A DNA stretch of 64,000 nucleotides, from contig CAOJUB010000001.1 in NCBI GenBank assembly GCA_948443805.1, positions 241,487 to 305,486 on the forward strand, read 5' to 3'. The notes beneath the pieces are model-generated. The model ran no database searches. It had not been told where the DNA came from and worked only from the letters and a program-made list of their open reading frames with translations. Every line of letters begins with the position of its first letter. The stretch's first letter is position 1. The position numbers and the translations under genes were made by a program. Source of the stretch: an uncultured Clostridia bacterium (GTDB lineage Bacteria; Bacillota; Clostridia; Oscillospirales; UBA644). Positions 1-64,000 of this stretch are shown piece after piece.

Positions 1-806
1 TTTTCCGCAATATTTTTATGAATCAGCAGTGATTCTGCGGCGTTGCAGACCGAAGGGCGCTGTGTTTTTGCATTGTAGACGATTTCGGTCGCCATGCTGA
101 AGTCACAGCCGTCATCGGCGTAAATGTGGCAGTTCCCGGTTCCGGTTTCAATCACGCTGACCGTTGCATTTTCTACGACCGTCCGGATCAGCCCGGCGCC
201 GCCGCGGGGAATCAGCACATCAACGTAGCGGTTCAGTTTCATGAGCTGCTGCGCCGTTTCGCGGGATGTATCGGTGACCAGCTGTACGGCGTTCGGCGTA
301 ACCGATGTCCGTTCCAGCGCTTTCTGAATGGTTTTGGTAATGGCGATGTTGGAGTGGATGGCTTCTTTTCCTCCCCGCAGAATAACGGCGTTTCCTGTTT
401 TCAGGCAGAGCGCCGCGCAGTCTGCCGTAACGTTCGGGCGGGATTCATAAATAATGGCAATGACCCCGATCGGAACGCGCATTTTCCCGATTTGCAGACC
501 GTTTTCCATTCTCCTCATGTCCCGGATTTCTCCCACCGGCGATTTCAGCGCCGCAACTTCCCGCACGCCCTGTGCGATCTGGTGGATTCGTTCTTCGGTG
601 AGCAGCAGGCGGTCGATCATGATTTCCCTGATCCCGTTTTCCTGCGCTGCGAGGATATCCTTTTGATTTTCCGCTAAAATTTCTTCGCTGTTTTCTTCCA
701 GCGCGTCGGCCATAGCGGAAAGCGCGAGATTAATCTCTGTTTGGCTGAGGCGCGCGGCGGTCCGTGCCGCTGCTTTTGCCTTTTGTCCCATGATTTCCAG
801 TGACAT
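1..806 (-). CDS. proA: Gamma-glutamyl phosphate reductase ProA (3' end outside window)
   Basis: Second enzyme of proline synthesis: NADPH-dependent reduction of gamma-glutamyl phosphate to glutamate semialdehyde in the cytoplasm. The minus-strand frame is open from the window edge to an ATG at 806 and is absent from the ORF track because its stop lies outside. It begins MSLEIMGQKAKAAARTAARL and contains ETGTGNCHIYAD, which holds the catalytic cysteine of the family. About 268 of the usual ~415 residues are visible. The start overlaps the proB stop by one base (TAATG), so the two are translationally coupled as kinase and reductase of one pathway. Confidence 0.93.
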   Translation of the reverse strand, partial: MSLEIMGQKAKAAARTAARLSQTEINLALSAMADALEENSEEILAENQKDILAAQENGIREIMIDRLLLTEERIHQIAQGVREVAALKSPVGEIRDMRRMENGLQIGKMRVPIGVIAIIYESRPNVTADCAALCLKTGNAVILRGGKEAIHSNIAITKTIQKALERTSVTPNAVQLVTDTSRETAQQLMKLNRYVDVLIPRGGAGLIRTVVENATVSVIETGTGNCHIYADDGCDFSMATEIVYNAKTQRPSVCNAAESLLIHKNIAE

Positions 807-1594
807 TATGCCTGCTCCTTTGCTGTCTTTTTTGCCTTGAAATAGGTGCCGATCCCAGGTTTTCCTTCCAGAAAATCATAGATGATTTCCGGATTTTCTC
901 CGCTTCCTATGTACATGGGGATTCCCTGTTCAGTAGCAATCGCGGCTGCTTTTACCTTGGTTGACATGCCGCCTGTTCCTTTGTTGGAACCGGGTGCGCC
1001 GGCAATCCGGCGGATATGGTCGGTAATTTCTTCTACGGTATGGATTTTTTCTGCATTTGGATTTTCTCTCGGATCTCCGTCATAAAGCGCATCGATATCG
1101 GTCAGCAGAATCAGAAGATCGGCGGCGATACATTCGGCGACAATGGCCGACAGCGTATCGTTATCGCCGAATTTGATTTCTTCGACCTCGACTGAGTCGT
1201 TTTCATTAACAATGGGAATACATCCGTAGCCAAGCAGGGCGTTGAAGGTGTTGATTACGTTGTTTCTCCGCTCTTCGCGGGAGGTGACGTCTTTGGTCAG
1301 CAGGATTTGCCCGACCTGACATCCGTAATCGGCGAACAGCCGGCTGTAAATGCTCATCAGTTCGCTTTGCCCGACTGCGGCAATCGCCTGTTTTTTCGGG
1401 GTTTCTTCCGGTTTTTGAGGGAGATTCATTTTTGCCGCACCGACCGCCATCGCGCCGGAGGAGACCAGGATGATTTCGTGTCCCTGGTTTTTCAGGTCGG
1501 AAAGTACGCGGATATATTTTTCGATCAGCCGAAGGTTGAGTTTTCCGGTTTTGTGGGTTAAGGTTGAAGAACCGATTTTGATAATGATACGCAT
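806..1594 (-). CDS. proB: Glutamate 5-kinase ProB, short form
   Basis: Phosphorylates glutamate to gamma-glutamyl phosphate, the first and feedback-controlled step of proline synthesis. The 262-residue protein is an amino-acid kinase domain with IKIGSSTLT near the N-terminus, the SSGAMAVG loop, ENDSVEVEEIKFGDNDTLSA and GTGGMSTKVKAA. It stops where the kinase domain ends, so the C-terminal PUA domain of the ~367-residue form (as in E. coli) is missing; short forms are common in other bacteria. It lies 15 bp after the polysaccharide deacetylase gene and is coupled to proA. Confidence 0.95.
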   Translation of the reverse strand: MRIIIKIGSSTLTHKTGKLNLRLIEKYIRVLSDLKNQGHEIILVSSGAMAVGAAKMNLPQKPEETPKKQAIAAVGQSELMSIYSRLFADYGCQVGQILLTKDVTSREERRNNVINTFNALLGYGCIPIVNENDSVEVEEIKFGDNDTLSAIVAECIAADLLILLTDIDALYDGDPRENPNAEKIHTVEEITDHIRRIAGAPGSNKGTGGMSTKVKAAAIATEQGIPMYIGSGENPEIIYDFLEGKPGIGTYFKAKKTAKEQA

Positions 1595-1609
1595 GTTTTT
1601 CCGTCTTTC

Positions 1610-2506
1610 TTATTTTTGTCTGTAATAATAGCCGCCGTTATGCAGGGTTTCAAAAGAAAACCCCATGCCTTTCAGGCGTCCGATCGTATTTTCAAGCGAA
1701 GCGATGGTGTTTGAAAAATCGTGCATGAGAATCAGCGCTGTTTTATATTCTCCGCTCAGCCTTTTCCGTGCGCCGGAAACAATATTTTCGGTTGCTGCTG
1801 CGGCGGTTGTCGCCGAATTCCAGTCTTCGGAATCGACATTCCAGTCGGCTACCATGATGTTCCGTTTCTCAAATTCATCCATAATTTCATCAAAGATCGC
1901 GCCGTCGCCTCCGTACTGCTGGCAAAACTGCCAGGCCGAATAGGTGCCTCCGGGAAGACGGGCGATTTCCGGCTTCTTTCCGGTTTTTTCCTCAATCAGC
2001 GCCGAGGCTTTGTCAAAGTCGGCGAAAAAAGCGTCCTTGCTCTGATACAGATCGGAATAAACATGGTTATAAGCATGGATCGCAATTGTATGTCCCTCAT
2101 CGGCCATCCGCTGCAGCGCTTGAAGCGAGGCCAGGTTGTCCAGCTTGGAGGCAACGACGAAAAAGGTTGCCTTGATATCATATTGTTTGAGAATATCGAG
2201 GATTTTCAGCGTGTTGGTCGACGGGCCATCGTCAAAGGTCAGAAAGGCGGTTTTTTCCGTCCGGTACCGCGCCATTTCCTCCAGATACTCTTTTTTTACC
2301 GTCAGGGTTTCCTTTTCGGGGGAAAGTTCGGCGATTTTTTGTTCCAGTTCGCCGATTTCCGCTTCATATCCTTTTTGGATTTCCGCTAGGTTTTCCGCAT
2401 CGGCAAGATATTTTTTTGCGGCGTCTTTTTGGTTTATTCCGGCAAAACCGAATACAACGGCCAGAAGCAGACCCAGAAAGGTAATGACCAGACAAAGAAT
2501 TTTCAT
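1610..2506 (-). CDS. Membrane-anchored polysaccharide deacetylase (NodB domain)
   Basis: Likely deacetylates peptidoglycan or another N-acetylated polymer outside the membrane. A single N-terminal transmembrane segment (about residues 4-24) is followed by a charged coiled-coil stretch (about 28-75) and a NodB/CE4 domain (about 85-295). TFDDGPSTNT carries the metal-binding Asp pair, HAYNHVYSD the metal histidines, RLPGGTYS the third motif and LILMHDFS the final histidine, so it should be catalytically competent. It lies between the small coiled-coil membrane gene (13 bp upstream) and proB. The exact polymer cannot be told from sequence. Confidence 0.85.
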   Translation of the reverse strand: MKILCLVITFLGLLLAVVFGFAGINQKDAAKKYLADAENLAEIQKGYEAEIGELEQKIAELSPEKETLTVKKEYLEEMARYRTEKTAFLTFDDGPSTNTLKILDILKQYDIKATFFVVASKLDNLASLQALQRMADEGHTIAIHAYNHVYSDLYQSKDAFFADFDKASALIEEKTGKKPEIARLPGGTYSAWQFCQQYGGDGAIFDEIMDEFEKRNIMVADWNVDSEDWNSATTAAAATENIVSGARKRLSGEYKTALILMHDFSNTIASLENTIGRLKGMGFSFETLHNGGYYYRQK

Positions 2507-2519
2507 TGGTCGATCCTCC

Positions 2520-2804
2520 TTATGAAAGTTCGGCGATCTTTTGTTTGAGACCGTCGATTTCCGAAATCAATGTCTGATAGGCTTCGTTTTTTGTTTCCTG
2601 GAGATGCTTTGCGTTTTCTTTTGCCGTTTCCGCCGCCTGGTAGGTCTCTGCCGCTTTGTTTTTTTCGGCTGAGGCGAAGAAAAAGGAAACCACAGCCGCC
2701 GAAGCGATCAGAACGGCGCAAACTGCCGTAATCAGAAAAAACAGAAATCCTGAACGGAATCGCCGCATATGTTCGGTCGGACCCGCGCTGTATTTTCTTG
2801 CCAT
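2520..2804 (-). CDS. Small membrane protein with extracytoplasmic coiled coil
   Basis: A 94-residue protein with a basic N-terminus, one transmembrane helix (about residues 19-45) and an Ala/Glu/Lys-rich coiled coil to the end. No family recognised. Its C-terminus, GLKQKIAELS, nearly repeats ELEQKIAELS from the coiled coil of the next gene, the polysaccharide deacetylase, suggesting either duplication of the anchor module or heteromeric pairing of the two proteins. It is first gene of the proBA operon and follows a TTGAAA-17-TATACT promoter. Real-gene status rests on operon position, a clear start and a non-random membrane/coiled-coil pattern. Confidence 0.7.
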   Translation of the reverse strand: MARKYSAGPTEHMRRFRSGFLFFLITAVCAVLIASAAVVSFFFASAEKNKAAETYQAAETAKENAKHLQETKNEAYQTLISEIDGLKQKIAELS

Positions 2805-2919
2805 GTTAATTCCTCCGGTTGATGTGTTGGGTTCAGGCCGTCCTTTTTTCCGGATCGTATTCTGAAAAAAAAAGAAGACGCAGCCCGGAAAGTCTTTTTC
2901 TGTCAGACTTTCTGTGTAT

Positions 2920-2948
2920 AGTATATCACATTTTTATCGCTATTTCAA
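2920..2948 (-). promoter_or_regulatory. Sigma-A promoter of the deacetylase-proBA operon
   Basis: On the minus strand TTGAAA (2943-2948) and TATACT (2920-2925) are separated by 17 bp, about 115 bp upstream of the small membrane protein gene. A hairpin with AGAAAGTC/GACTTTC arms lies just inside the transcript. Confidence 0.7.
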
Positions 2949-2984
2949 GCAAATTTTTACCGAAAATCCGACAAAAATCCAACG

Positions 2985-3821
2985 TTAAGCCAACGCGGTC
3001 TGCGTTGCCTGCCGCATAAAATCAATCCCTTTCTGGGCGTCTTGCAGCGGCGTGCTGTCGGGGGAAACATCCTGTTCAACAATCAGCCACTCTACCTGAC
3101 ATTCTTCCGCGGCGCGGAGAATCCCGGGCATGTCCTGGCAGCCCTGGCCGACAGGCCGGAATTCAAACCCTTCGGTATAGGCTTTTGTCCGCTGTTTTCC
3201 GTCCCGCATATAGTAAACTTTTTCCGGATCGGCGTCGGGTAGAATCGCATAGTCCTTGAGGTGGATCAGTTTGGCTCTGCCTTTGTATTTCCGGATATAT
3301 TCAACGGGGTCTTCTCCGGATACCTTGATCCAGCATACGTCAAGTTCCGGATTCAGCTCCGGTATTTTTTCGAACATATAATCGAGCCCGTACCGGCCTT
3401 TATAATTTTGGAATTCTCCGTCGTGGTTATGATAGAAAAGCTGAATGCCCAGTTCTTCTTTAAGCTTTAACCCGGTTTCCCGGTATTGCTCAAGGCGTTC
3501 TTCATAATGTTCTCCGTTCGGCGCGTATTCCTCCGGTTCGTAGGGAATGACCGAATAGCGGCAGCCGATTCCCTGGAACATATCCGCCCAGAAATCAAAT
3601 TCGTTGATCCAGGTGTTGATTCCCTGGTGGCTTGACACCGCCTGTAATCCCAGCCGGTCAAGCGCGTCTTTTATTTTTTCCGCAGGCTGGTCGTAAAAAC
3701 CGCAGAATTCAACGCCGTCATATCCCATCTGTGCCACCTGCTCCAGTGTTCCGTAAAAATCTTTCTCCATTTCGTTGCGCAGCGAATACAGCTGCATCGC
3801 GACCGGTTTGGCGCTCTTCAT
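2985..3821 (-). CDS. Sugar phosphate isomerase/epimerase (xylose-isomerase-like TIM barrel)
   Basis: A 278-residue member of the AP-endonuclease-2/xylose-isomerase-like TIM-barrel family (IolE/IolH relatives). Barrel-strand motifs with probable metal ligands are visible: GVEFCGFYDQ, the FYHNHDGEF segment, KLIHLKDYAI and the late VEWLIVEQDVSPD strand. Such enzymes usually act on free or phosphorylated sugars or inositol derivatives; the substrate here is unknown. The ATG follows GGGAGG at good spacing. It is monocistronic, read divergently from lepA, and may cooperate with the sugar oxidoreductases elsewhere in the window. Confidence 0.85.
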   Translation of the reverse strand: MKSAKPVAMQLYSLRNEMEKDFYGTLEQVAQMGYDGVEFCGFYDQPAEKIKDALDRLGLQAVSSHQGINTWINEFDFWADMFQGIGCRYSVIPYEPEEYAPNGEHYEERLEQYRETGLKLKEELGIQLFYHNHDGEFQNYKGRYGLDYMFEKIPELNPELDVCWIKVSGEDPVEYIRKYKGRAKLIHLKDYAILPDADPEKVYYMRDGKQRTKAYTEGFEFRPVGQGCQDMPGILRAAEECQVEWLIVEQDVSPDSTPLQDAQKGIDFMRQATQTALA

Positions 3822-3867
3822 ATTCTATTCCTCCCAATATCTTTCGTCTCTTATTTCCTATTTCCTT

Positions 3868-3896
3868 ATTTTAACTGAATATGCCGGGAAAGTCAA
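3868..3896 (-). promoter_or_regulatory. Sigma-A promoter of the sugar isomerase gene
   Basis: On the minus strand TTGACT (3891-3896) and TAAAAT (3868-3873) are 17 bp apart, about 47 bp upstream of the start codon. Confidence 0.7.
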
Positions 3897-3952
3897 GAGG
3901 AAAAAGACGGGTTAATTTGAAAAAAAATCAAATATTTTTCCTTCTTTAAAGA

Positions 3953-3981
3953 TTGACAATTTTTCTTTGGTAATATATAAT
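3953..3981 (+). promoter_or_regulatory. Sigma-A promoter of lepA
   Basis: TTGACA (3953-3958) and TATAAT (3976-3981) with a 17-bp spacer, both consensus, about 57 bp before the lepA start chosen here. It lies back-to-back with the isomerase promoter. Confidence 0.85.
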
Positions 3982-4037
3982 AAAGATTATGAATGTTCAG
4001 GGCGGTTTTCCGCCTGAAAACCGAAAAGGAGCCTTTA

Positions 4038-5831
4038 ATGGAAAATATCCGAAATTTTTGTATCATCGCCCATATCGATCACGGAAAGTCTACCCTCTGT
4101 GACCGGATTCTGGAATATACCGACACGGTTGCAACCCGGGATATGGAGGAGCAGCTGCTGGATAATATGGATTTGGAGAAAGAACGGGGCATTACGATAA
4201 AAGCCCGGGCGGTTAAGCTCCATTATAAAGCAAGCAACGGCAATGATTATATTTTTAACTTGATTGATACGCCGGGACACGTCGATTTTAATTATGAGGT
4301 CTCCCGGTCTCTGGTCGCCTGCGACGGCGCGATTCTGGTTGTCGACGCTTCGCAGGGAATTGAGGCGCAGACATTGGCGAATACCTATCTGGCCATTGAA
4401 AATAATCTGGAAATCGTTCCCGTCATCAATAAAATCGATCTGCCCAATGCCGATCCGCCAAGGGTTATTAAAGAAATTGAAGATATTATCGGGATTCCCG
4501 CCGAGGATGCGCCGCTGGTTTCGGCCAAGGCCGGAATCAATATCGAACAGGTTCTCGAACAGGTTGTTGCCATGATCCCCGCGCCGAAAAAGGGGGGCGA
4601 CCGTCTCCGCGCGCTGATTTTTGATTCGGTTTATGATTCTTACCGGGGCGTAATCGTCTATGTCCGTCTGTTCGGCGGAAAAGTCCGCGCCGGCGACCGG
4701 ATTCGCATGATGGCGACCGGGGCGGAGTTTGATGTTGTTGAGGTCGGTTATCTCCGGCCTTTCGGTTACGAGGCCGCGCCGGAAATCTGCGACGGGGAAG
4801 TCGGCTATATTATGGCGAGCATCAAAACCGTCCGGGATACCCGTGTCGGCGATACGGTCACGCTGGCTTCGGCGCCGGCGGAAGAACCGCTGCCGGGCTA
4901 TAAAAAGGTAAATCCCATGGTCTTTTCCGGTATTTATCCTGCCGACGGTTCGAAATACGGCGATTTGCGGGACGCTTTGGAGAAATTACAGCTCAATGAC
5001 GCTTCGCTTACTTTTGAGGCAGAAAATTCAACCGCTCTCGGTTTCGGTTTCCGCTGCGGATTTCTGGGGCTTTTGCATATGGAAATTGTGCAGGAACGGA
5101 TTGAACGGGAATATAATCTGGATATTATTACCACCGCGCCGAGCGTGGTTTACCGGATCACCAAAACCGACGGCGAGGTTGTTTATATTGACAATCCTTC
5201 GGCTTATCCCTCGCAGGGGGAGATTCAGAAATCGGAAGAACCGTTTGTCAATGCGGATATCATTACCCCTTCGGAATATACCGGCGCGGTGATGGATCTT
5301 TGCCAGGAACGGCGGGGAACATTTAAAAATATGCAGTATATCGATGAAAACCGGGTGAATATTCATTACGATCTTCCGCTGAATGAAATAATTTATGACT
5401 TTTTCGATGCGCTCAAATCCCGCACGAAGGGATATGCTTCTTTTGATTATGAATTTAAGGGATATGTGCCGGGCGAACTGGTAAAGCTGGACATCCTTCT
5501 GAACGGAGAGGTTGTCGATGCGCTTTCCTTTATTGTCAACAGCGAACGGGCCTATTCCCGGGGGCGGCGGATTGCCGAAAAACTGAAAGAACACATTCCC
5601 CGCCAGCTGTTTGAAGTCCCGATTCAGGCCGCCGTCGGCGGAAAGGTGATTGCGCGGGAAACCGTTAAGGCCATGCGGAAAGACGTGCTGGCAAAATGTT
5701 ACGGCGGCGATATTACCCGGAAGAAAAAGCTTCTTGAAAAACAGAAGGAAGGAAAAAAGCGGATGCGTCAGCTGGGTTCCGTTTCGGTTCCGCAGGAGGC
5801 ATTTATGGCTGTACTGAAGCTGGATGAGTAG
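4038..5831 (+). CDS. lepA: Elongation factor 4, translational GTPase LepA
   Basis: Ribosome-binding GTPase that acts on stalled or assembling ribosomes. The 597-residue product has G-domain motifs [24 protein letters not shown] and NKIDLP, EF-G-like domains, and the LepA-specific C-terminal domain ([20 protein letters not shown], then the basic [20 protein letters not shown] segment). The ORF track begins 15 codons upstream, but AAAAGGAG sits 7 bases before the ATG at 4038 and the family begins at this methionine. hemW overlaps its end by 8 bp, a pairing common in Firmicutes. Confidence 0.97.
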
Positions 5832-6933
5832 CGGCGGTTCCTCCTTGTCGCAGGGGGAAGGACTGCGCCGGGGCGTTTATCTGCATATTCCCTTTTGCGC
5901 TTCTAAATGCGGTTATTGCAATTTTTATTCCTGCGTTGCGGCGAGGTCGGTTCAGGAAACCTATGTTTCCGCTCTTTGCCGTGCGGTGGAGACAGCCGGT
6001 ACGGGGGAAGAAATCGCTACGGTTTATATCGGAGGCGGAACGCCTTCGGTTTTGCCGGAGGATGCGTTTGACCGAATCTTTTGTTCGCTCCGGCATGCGT
6101 TTGACTGTTCTCAGGCCGAGGAAATTACGGTGGAGTGTAATCCGGACAGTGCGGATGAGAATTTTTTTCAGCGGCTGAAGCATGCCGGCGTGAACCGGAT
6201 CAGTATGGGCTGTCAGTCGTTTGTTGAGGAAGAACTGCAGCAGCTTGGCCGCCGGCATACGGCCGCGGATGCCCGTCGGGCTTTTCGGGCGGCAAGAAAC
6301 GCAGGGTTTGACAATATTTCTTTGGATCTGATGCTGGCAATTCCTTTACAGACGAAAGAAAGCCTGACACGGTCTCTTCAGGCTGTTGCTGAACTTTCGC
6401 CGGAACATCTTTCAGCTTATCTTCTTAAAATCGAGGAAGGCACGCCTTTTTCTCGCAGACCGATCTTGCCGGACGATGATTTGGCCGCAGATTTGTATTT
6501 GCTGGCCTCTGAATTTCTTTCCTGTAAAGGTTATGAACATTACGAGGTGTCGAATTTTGCCAGAAAAGGGTTCCGGGCAAAACACAATTCCGCCTATTGG
6601 CAGGGCCGGGAATATTATGCATTCGGCCCGGGTTCCTATGGCTATCTCTGCGGCGAGCGGTTTTTCTGGGAGGCTGATCTTTCCCGGTTTTTATCGGGAA
6701 CACCCCGAAGAATTATAGAGGAACGGCTGTCGGCGGAGGATATCCGCAGGGAAAAACGGATACTTTCTCTTCGGACGTCGGATGGCGTAAAGGTCGATGG
6801 CTTGACATATGAACAGGCCGCCTACCTGAACGGATTGATTCCTTCGGGGCTGGTCAAAGCTTCGGACGGCCGGTTTTCCCTTACGCCTTCCGGTTTTTTG
6901 GTTTCCAATGAAATTCTCTCACATCTTTTTTAA
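5824..6933 (+). CDS. hemW: Radical SAM protein HemW (coproporphyrinogen III oxidase-like)
   Basis: A 369-residue radical-SAM protein of the HemN/HemW family. [12 protein letters not shown] gives the CxxxCxYC cluster motif, in the HemW rather than HemN form, followed by IGGGTPSVL and a C-terminal winged-helix-like HemN_C region. HemW relatives are thought to be heme chaperones rather than coproporphyrinogen oxidases, so older oxidase names are unsafe. The ATG lies inside the end of lepA and translation is probably coupled. Confidence 0.92.
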
Positions 6934-7001
6934 ATCAGAACGGTAAAACGGTTTTTTTGATCATTTTTATGCCGCTTACAGGCGGCGGAATGGAGTTTAT
7001 G

Positions 7002-8801
7002 ATGTTTGTTATTTCCCAAAACAGAGACAGTGATTATTCAATTATTCTTCGCCGGAACGCTTCCCCTTCCGAAAAAACGGCGATGAAGGAACTGAAAAAA
7101 TATCTTTTTCAGATTTCCGGCGCGATGCTCCCCCATTATACCGAAGGGTATTCCGAAGCGGCGCATGAGATCGTTCTCGGTTATACCAGCCGCGGCGGTT
7201 ATACCGAAGAGGATATCCGGGAACTGGGTGAGGAAGGATTTTTGATTAAAAATGAAGCGGAGAAGATTTTTATTCTCGGCAGCTCTGTCCGCGGGGTTCT
7301 TTACGGCGTTTATACCTTCCTTGAAAAAATTCTCGGCTGCCGTTTTTATACCAATGATTTTGAGAAAATTCCGAGAAAAGAAACGCTTGCTCTGGAAAAC
7401 TTCTGCCTGAAGGAAACGCCGGTTTTTGAATACCGGAATTCCTACTGGTTTCCGGTTACCGATGAAAAGATCAGCGCAAAACTGAAGATCAACGGCTGTC
7501 ATGGCAGAGAGATTTCTCCGGAATATGGCGGCGGAATTGTCTATGTCGGCGGTTTTGAACACACCATCGGCTGGCTGAGCGGGCAGTGTCCCGAAGGGGA
7601 ACGCGCCTGGACGCAGCCCTGTCTGTGTGATGAAAAAGTGTATCAGACCGTTATCGGCAATATCCGGAAAAAGCTGGAGCAGCATCCCGACGCCCGCCTG
7701 GTGTCGATTACACAGAACGACGGAACCACCGGCGCATGCCAGTGCGAAAAATGCCGGAAGATCAACGAACCTGCCGGCAGTGATATGGGTACGATGCTTT
7801 CTTTTGTCAACCGCATTGCAGACGAACTCGGGCCGGAATATCCGAACCTGAAATTCGATACCTTCGCTTACCGCTCGACCCGCCGTCCGCCCAAAGGCAT
7901 TGTTCCCCGCGATAATGTGATTATCCGGCTGTGTTCGATTGAATGTTGTTTTCGCCATCCGATTGAAGAATGTTCCGAAACGCCGGGACATCCGGAACTG
8001 ACCGATAAATTTTCCGACGATCTGTTGGCCTGGTCGAAATTGGCGAAAAATCTGTATGTATGGAATTATACCACCGACTTTACGAATTTCCCGGTTCTTT
8101 ATCCGAATTTTGCAGCGCTGCGTAAAGATGCGGCCTTTTTTGCCCGCCACGGCGCGCAGGGGCTTTTTGAGCAGGGAAATTATGCTTCGCCGAACGGGGA
8201 GTTCGGAGAACTGCGGGGCTATCTTCTTGCACGGCTTCTCTGGGATCCGTATATGAGCCAGGAAACCTATGAAAATTACATAAAGGAGTTTCTTTCCGAT
8301 TATTATGGCCGGGGCGGAAAGGCGGTCGGCGAATATTTGCTCGCGGCGCATCAGCATTCCGAAGATTCTCATTTCGGTATTTATTTTGATAATCCGACGC
8401 TTTATGTCTATAATCACGATTGTCCGACAAGATTGGAAGGCGCCTATGATTTTGCCGCAAAGGGTGACGAACTCTTTGACCGGGCGGAAAAAGAGGCCGA
8501 GAACGATATCGTTCTTGCGCATATCCGCCGCAGCCGGATTCAGTTGATTGATTATAAGCTGTTTATCTGCCGAGATCATATAAATGAATTAGAACAGCAG
8601 CCGGGAAATGAGGAGAAAATTGCGGAACTCAAAGCCGAAATTGTTTCTCTGAACCGTAAGATTTTTGAATATATGCGGAAATATGGGATTACGCATAACT
8701 GCGAATTTCATCCGATGGAAGAGGTTTCCGAACCGGATTTCAGCGGCGTCAGTTTCCTCTGGCGGACCGATGATGAATTGGAAGCCGACGGGAAGAAATA
8801 A
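7002..8801 (+). CDS. DUF4838 domain-containing protein (GH67-N-like domain)
   Basis: About 599 residues. The N-terminal ~120 residues resemble the alpha-glucuronidase (GH67) N-terminal fold (KELKKYLFQISG, EIVLGYTS, LGSSVRGVLYGVYTFLEK); the rest is DUF4838 (ITQNDGTTGACQCEKC, NLYVWNYTTDFTNFPVLYPN). The family is carbohydrate-related but biochemically uncharacterised. No signal peptide, so probably cytoplasmic, acting on imported oligosaccharides. The track starts at 6957; GGAG (6992-6995) is six bases before the ATG at 7002. A rho-independent terminator follows. Confidence 0.82.
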   Translation: MFVISQNRDSDYSIILRRNASPSEKTAMKELKKYLFQISGAMLPHYTEGYSEAAHEIVLGYTSRGGYTEEDIRELGEEGFLIKNEAEKIFILGSSVRGVLYGVYTFLEKILGCRFYTNDFEKIPRKETLALENFCLKETPVFEYRNSYWFPVTDEKISAKLKINGCHGREISPEYGGGIVYVGGFEHTIGWLSGQCPEGERAWTQPCLCDEKVYQTVIGNIRKKLEQHPDARLVSITQNDGTTGACQCEKCRKINEPAGSDMGTMLSFVNRIADELGPEYPNLKFDTFAYRSTRRPPKGIVPRDNVIIRLCSIECCFRHPIEECSETPGHPELTDKFSDDLLAWSKLAKNLYVWNYTTDFTNFPVLYPNFAALRKDAAFFARHGAQGLFEQGNYASPNGEFGELRGYLLARLLWDPYMSQETYENYIKEFLSDYYGRGGKAVGEYLLAAHQHSEDSHFGIYFDNPTLYVYNHDCPTRLEGAYDFAAKGDELFDRAEKEAENDIVLAHIRRSRIQLIDYKLFICRDHINELEQQPGNEEKIAELKAEIVSLNRKIFEYMRKYGITHNCEFHPMEEVSEPDFSGVSFLWRTDDELEADGKK

Positions 8802-8817
8802 AAGTATAATTGGGCTG

Positions 8818-8856
8818 GGAAGAAGTTCTGTCAAAGCAGAACTTCTTCCAATTTTA
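8818..8856 (+). terminator. Terminator after the DUF4838 gene
   Basis: 13-bp perfect stem (8818-8830 with 8837-8849), loop TCAAAG, followed by a modest T-rich tail. Confidence 0.75.
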
Positions 8857-8884
8857 AAGAAATTGTTAACTATCGAAATAAGAC

Positions 8885-8913
8885 TTGACAAATGGGTCTG
8901 TTTGCTGTATAAT
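8885..8913 (+). promoter_or_regulatory. Consensus promoter of tRNA-Gly
   Basis: TTGACA (8885-8890), 17-bp spacer, TATAAT (8908-8913), 17 bp before the first tRNA base. Confidence 0.9.
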
Positions 8914-8930
8914 GATAGCGTTCTTGATTT

Positions 8931-9004
8931 GCGGGTGTAGTTCAGTGGTAGAACCCTAGCCTTCCAAGCTAGTTGTGTGGGTTCGATTCCCATCACCCGC
9001 TCCA
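8931..9004 (+). tRNA. tRNA-Gly, anticodon UCC
   Basis: 74 nt with encoded CCA. The acceptor stem is GCGGGTG/CACCCGC with discriminator T, the anticodon stem is CTAGC/GCTAG around loop CTTCCAA (anticodon TCC), and the T-arm reads GTGGGTTCGATTCCCAT. All arms close. Its own consensus promoter and terminator make it a single-gene unit. Confidence 0.97.
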
Positions 9005-9007
9005 AAA

Positions 9008-9047
9008 AAAGAAACAACGAGAAACCGTTGTTTCTTTTATTTTTTAT
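9008..9047 (+). terminator. Terminator of tRNA-Gly
   Basis: 12-bp perfect stem AAAGAAACAACG/CGTTGTTTCTTT (9008-9019 with 9026-9037), loop AGAAAC, then a T-rich tail. Confidence 0.85.
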
Positions 9048-9234
9048 TGTAATTTCAATATTTTTAAACCCTCTGTTTTCTCAAAAAAGAAAAATATTTT
9101 CTTGAAAATGGGAATGATTTGTGCCAAAAACAAACGTTTTGTGCCACGAAAATGTGCCACGGAATCGGTCTTTGAACCGGTGAGAAATTTTTTATAAAAT
9201 GATGTGCCGTTGTTTTTTGAAAGGGACAGGTAGT

Positions 9235-10155
9235 ATGATGAAAAATATCATGTTAGGCAAAACGGAACTGTCGGTGCCGCAAATAGCGATCGGTTGTATG
9301 CGGATGAGCCGACTTACCGTGAGTGAAGCGGAGAAATACATAAACACTGCGCTTGAAAACGGCGCGAATTTTTTTGACCATGCAGATATCTACGGCGGCG
9401 GAAGCAGCGAGGAAATTTTCGCTAAGGCCGTTAAGATGTCTCCCGCCGTTCGCCAAAAACTGATTCTACAGTCAAAGTGCGGAATAAGAAGCGGCAGGTA
9501 CGATTTTTCTAAGGAACATATCGTTTCCTCTGTCGATGGAATTTTAAAGAGGCTGAAAACCGATTATCTTGATGTTTTGCTGCTGCACCGTCCCGATACG
9601 TTGGTTGAACCCGAAGAAGTGGCGGAAGCCTTTGATAAGCTTTATCGTGAGGGCAAGGTTCGTCATTTCGGCGTTTCCAATCATAATCCGATGCAGATGA
9701 TGTTGCTTGAAAAATATCTGAATCAAAAAATTGCGGCAAATCAGCTTCAGTTCAGCATAACCAATTCAACCATGATAACGGCGGGGTTTCATGTGAATAT
9801 GGAAGATGCCGCCGCCGTCAACCGCGACGGCAGCGTGCTGGATTTCTGCCGTCTTCACGATATCACCATACAGCCCTGGTCGCCCTTTCAGTACGGATTT
9901 TTTGAGGGCGTTTTTATAGGCAGTGAGAAATACCCGGCGCTGAATGAAACGCTGAATGAAATCGCAGGAAAATACGGCGTTTCTCCGATAACCGTTTCGC
10001 TCGCCTGGATTCTTCGCCATCCGGCAAAAATGCAGCCGGTAATCGGTACGATGAACGAGGGAAGACTGAAGGAATGTTTGAAAGCCGCAGATATCACTCT
10101 CACACGAGAGGAATGGTATCAGATCTATCTTTCCGCCGGGAATGAGCTGCCGTAA
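9235..10155 (+). CDS. Aldo/keto reductase
   Basis: NAD(P)H-dependent carbonyl reductase of the AKR superfamily, 306 residues from the chosen start, YdhF-like subgroup. It shows FFDHADIYGGGSSEE (catalytic Asp and Tyr), KTDYLDVLLLHRPD (catalytic Lys replaced in this motif set by the LLHRPD histidine), VRHFGVSNHNP and the late cofactor segment PVIGTMNEGR. The track start at 9199 is replaced by the ATG pair at 9235/9238, preceded by AAGGGA. Monocistronic, with a strong terminator. Substrate unknown. Confidence 0.9.
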   Translation: MMKNIMLGKTELSVPQIAIGCMRMSRLTVSEAEKYINTALENGANFFDHADIYGGGSSEEIFAKAVKMSPAVRQKLILQSKCGIRSGRYDFSKEHIVSSVDGILKRLKTDYLDVLLLHRPDTLVEPEEVAEAFDKLYREGKVRHFGVSNHNPMQMMLLEKYLNQKIAANQLQFSITNSTMITAGFHVNMEDAAAVNRDGSVLDFCRLHDITIQPWSPFQYGFFEGVFIGSEKYPALNETLNEIAGKYGVSPITVSLAWILRHPAKMQPVIGTMNEGRLKECLKAADITLTREEWYQIYLSAGNELP

Positions 10156-10272
10156 GCAGATTGTTCGGCGGCAGACGGGCCGGTTTCAGCCGTTACGGCG
10201 GTGAAACTCGGTTTTCTGATTTTTGCATTTTCTGTACGGCTGCTCATTGAATCGTCATCGTATCTATGGAAA

Positions 10273-10308
10273 GGGCGCTCCCGGTTACGGGAGCGCCCTG
10301 TTTTTTTC
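10273..10308 (+). terminator. Strong terminator after the aldo/keto reductase
   Basis: GGGCGCTCCC (10273-10282), loop GGTTAC, GGGAGCGCCC (10289-10298), then TG and seven T. Confidence 0.92.
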
Positions 10309-10347
10309 TTTTATGCCGAGACCGGGGGAAGATTCGTTCCGGTATGT

Positions 10348-12945
10348 TTATTGGATTTCTTCTACCGTGAGGTTTTTCGGAATGTCGCAGCGTTTTGAAT
10401 TGCATGCAAGGGTCGTTTCTGCGCTGCCTGAAAGGTCTTCCGTTACGTAATCACCTTCAATCGCTGCGAAATCTTTGGCGGATTCAATCAGATTTCCGGT
10501 GAACAGGATATGGCCGCCGTCTGCGGCGATGTGGTTTTCCGGAACCGAGTAAAAGAGATTGGCGCCAACGGAAAGATTCCCTCCGGACACGGTAAAGGCC
10601 GCTGAAACCGGGCTACGGAACACCGACGTCTGAATCTCTGCTTTTCCGGCGTTCATGGCCCAATAGGTTTTTTCGCCTTCTTCTCCGGAAAATACGGTGT
10701 TGGCAACAACGACCGTGCCGCTGTTCGATTTTTCTGTTGTCAGGCAGCTTCCGGCCTGTGCTTTGAGGGTGATATGCAGGTTGGAAAGCAGCGCCGTTGT
10801 GGTATTTTCAATGGTTACAGCGCTTTCCACACCGGAAAGAAACAGCCCTGCGGCTGCTGCTGTCGGCTTCCCGGAATTTGACGTGGTCTGTCCCGAAAGG
10901 GAAAGGCCGGTTTGCGCCAATGATACGGAATTGGAAAACATCCGGAGATTTTCTCCGCCGTAGCTGTAGATTGCCGTTTGCGTGTTTGGATTTTGTCCGT
11001 CCTGCGGCAGGAAATTGCAGTTTTTTATCAGGATATCCGAAGAGTTGATTGCCGCAACGCCGAACTGGGAAACCTGAGCCGTGCAGTTTTTTATCATTGC
11101 GCCGGTATGATTTTCCAGATAAATGCCGCCTCCGAAACCGGATATTTCGGTGTTTTTCAGCCGGAAACCGGAAGAATCTCTGCCGACCCGGACGGCATAG
11201 TCAGGATATCCGTCCATGTCTTCCGCCGATTGGCAGACTAGTTTGATTCCGGTAATCTGCGAGCCTTTTTCTGCGAGAATTGCTGCCGATTTCTCCGCAT
11301 CGGCATTACGGAAAGAGAATACGGTAGCATAAGCGGAACCGTTTCCCTGTCCTACGCCGCAGAGCGCAACATTCGGTTTTAATTGAACGGCTTCCGGATC
11401 GAAATAGTATTCGCCTTCCTGAATCAGAACCACGCCGCCTTTGGCTCCGAGCGAGTCGATGGCGCTTTGCAGCGCTGCATTGTTGCTTTCCGCATCGGCC
11501 GACAGACCGAAGTCTTTGGCGTAAACGGCGCTGGCGGCTGCCGGCGCCGTTCTGTCAAGGAAGGAAAAATCTTCGGTTTTCTGCGGCGTCAGCGCGATTT
11601 CTTCCTGGCTGCTCTGCGCAAAGAAGTAGTCGGCGTTGGCGTAGGGGTCGCTGGCAAAGCGGTTGTTATAGAAAACGCCCAGCGCCGGGTTTTCAAAAAC
11701 GCCGACGATTTCTTGATTCGAAAAGGTGTTGTTCATGGCTGCCACAACGCCGTCGGTCAGATGAAAGGCGCCCTTTCTCCAGCTGGAAACCGTACAGTTG
11801 GCAAAGGACATGTCGCCGGTTCCGGCAGAGACAAAACATTCATAGGTTCGGTTCGGAAAAGTGCAGGTGTTAAAACAGATCTGCGTTTTGAAATTTTCTC
11901 CCGCGCGGACAATACTGGAATCCATCAATCCGGTCGAGCGCAGGTCGGAAAGATTGACCGCCATGCCGCCCTGGCCGAGACTTTCCACCGAAAAGACTTC
12001 AACGTTGTTGGCGGTGAAAAGCGAGGTAACCGAGAGAAGCCCCGGGGATTGCTGCGGAATGTTTGCCGCGATTCCTTTTCTTGCCGTGTCAATTTCTATA
12101 TTATAAAGCTGGGCGTCGGCAATATCGCCGAAAGCCATGGCGGTCAGATTTTCGGTAAGAAAGTCCGACACGCTGTTTGCGTCATAGTTTTCTTTTTTGT
12201 CTTTGGGTTTGTTGCTCCAGTATTTGGGGCTGATTTTTATCTTTTCCATGCGGAGCAGCCCACTGCAGCGGTCGATTTGAATGCCGGTTTGCAGGGCGGT
12301 GATATAAAGGTTTTCCAGCAGGGCGGAATCGCAGGATTCCTCTCCCAGCAAAATAGCCCGGTAACTGTTGACCAGTTCAAGATCGGTAAGCGAAACCGCT
12401 TCGGTTCCGTTCTGGGCGATGGTAAACGGATATTCCCGGATTTCGTTCGTATTCTGCGCCTGATATTGAATGGAAAGGCCGGAGATTCCCGCGCGGTTGC
12501 CGAGTGTGATCGCCGGGCTTTGCCGGAGGGCTTCGGTATCGGCAAGGATCAGCCGGGTTTTGGCGCCGGTTGGATTTTTTGCCGTAGGCGAGGTGAAGTC
12601 TCCCTTCAGCGTTACCTGGTCAGGTATGTGCAGCGGTGCCGTTATTTTGTAGCTGCCGCAGGGAATATATACGGTTCCTCCGCCGGCCTGTCCGGCTTTG
12701 TCTAGCGTCTTCTGGATGGCTGCGGTATCATCGCTTTTTCCGTTGGCCTTTGCGCCGTTTGCCGAAACGAAAAAGTTTGCGGCGAAGAATTCTTCCGAAT
12801 CGATTTCTTTCAGAAACACCGTGTTCCCGTCGGTCATTTCAATTCCTTTCCGTCCCGGAATTGTTTCCAGCGCCGGACTGCCGCAGGAGGAGAAAAACAT
12901 CATGACGGCAAGCAGGCAAGCCGCTGAACAGATTCTTTTTTTCAC
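10348..12945 (-). CDS. Secreted lipoprotein with two pectate-lyase-type beta-helix domains
   Basis: About 865 residues. The lipoprotein signal ends in FFSSCGS, placing a lipid-modified Cys near residue 25. Two right-handed beta-helix domains of the Pectate_lyase_3/GH28-like class follow: the first opens with GKSDDTAAIQKTLDKAG and GGTVYIPCGSYKI (from about residue 70), the second with AESNNAALQSAIDSLGAKGG (about 480). Many NCTF/NNTF-like strand repeats fill the body. Activity cannot be assigned; polysaccharide lyase, hydrolase or binder are all possible. Two GTG codons are possible starts; the second (12945) has AAAGGG at 8 bases. It lies 42 bp downstream of obgE and may be co-transcribed. Confidence 0.82.
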   Translation of the reverse strand: MKKRICSAACLLAVMMFFSSCGSPALETIPGRKGIEMTDGNTVFLKEIDSEEFFAANFFVSANGAKANGKSDDTAAIQKTLDKAGQAGGGTVYIPCGSYKITAPLHIPDQVTLKGDFTSPTAKNPTGAKTRLILADTEALRQSPAITLGNRAGISGLSIQYQAQNTNEIREYPFTIAQNGTEAVSLTDLELVNSYRAILLGEESCDSALLENLYITALQTGIQIDRCSGLLRMEKIKISPKYWSNKPKDKKENYDANSVSDFLTENLTAMAFGDIADAQLYNIEIDTARKGIAANIPQQSPGLLSVTSLFTANNVEVFSVESLGQGGMAVNLSDLRSTGLMDSSIVRAGENFKTQICFNTCTFPNRTYECFVSAGTGDMSFANCTVSSWRKGAFHLTDGVVAAMNNTFSNQEIVGVFENPALGVFYNNRFASDPYANADYFFAQSSQEEIALTPQKTEDFSFLDRTAPAAASAVYAKDFGLSADAESNNAALQSAIDSLGAKGGVVLIQEGEYYFDPEAVQLKPNVALCGVGQGNGSAYATVFSFRNADAEKSAAILAEKGSQITGIKLVCQSAEDMDGYPDYAVRVGRDSSGFRLKNTEISGFGGGIYLENHTGAMIKNCTAQVSQFGVAAINSSDILIKNCNFLPQDGQNPNTQTAIYSYGGENLRMFSNSVSLAQTGLSLSGQTTSNSGKPTAAAAGLFLSGVESAVTIENTTTALLSNLHITLKAQAGSCLTTEKSNSGTVVVANTVFSGEEGEKTYWAMNAGKAEIQTSVFRSPVSAAFTVSGGNLSVGANLFYSVPENHIAADGGHILFTGNLIESAKDFAAIEGDYVTEDLSGSAETTLACNSKRCDIPKNLTVEEIQ

Positions 12946-12987
12946 GTGGATCACCCTTTCCGCCGCCGAAAAGCAGCCTGTTTTAAA

Positions 12988-14259
12988 TCAGAGAACAAAA
13001 TCGAATTCAAAATCGTACATACTTACCGTATCGCCTTCCTGAATTCCCGCCTGGCGGAGTTTGTCGATAATTCCGGAAACTTTGAGCACTTTCTGGAAAT
13101 ACTGCAGGGATTCATAGTCGTCAAAATTGATTCCGCGCATCAGTTTCAGCAGCCAATCGCCTTCCACAATATAAAGATGATCGTATTTTTGTACGGTAAC
13201 GTCTTCCGCCTTCGGGATCTCTTTGGGAATGTCTTCGTATTCGCTTTCATAAACTTTAACGGGCGGAAGGTCTTTGATTCTTCCGTAAATGCCGTAAAGA
13301 AGTTCTTTCATTCCCGTGCGGGTCGCCGCGGAAATTTCGTAATAGGCAATCCCCTTTTCTTCAAGATAACGCCGGAAAGCCTGCGCCTGCTCCGGCTCTG
13401 TCAGAAGGTCGGCCTTGTTTCCGGCAACAACCTGCGGACAGGAGGCCAGCAGGGGAGAAAAGGCCGTCAGTTCTTTGTTGATGGTTTCAAAATCCTCGAT
13501 GGGGTTTCTTCCCTCACAGCCCGAAACGTCAACGATATGCAGCAGCAGCCGGCAGCGTTCGATATGCCGGAGAAATTCGTGTCCCAGCCCGAGTCCGTCG
13601 GATGCGCCCTCGATAATGCCGGGGATATCCGCCATGACAAAAGACTGCTCGGCGTCGAGGCTGACCACACCGAGGCTCGGCGTCAAAGTGGTAAAATGAT
13701 AGTTGGCAATTTTCGGCCGTGCGCCGCTGACCGAAGAAAGCAGGGTTGATTTTCCGACATTCGGAAAACCGATCAGGCCGACGTCGGCGATCAGTTTCAG
13801 TTCCAGGATGACTTCCCGCTCTTCGCCGGGAATCCCCGGCCGTGCAAAACGGGGGCACTGCCTTGTCGGCGTTGCAAAGTGCCGGTTTCCCCAGCCGCCT
13901 TTGCCGCCTTTTGCCAGAATAAACGGTTCATCGTCGCTCATGTCTTTGATGATTTTTCCGCTTTCAGCGTCTTTGATGACCGTTCCCTTCGGCACTTTGA
14001 TAATCAGGTCTTCGCCACTTTTTCCGTACATTTTTCCGCCTTTGCCGTTTTCCCCATTCGGGGCGAGGAATTTATGCTTGAAGCGCAGATCGGCAAGGGT
14101 ATTCAGATTTTCCGCCGTGACAAAAACAATATCGCCGCCTTTGCCGCCGTCACCGCCATCGGGACCTCCCGCAGGCACATATTTTTCCCGGCGGAAAGAG
14201 ATCGCTCCGTCTCCTCCGTTTCCGGCTTTGACATATAATTTTGTACTGTCTGCAAACAT
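12988..14259 (-). CDS. obgE: GTPase ObgE/CgtA
   Basis: Essential large-subunit ribosome assembly GTPase. The 423-residue protein has the Gly-rich Obg fold (VKAGNGGDGAISFRREKYVP), the G domain (GFPNVGKST, DIPGIIEGAS, NKADL) and the C-terminal OCT domain (VSGIIDKLRQAGIQEGDTV, ending FEFDFVL). It sits in the classic rplU-rpmA-obgE order. A hairpin with T-run between rpmA and obgE probably lowers its transcription relative to the ribosomal genes. Confidence 0.97.
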   Translation of the reverse strand: MFADSTKLYVKAGNGGDGAISFRREKYVPAGGPDGGDGGKGGDIVFVTAENLNTLADLRFKHKFLAPNGENGKGGKMYGKSGEDLIIKVPKGTVIKDAESGKIIKDMSDDEPFILAKGGKGGWGNRHFATPTRQCPRFARPGIPGEEREVILELKLIADVGLIGFPNVGKSTLLSSVSGARPKIANYHFTTLTPSLGVVSLDAEQSFVMADIPGIIEGASDGLGLGHEFLRHIERCRLLLHIVDVSGCEGRNPIEDFETINKELTAFSPLLASCPQVVAGNKADLLTEPEQAQAFRRYLEEKGIAYYEISAATRTGMKELLYGIYGRIKDLPPVKVYESEYEDIPKEIPKAEDVTVQKYDHLYIVEGDWLLKLMRGINFDDYESLQYFQKVLKVSGIIDKLRQAGIQEGDTVSMYDFEFDFVL

Positions 14260-14293
14260 CTTGCGCTGTTCCTTTCTTTGTTTTGTTTCGGAT

Positions 14294-14340
14294 AAAAAAA
14301 CAGCCTGCCGGCTCTTCGGTTGGAAAAGCCCGCAAGCTGT
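14294..14340 (-). terminator. Attenuator/terminator between rpmA and obgE
   Basis: On the minus strand ACAGC...GCTGT encloses GGCTTTTC/GAAGAGCC and is followed by seven T. It probably ends part of the rplU-rpmA transcripts before obgE. Confidence 0.75.
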
Positions 14341-14364
14341 AAACGTCGCTGGGTGATCCGGAAA

Positions 14365-14619
14365 CTAATCAGCTAAAACCCGTACTCTTTTTCTGTTTCC
14401 TGCAAAGCGTTCGAACTTTACCGTTCCGTCAACCAAAGCAAACAGAGTGTCGTCGGAGCCTTTGCCCACGTTTTCACCGGGATGAACGTTCGTCCCTCTC
14501 TGTCTGACCAGAATGTTTCCGGCAAGAACAAACTGTCCGTCGGATTTTTTCACGCCGAGCCGTTTGGATTCGGAATCTCTACCGTTTTTGGTTGAGCCGA
14601 CACCTTTCTTATGAGCCAT
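14365..14619 (-). CDS. rpmA: Ribosomal protein bL27, without N-terminal extension
   Basis: 84 residues, complete bL27 near the peptidyl transferase centre. It begins [20 protein letters not shown], the form found in Gram-negatives. Many Firmicutes instead make a ~9-residue leader cleaved by the protease Prp. Here the leader is absent, and the 17-bp gap to rplU leaves no room for prp, which usually lies between the two genes. Confidence 0.97.
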
Positions 14620-14636
14620 TTATAGCACCTCCCCGA

Positions 14637-14948
14637 TTATACTGAAATTTTCGATACGACAACCTTTGTATAGGGCTGTCTGTGACCTTTGCGTCTGCGG
14701 TAGCCTTTTTTCGGTTTCATTTTGAAAACACGGATTTTTTTGCCTTTTCCGTTTTTCTCTACAACCGCTTCTACCTTTGCGCCTGCAATATAGGGGGCGC
14801 CTGTTGTTACGGAACTGTCTGCGGAAACCAGCAATACCTGATCAAACGTCACGGTGGCTTTCGGCTCTGCATCGAGTTTTTCGATAAAGAGCACATCGCC
14901 CTCGGAAGCTTTGTACTGCTTTCCGCCGGTTACGAAAATTGCGTACAT
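14637..14948 (-). CDS. rplU: Ribosomal protein bL21
   Basis: 103-residue large-subunit protein, with [20 protein letters not shown] at the N-terminus and the basic C-terminal [19 protein letters not shown]. The track begins five codons upstream, but GAGGG lies 8 bases before the ATG at 14948 and family members start MYAI. First gene of the rplU-rpmA-obgE operon, behind a structured leader and a strong promoter. Confidence 0.97.
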
Positions 14949-15028
14949 GTTGTTATCCCTCAATCTGTTAAGTCTCGCTATGAAGGTTTTCCGGATGTTC
15001 CGGAAATTTAAACCTTTTCTATGCGGCT
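14949..15028 (-). promoter_or_regulatory. Structured 5' leader of rplU (possible L21 leader)
   Basis: The ~80-nt transcribed leader can form AAGGTTT/AAACCTT enclosing TTCCGG/TCCGGAA. Firmicute rplU mRNAs often carry an L21 leader thought to bind L21. Position and pairing fit, but no covariance-model match was made. Confidence 0.5.
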
Positions 15029-15033
15029 CTCTG

Positions 15034-15062
15034 ATTATACCATAATTTTTCTGTCAAGTCAA
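15034..15062 (-). promoter_or_regulatory. Promoter of rplU-rpmA-obgE
   Basis: On the minus strand TTGACT (15057-15062), 17-bp spacer, TATAAT (15034-15039). An overlapping TTGACA 5 bp nearer would leave only 12 bp, so the TTGACT reading is preferred. Confidence 0.8.
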
Positions 15063-15409
15063 CGGAAAAAGAGGAAAATCACAGAAAATTTGCTTTTTTC
15101 TGTTCTTTCCCGTTAATCCGGGGCGAATTTTTAGCTGCCGGAACCGGTCGGAAAGAAGGCCTCTGTCGGTATTTTTTGCCTGCGGACAGCGATTTTATAC
15201 TTTTTCAGGTTTATTTGTTTAATTTTTTTTGACAAAAGGGTAAAAAATGAATCCTTCCTGAAATTGCACTTGACAAATCGGCTTCCTGCTGATATAATGA
15301 TACTTGAAAAGAAGTGCGCGTTTTTTACGGGCACGTTTTTCTCTCATAACAATATAGTATGCGGCGTTTTGCCGTGCTATTTGTTTATTTCGTGTAGGAG
15401 GGTAAAAAA
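15063..15409. other. Intergenic region with the promoter of the secreted CBM9/DOMON gene
   Basis: About 350 bp between the divergent rplU and CBM9-like genes. It holds TTGACA (15270-15275)-17-TATAAT (15293-15298), giving an mRNA leader of about 105 nt that ends in GGAGGG before the ATG. A 67-codon minus-strand frame here has no ribosome site and is not called. Nothing else was recognised. Confidence 0.7.
15270..15298 (+). promoter_or_regulatory. Consensus promoter of the secreted CBM9/DOMON gene
   Basis: TTGACA, 17 bp, TATAAT, all matching consensus. This fits the strong-expression codon use of the downstream gene. Confidence 0.88.
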
Positions 15410-16537
15410 ATGAAAAAAGTTTTTGCGCTTGTCATTGCGCTGAGTCTGATCTGCGCGATGGCGGTTACGTCTTCTGCTGCGGTTCCGCTGGACGATTTTG
15501 CGGTAACGAGAGTTTCCACCGTTCCGACGATCGATGGCAGTTTTGACGCTGCAGAAGGATGGGGTTCCCCCATTATTGAAGTAACAGGTCAGGAAATGTA
15601 TGACTATGCAACTTCTTCTGCTGACAAAAGATATCTTCCCTGGGCTGTTATGGAAGAAAACTATGTCAACAGAACCGATGGTTCGGTGGAAGCTATGCAG
15701 GGTATCACCATGAAAGTGTATGCTAAATGGGATGACGCCAATCTGTATTTCTGTTATGTGGTAGAAGGTCTGAAAGATTTCTATCCGAATACGGTCGGCG
15801 TATGGTACGGCAACAGCATTCAGCTGACCCTTGGCCAGGATGACAGACAGGCAAACTGGACCGATAAGGCCAACGACCCGGATAAAGACGGTATTTATGT
15901 CGGCGGTTATGTCGGAAACGAATACACCATTGCGCCGGCTACCGGTAAAACAAGAGCCACCGTTACGCAGGGTAAATTCGGTTCTTCTTCCGCTTCTCTG
16001 AGAGGCGCACAGATTGTTGCGGTTGGTAACCCGAATCTTCAGGTTTACGAAATGGCTCTGCCGTTTGACAAAGTTGGCATTTCTCCGGAAAGCAACAAGA
16101 AAATTCCGTTTGCTACTGCTTTGAATATCAATATCGGTCCGGATGTTATCGAACGCAGCCCCGAAACTGATAAACCGTATCCGAACTACAACGGTTTCCA
16201 GATCGGACAGGGTATTTTCGATCAGATGAAAGAAGATATCTGGGAATCTCTGAATCTGGTTCTGACCGGTGAAAAAGGTTCTGTCGGCAGCGTTACCGAC
16301 ACCCAGACTCCGTCGGGCGACAATAATAATCCTTCCGGCGGCAATAATTCGACCGATGGCACCTATTCTGATTCCAATAATTCTTCCGGAACTTCCAATC
16401 CTGGTTCTTCCAACGGATCTTCAAACGGTTCTTCGAGCAAGCCGAACACCGATTCTGCCGATACGTTTGACGCTGTTTTCTGCGGTCTTGCCGCAGTAGC
16501 TGCTCTTGGCGCTCTGGTTGTTATCAAAAAGAAATAA
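15410..16537 (+). CDS. Secreted CBM9/DOMON-like surface protein with C-terminal anchor
   Basis: 375 residues: signal peptide (about 1-24, ending SSAA), a CBM9/DOMON-like beta-sandwich (about 30-285; VPTIDGSFDAAEGW, MKVYAKWDDANLYFCYVVEG), a Ser/Asn/Gly linker (about 295-345) and a C-terminal hydrophobic helix with KKK tail. That end resembles a sortase signal, but NTDS stands where an LPxTG/NPxTG-type motif would be, so membrane anchoring is as likely. Arg codons are mainly AGA while neighbours use CGG/CGC, and promoter, GGAGG site and double terminator are all strong, implying an abundant envelope protein. The ligand is unknown. Confidence 0.8.
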   Translation: MKKVFALVIALSLICAMAVTSSAAVPLDDFAVTRVSTVPTIDGSFDAAEGWGSPIIEVTGQEMYDYATSSADKRYLPWAVMEENYVNRTDGSVEAMQGITMKVYAKWDDANLYFCYVVEGLKDFYPNTVGVWYGNSIQLTLGQDDRQANWTDKANDPDKDGIYVGGYVGNEYTIAPATGKTRATVTQGKFGSSSASLRGAQIVAVGNPNLQVYEMALPFDKVGISPESNKKIPFATALNINIGPDVIERSPETDKPYPNYNGFQIGQGIFDQMKEDIWESLNLVLTGEKGSVGSVTDTQTPSGDNNNPSGGNNSTDGTYSDSNNSSGTSNPGSSNGSSNGSSSKPNTDSADTFDAVFCGLAAVAALGALVVIKKK

Positions 16538-16592
16538 GTCCTTTTCCGGACTTTGTTTTTGCGGAACTCCATTCGGAGTTCCGCTTTTTTTG
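16538..16592 (+). terminator. Double terminator after the CBM9/DOMON gene
   Basis: A small AAGTCC/GGACTT hairpin with TGTTTTT tail is followed by GCGGAACTCC-ATTC-GGAGTTCCGC (16561-16584) and seven T. Confidence 0.92.
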
Positions 16593-16652
16593 TTTCGTTC
16601 TGTTTTTTTTTGAAAAAAGAAGGGTTTTGGAAAAAAGTTTTCATAAATGTCC

Positions 16653-16681
16653 TTGATTTCTTGATTTTATAATAGTATAAT
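16653..16681 (+). promoter_or_regulatory. Promoter of the Gfo/Idh/MocA gene
   Basis: TTGATT (16653-16658), 17 bp, TATAAT (16676-16681). Confidence 0.75.
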
Positions 16682-16786
16682 AGGTACGATAAAAAATTCC
16701 CTTGAAAATGAGAAAAAAGAAAAATCCGCGTTTCGCTTCGGCGGCGCGGGGACGGAGATCTCTCCGTTGCGGAAAGAGGTTTTTCT

Positions 16787-17836
16787 ATGAAAAAAAATGT
16801 AGCGATCGTCGGTTTCGGCGGAATGGGCGGATGGCATTCCGAATACATTCTGAAAAGCGACGTGGTAAATCTGGCCGGCATTTATGATATTTCGGAAGAG
16901 AGAATGGAATATGCCCGTCAAAAGGGGATTCGTACCTACGCTTCTCTGGAAGAAGTTCTGCGCGATCCTGCGGTTGATATTGTTCTCTGCGCAACACCGA
17001 ATCATGTTCATCCGGAAATTGTGATTCAGGCTCTTCAGGCAGGAAAAAATACCATCAGCGAGAAACCGGTTTGCCTGAACAGTTCGTCTCTGGCGGATAT
17101 GATCGCCGCCTCGGAAAAAAGCGGCAAGCTGTTTACGGTTCATCAGAACCGGCGTTGGGACGGCGATTTCCTGGCAATGAAGAAGATTTATGACAACGGT
17201 ATACTAGGCGATATTTTTAATATCGAATCCCGGGTGCAGGGTTCTCACGGAATTCCCGGAGACTGGCGGGCGAAGAAGGAATACGGCGGTGGCATGATGC
17301 TGGACTGGGGCGTACATCTGATTGACCAGGCCTTTCAGATGATCAAAGAAAAGGCCGTTCAGATTTATGCGAGGATGGATCATGTGACGAACTATGAAGT
17401 TGACGACGGTTTTAAAATGGAAATTCTGTTTGAATCCGGAAAACGCTATTTCGTAGAGGTCGGGACAAGCAATTTTATCACCATGCCGCGGTGGTATATG
17501 CAGGGAGAAAACGGTACGGCGATGATGCCTGGCTGGAAAGTTTCCGAAGGCAAGATTGTCTGCTGCGAAAACTGGAAGCAGGAAAACGTGATACCGGTTA
17601 AAACCGCAGCCGGGCTGACTAAAACGATGGCGCCCCGTGATAAGGATACCGTCCGGACGCATGACATGCAGGAGATTCCTTCTGACGTGCATGATTTTTA
17701 CCGGAATTTCTGCAAAGCGATTGACGGGGAAGAACCGCAGCTGATTACTCATCCGCAGATCATGCGGGTAATGAAGGCAATGGAAGCAGCGTTTCTTTCC
17801 GACCGTACGGGAAAACCGGTTGATTTTGAAAAATAA
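16787..17836 (+). CDS. Gfo/Idh/MocA family oxidoreductase
   Basis: 349-residue NAD(P)-dependent sugar or inositol dehydrogenase-type protein. The Rossmann start is VAIVGFGGMGGWHS; ATPNHVHPEIVIQALQAGKN and SEKPVC carry the conserved EKP lysine; the catalytic-region motif is GGGMMLDWGVHLIDQ. Most members oxidise a sugar hydroxyl, but the substrate is not predictable. Single gene with its own promoter and terminator. It could form a sugar pathway with the isomerase at 2985-3821, though they are not adjacent. Confidence 0.92.
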   Translation: MKKNVAIVGFGGMGGWHSEYILKSDVVNLAGIYDISEERMEYARQKGIRTYASLEEVLRDPAVDIVLCATPNHVHPEIVIQALQAGKNTISEKPVCLNSSSLADMIAASEKSGKLFTVHQNRRWDGDFLAMKKIYDNGILGDIFNIESRVQGSHGIPGDWRAKKEYGGGMMLDWGVHLIDQAFQMIKEKAVQIYARMDHVTNYEVDDGFKMEILFESGKRYFVEVGTSNFITMPRWYMQGENGTAMMPGWKVSEGKIVCCENWKQENVIPVKTAAGLTKTMAPRDKDTVRTHDMQEIPSDVHDFYRNFCKAIDGEEPQLITHPQIMRVMKAMEAAFLSDRTGKPVDFEK

Positions 17837-17853
17837 AAGAAAGAAAAACAGTT

Positions 17854-17884
17854 CCGCCCGGTATTGTGACCGGGCGGATTTTTC
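17854..17884 (+). terminator. Terminator after the Gfo/Idh/MocA gene
   Basis: CCGCCCGGT (17854-17862), loop ATTGTG, ACCGGGCGG (17869-17877), then ATTTTT. Confidence 0.9.
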
Positions 17885-17922
17885 CGTTGCAAAAAAGTTG
17901 AAAAGAGTTCAATGCTTTCCTC

Positions 17923-17951
17923 TTGACACGGCTGTGGGATGGTGTTAAACT
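17923..17951 (+). promoter_or_regulatory. Promoter of the Na+/H+ antiporter operon
   Basis: TTGACA (17923-17928), 17 bp, TAAACT (17946-17951). It is the only clear promoter ahead of the ten-gene operon. Confidence 0.75.
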
Positions 17952-17957
17952 ATAGGA

Positions 17958-18090
17958 CGAAATGTTCAGACGCTATATTTAATAGGAAGACTGTTTTTTC
18001 TGTTCCCTACAAAAAACGTTTTTCTTTTTTGTATTTTTATCAGGAAGCGGACGGCCTGAACAGGATTTTGAAAAATCGGAGGCGCTTTTT
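17958..18090 (+). promoter_or_regulatory. Structured leader of the antiporter operon
   Basis: About 130 nt between promoter and the first start codon. GTTCAG near its 5' end can pair with CTGAAC about 85 nt later. Inside are an A/U hairpin (TACAAAAAA/TTTTTTGTA) followed by TTTTTATC, and just before the ribosome site a GATTT/AAATC hairpin. The arrangement suggests attenuation or a riboswitch, plausibly ion-responsive given the operon, but no known class was identified. Confidence 0.4.
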
Positions 18091-18546
18091 TTGTTTTTGA
18101 TGCTTTTTTCGGTTTGGCTCATACTGAACGGAAAGATTACGCTTGAAATTTGTCTGTTCGGGGTGGCTGTTTGCTCGGTGATTTATTTTGCAGCCTGCCG
18201 CGTTACCGGTTTTTCAGTGAAAAAAGACTGGTTTTTTATTCGCCGGATTCCTTATGGCATTGCGTATGCCGCCGTTCTTTTCTGGGAGATTGTCAAAGCG
18301 AACTGTGCGGTGGTCCGGGTGATTCTTTCCGGCCGGAAGCCGGACCCGGCGATTGTTGTTTTTTCCGTGCCGTTACAGACCGAATGGGCCAAGGTTCTTT
18401 TAGCCAATGCGATCACGCTTACGCCGGGGACCATAACTGTTTCGGTCGAAGGCGACCGGTTTCGGGTTCATGCTCTTTGTTCCGATTTTGCTGACGGAAT
18501 TGATTCGTCGGTTTTTGTTTCCCTTCTGAAAAAGATGGAAAAATAG
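18091..18546 (+). CDS. mnhE: Na+/H+ antiporter subunit E (MnhE/MrpE/MbhA-like)
   Basis: 151-residue membrane subunit with two N-terminal helices (about 1-35), the PYGIAYAAVLFWEIVKANCAV segment and the conserved end LLANAITLTPGTITVSVEGD typical of MrpE. The start is TTG, decided by GGAGG 8 bases upstream; the alternative ATG 9 bp on is less well placed. First gene of the operon. MrpE is needed for full complex assembly and activity in known Mrp systems. Confidence 0.9.
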   Translation: MFLMLFSVWLILNGKITLEICLFGVAVCSVIYFAACRVTGFSVKKDWFFIRRIPYGIAYAAVLFWEIVKANCAVVRVILSGRKPDPAIVVFSVPLQTEWAKVLLANAITLTPGTITVSVEGDRFRVHALCSDFADGIDSSVFVSLLKKMEK

Positions 18547-18595
18547 CGGCCCTTTGTTTATTTTTATTTGAAACCTGCCTGAAAGGATTGTTATT

Positions 18596-18928
18596 ATGGC
18601 GTCGGTTGACCTTGCTTATTCTGTGTTGTTGGTTTGCGTTCTTGTTTTTCTTGGCTGCGGAATTGTCGCCGCGATTATCCGTTCGGTAATCGGACCGCGT
18701 ATCGCCGACCGGATCATTGCCGTCAATATGGCGGGGACATTGACGGTGATTTGCCTGGCGGTTTTGTCTGTTTTGTTTAATCAGGGATATCTTGCCGATG
18801 TCTGCCTGATTTATGTGCTGATCAGTTTCCTTGCTGTGGTTATTTTCACCAAAGTGTTTATTACCGTTTATTATGATAAACAAAAGAAAACTTCGTCGGT
18901 TGAAAAGGAGAGGGAACATCATGATTGA
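18596..18928 (+). CDS. mnhF: Na+/H+ antiporter subunit F (MnhF/MrpF/MbhB-like)
   Basis: 110 residues with three transmembrane helices. The conserved IGPRIADRIIAVNMAGTLTV loop is typical of MrpF. It ends inside the start of mnhG (8-bp overlap), so the two are coupled, and sits in the usual E-F-G order. Confidence 0.92.
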   Translation: MASVDLAYSVLLVCVLVFLGCGIVAAIIRSVIGPRIADRIIAVNMAGTLTVICLAVLSVLFNQGYLADVCLIYVLISFLAVVIFTKVFITVYYDKQKKTSSVEKEREHHD

Positions 18929-19265
18929 GTGGTTTCGTTTCGGCGTGAGCGCTGCTTTGATACTCGGCGGTGTGTTTTTTATCTTCTGCGGAATTTTCGG
19001 GGTTTTCCGGTTTGATTTTGTTCTGAACCGGATTCATTCTTCCGCCATCTGCGATACGCTCGGTTTATCGCTTGTTTTGGCCGGACTGATTGTCATCCGG
19101 GGTTTTGGCTGGGATAGCTTAAAACTGTTTCTGGTAATTTTGTTTTTATGGTTTACCAGCCCGATTTCCGGCCATCTGATTGGCAAACTGGAATATTCCA
19201 CCAATGAAAATCTTGCCGCGCACTGTTCTCTGCCGGAGGAAAAAAACGGGGGAGATTCGGAATAG
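18921..19265 (+). CDS. mnhG: Na+/H+ antiporter subunit G (MnhG/MrpG/MbhC-like)
   Basis: 114 residues and three helices, with FGVFRFDFVLNRIHSSAICD, the MrpG signature, and LWFTSPISGHLIGKL near the C-terminus. The track starts 30 codons upstream inside mnhF; AAAGGAGAGGG before the ATG at 18921 and the family length set the start. Confidence 0.92.
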   Translation: MIEWFRFGVSAALILGGVFFIFCGIFGVFRFDFVLNRIHSSAICDTLGLSLVLAGLIVIRGFGWDSLKLFLVILFLWFTSPISGHLIGKLEYSTNENLAAHCSLPEEKNGGDSE

Positions 19266-19300
19266 AAAATTTTCCGGCAAAAGAAAGGACCTTCTGTACG

Positions 19301-19570
19301 ATGGAAATTTTTAGAATTATTCTTCTGGTAACGCTGGTCGTTTGCGCGCTTTCGGCAAGCTTTTCCAAAAATATTTTAACGTCGATTGTTATTTTTATGT
19401 CCTACAGCCTTGTGATGTCAATTATCTGGGCGATTTTGCAGTCGCCGGATCTGGCAATTACCGAGGCCGCGGTCGGTGCCGGCGTTACGAGCGTGTTATT
19501 TTTTATTACGCTGAAAAAAATTCGCCTGATCAGTACCGGGAAAAAGGAGACGCCGCATGAAAAAGAATAA
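19301..19570 (+). CDS. DUF4040 / MbhD-like antiporter subunit
   Basis: 89 residues, three predicted helices, with QSPDLAITEAAVGAGVTSVLF, the hallmark of the MbhD/DUF4040 domain. This domain corresponds to part of the C-terminal region of large MrpA proteins and is a separate gene in archaeal Mbh hydrogenase clusters. It overlaps the next gene by 14 bp. As a stand-alone subunit it argues for an Mbh-type rather than Bacillus-type Mrp architecture. Confidence 0.88.
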   Translation: MEIFRIILLVTLVVCALSASFSKNILTSIVIFMSYSLVMSIIWAILQSPDLAITEAAVGAGVTSVLFFITLKKIRLISTGKKETPHEKE

Positions 19571-20492
19571 ATTTTCCCGCTTTTTCCGTTGGATCGAAGG
19601 CGGCCAAAAAGATAGTCTGGAACAGAAGATCGATACCGGTGCGGAGATTCGGGACGGAGCGGTTCCCCCCTCTTCCCGGGAAAAACTGTATGCGCTTTTG
19701 GAGGCTGTTCCGGAAAACCGTAAAAAAATGGAGAATATGGAAATCCGTTCGTTTAACCGGCTGTATCAGGTTCTCTGCGTTCTGGTCTGCGTAATTTTTA
19801 TCTCTGTTTTGCTGCTGACCGTTTCCTATCTTCCCCGTTTTGGCGGCGATCATAATCCGGATAACAATGAAGTTGCACAGCGTTATATTGAAAACGGCGT
19901 TGCCGAAACCGGAGCCGTGAACCTGGTTGCAGGGATGATCCTTGATTACCGGGCGTTTGACACGCTCGGCGAAAGCTGCGTGCTGTTTACGGCTGTGACC
20001 TGCGTGTTTGTTCTGATGAAAAGCCTTTCTTCCGAACGGACAATTCCGCTGACAAAAGATATTATGTATGATATGTCGAACGATGTAATTCTGCATCAGG
20101 TTGTCACGTTTCTCTTTCCGGTCATTATGCTGTTCGGCGTTTATATCCTGCTGAACGGACATCTCGGGCCGGGCGGTGGGTTCGCCGGCGGCGCGGTGAT
20201 GGGGGCGGGGCTGATGCTGTATTCCCTTGCCTTCGGGGAAGAGAAAACCGAGCGGCTGTTCAATGAGAGAACCTTTCAGGTCGTCAGCACCTGTGCGCTG
20301 TCTTTTTATTGTCTGTCAAAAAGCTACTCTTTCTTTACCGGCGCAAATCATCTGGAAAATATTATTCCCAAAGGCATTGCCGGAAATATTCTGAGCGGCG
20401 GTCTGATTCTTCCGCTGAATATCTGCGTTGGGCTTGTCGTTGCCTGTACGATGTACGGATTTTATACGCTTTTCAGAAAAGGCGGCATTTGA
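19557..20492 (+). CDS. mnhB: Fused MbhE-like and MnhB subunit
   Basis: 311 residues in three parts: a charged, apparently cytoplasmic N-terminal ~65 residues with no recognised match; an MbhE-like part (about 70-160: NEVAQRYIENGVAETGAVNL, DYRAFDTLGE); and an MnhB part (about 175-311: VVTFLFPVIMLFGVYILLNG, HLGPGGGFAGGAVMG). MbhE and MbhF are separate in archaea. The long soluble N-terminal extension is unusual and may be regulatory or assembly-related. Confidence 0.88.
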   Translation: MKKNKFSRFFRWIEGGQKDSLEQKIDTGAEIRDGAVPPSSREKLYALLEAVPENRKKMENMEIRSFNRLYQVLCVLVCVIFISVLLLTVSYLPRFGGDHNPDNNEVAQRYIENGVAETGAVNLVAGMILDYRAFDTLGESCVLFTAVTCVFVLMKSLSSERTIPLTKDIMYDMSNDVILHQVVTFLFPVIMLFGVYILLNGHLGPGGGFAGGAVMGAGLMLYSLAFGEEKTERLFNERTFQVVSTCALSFYCLSKSYSFFTGANHLENIIPKGIAGNILSGGLILPLNICVGLVVACTMYGFYTLFRKGGI

Positions 20493-20520
20493 TGCGGAAA
20501 CCGGGAAAGGAATGGAGATT

Positions 20521-20901
20521 ATGCTGAATAATCTGGCTGTCAATTATGAAGAAGCGGTGGCAATGATTCTTTTTGGAATCGGTTTTTGCACGCTTTTGTT
20601 TCACCGGAATCTGGTGAAAAAAATTATCGGGCTGAATATTATGGACACCGCCGTTTATTTGTTCCTCGCTTCGATGGGGTATATTGAGGGGCGCCGGTCG
20701 CCGATTGCCGACCCTTCTGTCCCGGCTTCGGTCTCGGCGTTTATCAATCCGATTCCCAGCGGTTTGGTGCTGACGGGGATTGTGGTTTCGGTTAGTGTTA
20801 CAGCCATTATGCTGGCGCTGACGATCAAGCTGTATAAACGCTATCATACGTTGAATCTGGACGAAATTTATATGTTTGCAAAAAATGAAGATATCGGCTG
20901 A
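20521..20901 (+). CDS. mnhC: Na+/H+ antiporter subunit C (MnhC/MrpC, NuoK-like)
   Basis: 126 residues with three NuoK-like helices. FGIGFCTLLFHRNLVKKIIGLNIM and NPIPSGLVLTGIVVSVSVTA are typical MrpC segments; the PIPSGLVLTGIVV motif lines the ion path in NuoK relatives. The track ORF extends into the upstream gene; the ATG at 20521, behind AAAGGAATGGAG, gives family length. Confidence 0.93.
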   Translation: MLNNLAVNYEEAVAMILFGIGFCTLLFHRNLVKKIIGLNIMDTAVYLFLASMGYIEGRRSPIADPSVPASVSAFINPIPSGLVLTGIVVSVSVTAIMLALTIKLYKRYHTLNLDEIYMFAKNEDIG

Positions 20902-20939
20902 TTCGCCGGCGATTCTTTGTTGGAAAGGCGCTGTCTCTC

Positions 20940-22436
20940 ATGATGGATTTTATTCAAAATTTTCCGTTTTTTTCTATTGTTATGTCGCTGTTTTTCGCCG
21001 TGCTTTCCTCTGTGTTAAAACCGAAATTCGGCGAGTGGCTGGCCGTTTTTTCGATTGCCCTTTCTACGTTTTTCTCTCTCTCGGTTCTTTTTTATACCCT
21101 TACTACTGGAGAAAGTTTCACGTATATGATGGGGCATTTCCCTGCGCCGTGGGGAAATGAGATCCGGGGCGGCGTGCTGGAAGGGCTTGCCGCGACGGTT
21201 TTTGATTTTGTCCTTCTGTTTTCTTTTCTCGGCGGCCGTTCCCGAAGGAAGGAAGATATCCCGGAAGAAAAAACAAAGTATTATTTTGTGATGATAAACT
21301 TAATCCAGGCGGCCCTTCTGGCGCTGGTTTATACCAACGACCTCTTTACCGGCTATGTGTTTATTGAAATCTGCACATTGGCTTCCTGCGGCCTGCTGAT
21401 GATCCGGAATGTAGGGAGAACCACACTGGCGACGATTCGGTATTTGATTTTCAATCTGTTGGGTTCCGGTCTTTTTCTAATCGGTATTAGCCTTCTTTAC
21501 GATATTACCGGGCATTTGCTGATGGAAAATATCAAAACCGAGGTTGCTTCCATTGTTTCAGGCGGGCAGTATCTGCAGCCGCTTTTGGTTACCGTTTCTT
21601 TGATTTTGATCGGCCTTGCCATTAAGAGCGGTCTGTTTCCTTTTCATTTTTGGATGCCGGATACCTACGGTTATGCGACGACCTCTTCTGCGGCAATTCT
21701 GTCGGGATTGGTTTCTAAAGCCTATATTTTTCTCGGAATCAAAGTGATTTTCCGGGTAATTGGTTTTGATGTTGTCGCTTCAACGCATATTTTGAACGTT
21801 CTTTTTATTTTCGGCCTTGCCGGAATCATCGTCGGATCGCTGAGCGCAATCCGCGAAAACAATATCAACCGGATGATCGCCTTTTCCTCTGCCGCGCAGA
21901 TCGGTTATATTTTTGTCGGGATCGGCACGGGAACCATGGCCGGGATGGTCGCCGCGATTTTCCAGATTTTTGTTCATGCCGTGACTAAACCCATGCTGTT
22001 TATCAGCGCGTCTCGTTTGGTTGATGTTTCGGGCGGAAAAAAACAGTTTTCGTATCTGCAGGGTTCTGCGCACCGGAATCGGCTCGCGGGATTTGCCTTT
22101 ACCGTCGGGGCGATGTCGATGGTCGGAATTCCTCTTTTCGGTGGATTTGCCGCGAAAGTTGCATTTGCTACGGCCGCCGTCGGCGACAGCAAGCGGATGA
22201 TTCCCACGATTCTTGTTCTGGCAATCAGTACAGTTTTGAATACGATTTATTTCCTTCGCACGGTAATGCGGATTTATATGCCGGCTGAAACCGCCGGGAA
22301 CCCGGTTGCTCGGAGTGGTAACCGCTGGCCGTTTATTTTTGCCGTTACGGGGTTCGCCGCCGTCAATATCTTATTGGGCGTGTGCCCCGGTCCGGTTCTG
22401 GATTTGATTGAAAAAGGCCTTTCGATGTTTGGATAA
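20940..22436 (+). CDS. mnhD: Antiporter-type proton/sodium-translocating subunit 1 (MnhD-like)
   Basis: 498 residues, about 14 transmembrane helices, of the NuoL/M/N-MrpA/D superfamily. The functional residues of the half-channels appear present: Glu in the TM5 motif GYVFIEICTLASC, Lys in LSGLVSKAYIFLG, and the KSGLFPFHFWMPDTYGYAT stretch. By position after mnhC it corresponds to MrpD/MbhH. First of four such subunits in a row. Confidence 0.9.
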   Translation: MMDFIQNFPFFSIVMSLFFAVLSSVLKPKFGEWLAVFSIALSTFFSLSVLFYTLTTGESFTYMMGHFPAPWGNEIRGGVLEGLAATVFDFVLLFSFLGGRSRRKEDIPEEKTKYYFVMINLIQAALLALVYTNDLFTGYVFIEICTLASCGLLMIRNVGRTTLATIRYLIFNLLGSGLFLIGISLLYDITGHLLMENIKTEVASIVSGGQYLQPLLVTVSLILIGLAIKSGLFPFHFWMPDTYGYATTSSAAILSGLVSKAYIFLGIKVIFRVIGFDVVASTHILNVLFIFGLAGIIVGSLSAIRENNINRMIAFSSAAQIGYIFVGIGTGTMAGMVAAIFQIFVHAVTKPMLFISASRLVDVSGGKKQFSYLQGSAHRNRLAGFAFTVGAMSMVGIPLFGGFAAKVAFATAAVGDSKRMIPTILVLAISTVLNTIYFLRTVMRIYMPAETAGNPVARSGNRWPFIFAVTGFAAVNILLGVCPGPVLDLIEKGLSMFG

Positions 22437-22473
22437 GGCATCGTTTTTATTTCGTTGTAAAGGAGGTATGGCT

Positions 22474-23898
22474 TTGCCTGCCCTTTCTGTTTTGATTCCG
22501 GCTGTTTCGGGAACAGCTTTGCTGTTTGCAGAAAAATGGAACCGGAAAAAACTCCGGGGGATGACCCTTCTGTCGTTTGTTTTGTCGGTCATTTGCTGCG
22601 CCGGTACGTTTTTTTTCGGGAAAGAAATACGATTTCCTGAATTTGCTGGCGGTTTGTCTCTTTGTTTTTCTCCCGACGGCGTTTCTTTCTTTTTTGCAGC
22701 CGCTGCCTGTCTTGTTTTTCTGATGTGTTGCCTGTTTTCTTTTGAATATATGAAAAAAGAGGAAAAAGAAGCTTCTTTTTACGGATTTATGCTGCTTTCT
22801 TTTTCCGGTTTCCTCGGTATGACTTTTTCCGGGAATCTTTTTTCGTCCTATGTTTTTTTTGAAATGATTACGCTCTGTTCTTTCCCTTTGGTGCTGCATG
22901 AAAGAACCAAAGAAGCGCTTTTTGGCGGAAAAAAATATTTGTTTTATTCGATCGGCGGTTCGCTGGCTGCGCTTTTCGGCGTTTTTCTTCTGTCATTTTG
23001 CGGGGTTTCCGATTTCTCTGCCGGGACTGAGGTTTCCGCATCGCCTTTAACGGTTACCGGCATTTTCCTCTGCGTTGTCGGATTCGGAGCGAAAGCCGGG
23101 ATGTTCCCGATGCAGTCATGGCTGCCGTCGGCGCATCCGGTGGCACCTGCGCCGGCTTCCGCGCTGCTTTCCGGCATCCTTACCAAAGCGGGTATTTTTA
23201 TGATTGTCCGGATTCTGTTTTTTTGCGGAGGTTCACTCATTCAAGGCACCTGGGCGCAATATTGGCTGCTTGCGCTTGCTTTGCTGACGGTATTGACCGG
23301 TTCGGTTTTGGCGCTCAAGGAGCAGGATATAAAAAAACGCCTGGCATTTTCTACCGTCAGCCAGACGTCGTATATTCTGCTGGGTTTTCTTTCTTTTACG
23401 CCGGCCGGTCTTATCGGCGGTTTCCTTCATGTGATTCTGCACTGTCTGGCAAAAACGGCGCTGTTTCTTTGTGCCGGCGCGGTTATTTATCAGACCGATA
23501 CCCGGGATGTTTCTTTGTTCGACGGTTTGGGAAAGAAAATGCCGGTAACGATGGGCGCGTTTACCCTGGCTTCTTTGGCGTTAATCGGTATCCCCCCGAC
23601 GGTAGGCTTTTCAAGCAAGTGGTATCTTGCTTCGGGCGCGCTTTCCGGCGGGTTGTACGGGTGGGGTGTCGCTGTTCCTGTTATTCTTCTTATCAGCGCT
23701 GTTTTCACTGCGGGATATTTACTTCCGGTTTCGGTCCGGAGTTTTTTTGCCGGCGCGACTGCTGACGCAAAGGAAAAAAGAAGGGAAGCTTCACCGCTGA
23801 TGACGGTGCCTCTGGGTGTTCTTAGTGTTCTGACATTGATTGCCGGCCTTTTTTCGGGGGTATTATCCGGATGGATTGCCGGATGTTTCGGTCTGTAA
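22474..23898 (+). CDS. Antiporter-type proton-translocating subunit 2 (MrpD/NuoM-like)
   Basis: About 474 residues, multi-pass. Conserved motifs include SYVFFEMITLCSF (TM5 Glu), KAGMFPMQSWLPSAHPVAPA, SGILTKAGIFMI (Lys) and HCLAKTALFLCAG. Start choice: the AAAGGAGG site ends only one base before the ATG at 22468, too close to use, but seven bases before TTG at 22474, so TTG is preferred; the products differ by two residues. About 25-30% like its neighbours by eye, so a diverged paralogue rather than a recent copy. Confidence 0.88.
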   Translation: MPALSVLIPAVSGTALLFAEKWNRKKLRGMTLLSFVLSVICCAGTFFFGKEIRFPEFAGGLSLCFSPDGVSFFFAAAACLVFLMCCLFSFEYMKKEEKEASFYGFMLLSFSGFLGMTFSGNLFSSYVFFEMITLCSFPLVLHERTKEALFGGKKYLFYSIGGSLAALFGVFLLSFCGVSDFSAGTEVSASPLTVTGIFLCVVGFGAKAGMFPMQSWLPSAHPVAPAPASALLSGILTKAGIFMIVRILFFCGGSLIQGTWAQYWLLALALLTVLTGSVLALKEQDIKKRLAFSTVSQTSYILLGFLSFTPAGLIGGFLHVILHCLAKTALFLCAGAVIYQTDTRDVSLFDGLGKKMPVTMGAFTLASLALIGIPPTVGFSSKWYLASGALSGGLYGWGVAVPVILLISAVFTAGYLLPVSVRSFFAGATADAKEKRREASPLMTVPLGVLSVLTLIAGLFSGVLSGWIAGCFGL

Positions 23899-23914
23899 TT
23901 TTGGAGAGATGTTC

Positions 23915-25372
23915 ATGAATCTGTTTTTTTATTTGTTTGTTATTCTTTTTCCGGTTGCCGGCGGGCTGGCAGTTTATTTTCTTCGGGGAAGAAAAGAACG
24001 CTATCAGAAAATTGCTGTTTTGTCGGTTGCGCTGCTGACTTCTGCGGCTGTTTGGGCGCTGTTGTTTTTGCCGGCAGAAAAAATGGTGCTTTTTGATCTG
24101 GGGCGGGGGATTTCCATTGCTTTCGGCATGGACGGACCGAGCCGGATTTTCTGCGGTCTGATTTCTCTGCTCTGGCCGGGTGCTGTTTATTATGCATTCG
24201 GATATATGGCACACGAAAACCGCCGGAATATGTTTTATTGTTTTTATTTGATTTCTTATGGCGTAACGCTGGGGATTGCTCTTGCGGCGAATATGATGAC
24301 GATGTATCTGTTTTATGAAATGATTACTCTCGTTACCTTCCCGCTGGTTCTTTTTCCGATGACCAAGGAAGCGCAGCGGGCAAGCCGGAAATATCTGTAT
24401 TTTTCTTTGTCCGGTTCGGCGATGGCCTTTATCGGTCTGATTTTCCTTTTGCTCTGCGGCGGCGGAACCGATTTCGTTTACGGCGGAATTCTCGGCGGAC
24501 AAACGGTTTTTTCCAGAGAGGTTCTGCTTGCTGTTTATTTCCTGACCTTTTGCGGTTTCGGCGTAAAAAGCGCGGTTTTCCCCTTTCATTCCTGGCTTCC
24601 GTCGGCTTCAGTGGCGCCCACGCCTGTCACGGCGCTGCTGCATGCCGTTGCGGTGGTTAAATCCGGTGTATTTGCCCTGATCCGGTTGACCTATTACAGT
24701 TTCGGTTCGGATTTTATCCGGGGAACCTGGGTACAGTATGCGGCTGTCGTGATGGCGCTGTTTACAATTCTTTACGGTTCGTCGATGGCGCTGAAACGTT
24801 CGCATTTCAAACGCCGGCTTGCCTATTCCACCGCTTCCAATCTGTCTTATATTGTTTTTGCGCTGTTGTTATTGTCGCCGGAGGGGCTGGCTGCCGCATT
24901 TCTTCATTTTTTGTTTCATGCCGTCACCAAAATTACTGCTTTTTTCTGCGCGGGAAGCGTACTTCACAGCACCGGCAGGGAATATGTGTTTGAACTTGAC
25001 GGCCTTGGGAAAAAGATGCCGGTTACCTTTGCCGGTTTTACCGTTTCTGCGCTGTCGCTTGCCGGAATCCCGGTTTTTTGCGGTTTTTTCAGTAAATGGA
25101 ATATCTGTCAGGCTGCCTTTGCCTGCGGTGATTGGCTTTCGGTTGCCGGCGTTGCTGTGCTGCTTATTTCCGCGCTTCTGACAACCGTTTATATGTTTAC
25201 CGTTTTTCTCCGTGCGTTTTTCTCGCCCTTCCGGGAAGGAAGTGTTCCGGTAAAGGAATCCTGCCGCCAGATGCTGATTCCCATTGTGGGTTATGCTGCG
25301 GCGATTCTTCTTCTCGGCATTTTTTCAAAACCGTTTTATGATTTGATTTTCCGGTTGATTTTTCATTCCTGA
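23915..25372 (+). CDS. Antiporter-type proton-translocating subunit 3
   Basis: 485 residues, multi-pass. MYLFYEMITLVTFPLVLF (TM5 Glu), KSAVFPFHSWLPSASVAPTP, AVAVVKSGVFALIRL (Lys) and HAVTKITAFFCAGSVL are visible. The segment DGLGKKMPVTF is shared almost exactly with subunit 2, marking these two as closest relatives within the cluster. The ATG at 23915 follows GGAGAG; the track starts 25 codons earlier in the preceding gene. Confidence 0.88.
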   Translation: MNLFFYLFVILFPVAGGLAVYFLRGRKERYQKIAVLSVALLTSAAVWALLFLPAEKMVLFDLGRGISIAFGMDGPSRIFCGLISLLWPGAVYYAFGYMAHENRRNMFYCFYLISYGVTLGIALAANMMTMYLFYEMITLVTFPLVLFPMTKEAQRASRKYLYFSLSGSAMAFIGLIFLLLCGGGTDFVYGGILGGQTVFSREVLLAVYFLTFCGFGVKSAVFPFHSWLPSASVAPTPVTALLHAVAVVKSGVFALIRLTYYSFGSDFIRGTWVQYAAVVMALFTILYGSSMALKRSHFKRRLAYSTASNLSYIVFALLLLSPEGLAAAFLHFLFHAVTKITAFFCAGSVLHSTGREYVFELDGLGKKMPVTFAGFTVSALSLAGIPVFCGFFSKWNICQAAFACGDWLSVAGVAVLLISALLTTVYMFTVFLRAFFSPFREGSVPVKESCRQMLIPIVGYAAAILLLGIFSKPFYDLIFRLIFHS

Positions 25373-25387
25373 GAAAGGAAACCCATT

Positions 25388-27436
25388 ATGGAAATATTTT
25401 GGATTTTGTTATTTTTGCTTTCGCCGGTTGTATTCGGCTTTTTTGCCTGGGGGTGCGGAAAAAAGAACCCTGCGGTTTCGCAGATGGTTGCGATTGGCGG
25501 CACGGCGGTTTCGGCGGTGCTTTCGGTTGTCTTGCTTTTTCTGTTCCGTGACGGAACAGAAATTGTTGCCGGCCCGTTTCTCGGCGATGCGTTTTCTTTT
25601 TCTTTCGGTCGGTTTCGGGGAATTTATTGCGCGGTGATTTCTTTCGGATGGCTGCTTGCCGGGCTGTTCAGTGTGCAGTATTTTCAGAAACACGGCAATA
25701 AAAGCCGGTTTTGGTTTTTTTATCTGCTGACTCTGACCGGAACGCTTGGCGTTTTTTTCGCAGGCGATCTGGTTACGCTTTTTGTCTTTTTTGAACTGAT
25801 GTCGTTTTCTTCGTTTGTCTGGGTAATCCATGACGAAAATACTTCTGCTTTTCGCGCTTCCCGAACATATATGACAGTAACGGTAATCAGCGGGATGTGT
25901 CTGCTAATGGGCTTGTTTTTGTTGTATCATGCGCTGGGTACGCTTTCTGTTTCCGCATTGCCTGCGGCTTTGCTGGTTTCTTCCCGGCAGCATTTGCTTT
26001 TCCCTGCGGGGATTTTTCTGCTGATTGGCTTCGGGGCGAAAGCCGGCGCTTTCCCTTTGCATATCTGGCTTCCGAAAGCTCATTCGGTTTCTCCGGCGCC
26101 TGCAAGCGCACTGCTTTCCGGGCTTTTGACCAAAGCGGGGATTTTTGGTTTGTTCCTGATGACAGTTTCGCTATTCCGCGGGGATTTTTACTGGGGATAT
26201 ACGTTGATGATTCTTGGTTATATTACCATGCTTCTCGGCGGCGTCCGGGGTATTTTCTCCTGTCAGCTGAAAGAAACCTTGGCCTGGTCTTCGGTTTCTC
26301 AGCTTGGATTTATTCTGATCGGCTGTTCGCTTGTCGGTCTGATGGGGGAGCATGGAGGCATGGCGGCAAGCGGAACGGTTCTTTATATGCTGAACCATTC
26401 TACGGTGAAAATCGTTTTGTTTCTCTGCGCCGGGGTTGTGGTCGCCAATTTGAACAAGCTTGATCTGAACGAGATTAAGGGGATCGGGCGCGGACATCCG
26501 TTTTTTATGCTGTTGTTTCTGTTCGGCGCATGCAGTCTTTGCGGTATTCCTCCGTTTGCCGGCTATACCGGAAAAACACTGCTTCATGAATCGATTCTTG
26601 AATACGGGGAACTGGCTGCTTCACAAGGGGTTTTCTTCCCGACGAAAGCGGCGGAAATTTTGTTTTTGATCGGCGGCGGTTGTACCGTTGCTTATATGGC
26701 GAAACTTTTTGCCGTTCTGTTTCTTGATCTTCCGCCGGAAAAGCAGATTGAAAAACGGCGGCTGATGACGCCTCTTTCGTTCAGCTCTATTGCGCTTCCC
26801 GCGGCGGCGCTTCTTATCTTCGGTTTGTTTTCTTCCCAAACGCTGGGGCTTGCGGTTTCGTGCCTCCCGTTTTTTTCTGTGGATTTTCATGAAAATGTCA
26901 ATTTCTTTTCCCTGGAAAATCTCAGCGGCGCCATGATTTCTGCGGCAATCGGCGCATTGGTTTATTTTCTCGTGATTCGGAATATACTGTATCGGAAGAC
27001 CGAAACAGGGAAAAAATATCTTGCCCTGTGGCCGGAATGGCTGGATTTGGAAACCGTTTTTTATTGGCCGGTAGGCCGGTCGCTCGGTTTTTTGCTGACA
27101 GCTGTCTGCCGGATTGTGTATTCTTTGCCGGATTGGATTGTTTTGTTTTTCAGCAAGGTTTTCTTTTCTCCATCCAAACCGAAAGAAACAGCCGAATCCG
27201 GCGATTCGCTTGCCCATCTTGTAGGGTCGGTCGCGGACGGGGTCTTATCTTTCAGTGACCGGCATATCCGTCATCAGAACCCGAGAAAGCGGGATTTGGA
27301 ATTGCGGCTTGCCCGCGTTCATTCGGCCTTTTCCAATACGACGAGACGGATTATTTTGAATTTTTCGTTTGCTTTGCTGATGGCCTGTATCGGCATTTGC
27401 CTGACGTTGATTTATATTTTATTTTTTAGCCGCTGA
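25388..27436 (+). CDS. Antiporter-type subunit 4 with long C-terminal extension (HyfB/MrpA-like)
   Basis: 682 residues. A ~480-residue antiporter core (VTLFVFFELMSFSSF, KAGAFPLHIWLPKAHSVSPAP, LLTKAGIFGLFLM, LNHSTVKIVLFLCAG) is followed by ~190 extra residues with two or three more helices and an amphipathic segment (WPEWLDLETVFYWPVGRS). The architecture recalls HyfB/HycC-type subunits of hydrogenase complexes rather than full MrpA. It is the last antiporter gene, 28 bp before the hydrolase gene. Confidence 0.85.
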   Translation: MEIFWILLFLLSPVVFGFFAWGCGKKNPAVSQMVAIGGTAVSAVLSVVLLFLFRDGTEIVAGPFLGDAFSFSFGRFRGIYCAVISFGWLLAGLFSVQYFQKHGNKSRFWFFYLLTLTGTLGVFFAGDLVTLFVFFELMSFSSFVWVIHDENTSAFRASRTYMTVTVISGMCLLMGLFLLYHALGTLSVSALPAALLVSSRQHLLFPAGIFLLIGFGAKAGAFPLHIWLPKAHSVSPAPASALLSGLLTKAGIFGLFLMTVSLFRGDFYWGYTLMILGYITMLLGGVRGIFSCQLKETLAWSSVSQLGFILIGCSLVGLMGEHGGMAASGTVLYMLNHSTVKIVLFLCAGVVVANLNKLDLNEIKGIGRGHPFFMLLFLFGACSLCGIPPFAGYTGKTLLHESILEYGELAASQGVFFPTKAAEILFLIGGGCTVAYMAKLFAVLFLDLPPEKQIEKRRLMTPLSFSSIALPAAALLIFGLFSSQTLGLAVSCLPFFSVDFHENVNFFSLENLSGAMISAAIGALVYFLVIRNILYRKTETGKKYLALWPEWLDLETVFYWPVGRSLGFLLTAVCRIVYSLPDWIVLFFSKVFFSPSKPKETAESGDSLAHLVGSVADGVLSFSDRHIRHQNPRKRDLELRLARVHSAFSNTTRRIILNFSFALLMACIGICLTLIYILFFSR

Positions 27437-27464
27437 TTGGCAGGAGAAAAGGAGGAGGCCGGCG

Positions 27465-28448
27465 ATGGCGTGGTACGGATGGGTATTGATCGGTTTTTCT
27501 GCTTTTTTTCTGATCGGTTTCATTTTCTGGGTCGGTTTCTTTTTTCGGGTGATTTTTGTGCGGATACGGAAACTTGACCGGCGGTTTGATTTCGAAAAAA
27601 TGCAGCAGGTGCATTTCGGCCGTTATGCCGGTACGGCGTTGCCGCTTCTCCGGAAAATGCGCGCCGCTTCCTGTGATGAGGTTTCGGTTCAGAGTCAGGA
27701 CGGACTGGCGCTTTTCGGCAGATTCTATCCGGTTGCTGATCCGAAAGGCGTGTTCCTTTTGGTTCATGGTTACCGCAGCTGCGGTTTTTATGATTTTTGC
27801 GGTGTTTTTTCTTTTTTGCAGCAGGAGGGCTATTCTATTCTGCTGATCGACCAGCGCTCGCACGGAAAAAGCGAGGGACGGTATATCGGTTATGGCGCTT
27901 TGGAACGGGACGATTGTCTGCGCTGGGTCAAGTGGATTTCTCTTCGCTACCCGTCTCTTCCTGTTTTTTTATACGGCGTTTCGATGGGTTGCGCTACAGT
28001 GCTGATGGCAAGCGGCCTTCCGCTTCCCGAAACGGTTCATGGCATTGTTGCCGACTGCGGATATACCAAACCGGACGCTATTTTTCGAAAAGTCGCCGAA
28101 GAAAATCTTCGGATTCCCCGCGTATTTCACCGGTCGCTGTTGTTTTTTACCAACCATTTGTGCCGTTTGTTTGCCGGTTATTCACCGGAGGCGTTTTCTA
28201 CGGTTGACGCGCTGAAAACCAATCGGCTGCCGGTTTTATTTATTCACGGAAAGGCCGACCGGTTTGTTCCCTGCCGCATGACCGAAGAAAATTACCGGTG
28301 CTGTATGGCGGAAAAAGAATTATTTCTTCCGGAAAAGGCCGGCCATGCGATGAGTATGTTTGCCGAATCGGAGCATTACCGTTCTCGGTTGAAGGCGTTT
28401 GCCGAAAGATACGGCGGCAGTAAAAAAAGAGGACTCCGAAGCAGTTGA
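27465..28448 (+). CDS. Membrane-anchored alpha/beta hydrolase
   Basis: 327 residues: an N-terminal transmembrane helix (about 5-30), then an alpha/beta-hydrolase fold of the YqkD/BEM46 kind. The nucleophile elbow is GVSMGC, acid region HGKADRFVP, base GHAMSM; the oxyanion segment is LVHGYRSCG. Probably an esterase or lipase at the membrane face. It follows the antiporter operon by 28 bp and ends in the shared terminator, so it may be the tenth cistron, though no link to ion transport is evident. Confidence 0.87.
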   Translation: MAWYGWVLIGFSAFFLIGFIFWVGFFFRVIFVRIRKLDRRFDFEKMQQVHFGRYAGTALPLLRKMRAASCDEVSVQSQDGLALFGRFYPVADPKGVFLLVHGYRSCGFYDFCGVFSFLQQEGYSILLIDQRSHGKSEGRYIGYGALERDDCLRWVKWISLRYPSLPVFLYGVSMGCATVLMASGLPLPETVHGIVADCGYTKPDAIFRKVAEENLRIPRVFHRSLLFFTNHLCRLFAGYSPEAFSTVDALKTNRLPVLFIHGKADRFVPCRMTEENYRCCMAEKELFLPEKAGHAMSMFAESEHYRSRLKAFAERYGGSKKRGLRSS

Positions 28449-28467
28449 GGGGTTCATTTTATTATAG

Positions 28468-28505
28468 AAAAAAGATGACGGAATAATTTTCCCGTCATCT
28501 TTTTT
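28468..28505. terminator. Bidirectional terminator between the hydrolase and the minus-strand gene at 28530
   Basis: 14-bp stem AAAAAAGATGACGG/CCGTCATCTTTTTT (28468-28481 with 28492-28505), giving T-runs in both directions between two convergent genes. Confidence 0.88.
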
Positions 28506-28529
28506 GTCAAGGTTATCCCCTTTTTCTTC

Positions 28530-29501
28530 CTATTCTGCATAACTGTAGAGGGTTCCTGCGCCGGTGAATTTGCCAAACAGATAGAGATTGGACGCCGATT
28601 CGGTCAGAATCAGAATCCGGCCGTTCCGGAAGGCAATTTCCTCTGCCATCGGCGGCGCTTTGACCGTCTTGACAAGGCTGGTTTCATCCAGCCAGATCAG
28701 CGGAACCTGCGTCCCGAGCCATTCGGTTGTTCCGGTTTTTTCGCAGGCCTTTTCCAGATCGTAGAAGTAGAGGTTTGAAGAAGCCAGCGCATAAGAAGTC
28801 GAAAGAACCATTTTTTTGTCGTCTGTAAAGCATATTCCCTGTACAAGCCCTCTCGTGGAGATTGCGCCGACAGGGATCGGGTCTATGCCGAAGGGCGCGT
28901 TTTCTGACAGCTGAAAGACGGCGGCGATCGCCTTGTTTTCATCGCCGCAGGGGGTGGTCAAACGCTGATTTGGCGGCGTTTCATAATTTCCCTGTCGGTA
29001 AAAGGCGCCGGTGATCAAAAAGCCGTTTTGGATCTGGCAATAGGCCGGATTTAGCCCAGTTTTCACACTGCCGAGCTGCCGCACACTTTCTTTTCCTGCC
29101 AAGACCTCGTCAAGCGGGAAAACGTCAAGGCCTTCGTCTCCGGTGATATAAAGAAAATTCTGCGAATGCGAAAGACCGCCGGTATGCCCGGTGTAGTCGG
29201 TTCCGTCCTGATTTTTCAGCAGAACGGCTTTGGTTGTTTGGCCGTCTTTTATAACATAGACCCGGGAGGCTTTTTGGTTATTCATATATCCGCAGGTCAG
29301 AAAGATGTTTTGCTCTTCCATTTTGTCGAGCCCCTGCGGAACAAAACCTTCTGAAAGGCCGGGAATCGGGAATTCCTTTTGTGCATTTTGAAAAAAATCC
29401 TGATAAAAGATTCGGGTTGCAGGGGAAAGTGCGAGGAGAATTACCGCAATTATCAGCAGAAAAATCCCAGCTGCAATTCCTATTTTTTTAATTATTTTCA
29501 T
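28530..29501 (-). CDS. Membrane-anchored protein of unknown function, beta-propeller-like
   Basis: 323 residues with an N-terminal transmembrane segment (about 7-28) and an extracytoplasmic domain rich in short beta-strand repeats (NIFLTCGYMN, FLYITGDEGLDVFPLDEV, GFLITGAFYRQG, RGLVQGICFTDDKKMVLSTS), suggesting a propeller. No family named with confidence. It overlaps the end of the ABC-F gene by 14 bp and has a poor ribosome site, so it is probably translated by coupling. Confidence 0.65.
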   Translation of the reverse strand: MKIIKKIGIAAGIFLLIIAVILLALSPATRIFYQDFFQNAQKEFPIPGLSEGFVPQGLDKMEEQNIFLTCGYMNNQKASRVYVIKDGQTTKAVLLKNQDGTDYTGHTGGLSHSQNFLYITGDEGLDVFPLDEVLAGKESVRQLGSVKTGLNPAYCQIQNGFLITGAFYRQGNYETPPNQRLTTPCGDENKAIAAVFQLSENAPFGIDPIPVGAISTRGLVQGICFTDDKKMVLSTSYALASSNLYFYDLEKACEKTGTTEWLGTQVPLIWLDETSLVKTVKAPPMAEEIAFRNGRILILTESASNLYLFGKFTGAGTLYSYAE

Positions 29502-31446
29502 GAATCAGTCCGGCTCTTTTTTGCTGTTCCGGTTTTCCGAATTCTTCCAGTTCGGTGGAAAGCGTTTCCCATTCGTCCATTGCCGCCGTTAGAAGAGCTT
29601 CGTTTTTTTCTATGGTCTGCTGAATTTCAGCGACCCGGATATGATCGGAAAAGATTTCCGGTTTTTCCAGTTCTTTTGTCAGCGCTGCCGTTTCCTCTTC
29701 CCAGGCGGCGATATCCTTTTCCAGTTTTGCGATACGCCGTTCTTTTTTCCCTTTTTCTTTTAACGGCGTGGTGAAGCTTTTTTTCAGTTGTTTTTCCGTT
29801 TTTTTCTCGGATGCGGTTGGCTGGGGCTGCACGGCGCTCTTTTTCTTTTCCTCATATTCTGTATAGCCATAGGGGAGGAATGTTGCGCCGTTTTCTTCAA
29901 AAACAATCAGCCGGTCGGCCAGTTTGTTAACGAAATACCGGTCGTGGGAAACAAAAATCAGCGTTCCCTCATAGGCCGCGAGAATATTTTCCAGGGTTTC
30001 TTTTCCGACAATATCCATATGGTTTGTCGGCTCGTCCAGAATCAGCAGATTCGGCCGGCGCTTGAAGATTCGGCAGAGCGCTAAGCGTACTTTTTCTCCT
30101 CCCGAAAGGTTGTCCACGGTTTTGAAAACGTCGTCTCCCGTGAACTGGAACGCGCCGAGCGCTTTTCTTGCTTCGGTCTGGCTCAATCCCGGAAATTCGT
30201 CCCAGAAATAATCCAGAAGCGTTTTATTTGAGGTGATCTGCGCCATTTGCTGGTCGAAGTATCCGGGCTGTACCCGAAGCCCGTAAGCATAGCTGCCGGA
30301 AAGGGGGGAGAGTTTTCCCGTCAGCGTCTTTAACAGTGTTGATTTCCCCGTTCCGTTTGCGCCGATAATGGCTAGTTTCTGCCCGCGGAACAATTCAAAA
30401 TCAAGCGTTGCCAGCGGCTGTTCCGGCTGATAACCGACGGCAAGCTTGGTTGCCTGAAGCACTGTTTTGACACTTTCTTCTTTAGGCTGAAAATCGGCGT
30501 GGAAAGTCTTCAGGTCATATTTGTTGGGCGCATCGATAATTTGCATATGTTCAATTTGCTTCATTTTGGAAAAAGCCATGGAGGCTTTTGTCGGTTTATA
30601 TTTGAACCGTTCTACAATCCGGTTAAGCCGTTCGATTTCTTTGCGCTGGGCTTCATGGTCTTTGAGCTGCTTTTCATAATTTTCCCGTTTCCGGCGGGTA
30701 AAATCGGTAAAATTGCCCGGGTATCGTGTGGTAACGCCGTATTCGATCTCATAAACAACGTTAACGGTTTTATCCAGAAACATCCGGTCATGCGAAACGA
30801 TGACCATGGATTTTTTATAATTTTTCAGATACTCTTCCAGCCATTCGACGGTTTGCACGTCAAGATGATTGGTCGGTTCATCGAGCAGAAGGATGTCCGG
30901 TTTACTCAGCAGCAGTTTAATGAGGGCTATTTTTGTCCGCTGCCCTCCGGAGAAATCTGAAAGCGGTTTTTGCTTGTCTTCTTCCGTGAAACCGAATTTT
31001 TTGATTGCCGTTTCATATTCCTTTTTATAGGAATACCCGCCGAGGAATTCAAACCGGTCCATCATGTCCGAATAGGCGGCGACGGTCTCTTTACTGCTGT
31101 CGGTATGCAGTTTTTCCGCGGTTTGGCTGATTTTTTGTTCCAGATCCAGCAGAGTCTGGTAAACTTTTTTGATTTCGTCTATCATCCGCACCGTATTGTC
31201 GGTAAAGGCGATCTGTTCGAGATAACCGACGACTGGATTGCCGCTTTTTGTCACCGCTAATTTTCCCTCGCCGGTTCCTTCCGAAAGGGTGATTTGATTG
31301 GTCAGCACTCTCAGCAGCGTGGTTTTCCCACAGCCGTTTCGGCCAACGATCGCGATTTTTTCTTTCTCCCGAATTTCAAAATTGATTTCTTCCAGAACGG
31401 TATCGGCTCCGTAACTAACCGAACCGTTGACAATCTGATAAAACAT
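29488..31446 (-). CDS. ABC-F family ATPase
   Basis: 652-residue soluble protein with two ABC domains. Walker A sites are GRNGCGKTT and GANGTGKST; signatures are LSDFSGGQRTK and LSGGEKVRLA; Walker B sites are LLLDEPTNHLD and LILDEPTNHMD. A ~60-residue linker (RRKRENYEKQLKDHEAQRKE) and a C-terminal coiled coil (from ~560) fit translation-associated ABC-F proteins such as YdiF. Housekeeping ribosome factors and antibiotic-protection proteins share this form and cannot be separated by eye. Divergent from the MFS gene with overlapping promoters. Confidence 0.93.
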   Translation of the reverse strand: MFYQIVNGSVSYGADTVLEEINFEIREKEKIAIVGRNGCGKTTLLRVLTNQITLSEGTGEGKLAVTKSGNPVVGYLEQIAFTDNTVRMIDEIKKVYQTLLDLEQKISQTAEKLHTDSSKETVAAYSDMMDRFEFLGGYSYKKEYETAIKKFGFTEEDKQKPLSDFSGGQRTKIALIKLLLSKPDILLLDEPTNHLDVQTVEWLEEYLKNYKKSMVIVSHDRMFLDKTVNVVYEIEYGVTTRYPGNFTDFTRRKRENYEKQLKDHEAQRKEIERLNRIVERFKYKPTKASMAFSKMKQIEHMQIIDAPNKYDLKTFHADFQPKEESVKTVLQATKLAVGYQPEQPLATLDFELFRGQKLAIIGANGTGKSTLLKTLTGKLSPLSGSYAYGLRVQPGYFDQQMAQITSNKTLLDYFWDEFPGLSQTEARKALGAFQFTGDDVFKTVDNLSGGEKVRLALCRIFKRRPNLLILDEPTNHMDIVGKETLENILAAYEGTLIFVSHDRYFVNKLADRLIVFEENGATFLPYGYTEYEEKKKSAVQPQPTASEKKTEKQLKKSFTTPLKEKGKKERRIAKLEKDIAAWEEETAALTKELEKPEIFSDHIRVAEIQQTIEKNEALLTAAMDEWETLSTELEEFGKPEQQKRAGLIHENN

Positions 31447-31493
31447 TTTCTTCTCCGATTTTTTTGACGATATGATAATTTAAAAAAGATGCT

Positions 31494-31521
31494 TGCAGTT
31501 TTCTTTATTATATGCTATAAT
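31494..31521 (+). promoter_or_regulatory. Promoter of the MFS transporter gene
   Basis: TTGCAG (31494-31499), 16 bp, TATAAT (31516-31521). It interlocks with the minus-strand promoter of the ABC-F gene. Confidence 0.65.
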
Positions 31522-31535
31522 GTTCCAAAAGTCAA
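31507..31535 (-). promoter_or_regulatory. Promoter of the ABC-F gene
   Basis: On the minus strand TTGACT (31530-31535), 17 bp, TATAAT (31507-31512), about 60 bp before the ABC-F start. Confidence 0.75.
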
Positions 31536-31584
31536 GTCTGCCGGCTTGCAAGCCGGGGCAAAATCTGGCTTTTGGAGAAAGAAA

Positions 31585-32742
31585 ATGACGTTTTTACTGG
31601 TTCTGATCTATCTTTCCTTTATCAGCCTGGGGTTGCCGGACTCGCTGCTTGGCAGCGCATGGCCGGTCATGTATGCCGATTTTTCAGCGCCGATCTCTTT
31701 TGCCGGCGCGATTGCTATGACGGTTTCGGTCGGGACGGTGGTGTCCAGTTTTTGGAGTTCTCGGCTGATTTCCTGGTTCGGTACAGCGAAGGTCACCGCT
31801 GTCAGCGTGGCGATGACAGGGCTTTCCCTGATCGGTTTTTCGTTCGCAGGACAAATCTGGCTGCTCTTTTTATTTGCCGTTCCTTTGGGGTTTGGCGCCG
31901 GTTCGGTTGATGCGGCCTTAAATAATTTTGTTGCGCTGCATTATAAGGCGAAGCATATGAACTGGCTGCACTGCTTCTGGGGGATCGGCGCGACTGCCGG
32001 TCCGGTGGTGATGGCTTTTTGGATCTCGGCCGGCAGCTGGCGCGGCGGTTACGGAACGGTCGCCCTGATTCAGTGTCTGCTCGCCGCGGTTCTGTTTGCA
32101 ACATTGCCTGCCTGGAAAAAGGTATCTTCTTTGCCCGGCGGGGCGGAAGAAAAACCGTTTCGGCATATCCCAGCGAATCAGATTCTGCAAATTCCGCTTG
32201 CCAAGCCGATGTTTGTTTCTCTTTTTTGCTATTGTGCGGTTGAAACCACCGTTGGTTTGTGGAGTGCGAGTTTTTCTTCGGTTCTTTACGGTGTTTCTCA
32301 GAAAATTGCCGCTTCCTATGCCGCCGCTTTTTATTTCGGCATTACGGCGGGGCGTGCGGCTGCCGGATTTCTTTCGGTAAAATGGGGCAATTTTCAGATG
32401 ATCCGTCTCGGTCAGGCGCTGATCGGCGCCGGGCTTCTGTTTTTGCTGGTTCCGGTTGGGCTTTGGCGGATTCCGGTGGGGTTGGTTCTGATTGGGCTTG
32501 GCTGTGCGCCGATTTATCCGGCGATGCTGCACCAGACGCCGAAAACATTCGGTGAAGAAAATTCGCAGGCTATGATGGGGATTCAGATGGCGAGCGCGTA
32601 TATCGGTTCTTCTCTGATGCCGCCGGTTTTCGGTTTTTTGTCTTCTTTTTTCAGTATGCGCCTTTTTCCTTTCTTTGTTGCGGTGGCGCTTCTTCTGATG
32701 ACGTTTTGCACCGAAATTGTCCGCCGCCGGACAGCAACTTGA
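31585..32742 (+). CDS. MFS transporter
   Basis: 385 residues, about 12 helices, major facilitator superfamily. FISLGLPDSLLGSAWPVMYAD resembles the N-terminus of the FucP/sugar-permease-like group; LHCFWGIGATAGPVVM lies at the mid-protein loop. The track starts 32 codons early; GGAGAAAG precedes the ATG at 31585. Substrate unknown, although the next gene is a lactaldehyde-reductase-like dehydrogenase, which would fit deoxy-sugar use. The ADH promoter TTGACA overlaps its stop codon. Confidence 0.88.
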   Translation: MTFLLVLIYLSFISLGLPDSLLGSAWPVMYADFSAPISFAGAIAMTVSVGTVVSSFWSSRLISWFGTAKVTAVSVAMTGLSLIGFSFAGQIWLLFLFAVPLGFGAGSVDAALNNFVALHYKAKHMNWLHCFWGIGATAGPVVMAFWISAGSWRGGYGTVALIQCLLAAVLFATLPAWKKVSSLPGGAEEKPFRHIPANQILQIPLAKPMFVSLFCYCAVETTVGLWSASFSSVLYGVSQKIAASYAAAFYFGITAGRAAAGFLSVKWGNFQMIRLGQALIGAGLLFLLVPVGLWRIPVGLVLIGLGCAPIYPAMLHQTPKTFGEENSQAMMGIQMASAYIGSSLMPPVFGFLSSFFSMRLFPFFVAVALLLMTFCTEIVRRRTAT

Positions 32743-32767
32743 CATTTTTATACAGGAATGGTATAAT
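32739..32767 (+). promoter_or_regulatory. Consensus promoter reading into repeat locus 1 and the alcohol dehydrogenase
   Basis: TTGACA (32739-32744), 17 bp, TATAAT (32762-32767). The transcript would begin at the first palindrome of the structured repeat. Confidence 0.85.
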
Positions 32768-33000
32768 AAAAAACAGCAAGCTGTTCTTATGAAAAAAGCG
32801 TTTCAACCATCCGGTTGAAAATCCGTTCCGGATGCCCGCTTTTTTCTGGTGCGAAATTCATGTGGTATCATATACGCAGAATGTCTTGCAGCGCAAAACT
32901 TTGCGGCTTTGCCTCAGGAATGAATCACCGCATAAAAATGCCTCTGCAAGCATTTTTGCTTATAATAATCAAGAACAGCAAGCTTTTTCTCTGGGGTTGG
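32768..33000 (+). repeat. Structured intergenic repeat, locus 1
   Basis: A short palindrome AACAG-CAAG-CTGTT (32772-32785) is followed by a 9-bp outer stem AAAAAAGCG/CGCTTTTTT (32792-32800 with 32837-32845) enclosing two hairpins, TTTCAACC-ATCC-GGTTGAAA and ATCCG-TTC-CGGAT: a three-way junction on paper. Then come CTGGTGCGAAATTCATG and a more diverged segment with TATACGCAGAA, all shared with locus 2. A second, incomplete AAGAACAGCAAGCT palindrome lies at 32971. No credible coding frame. It forms the ~290-nt leader of the alcohol dehydrogenase gene. Confidence 0.75.
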
Positions 33001-33061
33001 TATATTCCGGAAATTTCCGGAAATGATGGCAATAGAAATTAAAGAAAAAGGAGAGATTCCT

Positions 33062-34210
33062 ATGGCAAACAGATTTGTACTCAACGAAACTTCTTATCAC
33101 GGCGCCGGGGCGATCGGTTCGATTCCCGACGAGATCAAAGCCCGGGGCTTTCAGAAGGTTTTTGTCGCCTCTGATCCGGATCTGATCAAATTCGGCGTGA
33201 CGAAAAAAGTGACGGATCTTCTGGAACAGGCCGGGATTTCCTATGAACTGTTTTCTGAGATCAAGGCGAACCCCACAATCGCCAATGTCAAAGCCGGCGT
33301 TTCTGCTTTTCAGGCCTGCGGTGCGGACTGTATTGTGGCTATTGGCGGCGGTTCGTCGATGGATACGGCGAAGGCTGTTGGCATTATTGTAACCAACCCG
33401 GAATTTGCCGATGTCGTCAGTCTGGAAGGGGTTGCGCCGACAAAAAATCCGGCTGTGCCGATTATTGCAGTCCCCACTACCGCCGGAACGGCTGCGGAAG
33501 TTACCATTAACTATGTTATTACCGATGAAGAAAAAAACCGGAAAATGGTTTGCGTGGATGTTCATGATATTCCGGTCATCGCCGTGGTGGATCCCGATAT
33601 GATGGCGACGATGCCCAAAGGTCTTACCGCCGCGACCGGTATGGATGCGCTTACACACGCGATTGAGGGTTATATTACAAAAGGGGCTTGGGCTCTTTCG
33701 GATATGTTCCATTTGGAGGCCATCCGGATCATTGCCAAAAATCTTCGCGGCGCGGTCGCCAATACGCCGGAAGGGCGCGAAGGCATGGCTCTCGGTCAGT
33801 ATGTCGCCGGTATGGGCTTTTCCAATGTCGGGCTGGGTATCGTTCATTCAATGGCGCATCCGCTCGGCGCGCTCTATGATACGCCGCATGGCGTAGCTAA
33901 TGCGATTATTCTGCCGACGGTGATGGAATACAATGCGCCGGAAACCGGGGATAAATATAAATATATCGCGCAGGCTATGGGGGTAGAAGGAACCGAGGCC
34001 ATGTCGGTGGAAGAATACCGGAAAGCCGCAGTCGATGCTGTCAGACAGCTTTCTGCCGACGTCGGTATTCCGGCCGATCTGAAAGAAATCGTCAAGGAAG
34101 AGGATATTCCTTTCCTTTCCCAGTCGGCGTACGACGATGCCTGCCGTCCGGGGAATCCGAGAGATACCAGTGTAGAAGAGATTTCCGAGCTGTATCGTTC
34201 TCTTCTGTAA
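33062..34210 (+). CDS. Iron-containing alcohol dehydrogenase (FucO-like)
   Basis: 382 residues, group III alcohol dehydrogenase. NAD-binding GGGSSMDTAKAVG and PTTAGTAAEVT are present, with iron-ligand motifs DALTHAIEGY and HSMAHPLGALYDTPHG. Resembles lactaldehyde reductase FucO, but substrates vary widely in the family. AAAAGGAGAG precedes the ATG at 33062; the track start 13 codons upstream lacks a site. Likely reoxidises NADH by reducing an aldehyde in fermentation. It ends in a strong terminator. Confidence 0.92.
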   Translation: MANRFVLNETSYHGAGAIGSIPDEIKARGFQKVFVASDPDLIKFGVTKKVTDLLEQAGISYELFSEIKANPTIANVKAGVSAFQACGADCIVAIGGGSSMDTAKAVGIIVTNPEFADVVSLEGVAPTKNPAVPIIAVPTTAGTAAEVTINYVITDEEKNRKMVCVDVHDIPVIAVVDPDMMATMPKGLTAATGMDALTHAIEGYITKGAWALSDMFHLEAIRIIAKNLRGAVANTPEGREGMALGQYVAGMGFSNVGLGIVHSMAHPLGALYDTPHGVANAIILPTVMEYNAPETGDKYKYIAQAMGVEGTEAMSVEEYRKAAVDAVRQLSADVGIPADLKEIVKEEDIPFLSQSAYDDACRPGNPRDTSVEEISELYRSLL

Positions 34211-34243
34211 AAAAAATTTGATTTTTTAATGGTTTGAAGAAAG

Positions 34244-34273
34244 TCCGCCGCAAAGAACAGCGGCGGATTTTTT
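34244..34273 (+). terminator. Terminator after the alcohol dehydrogenase
   Basis: TCCGCCGC (34244-34251), loop AAAGAACA, GCGGCGGA (34260-34267), then six T. Confidence 0.9.
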
Positions 34274-34301
34274 ATTATAAATATTTAGGTTTCTTTGTTT
34301 T

Positions 34302-34341
34302 GTAACATAAAAATTCGGAAAAATTCATGTTTTTGTGTTAC
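34302..34341. promoter_or_regulatory. Inverted repeat, candidate operator of the nucleoside hydrolase operon
   Basis: GTAACATAAAAA (34302-34313) and TTTTTGTGTTAC (34330-34341) are inverted with one mismatch, 16 bp apart, about 60 bp upstream of the first hydrolase gene. Symmetry and position suggest a regulator site; no factor can be named. Confidence 0.45.
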
Positions 34342-34397
34342 CCTTAATCATCAAATAGTTTTCTATAAAAGATATGATTTTGAAACGGGGTGTTTTT

Positions 34398-35315
34398 TTG
34401 TTTACCGCCGATTCGATAAAAAAAGATTTGGCTTCTTCACGCCGTAAAAAAGTGATTCTTGACAGTGATGCGTTTAATGAAATCGACGATCAGTATGCCA
34501 TCGTTCATCTTTTGACTTCACCTGGCCAGTGCGACTTGCTGGGGATTTGTGCTACGCCTTATTTGAATGACCGGAGCGTTTCGGCTGCGGACGGGGAAAG
34601 AAAAAGCTATGATGAGATTGTTAAGCTTTTATCCTTGACGTGTGAAAATACGGAATTGCCGGTTCTGCACGGCTCGGCAAATTTTTTATCCGACCGTTAT
34701 ACGCCAGAACCTTCTGAAGCGGCCGATTGGATGATTCAGACCGTCAAGAAATATCCGGAGGAACCGGTTTATATTGTGGCGCTGGGGGCAATCACCAATG
34801 TGGCATCGGCTTTTTTGAAAGCGCCGGAGATTCGCGAAAATACGGTTGTTATCTGGCTTGGCGCCAACCTTCCCGAAGTGGGAAAAAATATCGATGAATT
34901 TAATCTTCGTGAAGATATTTCGGCCGGTCAGGTATTGTTTGACAGCGGCGCGGTCATTGTTCTTCTGCCGATGGCAGTGACGGCGAATGTGTATATCGCG
35001 CAGACCGAAATGAAAGATTTTCTGCAGCGGTCTTCGCTTCCGGTTTGTTCTTATCTGCATGAGGAATGGTGCGGCTATATGGGGGAAGAGGCGCACGGAA
35101 AGGTGATCTGGGATCTTGCCGGGTCGGGCGCTGCCGCTGTTCCCGGATGTTGCCGTTTTGAGATTCTTCCCACCCCTGCGCTCGGTGATGATTCCGAATA
35201 TGTGCGGCGGGAAACCGAAAACCAGATGCTGATGCTCCGCGAAATCGACGCGCCGCGTATTTTTTCTGATTTATTCGGTAAAATGGAACAGGCGGTCCGG
35301 AGGTATTCCAAATAG
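34398..35315 (+). CDS. Nucleoside hydrolase-like protein, copy 1
   Basis: 305 residues from a TTG start. Related to inosine-uridine nucleoside hydrolases, which cleave the N-glycosidic bond of ribonucleosides. The usual DxDPGxDD calcium/ribose site reads DSDAFNEIDDQ, a variant subgroup; NVASAFLKAPEIRENT is typical of the fold. TTG at 34398 is chosen over the track ATG at 34374 because CGGGGTG lies about 7 bases upstream and the N-terminus then aligns exactly with the paralogue (19 residues to KKV in both). Tandem with copy 2 and queH. Confidence 0.85.
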   Translation: MFTADSIKKDLASSRRKKVILDSDAFNEIDDQYAIVHLLTSPGQCDLLGICATPYLNDRSVSAADGERKSYDEIVKLLSLTCENTELPVLHGSANFLSDRYTPEPSEAADWMIQTVKKYPEEPVYIVALGAITNVASAFLKAPEIRENTVVIWLGANLPEVGKNIDEFNLREDISAGQVLFDSGAVIVLLPMAVTANVYIAQTEMKDFLQRSSLPVCSYLHEEWCGYMGEEAHGKVIWDLAGSGAAAVPGCCRFEILPTPALGDDSEYVRRETENQMLMLREIDAPRIFSDLFGKMEQAVRRYSK

Positions 35316-35342
35316 AAAGGCTGAAAAGAAAGGGTTTTTATT

Positions 35343-36260
35343 ATGTATTCGATAGAAAAAGTTCTGGCGGATCTTCGTTCGGAACGGAAGAAAAAGGTTA
35401 TTATTGATTCTGATACCTATAATGAAATCGATGATCAGTTTGCCATTGCGCATCTGATGCAGACGCAGGACCGGGTAGAGATTTGCGGTATGACTGCGGC
35501 GCCGTTTTATAATTGGCGAAGTGATTCGTTCGGCGATGGCGCGAGACGAAGCTTTGAAGAGATGATTAAGATCCGGTCGCTGGTCGATCCGTTTTCCGAA
35601 ATTCCGGTTCGGATGGGGTCGGCTTGCCAGATGCCGGATATCAGAACCGCAGTTTCGTCTCCGGCCGCAGATTTTATCATCGAGACGGCCAGAATGATGA
35701 CGGACGAACCGCTGTATCTTTTAGGTATCGGCGCGCCGACGAATATTGCATCGGCTTTGGTGAAAGCACCGGATATTATTGATAAAGTGGTTGTCGTCTG
35801 GCTTGGCGGCAATGAAGTGAAGCTGGAAAGCAATGCCGGAGAATTTAATATGGATCAGGATTTCAATGCAACGCGGGTTCTTTTTGAAAGCGATGTTGCG
35901 TTGGTGCAGTATCCTGCCAATTGCGTGACCTCCACGCTTTGGATCAACGAAAATACCATGCGGGAGGAACTGACGGCGGGAGAGAATCCGCTCTGCTCCT
36001 ATCTGCACCGTTTTTTCCTCTGGCTCAAGGGCGAAAAGGAAAATTACGGCCGGATTATCTGGGATATTGCCGGAAGCGGATGCTTTACCGTGCCGGAGGC
36101 TACGACCTTTTTGATTCAGGAAAAACCGGCGCTTCATCCGCAGGATTATACCTATGATTTTTCATCCTGCGGCGGAAAAAAGATGATATATGCCGATGCA
36201 ATTGATCCGCATGGTATTATCCGGGATATGTTTGAAAGGATCAAAAAGATCGGAAAATGA
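35343..36260 (+). CDS. Nucleoside hydrolase-like protein, copy 2
   Basis: 305 residues, paralogue of the previous gene (about 40% identity by eye over the first half). DSDTYNEIDDQFAIAHLM is the metal-binding start, and PTNIASALVKAPDIIDKVVV and IIWDIAGSG are shared with copy 1. The pair may form a hetero-oligomer or handle two substrates. Its last four bases overlap the queH start (ATGA). Confidence 0.87.
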   Translation: MYSIEKVLADLRSERKKKVIIDSDTYNEIDDQFAIAHLMQTQDRVEICGMTAAPFYNWRSDSFGDGARRSFEEMIKIRSLVDPFSEIPVRMGSACQMPDIRTAVSSPAADFIIETARMMTDEPLYLLGIGAPTNIASALVKAPDIIDKVVVVWLGGNEVKLESNAGEFNMDQDFNATRVLFESDVALVQYPANCVTSTLWINENTMREELTAGENPLCSYLHRFFLWLKGEKENYGRIIWDIAGSGCFTVPEATTFLIQEKPALHPQDYTYDFSSCGGKKMIYADAIDPHGIIRDMFERIKKIGK

Positions 36261-36793
36261 AAACGCTGTTACATATTTGCTGTGCGCCCTGTTCGCTGAT
36301 GTGTATTGAATCTCTCCGCAAAGAGGGCCGGGAGGTTTCCGGATTCTGGTATAATCCGAATATTCATCCTTTTACCGAATACCGATCCCGCCGGGAAACG
36401 CTGAAAACCTATGCGGCGGAAATCGGTATGCCGCTGTTTTTGCGTGATGAATACGGCCTTCGTCATTTTCTTTCGTCTGTTTATCCTGCAATGGAAAATC
36501 GCTGCGCAACCTGTTATTCCCTGCGCCTTTTTGCATCTGCGGCTTTTGCGAAAGAGAACGGCTTTGATTCGTTTACCACATCGCTTCTGATCAGCCCGTA
36601 TCAGAATTTTGAGCAGATTCTTCAGACCGGCCGGCTTGCCGGCGATCAATACGGCGTCCGGTTTCTGGAACGGGATTTCCGGCCGCTTTTTCGTGAAGGA
36701 CAGCAGCGCGCAAGGGAAAAAGGGTTTTATATGCAGAAATACTGCGGCTGCATTTTCAGTGAAGAAGAACGGTATTGTAAAAAGAAAAAATAA
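36257..36793 (+). CDS. queH: Epoxyqueuosine reductase QueH
   Basis: 178 residues of the QueH (DUF208) family, the non-cobalamin enzyme for the last step of queuosine synthesis in tRNA. The cysteine pattern fits: HICCAPCSLMC at the N-terminus, NRCATCYSLRL in the middle and YCGCIFS near the end, binding iron-sulfur and catalytic metal. Coupled by ATGA overlap to the nucleoside hydrolase genes, a linkage that may be only organisational. Confidence 0.93.
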   Translation: MKTLLHICCAPCSLMCIESLRKEGREVSGFWYNPNIHPFTEYRSRRETLKTYAAEIGMPLFLRDEYGLRHFLSSVYPAMENRCATCYSLRLFASAAFAKENGFDSFTTSLLISPYQNFEQILQTGRLAGDQYGVRFLERDFRPLFREGQQRAREKGFYMQKYCGCIFSEEERYCKKKK

Positions 36794-36883
36794 TCATGAT
36801 ACATTTTTTTGCTTTTCTTGTTTATCAAGCTTTTGCCTGCAAAGGTAAAAAGCGTTTTATATAATTCTAAGGAGGAAAAACAC

Positions 36884-37561
36884 ATGCAGTACAAAATTGA
36901 AGGAACGCCGCTTCCTGTGGTAATCTGTAATCTTGCGGCGGGAGAAACAATGATTACCGAAAAGGGTTCGATGAGTTGGATGAGCCCGAACATGAAGATG
37001 GAAACGACCAGCAACGGCGGCGTCGGAAAGGCGATCGGCCGGATGTTTGCCGGCGAATCCTTTTTTCAGAATCGCTATACGGCGATGGGCGGCGCGGGAC
37101 TGATTGCATTTGCTTCGTCTTTCCCGGGTTCGATCATCCCGATGCAGATTACGCCGGATAAACCGATGATCGTACAGAAATCTGGTTTCCTTGCCAGTGA
37201 ATCGACGGTGGAACTGTCGGTTTTCTTTCAGAAAAAAATCGCCTCCGGATTTTTCGGCGGCGAGGGTTTTATCATGCAGAAACTCAGCGGTTCAGGGCTG
37301 GCTTTTCTGGAAATTGACGGCCATGTTATGGAATATACGCTGGAAGCGGGGCAGGAAATTATTGTGGATACCGGTTATCTTGCTGCGATGGACGCGACCT
37401 GCAGTGTAGAAGTCCGGACGGTTCCCGGCCTGAAGAATATGTTTTTTGGCGGAGAAGGATTCTTTAACACGGCGGTAAAAGGCCCCGGTAAAGTTTATTT
37501 GCAGACCATGCCGATTAGTTCTGTTGCCGGCGCGATCAGCGGTGTTTTGCCGAGGAAATAA
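36884..37561 (+). CDS. AIM24/TIGR00266 family protein
   Basis: 225 residues of the AIM24 (TIGR00266) family, a beta-sandwich of unclear role widespread in bacteria. Motifs: ITEKGSMSWMSPNMKMET, GGAGLIAFASSFPGSI, FFGGEGFIMQKLSGSG and the final SSVAGAISGVLPRK. AAGGAGG precedes the ATG at 36884; the track start 25 codons upstream is unsupported. No membrane segment. Single gene with a terminator. Confidence 0.92.
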   Translation: MQYKIEGTPLPVVICNLAAGETMITEKGSMSWMSPNMKMETTSNGGVGKAIGRMFAGESFFQNRYTAMGGAGLIAFASSFPGSIIPMQITPDKPMIVQKSGFLASESTVELSVFFQKKIASGFFGGEGFIMQKLSGSGLAFLEIDGHVMEYTLEAGQEIIVDTGYLAAMDATCSVEVRTVPGLKNMFFGGEGFFNTAVKGPGKVYLQTMPISSVAGAISGVLPRK

Positions 37562-37591
37562 AGTTCTGTTTGCAATCAGCAGATTGTTTTT

Positions 37592-37632
37592 GCAGGAAGC
37601 GAGGGGTGTCTCTTCGCTTCCTGCTTTTTTTG
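37592..37632 (+). terminator. Terminator after the AIM24 gene
   Basis: GCAGGAAGCGA (37592-37602) pairs with TCGCTTCCTGC (37614-37624), followed by seven T. Confidence 0.9.
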
Positions 37633-37790
37633 AAAAAAGACGCTTTTTCGGTTCGGGTTTTTCCGATGTTTAAAAATGCTTTTTCAGGGCATAGTATGAT
37701 TGTAAAAATCCGGCGTTTTTGCCAGGGACGAAAGCTGGGTGGGTTCTTTCCCTTCCGTGCCGGAAAAAGAAGAAAGTAGGGGGAAAAACG

Positions 37791-37988
37791 ATGATACGGG
37801 GGATTCATAAAAATATTATAACCATTACCGATACCGGAAGCGATATTTTTGAAGAAGCTATTTTTATTTTAAAACCGCAGAAAAAAGTTTTTGGTCGGCG
37901 GGCGCTGAAGCGGGAAGCCCTGCGCATTATGAATGAAAAAAGTAATGTATTTCTTCGAAAAGACGGTTCTTTTGGTTCCGAGCCTTAA
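37791..37988 (+). CDS. Small conserved-looking protein, unknown function
   Basis: 65 residues, MIRGIHKNIITITDTGSDIF and a basic middle (KPQKKVFGRRALKREALRIM). It resembles short Clostridia proteins that start MIKGINKxIIEI, a family without known function; this is recall, not a search. AGGGGG lies 8 bases before the ATG at 37791, within a longer track ORF. Soluble, no signal. Confidence 0.7.
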   Translation: MIRGIHKNIITITDTGSDIFEEAIFILKPQKKVFGRRALKREALRIMNEKSNVFLRKDGSFGSEP

Positions 37989-38094
37989 TTTTGTTTAGTT
38001 TGCACAAAGCAAAATTCTTTAATCTTCGGTCTTCTTTGTCTGAATCGGTTGTTTATAGCTTTACAATGGGGATTTTCGGTATACATTGACCGGT

Positions 38095-38126
38095 TGTTGA
38101 AAAGTCTGTTGAAAACGTTCAAAACC
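38095..38126 (-). repeat. Direct repeat copy A with two TTTTCAACA boxes
   Basis: TGTTGAAAA at 38095-38103 and 38107-38115, then CGTTCAAAACC. 29 of 32 positions match copy B. On the minus strand the units read TTTTCAACA. Confidence 0.7.
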
Positions 38127-38332
38127 ATTGAAATGAAGGGTTTTAGAATATTAAAGGACATTGCTTGACAAAATTTATATGCAATTTGTAAAGGGAATTA
38201 CTTGCTTTAATAATTATTGATATAGTAATAAAAATAAGGTTTTTGTCTGTTTGCGGACAACTTTGTTTTTTAGATAAAAATGCTTTACAAAAATGAAATT
38301 TTGTATCTCCTTGTCGAAATCTTTTGTTTGTC

Positions 38333-38364
38333 TGTTGATAACTCTGTTGATAACGTTCAAAACC
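38333..38364 (-). repeat. Direct repeat copy B with two TTATCAACA boxes
   Basis: TGTTGATAA at 38333-38341 and 38345-38353, then CGTTCAAAACC. On the minus strand these read TTATCAACA, one base from the DnaA box TTATCCACA. Confidence 0.7.
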
Positions 38365-38384
38365 CCCTATTTTTGAGGGGTTTT
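38359..38384. terminator. Hairpin after repeat copy B
   Basis: AAAACCCC/GGGGTTTT stem (38359-38366 with 38377-38384), then a T-rich stretch a few bases later. It could terminate transcription from either side; no gene needing it lies upstream on plus. Confidence 0.4.
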
Positions 38385-38602
38385 AAGGTGATTTTTTCCT
38401 TTTTCGGGGTTTTCGTTTCAAAAAATTCACTTTTTAGACTTCTTCAAATATAGGGGGTTTTGGCAAAAAAACAGAAATTTGTGCAATTTGACTACTTGAC
38501 AAAACGGCTCCTTTCATTTTTCGTTTTTCTCGTTATTTTCTCTGACAAAACCGATGAAAAACAGGGGATTTTTTTGTCTGACCCGGTTCTCCTTTTTTCT
38601 TT

Positions 38603-39046
38603 TCAGGAGGCGCGGAACGGTTTTGCCGGTTCATTTTCGATATCTTCAAAATAGCGGATCATAAGAAAAATCCGCACTTTTCCGTCTTTGGCTGCCGTAA
38701 TGTTAAAGCTATGCGTACCGGAAGCGATTTCGCGCAGCAGTGTTTGTTCTTCTTCGCTTGAAATTTCAAAAAAATCGGTATACAGTTCAATACGGGATTC
38801 CCATTGTTCGCAGTCGATAGTTGCTTGAATCGTTCCCTGATGACGCTGTGCGTAATCGTTCAGCTTTTGCAGCAGACTTTCAAATGTTTGCTTGTCTTCT
38901 TTAACAATCATTTTTTCTGTTTTCAGGTGATTCTGCGCATCGTCTTGGAGCAGGTTAGCCAACTGATCCATTTCGCGGAGCATTGCTTTTTTTTCTTCTT
39001 CTGTACGTTCTTTTTGATAATCGCCTTGATAAATTTTTGTTTTCAA
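38603..39046 (-). CDS. Hypothetical cytoplasmic protein (147 aa)
   Basis: 147 residues, acidic, with two helical segments in the N-terminal half (EEEKKAMLREMDQLANLLQD, FESLLQKLNDYAQRHQG) and a beta-rich C-terminal part (ESRIELYTDFFEISSEEEQT). No family recognised. The start is TTG at 39046, decided by AGGGAGG 8 bases upstream. A consensus promoter about 190 bp upstream supports expression. Confidence 0.72.
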   Translation of the reverse strand: MKTKIYQGDYQKERTEEEKKAMLREMDQLANLLQDDAQNHLKTEKMIVKEDKQTFESLLQKLNDYAQRHQGTIQATIDCEQWESRIELYTDFFEISSEEEQTLLREIASGTHSFNITAAKDGKVRIFLMIRYFEDIENEPAKPFRAS

Positions 39047-39236
39047 GGTAGAAACCTCCCTGTATAAAATTATTGAAAGCATTGCAACTGTGGTTGAAAT
39101 GCTGATTTTTCTATTTCAGGGGCGAAACCGAATCTTCCGGAATGAAGTTGTTTATCCGGTATTGTCCGAAGTGAGAAAGAAAAGACACTTTTTGCCTTAC
39201 ACTTTTTTAATCACAATCAGTGATTTATTTATCTCT

Positions 39237-39265
39237 ATTATATCGCATATCGTGTAGTATGTCAA
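39237..39265 (-). promoter_or_regulatory. Consensus promoter of the 147-aa hypothetical gene
   Basis: On the minus strand TTGACA (39260-39265), 17 bp, TATAAT (39237-39242). Confidence 0.85.
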
Positions 39266-39374
39266 TGCCGGAATCGGTCAATTTTTTGATTTTTTTGTAA
39301 ATTTTTTATTTTCAATAGTTCGGTGGTTTTTGCCGGATAAGGTTTCGGGGCCTATTTTATGTCGGCTGCATAAA

Positions 39375-39407
39375 ACTGTCCCCCGCCTGAATCAGGCGGG
39401 GGACAGT
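39375..39407. terminator. 15-bp GC-rich perfect hairpin
   Basis: ACTGTCCCCCGCCTG-AAT-CAGGCGGGGGACAGT. It lies between the DUF3737 gene end and the promoter of the next minus-strand gene. There is no good T-run on either side, so it may be a degraded terminator or an RNA end-protection structure. Confidence 0.5.
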
Positions 39408-39546
39408 ACAAAAACAGTTTTCCGTTCAAAAAAAGAATGCTGAATTTCTGTGATAAATATGGTAGGATCAGCGGTATGGGACACCTTGGTTTCGCTTTTT
39501 TCTGTATGTACTTTTTCTTGGTTTGCTTTCGGCGGGCGAATATTTT

Positions 39547-40395
39547 CTATGCGCAGCAGCTCTTCTTCACCTGAATTTTGCCTTTTGCTTCAGGAATATC
39601 CATGATGATCTCACCGACTTCCGGTGCGCAGATTCGGCCGGAGAGCGGATTTTTTATGCTGATAACCGGCGTTATAATGGTGGCTTCGACTTCCGAACGC
39701 TCAAAGCAAAGATCGGTATGGATCATCTGGCAATGGATGAGTTTCAGATTTTTACAGTAGCAAAGCGGCTGAGTGCCGATGATTTTGCAGTTTTCAAAGG
39801 TGATGTTTTCGCTGTACCATGCCAGATATTCTCCTTTTATGGTGCTGTTTCTGATGGTGACATTCTTCGCATGCCAGAAAGCGTCTTTGGTATCGAAGGT
39901 ACAGTTTTCAAAGACAGAATCTGTGATATATTGAAACGAATATTTCCCCTTCATCTGTACCTCCTGAAAGTTCAGATGACTGGAACGCATCATAAAATAT
40001 TCGCTCTCTGCGGTACAGTTTTTCATGTTGACGGTTTGCACGGACCAGCCGAATTCCGGGGAGATGATATCGCAGTCTCGTATACTGACTTCTGCGCATT
40101 CTCGCAGGGCTTTGATTCCGTACAGTTTTGTATCTGTAATTGTGATGTTTCTGGAATACCACAGAGCCGCGCGGCAAAGTTCTGTCATTTCTGAATGCAG
40201 GATATTCAGATTTTCGTCATGCCAGAAAGGATAGCGGAGATTAAAAAAACAATTGTCAACGGTGAGATTTCGGCCTTCTTTAAACGCGCTTTCTCCGTTT
40301 GCCGGACCATCAAAAGTACAGTTTTTTACAAGAATGTCCATCAGGCCGTACAGTGCCCGTTCTTCATCAAAAATTTGGTCGGTGATTGTTGTCAT
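39547..40395 (-). CDS. DUF3737 family protein (beta-helix)
   Basis: 282 residues with pentapeptide-like beta-helix repeats (VKNCTFDGPANGESAFKEGR, FWHDENLNILHSEMTELCRA, FWHAKNVTIRNSTIKGEYLA), characteristic of DUF3737. No signal peptide. Function unknown; members are frequent near regulators in Firmicutes. GGAAAGGAG sits 7 bases before the ATG at 40395, so the 23 extra track codons are dropped. Second gene after the 82-aa protein; the LysR gene is divergent. Confidence 0.88.
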   Translation of the reverse strand: MTTITDQIFDEERALYGLMDILVKNCTFDGPANGESAFKEGRNLTVDNCFFNLRYPFWHDENLNILHSEMTELCRAALWYSRNITITDTKLYGIKALRECAEVSIRDCDIISPEFGWSVQTVNMKNCTAESEYFMMRSSHLNFQEVQMKGKYSFQYITDSVFENCTFDTKDAFWHAKNVTIRNSTIKGEYLAWYSENITFENCKIIGTQPLCYCKNLKLIHCQMIHTDLCFERSEVEATIITPVISIKNPLSGRICAPEVGEIIMDIPEAKGKIQVKKSCCA

Positions 40396-40396
40396 G

Positions 40397-40645
40397 TCAT
40401 TTCTCCTTTCCTCTTGTTTCAGGCTTTTTTTGTATGGTATAGATGAAATAATCCAGGCAGTCAATTTGTTTCTGTTTTTTATGAATTCCGTTCAGCAGAG
40501 ACCGCCGGTGTTGTTCCAGAAGTTTTAGGCCTTCGTCGGTTTTTCCGTTTTTGACGCTATTGATAAACATGTCAATGGTTTTATTATCACATCCTGCGTC
40601 CTGCAGCGTCTGAATAAATGTTTCCTTATTTTGGTTCGCATACAT
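40397..40645 (-). CDS. Small protein with MerR-like C-terminal helix, unknown function
   Basis: 82 residues. The second half, LLEQHRRSLLNGIHKKQKQI then DCLDYFIYTIQKK, resembles the dimerisation coiled coil of MerR-type regulators, but there is no DNA-binding domain. The first half (NKETFIQTLQDAGCDNKTID) is a short helical region. It ends 1 bp before the DUF3737 start and follows a TTGCTA-17-TATACT promoter, so it probably forms a two-gene unit. Confidence 0.75.
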   Translation of the reverse strand: MYANQNKETFIQTLQDAGCDNKTIDMFINSVKNGKTDEGLKLLEQHRRSLLNGIHKKQKQIDCLDYFIYTIQKKPETRGKEK

Positions 40646-40723
40646 AGATAATCCCCTTTTTTATGGCCGGGCGCTTTGGCTTGCCGGGCTTAACTTTTTA
40701 AGCGTTTTTGTTGATTTATTTAT

Positions 40724-40752
40724 AGTATATCATAGATCTTCCTATATAGCAA
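40724..40752 (-). promoter_or_regulatory. Promoter of the 82-aa/DUF3737 operon
   Basis: On the minus strand TTGCTA (40747-40752), 17 bp, TATACT (40724-40729). Confidence 0.65.
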
Positions 40753-40779
40753 ATACTTATATGTAATAATGATCCATGC

Positions 40780-40808
40780 TTGAAAGTTATGGATTGTTGT
40801 GGTATAAT
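40780..40808 (+). promoter_or_regulatory. Promoter reading into repeat locus 2 and the LysR gene
   Basis: TTGAAA (40780-40785), 17 bp, TATAAT (40803-40808). As at locus 1, the palindrome begins within a few bases of the -10. Confidence 0.8.
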
Positions 40809-41290
40809 AAAGAACAACAAGTTGTTCTTGGGAAAAACATCTTTCGGCTATCCAGCCGAACAGCGCGTTGTGCTGCCGGTGTTTTTCCGGTGCGAAATTC
40901 ATGGTATAATATACGCAGAAAGCCTTGCATAGCAAGACTTTGTGGCTTTGCCACTCCGTGCGGAGCACGGCTGCGATATTGAATCATGTCGCAAAGAACG
41001 CCAATGCAAACACTATTTGCATGCAAGCAAACATTTTTGCTTCATGGTATAAAAAGAACAGTAAACTGTTCTTGGAAAAAAACGTTTCAACCGTTCGGTT
41101 GAAAATCCGTTTCGGATAACCGCTTTTTTCTGGTGCGAAAATTCGGGGATAGAAAAAGAACAACACCTTTCGGCTATCCAGCCGAACAGCGCGCTGCGCC
41201 GCCGGTGTTTTTCCGGTGCAAAATTCATGGAAAGAAAAAGAACAACAAGCTGTTCTTTAGAACAGTAAACTGTTCTTATAAAAATTCAAG
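40809..41290 (+). repeat. Structured intergenic repeat array, locus 2 (three units)
   Basis: Unit 2a: AAGAACAAC/GTTGTTCTT palindrome, then outer stem GGAAAAACA/TGTTTTTCC (40831-40839 with 40880-40888) enclosing TTCGGCT-ATCC-AGCCGAA and CAGCGC-GTT-GTGCTG. Unit 2b: AAGAACAGT/ACTGTTCTT, outer stem 41076-41084 with 41121-41129 enclosing TTTCAACC-GTTC-GGTTGAAA and ATCCG-TTT-CGGAT. Unit 2c: AACACC/GGTGTT (41162-41167 with 41204-41209) around nearly the same hairpins as 2a. Each ends with GGTGCRAAATTC (2b GGTGCGAAAATTC). Between 2a and 2b lie further hairpins (CCGTGC/GCACGG, TGGC/GCCA). Two more palindromes close the array. Confidence 0.75.
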
Positions 41291-41313
41291 AGATAATAAA
41301 TGGAGGAAAATTG

Positions 41314-42207
41314 ATGGAACTCAGAGTTTTACAGTATTTTCTCGCCGTGACAAGAGAACAGAGTATTTCGGGGGCGGCTGCGTCTCTCTACCTTTCACAG
41401 CCGACGCTTTCCCGGCAGTTGAAGGAACTGGAGGAGGAACTCGGCAAGCAGCTGATAATTCGCGGCAACCGCCGTGTTACGCTGACCGAAGAAGGAATGA
41501 TTCTTCGCAAAAGGGCGGAAGAAATTCTGGAACTTGTTCAAAAGGCAGAAGAGGAAATCTCCAGAGCAGAGGAGACAGTTGCCGGCGAGATTACCGTTGG
41601 TGCGGGAGAAACCGACGGTATGCGGTTTTTGGTCAAGGCCATGCACTCGTTGCAGCAAGAATATCCGCTGGTACATTTCCATGTTTTCAGCGGCGATAAA
41701 GCAACGATTATCGAACAATTGGACCGGGGCCTGATTGATTTTGGCCTTGTTTTCGGTGCTGTTGATGAGGCCAGGTATGAGGAAATTACCATTCCCTATC
41801 AAGATACCTGGGGTGTTTTTATGCGCCGGGATTCTCCTCTAGCAGAAAAAGCAACAATTACGGCGGAAGATTTGATGGATAAACCGCTGATTTTTTCCCG
41901 GCAGGCGTTTCGGAATCAGGAATTCCGGAAATTTTTTCCCTGCGGCCAGGAGTCGTTGAATATTGTCGCTACTTATAATTTGCTGTTTAATGGTTCGCTG
42001 ATGGTAGAGGAGGGCATGGGGTATGCCGTCAGTTTTGATAAAATTATCAATCTGTCGGGCAACCGGGCGCTGTGTTTCCGGCCGTTGGAACCGTCGTTGA
42101 AGGCCAATATGCATGTTATTTGGAAAAAATATCAGGTGATTACCAAAGCGGCGGAAAAGTTTCTCCGAAAATTGCAGGAGAATCTTGAAAGCGCTGCCGA
42201 ATCGTGA
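41314..42207 (+). CDS. LysR family transcriptional regulator
   Basis: 297 residues. N-terminal winged helix (LRVLQYFLAVTREQSISGAA, then LYLSQPTLSRQLKELEEELG) and a periplasmic-binding-type effector domain from about residue 90 (ITVGAGETDGMRFLVKAMHS). GGAGG is 7 bases before the ATG at 41314; a TTG 3 bp upstream is possible. LysR regulators often control the divergent gene, here the 82-aa/DUF3737 operon, but the repeat array separates them. Effector unknown. Confidence 0.93.
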   Translation: MELRVLQYFLAVTREQSISGAAASLYLSQPTLSRQLKELEEELGKQLIIRGNRRVTLTEEGMILRKRAEEILELVQKAEEEISRAEETVAGEITVGAGETDGMRFLVKAMHSLQQEYPLVHFHVFSGDKATIIEQLDRGLIDFGLVFGAVDEARYEEITIPYQDTWGVFMRRDSPLAEKATITAEDLMDKPLIFSRQAFRNQEFRKFFPCGQESLNIVATYNLLFNGSLMVEEGMGYAVSFDKIINLSGNRALCFRPLEPSLKANMHVIWKKYQVITKAAEKFLRKLQENLESAAES

Positions 42208-42327
42208 TTTTCAATTTTCAAAAGTTTTTCGAACAGCCGGCTGCTTTTCTTATCTGGTTTATCCTTTGTATCCGTTTTTTTTGTAAAAGATTTTTTGGTT
42301 ACAGAGAAATTGCGGCGGAAAAATTCA

Positions 42328-42369
42328 GACAAAAGAACCGGGAAGCATTCGCTTCCCGGTTCTTTTGTC
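42328..42369. terminator. Bidirectional terminator between the LysR and GH20 genes
   Basis: 19-bp perfect stem (42328-42346 with 42351-42369), loop ATTC, A-rich on one side and T-rich on the other, between convergent genes. Confidence 0.9.
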
Positions 42370-42370
42370 T

Positions 42371-44170
42371 TTATTCTTTGCCCAGTTCTACAATTTCATT
42401 GATGAATTTCTCAATCAGATTGATCTGGGAAATCTTGTTTTCTCTGAGCCATGCCGTTTTGTATTCCGCCATCCATTCGGAGAAGTCTTTTTTGAGCAAG
42501 TCGCGGTCAATATCTCCGACATGATTGATCATCATAACTTCGCGGTTCATCAGCTGAATTGCTCTTGCCGCGAGTTTCAGGTCTTCGATCCGGTCGTCGC
42601 CGGAAGCGCTGATCCGGTCGAGCGTTTTAAGGATTTCTTCGCATTTTTCAATGTTTTCCGTGGCCTTTTTCGGGTCAACTTCAAAGGTTGTGGTTCGGCC
42701 TTCAACGGTATTGGCGCTGAACCAGTAGACAAAATGCATCCAGTCGCAGGTTCTTTCTGCCCGGCCGAGCTCAATGATACAACGGATGATATTTTCTTCC
42801 TTGCTGTCGTACAGCAGATCGCTTGCCGCGCGTTCAAAATCTTCGTCCAGGTTGTTTTGTGCGGTCCAGCCTCTTTCTGCTCCGATCACCATGCCGTATT
42901 TTTCCGCATTCCACGGGCAGATATTGCCGAAATCGCCCCAGTTGGTGTTCAGAATGCCGACAGCACCGTTTTCATGGCCGTATTTTGCCATATTGGAAAT
43001 ATTGTCAAAAGAACGGTCGATTTCTTCGATAAAACGGTTCCAGGAAGAGGTTCCGGGGCAGACGATCTGCGCCAGACCGCTTTTGGCAAAGGTTTTGACA
43101 TTTTCTTCATTTGGTTCTTTTTCATAACACCAGTTGAGCATAACGGTGTCTTTGGGCAGCTCATTCATTTTTTCCTGATGGTTCAGGACGATATCGCCCC
43201 ACATCTGAACGGTTTTTCCGTGCGCTTTTACCCGGTCGATAATTTTTTTGAGGAATTTGAAGTATTCTTCTCCGCTGTCTTTTCCGGCGTTTCTTCCCCG
43301 GCAGAGATCAAAAGTTTCGTCGCAGCAGATATTGAATTTTTCGCTCCGGAAGAGAGGAACATACTGATCGATCAGGCTGCCGACCAGAGCGATGCTCTCT
43401 TCATTGGAGACGTCAATGGTGTGATGCCCCATTTTTTCAAGCCAGTAAACCTGGGTCGGTTTATAATTTTCATATTCGCAGAGGTGTTTGTATTTCTCAC
43501 TCTGGAGCAGATTGTAAAGATGGCCGAAGGTAGAAAGAGATGGGACAAGTTCGATAAAATGGTTGTAGCAGAAGTCGTCCAGGTCAAGGATTTCTTCGGC
43601 GGTGAGCAGATCATGCTTGGTTACAATGCCTTCCAGTTCAACAAAATCAAAGGCGTCTTCTACATAGAGCTGCAATTGATTGATTTTATAAAAAGAAAGT
43701 TCCTCTGCAATTTTTTTCAGCATGGAAAGCGTGGGGACTCTTCCCCGGGTAACATCGTGGTAAAATCCTCTTTCTTTGAAATCCGGCTCGTCTTCAATGG
43801 TTACTTCCGGTAATGCGGCCGGATATTCCCGGAGAATTTGCCGCAGGGTCTGAATTGCATAGAAAGCGCCGGCGCCGCTGGCTGCGTTGATATCGGCACG
43901 GTTTTCGCTGATGGTCAGCGTGTAGGCGTCGCTTTGTTCGTTTTTATGCGATATGTAAATACCCTTTTCTTCTTTTTTTGCAAAGACTTCCGCAGATAAA
44001 TTTTTTACAGCTACCGGTGTTTTTATGTTTTCAACAATTTCGTTTTTCAGGGTAACGGCATGACGGGTCAGTCTCTGGTCGCATCCGTCGCAGAGAAAAA
44101 TCGAAATATCGCTAAGAGAGAGCGTTTTTTCTCCCTGCCGGATTTTTTTCGGAATCGGTATCAGTTTCAT
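42371..44170 (-). CDS. GH20 beta-N-acetylhexosaminidase
   Basis: 599 residues: an N-terminal GH20b-type domain (about 1-115; GAGAFYAIQTLRQIL), the GH20 TIM barrel (about 120-440) and a helical C-terminal part. ICCDETFDL carries the catalytic Asp-Glu pair, and DVTRGRVPTLSMLKKIAEEL opens the barrel. No signal peptide, so it likely trims imported GlcNAc/GalNAc oligosaccharides. Single gene between the shared terminator and a tandem-repeat region. Confidence 0.9.
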   Translation of the reverse strand: MKLIPIPKKIRQGEKTLSLSDISIFLCDGCDQRLTRHAVTLKNEIVENIKTPVAVKNLSAEVFAKKEEKGIYISHKNEQSDAYTLTISENRADINAASGAGAFYAIQTLRQILREYPAALPEVTIEDEPDFKERGFYHDVTRGRVPTLSMLKKIAEELSFYKINQLQLYVEDAFDFVELEGIVTKHDLLTAEEILDLDDFCYNHFIELVPSLSTFGHLYNLLQSEKYKHLCEYENYKPTQVYWLEKMGHHTIDVSNEESIALVGSLIDQYVPLFRSEKFNICCDETFDLCRGRNAGKDSGEEYFKFLKKIIDRVKAHGKTVQMWGDIVLNHQEKMNELPKDTVMLNWCYEKEPNEENVKTFAKSGLAQIVCPGTSSWNRFIEEIDRSFDNISNMAKYGHENGAVGILNTNWGDFGNICPWNAEKYGMVIGAERGWTAQNNLDEDFERAASDLLYDSKEENIIRCIIELGRAERTCDWMHFVYWFSANTVEGRTTTFEVDPKKATENIEKCEEILKTLDRISASGDDRIEDLKLAARAIQLMNREVMMINHVGDIDRDLLKKDFSEWMAEYKTAWLRENKISQINLIEKFINEIVELGKE

Positions 44171-44206
44171 ATGCTATCTCCTTTATTTCTGTTTTCTTTT
44201 CCCTGA

Positions 44207-44268
44207 GGACAAGATGTCCTTGTGGACAAGCGGTCCTTGTGGACGGGCGGTCGCAGTGCGGCCGCCCG
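44207..44268. repeat. Three 17-bp tandem repeats and a GC-rich hairpin
   Basis: GGACAAGATGTCCTTGT (44207-44223), GGACAAGCGGTCCTTGT (44224-44240) and GGACGGGCGGTCGCAGT (44241-44257) are head-to-tail. The last runs into CGGGCGG/CCGCCCG (44244-44250 with 44262-44268), then TATTTTTGC. It fills the gap between the GH20 and phosphatase genes. Confidence 0.7.
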
Positions 44269-44285
44269 TATTTTTGCTTTTTTGT

Positions 44286-45983
44286 TTATTCGGTCAGCGG
44301 TTCTCCGCTGATAGCGGGGTCGCCGAACGGCTCGGTAAAGCCAAGCATTTTTGCGATGACTTTGGGAATCGCCGTGTTGTCTACGGTAGCTCCGTTGAAT
44401 ATTTCGGTTCCGAGGCCGTAACCGATTACCGGAACGTCCGCGCCGGTATGTTTGCCTCCTGAGGTAAACTGGTAAGTTCCCATCTTGGTCAGGCCGCCGG
44501 TTTCATGGTCGGCTGTAATAATCATCATCGTGTCGGGGTGATACATGGCGAATTCCATGAATTTGATAATTGCCATGTTTCCTCTCGCCATCGCCCAGTA
44601 AGTTTCGTTTCTCATGCTCTGGTGAGAATTTTTATCGATGTGCGCTTCTTCATACATCATGAAAAAGCCTTTTTCGTTATCCGCCGTGAGGGAGGAAAGC
44701 GTATTTTCTATCGTGGTCAGGAAATAGTTGTCGCCAAAGCCGCAGCGGAGAATATCGATGGTTCCGTCGGCGAGCATCTGATCCTGCATGGTTTTGATGT
44801 CTTCTGCCATTCCTCTGTCCAGAACATGGGCGGAGAATGCGGACGGCGTTGCGCCGGTTTGTGTATCGGTGGAAAGAACGGCGGTTTTGTATCCGAGGCC
44901 ATGCGCCAGTTCGGAAAGATTGGTCAGAACCGTTTTACCGTCCGGCGCCAGGCCAACGTAATGGTTGTTGGTTTTATAACCGGTAGCGAGCGCTGTTCCG
45001 CCTGCCGCGCTGTCGGTTACTTCATTGTCTGCCGAACGGGTTTTTGCTAAGCCTTGGTTGGGGAAACGGTATCCGGCGAAGGTGTGTTGCATAAGGATAT
45101 ATTCGTTTTCCACCAGAGGCAGGTTGCTTCCGAGCAGTTTCGGATGATTCTGCCCCATACCGTCGCCGATAAAGTAAATGAAATTTTTCGGTGTTTCCGG
45201 TGTGGGTTCTTCCACGATCCCCTCGTCCGGGATATCGATTTCTGCCGCTTCATTTCCGGCAATCAGCGTATTGACAAAGTAATAGGCCGCACCGGCGATA
45301 AGGAAATCCTTACCGGAAAGGAGGACGTCTTCCTCATTTGCCGAAATCCCGAATTTCATCCCTGTCAATTCGCTGTTGTTATATTCTTTTGCAATCACTC
45401 TGGACGTGCTGCCGATGACAATTTCACTGCCGGTGTCTTCGGTTGCATCAGTGATAACGGTAAGCCGCGTTCCGGTCAGTTTTTCAATTTCATCATTAAT
45501 ATAATCTGCCGCATTTTCCGCAAGCTGATTCGGAAGGTCAACGCCTTTGAATTTGTCGGCATCCAGCAGAATATTTCCATTCCGATTTGTTTTGTCGTAT
45601 AGTGACAGCGTTGTGGCCGGGATAACGATTTTATATTCTGTGATCGGCTTTCCTTCCAGCGTCAGGCTGGCAGGCAGAACGATTTCTTCTCCGATCCGAA
45701 CGCCGGTCAGCGACCACTTGGCAAGGTATCTTTTGAGCAGAACCGCATCGGTGCTGTTGAATTTTTGGTCATTATTGATATCTGCGGCGTTTTCCGCAAA
45801 AGTTTTAATCTCCCATTTCGCCAGTTTTCTTGCCATGAGAACTGCGTCGGTCGAGTTGATTTTTCCATCGACGTTCACATCTCCGTAACGCGGAACAACG
45901 GGTGTTTCTGTTTCCGCAGAAACAGGAATGGCGAAGAGGGAAACCAGCATGGCTAAAATTAAGATGAGAGCTGTTTTTTTCAT
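44286..45983 (-). CDS. Secreted alkaline phosphatase with N-terminal dockerin
   Basis: 565 residues: signal peptide (about 1-24, ends VSAE), type I dockerin (about 33-95; GDVNVDGKINSTDAVLMARK and ADINNDQKFNSTDAVLLKRY), a GH67-N/DUF4838-N-like domain (about 150-255; ADYINDEIEKLTGTRLTVIT, IVIGSTSR) and an alkaline phosphatase domain (about 275-555; GDGMGQNH, DSAAGGTALATG with the nucleophile Ser, TADHETGG). The dockerin implies docking to a cohesin scaffold or surface protein. Start MKKTALILIL after AAGGAGG; the track start is 14 codons early. Confidence 0.87.
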   Translation of the reverse strand: MKKTALILILAMLVSLFAIPVSAETETPVVPRYGDVNVDGKINSTDAVLMARKLAKWEIKTFAENAADINNDQKFNSTDAVLLKRYLAKWSLTGVRIGEEIVLPASLTLEGKPITEYKIVIPATTLSLYDKTNRNGNILLDADKFKGVDLPNQLAENAADYINDEIEKLTGTRLTVITDATEDTGSEIVIGSTSRVIAKEYNNSELTGMKFGISANEEDVLLSGKDFLIAGAAYYFVNTLIAGNEAAEIDIPDEGIVEEPTPETPKNFIYFIGDGMGQNHPKLLGSNLPLVENEYILMQHTFAGYRFPNQGLAKTRSADNEVTDSAAGGTALATGYKTNNHYVGLAPDGKTVLTNLSELAHGLGYKTAVLSTDTQTGATPSAFSAHVLDRGMAEDIKTMQDQMLADGTIDILRCGFGDNYFLTTIENTLSSLTADNEKGFFMMYEEAHIDKNSHQSMRNETYWAMARGNMAIIKFMEFAMYHPDTMMIITADHETGGLTKMGTYQFTSGGKHTGADVPVIGYGLGTEIFNGATVDNTAIPKVIAKMLGFTEPFGDPAISGEPLTE

Positions 45984-46062
45984 TTTTTCCTCCTTAGTGT
46001 CGGTAACGACAACATGAAAACGCATCTTTTCCGGTTGGGAATCTGCGTTTTTTACTCAGGGT

Positions 46063-46488
46063 TTATTCTTCCTGAGCTGTTTCTTTTTTTGAAAAAACAG
46101 TTTTTGCTTTTTCTATGAGATCCGGCGCTTTTTCGATGACTTTGTCGAAGGCCGACGTTGCAGACTGATCGATCGGAATCAGCGACACGCCTTTTTCCGG
46201 GGAAACAACAAGAAATGCGATGGGGACAATCGATACGCCTGCGCCGCTTCCGCCTCCGAAACAAAGGTTGTCCGGCGTCGGACCTTCGTTGGTCCGGTGC
46301 GCTTTGGTTGCAAAATCCGAGCCGCCCGAAGCAAATCCAAAATTGACTTTTGACACCGGAAGAATGGTTGTTCCGTCAGGTGCCGTGATCGGATCACCGA
46401 TAATGGTATTCACGTCAACCATTTCTTTTAATTCCTTCATTGCTGTCGCCATAACCCCCTGAAGAGGATGGTTTTCTCTTCCGCTCAT
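46063..46488 (-). CDS. ytfJ: GerW/YtfJ family sporulation protein
   Basis: 141 residues, GerW (YtfJ) family, linked to spore germination in Bacillus. Motifs: VDVNTIIGDPITAPDGTTIL, KVNFGFASGGSDF, FGGGSGAGVSIVPIAFLVV. It sits downstream of scpA-scpB-DUF2953, an arrangement common in spore-forming Clostridia, and is the main evidence here that the host sporulates. Confidence 0.93.
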   Translation of the reverse strand: MSGRENHPLQGVMATAMKELKEMVDVNTIIGDPITAPDGTTILPVSKVNFGFASGGSDFATKAHRTNEGPTPDNLCFGGGSGAGVSIVPIAFLVVSPEKGVSLIPIDQSATSAFDKVIEKAPDLIEKAKTVFSKKETAQEE

Positions 46489-46590
46489 AGGATATCTCCT
46501 TTCGTATTGGTTTGAATAAATTTGAAACGTTTCTATCTAAAATCCGTTCAGGATTTTATTCAAAAATAAGGCATGGTAAAACGGAACGCT

Positions 46591-47253
46591 TTATTGTTCT
46601 TTTTTTCTGTTCCGGAGAATATACGATACGATCGCCGCCGCGCATACCAGCAGATGAACCGGCCGGATGGAAAAGGAAACGCGGGCATTATAGGACGTTT
46701 TCTGCCGGAGAAAGTCGGGGACAATGTTTATCTCGGCCTGTTTGAGCACGCCGGTATGATACAGCAGTCCCAGCAGGGGATACAGCGCAGAATTGATTTT
46801 TCCGTATTCCATAGCGATATCGTAGGCGTCGCCGCCGATTCTGACGTCGGCGAAAAATTCGTCTATTTTGATTTTTGACACTGCTTTGCGGAAAATCAGT
46901 TTGAGAATGGCAAGGTAGTCGAAAAAAGTAAGCCCGTCAACGGTTTTTTCAAAAAAACTTTTTTCTTCCGGTTCGTTTTGTTCTTTTTCTTCTTCTTTTT
47001 TTTCTGGCTTGTTTGTCTTTTTCTCTGGGTCTGTTTTGGGGGTTTGGGGTTTATTTTTCCGTGCTTGTTTTTTTCCGAGAGAAAAGAATAGATACCGAAA
47101 CCGGAAACAAAATTTTTCTTCTTGGTACAAAAGGGTCAGTTTTGCTTTAAAAACGGAAAGAAGAAGCGCTGCCGCCAGAAGAAACAGAAGGAATCCCAGC
47201 AGCGAAAGCAGCAGGATACCGGTTATTTTAAGAATTGTCAGCAGGATTGTCAT
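46591..47253 (-). CDS. DUF2953 membrane protein
   Basis: 220 residues: an N-terminal hydrophobic segment (about 5-32), a highly charged Lys/Glu/Pro linker (about 60-95; KTDPEKKTNKPEKKEEEKEQ) and a DUF2953 domain (IKIDEFFADVRIGGDAYDIA, INIVPDFLRQ) with a C-terminal helix. Function unknown, but the gene is nearly always beside gerW and scpB. It overlaps the scpB end by 26 bp; the ATG at 47253 follows GAGG. Confidence 0.87.
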   Translation of the reverse strand: MTILLTILKITGILLLSLLGFLLFLLAAALLLSVFKAKLTLLYQEEKFCFRFRYLFFSLGKKQARKNKPQTPKTDPEKKTNKPEKKEEEKEQNEPEEKSFFEKTVDGLTFFDYLAILKLIFRKAVSKIKIDEFFADVRIGGDAYDIAMEYGKINSALYPLLGLLYHTGVLKQAEINIVPDFLRQKTSYNARVSFSIRPVHLLVCAAAIVSYILRNRKKEQ

Positions 47254-47791
47254 TTTCCTCATCCTTTGCCGGAAGCAGCGTCTCTGGGAGAGGCAGATCA
47301 TCAAGGCTGTCAAGGCCGAAGACCGCGAGAAACTTTTCGGTCGTTACATAGGACATCGGCCTCCCGGGAAGATCCAGTTTTCCGTTTTCCCGAAGCAGGT
47401 TTTTTTCCACCAAGCTTTCAACAATTTCACTGGAGGGAATTCCTCGGATCTGCGCGATATAGGTTTTGGTTACCGGCGCATTGTAGGCTGCAATGGAAAG
47501 AACTTCAAGCGCCGCAGGCGATAAATAGGGACTTTTTCTTGATTTGAGGAACCTTGCCACCGCTTCGCCCAGAATGATTTTGGTTCCGACGGTATAATTC
47601 CCGTTTTTTTCAATCAGGGAAAGGCCGCTTTCTTCCCTAGCATACCGTTCGGATAACATCGAAAGATATTTTTTTGTTTCGGCGCCGTCAAGCTGCAGGT
47701 ATTCCCGTATCTTTTCCTCCGGAACCGGTTCAGGCGAGGCAAACAACATGGCTTCGATCAGCGCTATGGGATTATAATCAGATATCGGCAT
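47228..47791 (-). CDS. scpB: Segregation and condensation protein ScpB
   Basis: 187 residues, two winged-helix domains; ALIEAMLFASPEPVPEEKIR and LSPAALEVLSIAAYNAPVTK are typical. It forms the SMC-ScpAB condensin with the neighbouring ScpA for chromosome segregation. The start overlaps scpA by 14 bp. Confidence 0.95.
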   Translation of the reverse strand: MPISDYNPIALIEAMLFASPEPVPEEKIREYLQLDGAETKKYLSMLSERYAREESGLSLIEKNGNYTVGTKIILGEAVARFLKSRKSPYLSPAALEVLSIAAYNAPVTKTYIAQIRGIPSSEIVESLVEKNLLRENGKLDLPGRPMSYVTTEKFLAVFGLDSLDDLPLPETLLPAKDEENDNPADNS

Positions 47792-48512
47792 CCGGCACCT
47801 CGTTTTCCCTTTTTTTCCGGTTGAGTATGATTTCGGTTTTATTTTGTTCTTCGATCACATCTACCCGACCGCTTCGGATCAGTTCCAGCAAGGCAAGAAA
47901 TGTGGCGACGATTTCGGAACGGTCTCTGTTTTTCTGAAACAGATTTTTCATATTGGTCCGGCCTGTCCGGAACAGGTTTTTTAAAACGAACAGTACTTTG
48001 CTTGCTACCGTTACAAACCTTGTTCCGACCAGTTTTTTGAAGGCCGATACAGGAACCGGTTTTTTCCGTTCGTTCCGTTCGATTACGCGGTGGTATGCCG
48101 CAAGCAGGTTTTTTTCTCCGGGAAAACCGTCGTAAACCGGCGGAAGCCCTTCGGGAAGGGTTTCCCGGAAAAAGAGAAGGTTGCCCACATAACGGTTTTT
48201 GAGAAATTCCGCGGCTTTTTTATGCTTGGCATATTCCTGCAGCATGGCTTCCAACAGGGCTTTCGGGTCTTCTTCTTCCTCTTCTTGGCGGGGAAGAAGC
48301 GAACAGGATTTGACATACATTAGCCGGGACGCCATTTCCAGGAAATCCGCCGCCAGATCGAGATTGTATTTCTCTGCTGTTTCAATATAGGCCATATATT
48401 GCTGGGTCAGCAGGGAGATTTCAATATCGTAAATATCAATTTTATGTTTTTCGATTAAACGGAGCAGCAGATCCATCGGCCCCTCGAAAACTTCAAGTTT
48501 AAAACTGAGCAA
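47778..48512 (-). CDS. scpA: Segregation and condensation protein ScpA
   Basis: 244 residues, kleisin subunit of the SMC complex. FKLEVFEGPMDLLLRLIEKH at the N-terminus binds SMC and ScpB; the C-terminal winged helix ends FLALLELIRSGRVDVIEEQN. It is preceded by the M50 protease gene and followed by scpB, as in many Clostridia. Confidence 0.95.
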   Translation of the reverse strand: MLSFKLEVFEGPMDLLLRLIEKHKIDIYDIEISLLTQQYMAYIETAEKYNLDLAADFLEMASRLMYVKSCSLLPRQEEEEEDPKALLEAMLQEYAKHKKAAEFLKNRYVGNLLFFRETLPEGLPPVYDGFPGEKNLLAAYHRVIERNERKKPVPVSAFKKLVGTRFVTVASKVLFVLKNLFRTGRTNMKNLFQKNRDRSEIVATFLALLELIRSGRVDVIEEQNKTEIILNRKKRENEVPDADI

Positions 48513-48541
48513 GGTTTCCGTCTCCTTGAAAAACTAATTTT

Positions 48542-49228
48542 TTAAAAGAAAATTCCTGCTAGCATCATGCCCGCCCAGTTCAGAAAAGTCAGCACCGGAA
48601 TTCGGATGATTTGCAGCAGATCGATACTTGTTAGGTTGGAAAGAACAATCAGCCCCAGAAGAATATAAAAGGAATATTGTTCGATCCGCTGATATTTCAG
48701 TTTTGCATTGTAGGGCAGGAGTTCGCCGAGTATCCGGGAGCCGTCAAGCGGCGGCAGGGGAATCAGGTTGAAAACGCCGAGACCGGTGCTGATGACCGCG
48801 AGCACATAGAAGAAAAAGGCCACGTTGGCAAGAATCTCATTGGTCGGAAAGGCGAAATTCAGCAGATAGTAAAAAAAGAAGCCGAATAGCGCCAGAATAA
48901 AGTTGGATAACGGGCCGGCCGCCGCCGTGATAATGGTTCCGGCTTTTGCATGCCGGAAGCGGTACGGGTTGATTATCACCGGTTTTGCCCAGCCGAAGCC
49001 GAACAGCATTAGCATGACCGCGCCGGAAATATCGAGGTGCCGCAGCGGATTCAGTGAAATTCTGCCCTGCGTCTTTGCCGTGTCGTCCCCGCAGACCCAG
49101 GCGGCAAGCCCATGGCTTAATTCATGAACCGACAGCGTGCACACCACGGCAATTGCGGAAAAAAGAAACGCCAGAATCCGCAGCGACCAGGGCGTGTTCG
49201 GCATGCCGAAAAGATAACTGAAAATCAT
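48542..49228 (-). CDS. M50 family site-2 protease
   Basis: 228 residues, five to six helices. [20 protein letters not shown] contains the zinc-binding HExxH (HELSH), and [14 protein letters not shown] supplies the third ligand Asp. It belongs to the short YwhC-like intramembrane protease group that often precedes scpA. Substrate unknown. It follows a degenerate paralogue by 27 bp. Confidence 0.93.
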
Positions 49229-49255
49229 AGAAGCACCAACCTTTTCTGCGGTTTT

Positions 49256-49858
49256 TTAAAATCTGGCGATCACGGCGGCAATCACGGTATCGGCCATTCC
49301 GCTGCGGGCCAGCAGCCCTGCGGCGATCGTTGCAGCCAGGGGGAGATATTCTTTGAATGTTTCCCATTTGTTTTTTAATTTCTCCGGGAGCAGACAGGCC
49401 ACGAGATTTCCGCCGGGCAGACCGGGGAGGGGACAGAGCGAGAAAATTCCCCCGGATACCAGAGCGGTTGCCAGCGCAAGCAGAAAACTCCGGAGAATAA
49501 TGACCGTTGTTGCTGCATATAACATAACGCAGCCCCAACCCGCCAGCAGCCCGAAAAGAGGAACGGAAACCGCGATAAGAAAGGTTTTGAATCTGGAGTC
49601 GGTCGGTTTTCCGGCGGAAATGAAGGCTGTTCCGAAAAGCAGATAAAGCGTTGCAAGGATCCCTTTCCGGAGAGTAAACAGTCGGATCGGATGAAAGGAA
49701 AGATCTGCTTCTTTTTCCCGGAGAAGAAGTGCTGCGCCTGCCTGAACGGCGGCGAAAAGATAGGCGGCGAAAAGGAATCCCGCCGCGGTAAAAAACAGGG
49801 TTTGCCAGAAATCGGCAGCGGTATACAGTTTCGGATTCATAAAATAGTCGAGAAGCAT
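49256..49858 (-). CDS. M50-like membrane protein lacking the zinc site
   Basis: 200 residues with the helix pattern of the next gene. FSLCPLPGLPGGNLVACLLP aligns with [20 protein letters not shown] of the true protease, and FAAVQAGAALLLREKEADLS with the HELSH helix. The HExxH is VQAGA-like and the late Asp is Gly, so proteolysis is not expected. It may be a pseudo-protease partner or regulator of the neighbour. First gene of the scpAB operon, behind a good promoter. Confidence 0.72.
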   Translation of the reverse strand: MLLDYFMNPKLYTAADFWQTLFFTAAGFLFAAYLFAAVQAGAALLLREKEADLSFHPIRLFTLRKGILATLYLLFGTAFISAGKPTDSRFKTFLIAVSVPLFGLLAGWGCVMLYAATTVIILRSFLLALATALVSGGIFSLCPLPGLPGGNLVACLLPEKLKNKWETFKEYLPLAATIAAGLLARSGMADTVIAAVIARF

Positions 49859-49943
49859 TGGTTTCCGCCTTTCCGAATTCCTGTTTTTTTTTGAGTTTCC
49901 ACCGTTTTGATTCTTTGGCGAAACGCTGTTGGAATACCTTAAT

Positions 49944-49972
49944 ATTATACATCATTTTTCCCCAATTGTAAA
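49944..49972 (-). promoter_or_regulatory. Promoter of the M50-scpAB-gerW operon
   Basis: On the minus strand TTTACA (49967-49972), 17 bp, TATAAT (49944-49949), about 86 bp before the first gene. Confidence 0.75.
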
Positions 49973-50041
49973 GTGTAAAAATCAAACTGCCATAATTTTT
50001 TTGCAAATAGGGGAAAAGAAAAAAACTCTTCTATTTCCCCG

Positions 50042-50070
50042 TTGACTTTTCCGGGAAAATAGTGTATGAT
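50042..50070 (+). promoter_or_regulatory. Promoter of the metallophosphoesterase gene
   Basis: TTGACT (50042-50047), 17 bp, TATGAT (50065-50070), back-to-back with the M50 operon promoter. Confidence 0.7.
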
Positions 50071-50183
50071 GATAAACGGAATCCCGCTGTTTTTCCCTTG
50101 GCGGTTTCCGGAAGAAAGCCGGGGTGCCGATGGAAAAGTGTAAAAGAAAGTGTCGAAAAGAAAGGAAAGAAAACAGGTTGACT

Positions 50184-51014
50184 ATGGAAGTGTTTTTGAT
50201 TTGTTTCTGCGCGCTGTTTCTTTTGTTTCTTTCATACTGCATGATTGTTTCCAATATTCTGACCGTTTCGGAGATTGCAGTGGAAAGCGAACGGCTTCCC
50301 GCCAGTTTTGACGGGTATCGGATTGTGCTGCTGACCGATCTTCATGATAAAAATTTCGGCCGTGACAACCGGCGGTTGATTGAGCGGGTGAAGACGCTGT
50401 CTCCGGATGTGATTTTATTCGGCGGCGATATGCATGAGACCTTGGATGACCGGGCGTTTTGCCGCCTGATTGAAGCGCTTTCCGGTATTGCACCGGTTTA
50501 TTCTTCGGAAGGAAACCATGATGCGTATTATCATCTTCGTTCCGATTATGCCGGATATTGTAAAAAAACCGAGGCCAGCGGGATGCGCAATTTGAATGGC
50601 CGGGTATTTCTGGAGAGCGCCGCCGGAGAAAAAATCGCATTGACCGGCATCAGCTATCATGCGTATACAAAAGACTGCCTTTCTTTCGATGAAGATTTTT
50701 TTAACCTGTTGCTTTTGCATAATCCGTTCTGTTTTGACGAGTTGTCTCAAAAACCGGATTTGATGCTGTCGGGACATGTGCACGGCGGTTTTGTCCGGCT
50801 TCCTCTGATCGGCGGCGTATTTGCGCCCGGCGCAGGCGTTTCTTTTCTGAAGCGGTTTTCCCGGGAGTTCTTTTTCCCCAAATATACCAAAGGGGTATAC
50901 GGCGATGAAACCGGCCGCCTTGTTGTTTCTCAGGGGCTGGGGCTGACCGCCCGTTTCCCGGTTCGGGTGATTCCGCCTGAAATTATCTGCGTGACGCTTC
51001 ACCGACCGTCGTGA
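50184..51014 (+). CDS. Membrane-anchored metallophosphoesterase (YkuE-like)
   Basis: 276 residues from the chosen ATG: an N-terminal helix (about 3-24) and a calcineurin-like domain with all metal motifs, LLTDLHDKNFG, GGDMHE, GNHDAYY, LLHNP and SGHVHGG. Relatives act on phospholipid-type or nucleotide substrates; the exact one is unknown. The start is uncertain: the track GTG at 50124 adds a very basic 20-residue tail encoded by purine-rich leader DNA, and a TTG at 50178 is also possible. Confidence 0.88.
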   Translation: MEVFLICFCALFLLFLSYCMIVSNILTVSEIAVESERLPASFDGYRIVLLTDLHDKNFGRDNRRLIERVKTLSPDVILFGGDMHETLDDRAFCRLIEALSGIAPVYSSEGNHDAYYHLRSDYAGYCKKTEASGMRNLNGRVFLESAAGEKIALTGISYHAYTKDCLSFDEDFFNLLLLHNPFCFDELSQKPDLMLSGHVHGGFVRLPLIGGVFAPGAGVSFLKRFSREFFFPKYTKGVYGDETGRLVVSQGLGLTARFPVRVIPPEIICVTLHRPS

Positions 51015-51068
51015 CGTTTTTATCTTTGTCGTAAGTGTTAAATTTTTCCGAAAAATGAGGCTTGACTC

Positions 51069-51097
51069 TTGCAAAAGAGGTCTGGTTGTGGTAAAAT
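51069..51097 (+). promoter_or_regulatory. Promoter of secG
   Basis: TTGCAA (51069-51074), 17 bp, TAAAAT (51092-51097). A TTGACT upstream is 24 bp away and is not preferred. Confidence 0.65.
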
Positions 51098-51144
51098 AAA
51101 CGCAGTATGTTATTGATTCCATAGTTCGGGAGGGGTGTTACGTT

Positions 51145-51399
51145 ATGAATATCATGATTATCGCATTGTCTATTGCTTTGATTGTTTTCTCGGTGATTCT
51201 TGTCGCCGTTATTCTTTTCCAGTCGAACCGTTCGGCCAATATGTCGGGAGCCGTTGCCGGCGCCGGCGCTGCCAACAACAATTTTTACGGCAAGAATAAG
51301 GGAATGACCCGTGAAATGCTGATGAAAAGGCTGACGGTTGTTTTCTCTATTCTGTTTGTTCTGATTGTTCTGGTTCTGAATATTCTGGAACTGATGTAA
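51145..51399 (+). CDS. secG: Preprotein translocase subunit SecG
   Basis: 84 residues, two helices (about 5-25 and 62-82) joined by a Gly/Ala/Asn-rich loop (NMSGAVAGAGAANNNFYGKN), the usual SecG shape; VILFQSNRSANMSG is the conserved segment. Accessory subunit of the SecYEG channel. Single gene with its own promoter and terminator. GGGAGGGG lies just before the ATG. Confidence 0.93.
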   Translation: MNIMIIALSIALIVFSVILVAVILFQSNRSANMSGAVAGAGAANNNFYGKNKGMTREMLMKRLTVVFSILFVLIVLVLNILELM

Positions 51400-51424
51400 T
51401 TGAATTGATACAAAAAGAATAAAA

Positions 51425-51464
51425 AAAAGCGCTTTCTTTGAAGAAAGCGCTTTTCATTTTTTAT
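51425..51464. terminator. Bidirectional terminator between secG and the LRR gene
   Basis: AAAAGCGCTTTCTT/AAGAAAGCGCTTTT (51425-51438 with 51441-51454), T-rich on both flanks. Confidence 0.88.
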
Positions 51465-51497
51465 GAGGGACAAAATCCTTTACGGATTTTGTCCCTC
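51465..51497. terminator. Second hairpin downstream of the LRR gene
   Basis: GAGGGACAAAATCC/GGATTTTGTCCCTC (51465-51478 with 51484-51497). No T-run of its own, but it precedes the previous hairpin on the minus strand, giving a double terminator there. Confidence 0.65.
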
Positions 51498-51566
51498 ACC
51501 GGTTCATTTTTTATTGCGTTATCGGTCGGGCTGTGATCGTCTTCAGAATAGGATTATACCTTACTA

Positions 51567-54030
51567 TCAGGACGCCTTCACGCCGATCGGATAGGGCAGA
51601 TTCGTCCATTTCGCCAGATAGCGGGCGAGAACCACGCTTTTGGCTGAGGAAATATTGCCGTCGTTGTTGAAATCGGCGGCGACTTTGTTGAAATTGTCGC
51701 TCATCACCCATTTTGCTAAGTAGCGGGAGGTCAGAACCTTGTCTTTTGAAGTAACCCGTTCATCGCCGTCCACATCGCCCCAGACAAAGGACTGCGTGCC
51801 GACCGTCGCAAAAACGACTTTTGAAGCCAGGAATGACCGAACATTTTCCGGCATCTGGATCACTTTCCATTCCGCCTCTGTGCCGGCATAGTGAATCTCA
51901 CTCAACGCATCGCAGCCAGTGAAAGCATTTTCCCCGATTTTAGCTACATTCAAAGGAATTACAACATTCGTCAACGAGGTGCAGCCGGAAAACGCATTGT
52001 TTCCGATTGCGGTTATGCTGTCAGGAAGAACTAACATAGACAGCGAAGCGCAGTCTTGAAAAGCGGAATCTCCGATTGCCGTTACTTTCACTCCGTTGAT
52101 CTCCGACGGAATCATGACATTGGCGGAAGAACCGGTATATTTTGTAACCGTTCCGGCGGTTTCGCCAAATTGATAATCAGCAGGGTTCGAAGAAACAAAC
52201 ACGACCTTCGGGGTCAGGAATTCCCAATCATCTGCGACCATCTCAATCGCTTGCCAATTTTCCTCCGTGCCGGAATAAAATACTGTATTTAAAGAAGAGC
52301 AACCGAAAAAAGCAGGATAGATAGCAAGTGCCGTGCCTGTTGCCTCAAAATCCCCAATACGCGTCACGCTGGCAGGAATTGTTACATTTGTTAGAGAGGT
52401 GCAATTGCTAAAAGTATATTCTCTGATTACCGTCACACTTGACGGAACTGTATAAGAATTTGCCTTTTTCCCTGCGGGATAAGAAATTAAAGTTTTTTTA
52501 TCTTTGGAAAAAAGTACGCCATCGACAGAAGTATAACTCTTGTTGGATTCAGAAACTTTGATTTCTGTCAATGAGGTGCAGTTGAAAAAAGCTTCTGACT
52601 GGATTGTCGTCACACTGTCCGGAATTGTCACGTTTGTCAACGATGTACAGCCTTCAAAAGCCATCCACCCAATTGTCGTCACGCTGTCCGGAATCGTAAC
52701 GCTTGTCAACGAAGTGCAACCGTAAAAAGTATAATCCCCGATTCCCGTCACTTTTACGCCGTAGATCTCTTCCGGGATAACGACCTCAGCCTCAGAACCG
52801 ATATAATCTGTAATTGTTCCGGTTGCTACATCAAATATAAAATCAGATTGGAGAAAAGAAAGAAAGCTTACTTTCGGAGTCAAAAAATCACGGTCATCTG
52901 TTGACATCGAAATTGATTGCCAAGCTTCTTCTGTTCCGGCATAGTATATCGTTAAATAGAAATTGCCCCAAAAAGCGGAATTCCTGATTGTCGTCACACT
53001 GTCTGGAATAGCCACTTGTGTCAACGAGGCGCAATTTCCAAAAGCATTAGCCCCAAGTTCCGTCACACCATTTGGAATCGTCACACTCGTCAGCGAGGTG
53101 CAGCTTAAAAAAGCAGAAGACCCGATTTCGGTCGCACTGTCTGGAATCGTTACGCTTGTCAGCGAGCTGCAATCGGAAAACGCGGAATCCCCGATTGTCG
53201 TCACACTATTCGGAATTGTTATGCTTGTCAACGAGGTACAGCCTCCAAAAGCCCACCAATTGTTGTCACACTGTCAGGAATCGTGACGCTTGTCAACGAA
53301 GTACAACTAAAAAAAGCATTTTCCCTGATTGTCGTCACACTATCCGGAATCGAATAACTTCCGGATTTCCCGCTGGGGAAATAAACGAGTTCTTTTTTAT
53401 CTTTCGTGAAAAGTACACCATCGATAGAAGAATAAGCGGTATTTTTTTTCCGCCACATTGATTTCTGTCAGTGAGGAGCATCGGGTAAAAGCATAATCGT
53501 CGATTGTCGTCACACTATTCGGAATCGTTACGCTCGTCAGCGAGGTGCAACTAAAAAAAAGCACTTTCCCTGATTCTCGTCACATTGTCCGGAATCGTTA
53601 CGCTTGTCAACGAGGTGCAATCGTAAAAAGCAGATTTCCCGATTTCCGTTACACTGTTCGGAATTGTTATGCTTGTCAGCGAGGTGCAACCATTAAAAGC
53701 AGAATACTTGATTTCCGTTACACTGTCCGGAATCGTTACGCTTGTCAGCGAGGTGCAACCTTCAAAAGCAGAATCCCCGATTGTTGTCACCTTTACGCCG
53801 TTAATCTCTTCCGGGATAACGACCTCAGCCGCAGAACCGATATATTCTTCAATTGTTCCGGTTGCTGCGTGAAACCGGAAATCCGAAGCTGGCGTTGCCT
53901 CAGAAACCGTTTCTATAGCCGCTGTGGGAAGTTCAACGGTCGGCAGCAAACCGATCATCAGCGCTGTAACCAACACCATGGCGAAAAAAGACAAGCTTTT
54001 TCGTCTCCAATTTTTCAATATTTTCCCCAT
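51567..54030 (-). pseudogene. BspA-type LRR surface protein with C-terminal dockerin, frameshifted
   Basis: Reads as one ~820-residue protein broken by three single-base frame changes. Order: signal peptide (MGKILKNWRRKSLSFFAMVL), three regions of BspA-type LRR_5 repeats (FxGCTSLTSVTIPDSVTxIG), some after DFRFHAATGTIEEYIGSAAE-like spacers, and a type I dockerin (about the last 70 residues; GDVDGDERVTSKDKVLTSRY, DFNNDGNISSAKSVVLARYL). Breaks lie near 53551 (eight-A run), 53440 (eight-T run on plus) and 53265 (a missing G). The frames resume exactly, so the lesions are recent or are sequence errors. Track pieces: 53551-54030, 53228-53458, 51567-53231. Probably a cell-surface or scaffold-docked adhesin. 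Confidence 0.8.
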
Positions 54031-54049
54031 TTTTATGGTCCTTTTCTTC

Positions 54050-54499
54050 TTATTTGCCAGTGGAGCCGAATCCGCCTTCTCCCCGGTCGGTTTCTTCTAA
54101 GGTTTCGGCTTCGGTAAATTCGGCTGTCAGATAGGGGGTAATGACCAGCTGGGCAACGCGCTCTCGGTTTGCGATTTGCTGCGGCTGATCGGAATGATTA
54201 TGGAGTACGACCATGATTTCTCCCCGGTAGTCGCTGTCGATTACCCCGACTTTATTGGCGGGCGCTAAGCCGCGCTTGCAGGCAATCCCGCTTCTGGCAT
54301 AGACCAGCCCTGCGTAACCGTCGGGGATTTCGATTGAAAGTCCGGTCGGGATAAAGGCGGTTTGGTGCGGCTCGATGACGACGGCGGCATCCTCCGTGCA
54401 GGCATACAGATCGGCGCCGGCGGCAAAGGGCGTTGCATAGGCGGGCATGATAGCTTCGGGCTTTAATTTTTTTATTTTTACCGGTATTTTTTGATTCAT
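54050..54499 (-). CDS. dut: dUTP diphosphatase
   Basis: 149 residues, trimeric dUTPase. All five motifs are visible: AGADLYA, ARSGIA, GVIDSDYRGEI, RVAQLVI and the C-terminal EGGFGSTGK. It removes dUTP and supplies dUMP for thymidylate. It follows nrdG by 28 bp, completing a deoxynucleotide operon (nrdD-nrdG-dut). Confidence 0.96.
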   Translation of the reverse strand: MNQKIPVKIKKLKPEAIMPAYATPFAAGADLYACTEDAAVVIEPHQTAFIPTGLSIEIPDGYAGLVYARSGIACKRGLAPANKVGVIDSDYRGEIMVVLHNHSDQPQQIANRERVAQLVITPYLTAEFTEAETLEETDRGEGGFGSTGK

Positions 54500-54527
54500 T
54501 GTTCATTTCCTTTCCTATTTTTTATTT

Positions 54528-55091
54528 TTATGCGTCTTCAATGTTTCCGCTGCCCATTTTTCTTTCCCAGACGCCGGGAAGAAGAACCCCTTTTTGTTCT
54601 GCCAGCGATTTTTTTACATCAAGGATTCTTTGATTCGCCGAGCCCCGGAACAGCAGCGCCGGGTTTTTTTGTTCTTCGATAAATTTTCCGTCCACCAGCA
54701 CGTCGATTTGAGAGAGGAGAGCCGTTGCTGTTTCCGGATTCCCGACTCTTCCGGGGAGTAAATCTCTGTCAAGGTCAAAGCCTGTATAGCACCAGATGTC
54801 TTTTTGCGGATATTGTTTTTGGAATTCTTTGACCAGATGCAGCAGCCCTTCCTGATTTTCCGGTTCGAAAGGTTCTCCGCCCAAAAGGGAGAGCCCGGCG
54901 ATATAATCGTGACGGAGAGCGGAAAGAATTTCTTCTTCGGTCTGTTCGGTAAATTCAGCGCCGTAGGCAAAGTCCCAGGCTTCCCGGTTGAAACAGTTTT
55001 TGCAGTGATGCCGGCATCCGCTGACAAACAGGGAGACCCGGACGCCCGGTCCGTTAGCGATATCGTTTTTTTTGATGGCCGCGTAATTCAA
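54528..55091 (-). CDS. nrdG: Anaerobic ribonucleotide reductase activating protein NrdG
   Basis: 187-residue radical-SAM activase that generates the glycyl radical on NrdD. CRHHCKNCF is the CxxxCxxC cluster motif, SLLGGEPFEPENQ the SAM-binding GGEP. The start is TTG at 55091, set by AAAGGAGG nine bases upstream (LNYAAIKKNDIANGPGVRVS); the track adds 57 unsupported codons reaching into the nrdD gene. Confidence 0.94.
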   Translation of the reverse strand: MNYAAIKKNDIANGPGVRVSLFVSGCRHHCKNCFNREAWDFAYGAEFTEQTEEEILSALRHDYIAGLSLLGGEPFEPENQEGLLHLVKEFQKQYPQKDIWCYTGFDLDRDLLPGRVGNPETATALLSQIDVLVDGKFIEEQKNPALLFRGSANQRILDVKKSLAEQKGVLLPGVWERKMGSGNIEDA

Positions 55092-55173
55092 TGCGGTGTT
55101 CCTCCTTTTTAAAGCGGCGGGGAGTATTTTTGATTCGGAACGGGGCGCTTTTGCGCCCCGTTTTTTTGTCGGA

Positions 55174-57351
55174 TCAGAGATGCAGAACGCGCTCTTTGAT
55201 TTCCTGGGTTCGGCCCTGGTTCCAGAACTGGGTTCCGATATAACCGCAGGTTCTTCTGGCAACGTTCATGGTGTTTTGGTCGGTGTTGCCGCAGTTCGGG
55301 CATCGCCAGACCAGTTTTCCGTCTTCGTCTTCGTTGATTTCAATCTCGCCGTCGTAGCCGCAGTGCTGGCAATAGTCGCTTTTGGTGTTCAGCTCGGCGT
55401 ACATGATGTTATCGTAAATGAACTTCATTACCGAAAGAACCGCGTCAAGATTGTTCTGCATATTCGGAACTTCAACATAGGAGATGGCGCCGCCGGGAGA
55501 AAGCGCTTGGAATTTTGCTTCCAGCGTCAGTTTCTCAAACGCGTCCATTTCTTCGGTAACATGCACGTGATAGCTGTTGGTAATGTAGTTTTTGTCGGTA
55601 ACGCCCTTCACGATACCGAAACGCTGCTGCAGGCATTTTGCAAATTTGTAGGTGGTGCTTTCAAGCGGCGTTCCGTAAAGCGAGTAGTCGATGTTCTCGG
55701 CGGCTTTCCATTTAGCCGTATATTCGTTGAGCTTTTTCATGATGTCCAGGCCGAGTTTTTCGCCTTCCGGTTCGGTAAGTTTTTTGCCGTTCAGGCTGTA
55801 AACGCATTCCCAGAGACCGGCATAGCCAAGGGAAAGGGTGGAATAACCGCCGTGGAGATATTGGTCTATTTTTTCTCCTTTTTTCAGGCGGAGCAGCGCG
55901 CCGTACTGCCAGAGAATCGGCGCGGCGTCGGAATAGGTTCCGGTCAGCCGTTCATGGCGGCACTGCAGCGCCCGGTGGCAGATTTCCATCCGTTCGTCGA
56001 AAATTTCCCAGAACTTATCAATATCTTTGTTGGCGGAAAGGCCGATATCGACCAGATTGACCGTAACAACGCCCTGGTTGAACCGTCCGTAATATTTCGG
56101 TTTGCCTTCTTCGTCGACATACGGTGTGAGGAAGCTTCGGCAGCCCATACAGGTATAGCAATGGCCGTCGCCGTTCTTGTCGATTTTGTTCTGCAGCATG
56201 ATTTTTTCGGAAATATAGTCGGGAACCATCCGTTTTGCCGTGCATTTGGCTGCGAGTTTCGTCAGATAAAAATAGGGGCTGTCTTCTTTGATATTATCTT
56301 CTTCCAGCACATAAATCAGTTTGGGGAAAGCGGGGGTAATCCATACTCCCTTTTCATTTTTTACGCCCTGGTAGCGCTGTTTGAGGGTTTCTTCAATAAT
56401 CAGCGCAAGGTCGCTTTTTTCCTGCGGATTTTTTGCTTCGTTCAGATACATGAACACGGTGACGAAAGGCGCCTGTCCGTTGGTCGTCATAAGGGTAACG
56501 ACCTGATACTGGATCATCTGCACGCCGTTTTTAACTTCCTCGCGCAGCCGTTTTTCGGTAATCTTGGCGATCTTTTCTTCGGAAATATCTTCGCCGATTT
56601 GCGCCATTTCTTCTTCGACCTGTTTTCTGATTTTCTTTCGGCTGATGTCAACGAATGGAGCCAGATGCGTCAGGCTGATGCTCTGGCCGCCGTACTGGCA
56701 GGAAGCCACTTGGGCGATAATCTGCGTAGCGATATTGCAGGCGGTAGAGAAACTGTGCGGTTTTTCGATCATGGTTCCGCTGATGACGGTTCCGTTTTGC
56801 AGCATGTCCTCCAGATTAACCAGATCGCAGTTGTGCATATGCTGGGCAAAATAGTCTGCGTCATGGAAATGGAGGATTCCCTGTTCATGAGCGGTGACAA
56901 TGTCGTTCGGCAGCAGGATTCTTTTGGTGATGTCTTTGCTGACTTCGCCGGCCATATAGTCGCGCTGTACGCTGTTGACCGTCGGATTTTTATTGGAATT
57001 TTCCTGCTTGACTTCTTCGTTGTTGCATTCAATCAGGCTCAGAATCTGATCGTCGGTGGTGTTGGATTTCCGGACGAGCGCGCGGTTGTAGCGGTAGGTG
57101 ATATACCGTCTGGCAACGTCGAAAGCTCTCTGGTTCATGATCTGATCTTCGACCATGTCCTGGATTTCTTCAACGGTGAGCGCGCGGTTGATATTCAGCG
57201 CGGCGCTTTCCACGTCTTCGGCAATCCGTTTGATTTGAACTTTGGACATTCTTGCGCTGGGAACAACGCTGTCGTTGGCTTTGGTTACGGCAACAACAAT
57301 TTTTTCGGGGTCGAAAATAACTTCTGTTCCGCTCCGTTTAATGATTTTCAT
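55174..57351 (-). CDS. nrdD: Anaerobic ribonucleoside-triphosphate reductase NrdD
   Basis: 725 residues, class III reductase making dNTPs without oxygen. N-terminal ATP-cone (MKIIKRSGTEVIFDPEKIVV), catalytic ten-stranded barrel, C-terminal zinc ribbon (CQHCGYDGEIEI, CPNCGNTDQ) and glycyl-radical loop RRTCGYIGTQFWNQGR. No aerobic reductase is seen in the window. Expression probably follows NrdR, whose box-like sites overlap the promoter. A CGGGGCGC hairpin lies between it and nrdG. Confidence 0.97.
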   Translation of the reverse strand: MKIIKRSGTEVIFDPEKIVVAVTKANDSVVPSARMSKVQIKRIAEDVESAALNINRALTVEEIQDMVEDQIMNQRAFDVARRYITYRYNRALVRKSNTTDDQILSLIECNNEEVKQENSNKNPTVNSVQRDYMAGEVSKDITKRILLPNDIVTAHEQGILHFHDADYFAQHMHNCDLVNLEDMLQNGTVISGTMIEKPHSFSTACNIATQIIAQVASCQYGGQSISLTHLAPFVDISRKKIRKQVEEEMAQIGEDISEEKIAKITEKRLREEVKNGVQMIQYQVVTLMTTNGQAPFVTVFMYLNEAKNPQEKSDLALIIEETLKQRYQGVKNEKGVWITPAFPKLIYVLEEDNIKEDSPYFYLTKLAAKCTAKRMVPDYISEKIMLQNKIDKNGDGHCYTCMGCRSFLTPYVDEEGKPKYYGRFNQGVVTVNLVDIGLSANKDIDKFWEIFDERMEICHRALQCRHERLTGTYSDAAPILWQYGALLRLKKGEKIDQYLHGGYSTLSLGYAGLWECVYSLNGKKLTEPEGEKLGLDIMKKLNEYTAKWKAAENIDYSLYGTPLESTTYKFAKCLQQRFGIVKGVTDKNYITNSYHVHVTEEMDAFEKLTLEAKFQALSPGGAISYVEVPNMQNNLDAVLSVMKFIYDNIMYAELNTKSDYCQHCGYDGEIEINEDEDGKLVWRCPNCGNTDQNTMNVARRTCGYIGTQFWNQGRTQEIKERVLHL

Positions 57352-57488
57352 GATTCTCCTCCTGATTTCAAAATCTATATTTTGTATTTTTTCTTTTTTG
57401 CAGAAATTTGTTGCAGAGGACGTTTTTTGTTCGTAACTCGGCGGTGATTCCGCAGATTCCTTCTTTTGTGCAAAGTGCCAGTGCTTTT

Positions 57489-57517
57489 ATTATAACAAGA
57501 TATTGTATGTTTGTCAA
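57489..57517 (-). promoter_or_regulatory. Promoter of nrdD-nrdG-dut
   Basis: On the minus strand TTGACA (57512-57517), 17 bp, TATAAT (57489-57494), all consensus. Confidence 0.9.
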
Positions 57518-57540
57518 GGGGTTTTTACAAGATATTGAAT
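57495..57540 (-). promoter_or_regulatory. Tandem NrdR-like boxes
   Basis: ACAAGATATTGTAT (57495-57508) fills the spacer between -35 and -10; ACAAGATATTGAAT (57527-57540) lies 32 bp away start to start, three helical turns. Paired boxes at this spacing in front of an nrd operon are typical of the NrdR repressor. Confidence 0.78.
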
Positions 57541-57614
57541 ATTTTTTCTGTTTTTCTTTTTTCTTTCTGAATGGAGAGCGTTTTCTGGACAGGGAGCAGA
57601 TCGTTTTCGGCAGG

Positions 57615-57651
57615 GAAAAAAGTGCGCAGCCGGTTTCCCGGGCTGCGCACT
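57615..57651 (-). terminator. Terminator of the PcrA-type helicase gene
   Basis: On the minus strand AGTGCGCAGCC/GGCTGCGCACT (57621-57651) followed by a run of T. Confidence 0.85.
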
Positions 57652-57688
57652 ATATCTTGTGTTGACAGCAAGCTATGTCATTTACTTT

Positions 57689-59845
57689 TTACGGTTCTTT
57701 TTGCAGTTTTGCCCGGAAGGTGATTGTCCTCGGGGTTGACAGGCCGTCGAATTGGATCAGGTAGGCGGATTTTTCCGGGTCGGTTCCGGTAATGGTCCCT
57801 ACGCCGAACACGCTGTGCCGGATCCGGTCTCCGGGCGAAAATTCCGGAAGTCTTTCGGCTGCGGCCATGCACCGGTTGTTCCAGACGATTTGTTCTTTGG
57901 CTTCGGCAATCAGACTGTCGGCCGGTTTCTGATCGCAGCAGAGATTTTGGTCGCCGATGTCGAAAATAAACCGGGAGGGATAACGAAATGATCCGTCGAA
58001 GTTCCGGCCTTCCGCATCGGAGATCATCAAGCTTTTTTCCGCCCGCGTCAAGGCGACGAAGGCAAGCCGGCGTTCTTCTTCCATTGCCTGCATTGTGTCG
58101 GTTTTTTTAGCGGGGAACATCCCCTCGCTCATTCCGCCCAGGAAAACATAGGGGAATTCCAGCCCTTTTGCGGTATGAACAGTCATCAGCCGAACCTTTT
58201 CTCCGCTGCCGTCGGCATCGCTGTTGGTAAACAGCGCGACATGGCGCAGATAGTCCTCCGGCGTGCTTTCTTCTCCGCAGGAAATTTCGTATTCGTAGAC
58301 CGATTGTTTGAGTTCCGCCAGATTATCCAGCCGTTCCTGACTCCCTTCTGTCCGGAGCATCCGTTCATATCCGCTTTTGTTGAGCAGGGCGGAAAGGAGT
58401 TCGGAACACTGCGCGTGGGCGGCGCTTTCCGAAAAGGTTTCGATAAGCGAAACAAAAGCAGCGGCTTTCGTTCCTTTCAGCAGATCATGTTCCAGATTGC
58501 GGCAGAGCGATTCGTAAAGCGAGCAGCGGTTTTCCGCCGCGTATTCCTGCAAAAACTGCATCCGCCGCTTGCCGAGGTTCCGTTTGGGAAGATTTGCGAT
58601 CCGGAGAAAGGAGAGATCATCCCGGTAAACGACCATCCGCAGATAGGAAAGCGCGTCTTTGATTTCTGCGCGGCCGAAAAACTGAACGCCGCTGTAAATG
58701 GTGTAGGGGATTTTTTCCCGGAGGAAGATTTCCTCCAGGTTCCGGGTGATATAATGCGCCCGGTAAAGAATGGTGATGTCTTTGGGCGAAACGCCTTTTT
58801 CGCTGAGCACCTGGATTTGGCGAGCGATCCATTCCGCTTCTTTTTCGGCTGTTTTTGCATGGTGCCAGACGACGGTTTCTCCGTCGGGAAGGATTGGCAG
58901 AAGTTCCTTGCGGATCCGAACTTTATTTTGACCGATCAATGCATTTGCCGCCGCGAGAATCTGCGGGGTGGAACGGTAGTTTTTCATCATCATGATGGTT
59001 TTTGTCGGGGGGAATGCCTGGTCGAAATCCAGCAGGTAGCGGACGTTTGCTCCCCGCCAGGTATAGATTGTCTGGTCGGGGTCGCCGACAACAAAAAGGT
59101 TTTTATGGTAACCGCACAAAACCTCCATGAGCCGGTACTGCAATTCGTCTATATCCTGAAATTCGTCGATCATGATATATTCCAGGCGTTTCTGCCATTT
59201 CAGGCGGATGTCTTCGTTTTGATCGAAGATATAGAGAGAAAACAGGATTAAATCGTTATAGTCCAATCCGAAACATTTTTTTTCCTGATAGAGGTAGCCG
59301 TAAAAAATAATATCCGAAGGGTCGGTTGCTTCCTGATATTTTTTGAAAAGCTCTTCCTGCGACATTGCGATCATATCGAGATAATAATCGGGCTGTGTTT
59401 TGTTTTTTCGGATTTCAATCATGTCCCGCGCTTTGCTGTACGTCATGTTCCGGAGAGTCAGGTTCCGTTCTTCATAAATGATTTTCAGCATAGAGTCGAT
59501 ATCGGCGTTGTCCAGAACCAGAAAATTTTTCGGATACTGCACGGCATGGCTGTCTTCCTGCAGAACAGAAACGCAGAAGCCGTGAAACGTGTTGATATAG
59601 CCGGTGTCGTTGTCTCCTGTCAGCTGGTGAATCCTTCGCCTCATTTCGCCGGCGGATTTATTGGTAAAGGTGACGCAGAGAATGTTTCCGGGAAGAACCC
59701 CGATTTCTTCAACCAGATAAGCGAAACGGTGGGAGAGCGCGCGGGTTTTTCCCGAACCGGCTCCGGCAATTACCCGGACGAACCCTTCGGTTTCGGTTAC
59801 GGCCTGCTTTTGTTCGTCGTTTAATCCTTCTAAAATATGCGGCAT
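57689..59845 (-). CDS. UvrD/PcrA-type superfamily 1 DNA helicase
   Basis: 718-residue 3'-5' ATP-dependent helicase. Motif I GAGSGKTRALSHR, motif II DEFQDIDELQ, motif III VGDPDQTIYTWRGANV, motif IV KNYRSTPQI, motif V TVHTAKGLEFPYVFLGG, motif VI EERRLAFVALTRA. The C-terminus FSPGDRIRHSVFGVGTITGT resembles the Tudor-like PcrA tail that contacts RNA polymerase. Slightly shorter than typical PcrA (~730-750), so it may be PcrA or a UvrD-like paralogue. Confidence 0.93.
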   Translation of the reverse strand: MPHILEGLNDEQKQAVTETEGFVRVIAGAGSGKTRALSHRFAYLVEEIGVLPGNILCVTFTNKSAGEMRRRIHQLTGDNDTGYINTFHGFCVSVLQEDSHAVQYPKNFLVLDNADIDSMLKIIYEERNLTLRNMTYSKARDMIEIRKNKTQPDYYLDMIAMSQEELFKKYQEATDPSDIIFYGYLYQEKKCFGLDYNDLILFSLYIFDQNEDIRLKWQKRLEYIMIDEFQDIDELQYRLMEVLCGYHKNLFVVGDPDQTIYTWRGANVRYLLDFDQAFPPTKTIMMMKNYRSTPQILAAANALIGQNKVRIRKELLPILPDGETVVWHHAKTAEKEAEWIARQIQVLSEKGVSPKDITILYRAHYITRNLEEIFLREKIPYTIYSGVQFFGRAEIKDALSYLRMVVYRDDLSFLRIANLPKRNLGKRRMQFLQEYAAENRCSLYESLCRNLEHDLLKGTKAAAFVSLIETFSESAAHAQCSELLSALLNKSGYERMLRTEGSQERLDNLAELKQSVYEYEISCGEESTPEDYLRHVALFTNSDADGSGEKVRLMTVHTAKGLEFPYVFLGGMSEGMFPAKKTDTMQAMEEERRLAFVALTRAEKSLMISDAEGRNFDGSFRYPSRFIFDIGDQNLCCDQKPADSLIAEAKEQIVWNNRCMAAAERLPEFSPGDRIRHSVFGVGTITGTDPEKSAYLIQFDGLSTPRTITFRAKLQKEP

Positions 59846-59869
59846 GTCAATGGCCGTTCCTTTCCTGAT

Positions 59870-60376
59870 TTATTGGATTGATTTTCCGTAATAATCTACC
59901 TGAATGACCGTTCCGTCGGGGTAGGTCTCGGTGGATGATTTGATTTTTTCGGTAAAGCCGTAGTGTTCGTAGATTTTCCTGTTTTTTTCTTCTGCGGGTT
60001 CTACGCCGAGCGTTGCCTTTTCAAATCCCTTTCGGCGGAGATCCTTGAGCATGAATTGGAAAAGTTTTGAAAAGTAGCCTTTTCCCTGATATTCTTCCAC
60101 GGTTCGGAATGCATACAGATACGCCGTTTTCTCTCCGATCAGCCGGTCGCTGTTTGGAAACGCCTCGGGTCTGACTGCGGCGGTCGCCTCGCAGATGATG
60201 GCGCCGTTGAGGATTCCGTAATAGGACAGGATGGCGCCTTTTTTGAAATTTTCTAAAAATTGCCTTTTCCATAGGATCCAGTTCTGCCGGTCGTCGGCAT
60301 TTCGCTCGATTTCTTCGTCCCATTTCCGGTTCATTTCTTCCGGGGTGGCAATTTTGCAGAGATAGCTATTCGGCAT
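59870..60376 (-). CDS. GNAT family N-acetyltransferase
   Basis: 168 residues. The acetyl-CoA site appears as AYLYAFRTVEEYQGKGYFSK and the C-terminal KIYEHYGFTEK is typical of GNAT. The ATG at 60376 follows CAGGAG at 8 bases; the track adds 30 codons. Substrate unknown. It lies 24 bp upstream of the helicase gene and may be co-transcribed with it. First of three GNAT genes in 2.6 kb. Confidence 0.88.
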   Translation of the reverse strand: MPNSYLCKIATPEEMNRKWDEEIERNADDRQNWILWKRQFLENFKKGAILSYYGILNGAIICEATAAVRPEAFPNSDRLIGEKTAYLYAFRTVEEYQGKGYFSKLFQFMLKDLRRKGFEKATLGVEPAEEKNRKIYEHYGFTEKIKSSTETYPDGTVIQVDYYGKSIQ

Positions 60377-60408
60377 TATTGTTTCTCCTGTTTCGGACAT
60401 CTTGCTTA

Positions 60409-60714
60409 TCAGTTTTGTCCATCCGTTTTTTTTGTTTTTTTGCTGAAACCGTATAGGAGGAAGCATAACAGCAGAATGGTTATTCCTGCATATACGGTAC
60501 TTTCTGTCGTCATTTCAGGAAATTGATCGTGTTTTAAAATATAGGTAATGAAAGCGTTGGGCAAATTGACAAAATAAGAGACGAACAAATTGTTTCCCGA
60601 TAACCGGAAGGCTACGGCAAATCCGATGCCGACGGCAAAAAGAAGCAGGAGATTTTCAAATGTTCTGATGCTATATTTTGCGGGACAATTTGTTAAATTC
60701 TCTATAATCCACAC
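60409..60714 (-). CDS. Small two-helix membrane protein, unknown
   Basis: 101 residues with predicted helices at about 21-38 and 73-92 and a Lys-rich tail (GFSKKTKKTDGQN). No family recognised. No good ribosome site is visible before the first ATG, so the start and even the gene itself are uncertain. Confidence 0.45.
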   Translation of the reverse strand: MWIIENLTNCPAKYSIRTFENLLLLFAVGIGFAVAFRLSGNNLFVSYFVNLPNAFITYILKHDQFPEMTTESTVYAGITILLLCFLLYGFSKKTKKTDGQN

Positions 60715-60771
60715 ATTGTTTCATACAATCCAGGAATGATAGAGGTTGCTAATATTTGTAATGCTGTAGCG

Positions 60772-61323
60772 CTATCTATAATTGCATGTCCAACCATTTA
60801 AACTCTTTTTGTATTTCCAACACTGAATTGCTTGATCTAAACTTTTATCTTTATTATCATGAAAGAAATCTCGGATATAAGTATTGTATTCAAATTGTTT
60901 ATCAATGGTTGTTTTATTCTTTTTTTTATCTTCTAATATCTGATAATAAGCATCTATTGAGTTCTGATAGGTTTTCCCAGCATGACTTTTTAACCATTTC
61001 TGAAATGCGACATTAAATGAAAAATTATTTCCTATTTGTTCTTTATAAAATGCTCTGTGCTTTTCAGAACAAACAAAATTTTCTTCTATTATTGTATCAG
61101 GGGTTATATCCTGGGCAACTTTCGTTTTTTTGGCCGTATGAATTTTATAAGTTTTTTTCCCGGTGTCTAAAAAGGTGGCAATTCTTTCTGTCAGTTCTGA
61201 CTTCCTACCTGTTATTTGCAAATCGTTCTTTCTGCAAAAAGTAATTAATTCTTCTTTTAAGTAATAATATTCTTTAAATGTTTTACCATCTAAATTATTA
61301 TCTAAATTAGGTCTTTCACTCAT
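60772..61323 (-). CDS. SAP-domain protein with DUF6434-like C-terminus
   Basis: 183 residues: an N-terminal SAP motif (EELITFCRKNDLQITGRKSE), often DNA- or RNA-binding, and a C-terminal part resembling DUF6434 (SFNVAFQKWLKSHAGKTYQN, then QAIQCWKYKK). Function unknown. Lys/Asn/Tyr-rich and visibly more AT-rich than its neighbours, suggesting transfer. Its ATG overlaps the track stop of the next gene. Confidence 0.82.
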   Translation of the reverse strand: MSERPNLDNNLDGKTFKEYYYLKEELITFCRKNDLQITGRKSELTERIATFLDTGKKTYKIHTAKKTKVAQDITPDTIIEENFVCSEKHRAFYKEQIGNNFSFNVAFQKWLKSHAGKTYQNSIDAYYQILEDKKKNKTTIDKQFEYNTYIRDFFHDNKDKSLDQAIQCWKYKKSLNGWTCNYR

Positions 61324-61347
61324 ACGATCACTTTCCTGAATTGAAAT

Positions 61348-61787
61348 TTACCGTTCCAGACGAACGAGCGTTTCCGTTGTACCCTCTTCGAATTTTTTTG
61401 CCCCGGTAACCTGGAATCCATGCCGTTTATAAAAAGAAACAGCCCAGCGTTCTTTTCTAATGCCCATAAAAATTGCGCGTCCATTTTTTTTATTGCGTAA
61501 TCCAGCAGTTTTGAACCGATTCCGTTTCCCTGAAGGACGGGCTCCACAAATAATTTTTTCACTTCCCGGTTTTCGACATGAATAAAGCCTTTTACCACGC
61601 CGTCGTCATAAACCCGGAGGCTGTCAAGCGCGTTTCGGTATTTCCCGGTTTGTCCGGAAACCTGAAGTTCTCGGAAATAAAACACGTCATTCTGAAATAT
61701 CGGATAAAAATTCAGCCGGTAGTTGAATATTTCGATTTCCGTAATCCTGGCTAAATCAATCTTTTTTGCCGGTCTGATATGGTTCAT
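61348..61787 (-). pseudogene. GNAT acetyltransferase with a frameshift near the C-terminus
   Basis: Begins MNHIRPAKKIDLARITEIEI and contains EVKKLFVEPVLQGNGIGSKL, the acetyl-CoA site. After LWALEKN the frame is lost: the track continues in nonsense to 61320, while another frame gives ERWAVSFYKRHGFQVTGAKK, the expected GNAT ending, and stops at 61348. A one-base change near 61470 separates them. Either a true recent lesion or a base error; the restored protein would be about 146 residues. Confidence 0.78.
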
Positions 61788-61872
61788 TTATTCATCCTCA
61801 TAACTCTGATTCATTTATTTGGGTTGCTTCGGGACAGAGGGCGTTTTGCTTTTTGTGTGTTTTTTTGTTTGT

Positions 61873-62505
61873 TTAGTCGGTAAGACCGGATACTGTCTGA
61901 CAAGCCGGGATTGATTCTTGGGACAATTTTTTCTGCATAACCTTTACATATTTTAAATCCGCAACTTCAAGGAAACCGTTTTGTTTATACATTTTCGCAG
62001 TTCCGTGATATTGGTACGGAAACTCCTTATCTCCAAACGGATATGCCTCTACATAATTGTATTCGTCCCGTACCGCGTCTTCACATACCTGATGAAGTAG
62101 TTTTTGCGCGACACCTTGTCCCCGATATTTCGGAGCGATCAAAAAACAAAAAATTGATTTCACTTTTTCATTTGTTTCGTTATTTTTGTAACCGACTTTC
62201 CGGAACATTTCTGTCACATATTTATATTGTTCTCTGTCATTAGCATTACACCAGCCGACGATTGTATTTCCTGAATAGGCAAGATATCCTTGCATTTTCC
62301 CTGTCTGAATGAATTCAACAGCCTTTTCTCTGCGTTCTTTTGGGTCTGTCCATTTTTCCTGTGTTTCCGGATCTAAATATCCTTCCAAACAGTAGCAGAA
62401 TGCCCATTCTCCATGATCTTCAAATGCAATTTTGTCAAAAAACAGCAACCAGTCTTCGCAGAGCTCCGGGGCTAACGGCCGGATCGTAAATTCCAATTCT
62501 TTCAT
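61873..62505 (-). CDS. GNAT family N-acetyltransferase
   Basis: 210 residues. SIFCFLIAPKYRGQGVAQKL is the acetyl-CoA-binding motif and AKMYKQNGFLEV the usual late segment. Substrate unknown. Not closely like the other two GNATs here. Confidence 0.9.
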   Translation of the reverse strand: MKELEFTIRPLAPELCEDWLLFFDKIAFEDHGEWAFCYCLEGYLDPETQEKWTDPKERREKAVEFIQTGKMQGYLAYSGNTIVGWCNANDREQYKYVTEMFRKVGYKNNETNEKVKSIFCFLIAPKYRGQGVAQKLLHQVCEDAVRDEYNYVEAYPFGDKEFPYQYHGTAKMYKQNGFLEVADLKYVKVMQKKLSQESIPACQTVSGLTD

Positions 62506-62535
62506 CTCAAAAAAGTTCCTTTGACGTTTGATTTT

Positions 62536-63276
62536 TTATTTCGCTTTGTTTTTCTGCCGTTGTCTTAAAATTTCAAAGGCAAACACCGCCGAGGCTGCCG
62601 AAGCGGAGATGGAATTGCGGAAATCTCTTCCATAGGGGATAAAAACCCGGCTGTCGGCCGCGTCAAAAACGGTTTTAGACACGCCCCGCTTTTCACCGCC
62701 GATTGCAAGTAGTATTCCGCCGGTCAGGTCGGCCGAATAAAGAGAAACGGCGTCTCTTCTTTCAGCGCAGATGATTTTGATTCCGTGCTGTTTTGCTTTT
62801 TGCAGAAAGCCCGGCAGATTTTCGGTTTTTGCCGCTTTGATCCGTTCCGAAGCGCCGGCCGAGGAGCGGATGACCGTTCCCGCCGCCGACATCCAGTTTC
62901 GTTCCGGCAACAGCAGTCCGGTTGCTCCCGCCGCGTAAAGCGAACGGACCGCACAGCCGAAATTGTAGGGGTCTTCTATCCCTTCCAGTAATGCGATCAT
63001 CGGGTTTTCATCTTCGAAAAGCGCGTCTTCCGGGACGAATTTCCGTTCGCCCGCAAAGGCAAGGATTCCGCCGTGGGTTTTTCCCTGTGCGTTTTCTTCA
63101 AAAAACTTTTCCGATACAAAATTGGGTTTCAGCCCTTTTTCTTCCGCCAAGCGAAGAATATACCGGAGGTCTTTATCGGGTTTTCTTTCTCGTATATAAA
63201 TTTCGCTGATCTCTCTGGTTCCGGTTTCGAGAACCGCTTTTAAAGAAATTGCGCCTTCGATCGGTGACAGTTCCAT
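62536..63276 (-). CDS. SpoU/TrmH-family RNA 2'-O-methyltransferase
   Basis: 246 residues: an N-terminal substrate-binding domain (about 1-85) and a SPOUT knot domain (about 90-240). Motif 1 LEGIEDPYNFGCAVRSLYAA, motif 2 LAIGGEKRGVS and motif 3 IPYGRDFRNSISASAASAVF bind SAM in the trefoil knot. Likely 2'-O-methylation of rRNA or tRNA; RlmB and TrmH types cannot be told apart by eye. Promoter TTGACA-18-TAAAAT. Confidence 0.9.
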   Translation of the reverse strand: MELSPIEGAISLKAVLETGTREISEIYIRERKPDKDLRYILRLAEEKGLKPNFVSEKFFEENAQGKTHGGILAFAGERKFVPEDALFEDENPMIALLEGIEDPYNFGCAVRSLYAAGATGLLLPERNWMSAAGTVIRSSAGASERIKAAKTENLPGFLQKAKQHGIKIICAERRDAVSLYSADLTGGILLAIGGEKRGVSKTVFDAADSRVFIPYGRDFRNSISASAASAVFAFEILRQRQKNKAK

Positions 63277-63326
63277 TCGGAGCTCCTTTGTTGCTGCCGG
63301 AGATTTTCCGGTTGTTGTTTTTTTCT

Positions 63327-63356
63327 ATTTTATCATGAATCCCCTGTTTTTGTCAA
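63327..63356 (-). promoter_or_regulatory. Promoter of the SpoU methyltransferase gene
   Basis: On the minus strand TTGACA (63351-63356), 18 bp, TAAAAT (63327-63332). Confidence 0.7.
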
Positions 63357-63361
63357 TAGGA

Positions 63362-63390
63362 TTGACAGGATAAATAAAATATGCTATATT
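63362..63390 (+). promoter_or_regulatory. Promoter of the HD-domain gene
   Basis: TTGACA (63362-63367), 17 bp, TATATT (63385-63390), back-to-back with the methyltransferase promoter. Confidence 0.78.
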
Positions 63391-63424
63391 ATATGGTAGA
63401 CAGTTGAGAAGGAGAGGGTTGTTT

Positions 63425-64000
63425 ATGACGGACTTGGAAAAAAGAATCGCATTTATTCTGGAAGCAGAAAAACTGAAGAATATTTATCGGCAGACTTATG
63501 TCATTCATGAAAACCGTACCGAAAACGATGCGGAGCATTCCTTTCATCTTGCGCTGATGGCTGCGCTTCTTTCCGATTATGCGAACGAACCGGTGGATTG
63601 CGTAAAGGTGATGAAGATGGTTCTGGTTCATGATATTGTGGAGATTGACGCCGGCGATACCTATTGTTATGACTCGAAAGGATATGAAGATAAAGCGGAG
63701 CGGGAAAACCGGGCGGCCGAAAGGATTTTCGGTTTGCTGCCGGATGAAGCCTGTTCGGAATACCGGTCTTTGTGGCAGGAATTTGAAGAGGGGAAAACGG
63801 CAGAGGCAAAATTTGCAAACGCGCTTGACCGGATTCAGCCTCTTTTGTTGAATTATGAAACGCAGGGACGTTCCTGGAAAGAGCATGGTATTTCCTATCA
63901 AAAACCGATCGAAAGGCTTTCGCCCGTAAAAGCCGGTTCGGAGAGATTATGGAAATATGGCAAAGCCATTCTGGCTCGAGCGTTGGAGGAAGGGTATTTG
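63425..64000 (+). CDS. HD-domain phosphohydrolase (YfbR-like), 3' end outside window
   Basis: Open from ATG at 63425 to the window edge (192 codons visible), missing from the track because no stop is reached. It starts MTDLEKRIAFILEAEKLKNI. HENRTENDAEHSFHLALMAA and VLVHDIVEIDAGDTYCYDSK carry the H...HD...D metal ligands of the HD fold as in YfbR-type 5'-deoxynucleotidases. AAGGAGAGGG precedes the start. Confidence 0.88.
   Translation, partial: MTDLEKRIAFILEAEKLKNIYRQTYVIHENRTENDAEHSFHLALMAALLSDYANEPVDCVKVMKMVLVHDIVEIDAGDTYCYDSKGYEDKAERENRAAERIFGLLPDEACSEYRSLWQEFEEGKTAEAKFANALDRIQPLLLNYETQGRSWKEHGISYQKPIERLSPVKAGSERLWKYGKAILARALEEGYL

Follow-up and report, generated by a model that had tools for sequence, protein, structure and literature searches.

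Small interspersed repeats are the closest described systems to the element analysed here, which is itself such a repeat in kind, like BOX, SPRITE and the MITEs (PMC3049150, PMC10969869). In the available portion of their description (PMC3049150), the BOX repeats of Streptococcus pneumoniae are modular, vary in the number of their modules, form strong folds and are sometimes transcribed with neighbouring genes, and the authors judged them to be parasitic rather than specialised. The likeness between the boxA-boxB-boxC repeats and our element is one of modular principle: the modules are different, and no fixed position after a -10 box is reported for BOX in that portion of the text. SPRITE is comparable as an interspersed repeat that is intrinsic-terminator-like once transcribed, but it consists of an 18-bp duplex and a U-rich tract, whereas the module called J below is a three-way junction and belongs to a larger modular unit at promoters. 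Correia elements and other prokaryotic MITEs (PMC10969869) are short, non-coding, dispersed, folded and often promoter-adjacent, and the mtrCDE promoter has a Correia element a short way 3' of it (PMC10969869). Our element is likewise short, non-coding, multi-copy, dispersed and structured. MITEs, however, carry terminal inverted repeats and target-site duplications, whereas inspection of our element found no inverted terminal repeats (left ends AAAGAACAG or ATACGCAG, right end TTCATGGTATAAT) and a duplication is not established. REP and REPIN sequences, with their RAYT transposases (PMC8049555, PMC3733652), are also short, palindromic and dispersed, but the present genome has no Y1 transposase, no GTAG/CGTC tag was noted, and our element sits at promoters. 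In the open-licence literature we found no repeat described as having a fixed place at the -10/+1 boundary.

The window, meaning the whole 64,000-nt stretch of DNA that was analysed, carries the element in front of an alcohol dehydrogenase (ADH) gene, with the following features.

32739..32767, plus strand: host sigma-A promoter TTGACA-N17-TATAAT bearing the element (12/12 consensus, spacer 17)
32762-32767, plus strand: TATAAT of this promoter, with TTGACA at 32739, 17 bp upstream
32768..32788, plus strand: module P, the palindrome AAAAAACAGCAAGCTGTTCTT, directly 3' of the -10 box
32791..32846, plus strand: module J, type A (109 bits with model R1), a three-way junction whose closing stem is GAAAAAAGCG/CGCTTTTTTC, reading GAAAAAAGCG, then TTTCAACC-ATCC-GGTTGAAA, then ATCCG-TTC-CGGAT, then GCCCGCTTTTTTC
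32847..32862, plus strand: module E, TGGTGCGAAATTCATG
32866..32967, plus strand: decayed C module, TATCAT to TATAAT (model R2, 36.8 bits, E 2.9e-5; DNA match to the C consensus)
32971..32990, plus strand: partial second P, AAGAACAGCAAGCTTTTTCT
33062..34210, plus strand: Fe-containing alcohol dehydrogenase (Pfam PF25137/PF00465; ribosome-binding site GGAGAG)

The TATAAT, the adjoining palindrome and the mismatch-free three-way junction that the first-pass annotation had described before the ADH gene are all present at these positions. The J module at this locus has 23 pairs with zero mismatches; its RNA has a minimum free energy of -26.7 kcal/mol vs -15.6 +/- 3.0 for shuffles (z -3.7), and the fold is the proposed junction. 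The element was earlier taken to end at 32850, but the decayed C module and the partial P continue the leader, which is therefore a composite (P-J-E, decayed C, partial P) filling the space up to the ADH gene. The start of that gene is likely the ATG at 33062; the alignment of homologues mostly begins only at about residue 14 of the longest open reading frame.

The palindrome had also been read as the first transcribed bases. It does follow the -10 box directly, but a sigma-A start usually lies about 7 nt past the -10, so the start site probably falls within the dyad, which would run from about -5 to +15, and the left arm of P would be mostly untranscribed. On this view P is more readily seen as a palindrome of the DNA than as a hairpin at the 5' end of the RNA. 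On either side of its central AA the flanking bases mostly complement each other (C-G in 32/53 and T-A in 12/53), although a 2-nt loop would keep them from pairing if P formed an RNA hairpin.

A second locus with the same promoter-palindrome-junction order had been proposed before a LysR gene. It is there, at 40803-40903, and is followed by more copies at 41053-41280, so that the array upstream of the LysR gene has the order B-C-A-B-P-P.

40780..40808, plus strand: promoter TTGAAA-N17-TATAAT
40809..40903, plus strand: unit 1, P + J type B + E (model R1, 105 bits)
40905..41054, plus strand: C module, four-way junction and 3' hairpin (matches to the C model and consensus)
41053..41146, plus strand: unit 3, P + J type A + E (model R1, 98 bits)
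41149..41229, plus strand: unit 4, J type B + E, with no intact P (model R1, 61 bits)
41237..41280, plus strand: two tandem P palindromes at the end of the array
41314..42207, plus strand: LysR-family regulator downstream of the array

Elsewhere in the window (51900-53890), a 69-bp repeat array lies within a minus-strand open reading frame that probably encodes a leucine-rich-repeat-like protein.

The genome as a whole is a draft of 1.81 Mb in 35 contigs and is 98.85% complete. It contains 44 matches to the 107-bp element, far above chance and with the best other copies 92-95% identical, and 15 to the C module; these counts vary with the thresholds, and we curated junctions and clusters manually. 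A regulatory RNA module that is mobile or duplicated, as first proposed, is largely borne out, on a scale far beyond two loci and with a structure backed by covariation between junction types. Four kinds of module, P, J, E and C, are found singly or as arrays. P is a 20-bp dyad with the consensus AAGAACAGCAAGCTGTTCTT, J is a 56-nt three-way junction of at least three covarying types (A, B and a third at L014), E is GGTGCGAAATTCATG, and C combines a four-way junction with a long hairpin on its 3' side. Arrays and modules typically terminate in a CATGGTATAAT-like sequence, the typical end of P-J-E or C being TTCATGGTATAAT. Degraded copies occur alongside near-identical ones.

Several loci depart from this anatomy. 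The minimal element at L158 (G000:C2:127500-130500, P at local position 1550) follows a TAAAAT promoter and has P joined directly to E, with no J and with TAACAT on its right side. At L021 (G000:C10:51225-51338), one J is preceded by five tandem 21-bp P-like units. A longer, divergent J-like module is found at L159 (G000:C6:68235), where the next gene resembles an alpha-galactosidase. Two consensus promoters on contig C23 of the same genome (L180 and L176) are each directly followed by a hairpin of other sequence (AAGAATAAAAACC-TCTGC-GGTTTTTATTCTT and TGCAAAAAGCCTTGC-AAA-GCAAGTTTTTGCA), perhaps representing additional module types.

We scored 34 outermost junctions for -35 match and spacing, taking 619 other TANAAT sites as the control. 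At these 34 sites the first module lies directly 3' of a -10 box. A -35 match of at least 5/6 is present at 26 of the 34, vs 6% of the control sites, and where the -35 matches at least 4/6 the spacing is exactly 17 bp in 27 of 29 cases. P and C have unlike left ends and an identical start point after the -10. Occupancy of TGGTATAAT sites in the genome follows the same pattern, with 11/18 occupied where a -35 of at least 4/6 is present vs 1/15 where it is not (Fisher p 0.003); the sparing of the non-promoter sites may partly be selection, since they are probably coding. One exception is L024, where the element follows a stop codon (CAATAA). Apart from the promoter motifs, the sequences upstream of the 34 junctions are unrelated across loci, and the promoters therefore lie outside the repeat. 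We consider it likely that we are dealing with a mobile-like repeat of the MITE/BOX kind, small, non-coding and built of modules, that has inserted immediately downstream of sigma-A -10 boxes. On the best reading it would be non-autonomous. Always landing directly after the -10 would be an unusual insertion specificity.

Structure is conserved among the copies. Among the 33 different J sequences, 90.3% of the cells in the pairing are paired and 14 of the 23 pairs have changed on both sides; the covariation score was reached in 0/500 shuffles and was lost when the partners were slid. Because much of this is the switch between types A and B, the covariation reflects few events, and some changes within type A are compensated as well (L018, L023, L024). 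C modules also preserve their pairs across double changes. Template-switch correction of palindromes could keep up such complementarity free of selection, and covariation alone is therefore no proof of RNA function.

If the element is a mobile-like repeat, copies would arise via transposition or site-specific recombination, with the enzyme supplied in trans. At an unoccupied site, TTGACA-N17-TGGTATAATA would be joined directly to the sequence that now lies beyond the element. The module end TTCATGGTATAAT would remake a -10-like site behind which the next module could be added; an element that ends in its own extended -10 recreates its target, which would account for the arrays. A more specific version, which we put forward only tentatively and which is rather doubtful as it stands, is a class of mobile element that targets the working sigma-A promoter and inserts at the -10/+1 boundary (for example, in DNA opened by RNA polymerase), the extended -10 at its far end permitting both host-gene expression and the next insertion. 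In the own genome, -10 variants correlate on both sides of the element (TAGAAT at L029, TAAAAT at L031 and TACAAT at L018), which hints at direct duplication of the -10 there; a permutation test on junctions picked by hand gave p 0.007. Other genomes do not support a duplication: where the left copy differs, the right one is still GGTATAAT and looks element-encoded.

Searches of the own genome for the Y1 transposase (Y1_Tnp), reverse transcriptase (RVT_1) and the TnpB zinc domain gave 0 matches; at 98.85% completeness the Y1 search remained empty, and control genomes were positive. Mobilisation of the IS200/IS605 or RAYT type, and retro-mobilisation, were rejected on these grounds. The same lack of a candidate among the families searched would suit spread without any enzyme, by tandem duplication or by homology-driven recombination between TGGTATAAT sequences, as would the TGGTATAAT-like sequence that bounds the modules and the exact or near-exact tandem copies at L009, L017, L196 and L203. 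We regard this as quite improbable: it needs many ectopic events on ~10 bp of homology, and alone it leaves the dispersal of the C form across families of the order (see below) unexplained.

Upon insertion of a mobile-like repeat at this position, the host promoter would transcribe a structured leader, in which J may act as a leaky terminator or attenuator, and the P dyad over +1 may serve as a DNA-level site. The extended -10 at the 3' end of the element may restart transcription, which would explain its tolerance before essential genes. A repeat that always landed there could change dozens of leaders together and leave the genes intact.

J had been proposed to terminate transcription, giving a ~75-nt RNA. 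This is possible and compatible with its GCG..CGC-UUUUUU end, in which only 3 GC pairs lead from the junction to the U-tract. The position of the copies before pyrH, ispD, mgtE and a tRNA-Ala/tRNA-Trp pair argues against full termination at J, unless the 3' -10-like sequence restarts transcription. A rival reading is a multi-copy family of small RNAs, each consisting of a promoter and P-J (or C) and ending at the J U-tract, with read-through into the neighbouring gene incidental. Although the promoters are strong, the J fold is stable with CGC-UUUUUU present, and some copies have no same-strand gene after them, most copies lie close upstream of a same-strand gene, the promoters are unrelated to one another, and a scan of the J sense strand found no standard hairpin-T terminator. 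A small-RNA family is thus very improbable.

The association with the ADH gene is incidental, and the reading as an ADH-linked leader was rejected. Among 80 named ADH loci encoding proteins of 79-87% identity, 0/80 have a copy before the gene, no carrier of the C module was found, and unrelated genes follow the other copies. The downstream functions are mixed, including Fe-ADH, LysR, an amino-acid-kinase family protein (read as pyrH), IspD, amidohydrolase, MgtE, DegV, GGDEF, MatE, thioredoxin and the tRNA-Ala/tRNA-Trp pair; no common function or regulon is evident among the genes downstream of copies in the own genome. This bears on the reading of the element as a cis-regulatory leader, duplicated and selected for co-regulation, with P as an operator over the start and J as an attenuator. 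The position relative to +1 is constant at all copies, P is symmetric to the bases flanking the central AA, as would suit a dimeric DNA-binding protein, and J shows covariation and has a terminal U run. We nevertheless think such a regulon unlikely, in view of the functionally unlike downstream genes (pyrH, ispD and tRNAs among them), the copies with no same-strand gene, the P-less C modules in the same position, the decay and array formation of the copies, and the absence of P-J-E from relatives: it was not found in 19 genomes of the same family, where an apparent match in G040 bore no trace of the element on reading, nor in 394 of the order, for which few candidates were scored per genome.

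The P pattern likewise had no match in 84,980 GTDB species genomes, the own genome possibly excluded. Rfam 15 gave no match at the P-J-E or C modules at the gathering score and E<=1, and BLAST against phage and plasmid sequences gave none. In viral contigs there was no match for the E, B-type J or C patterns; the P pattern did match there, but in sequence otherwise unlike the element and lacking J and E, and these matches were read as chance.

The C form is more widespread, with matches in 24 other genomes from several families of the order. These genomes differ in the sequence of the four-way junction but share an almost unchanged 3' part, ATTGACGGCTTCGCAAAAATGCCCTTGCAAGCAAGCATTTTTGCTTCATGGTATAATA. 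Most copies begin immediately 3' of a TATAAT that is usually preceded by TG and often accompanied by a -35, and they end in TTCATGGTATAAT. A -35 of at least 4/6 accompanies 10/15 of the TATAAT-bounded copies vs 24% of the control, which is weaker promoter support than in the own genome. In two congeneric genomes the copies occupy corresponding loci (L200, L201), and vertical inheritance of copies is therefore possible. The spread of a related form at promoters across the order suggests mobile DNA of small size that takes up residence at promoters, and the C form offers a system for asking how the site is chosen and how the leaders affect expression. In genome G338 (C3, L182/L193), a module of another type follows TTGACT-N17-TATAAT and ends in ATCATGGTATAATAAAAATG, with GTATAATAAAAATG on both sides. 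In genome G165 (C28, L195), C-type units stand in tandem, and the start of the gene directly downstream resembles a DNA cytosine methyltransferase.
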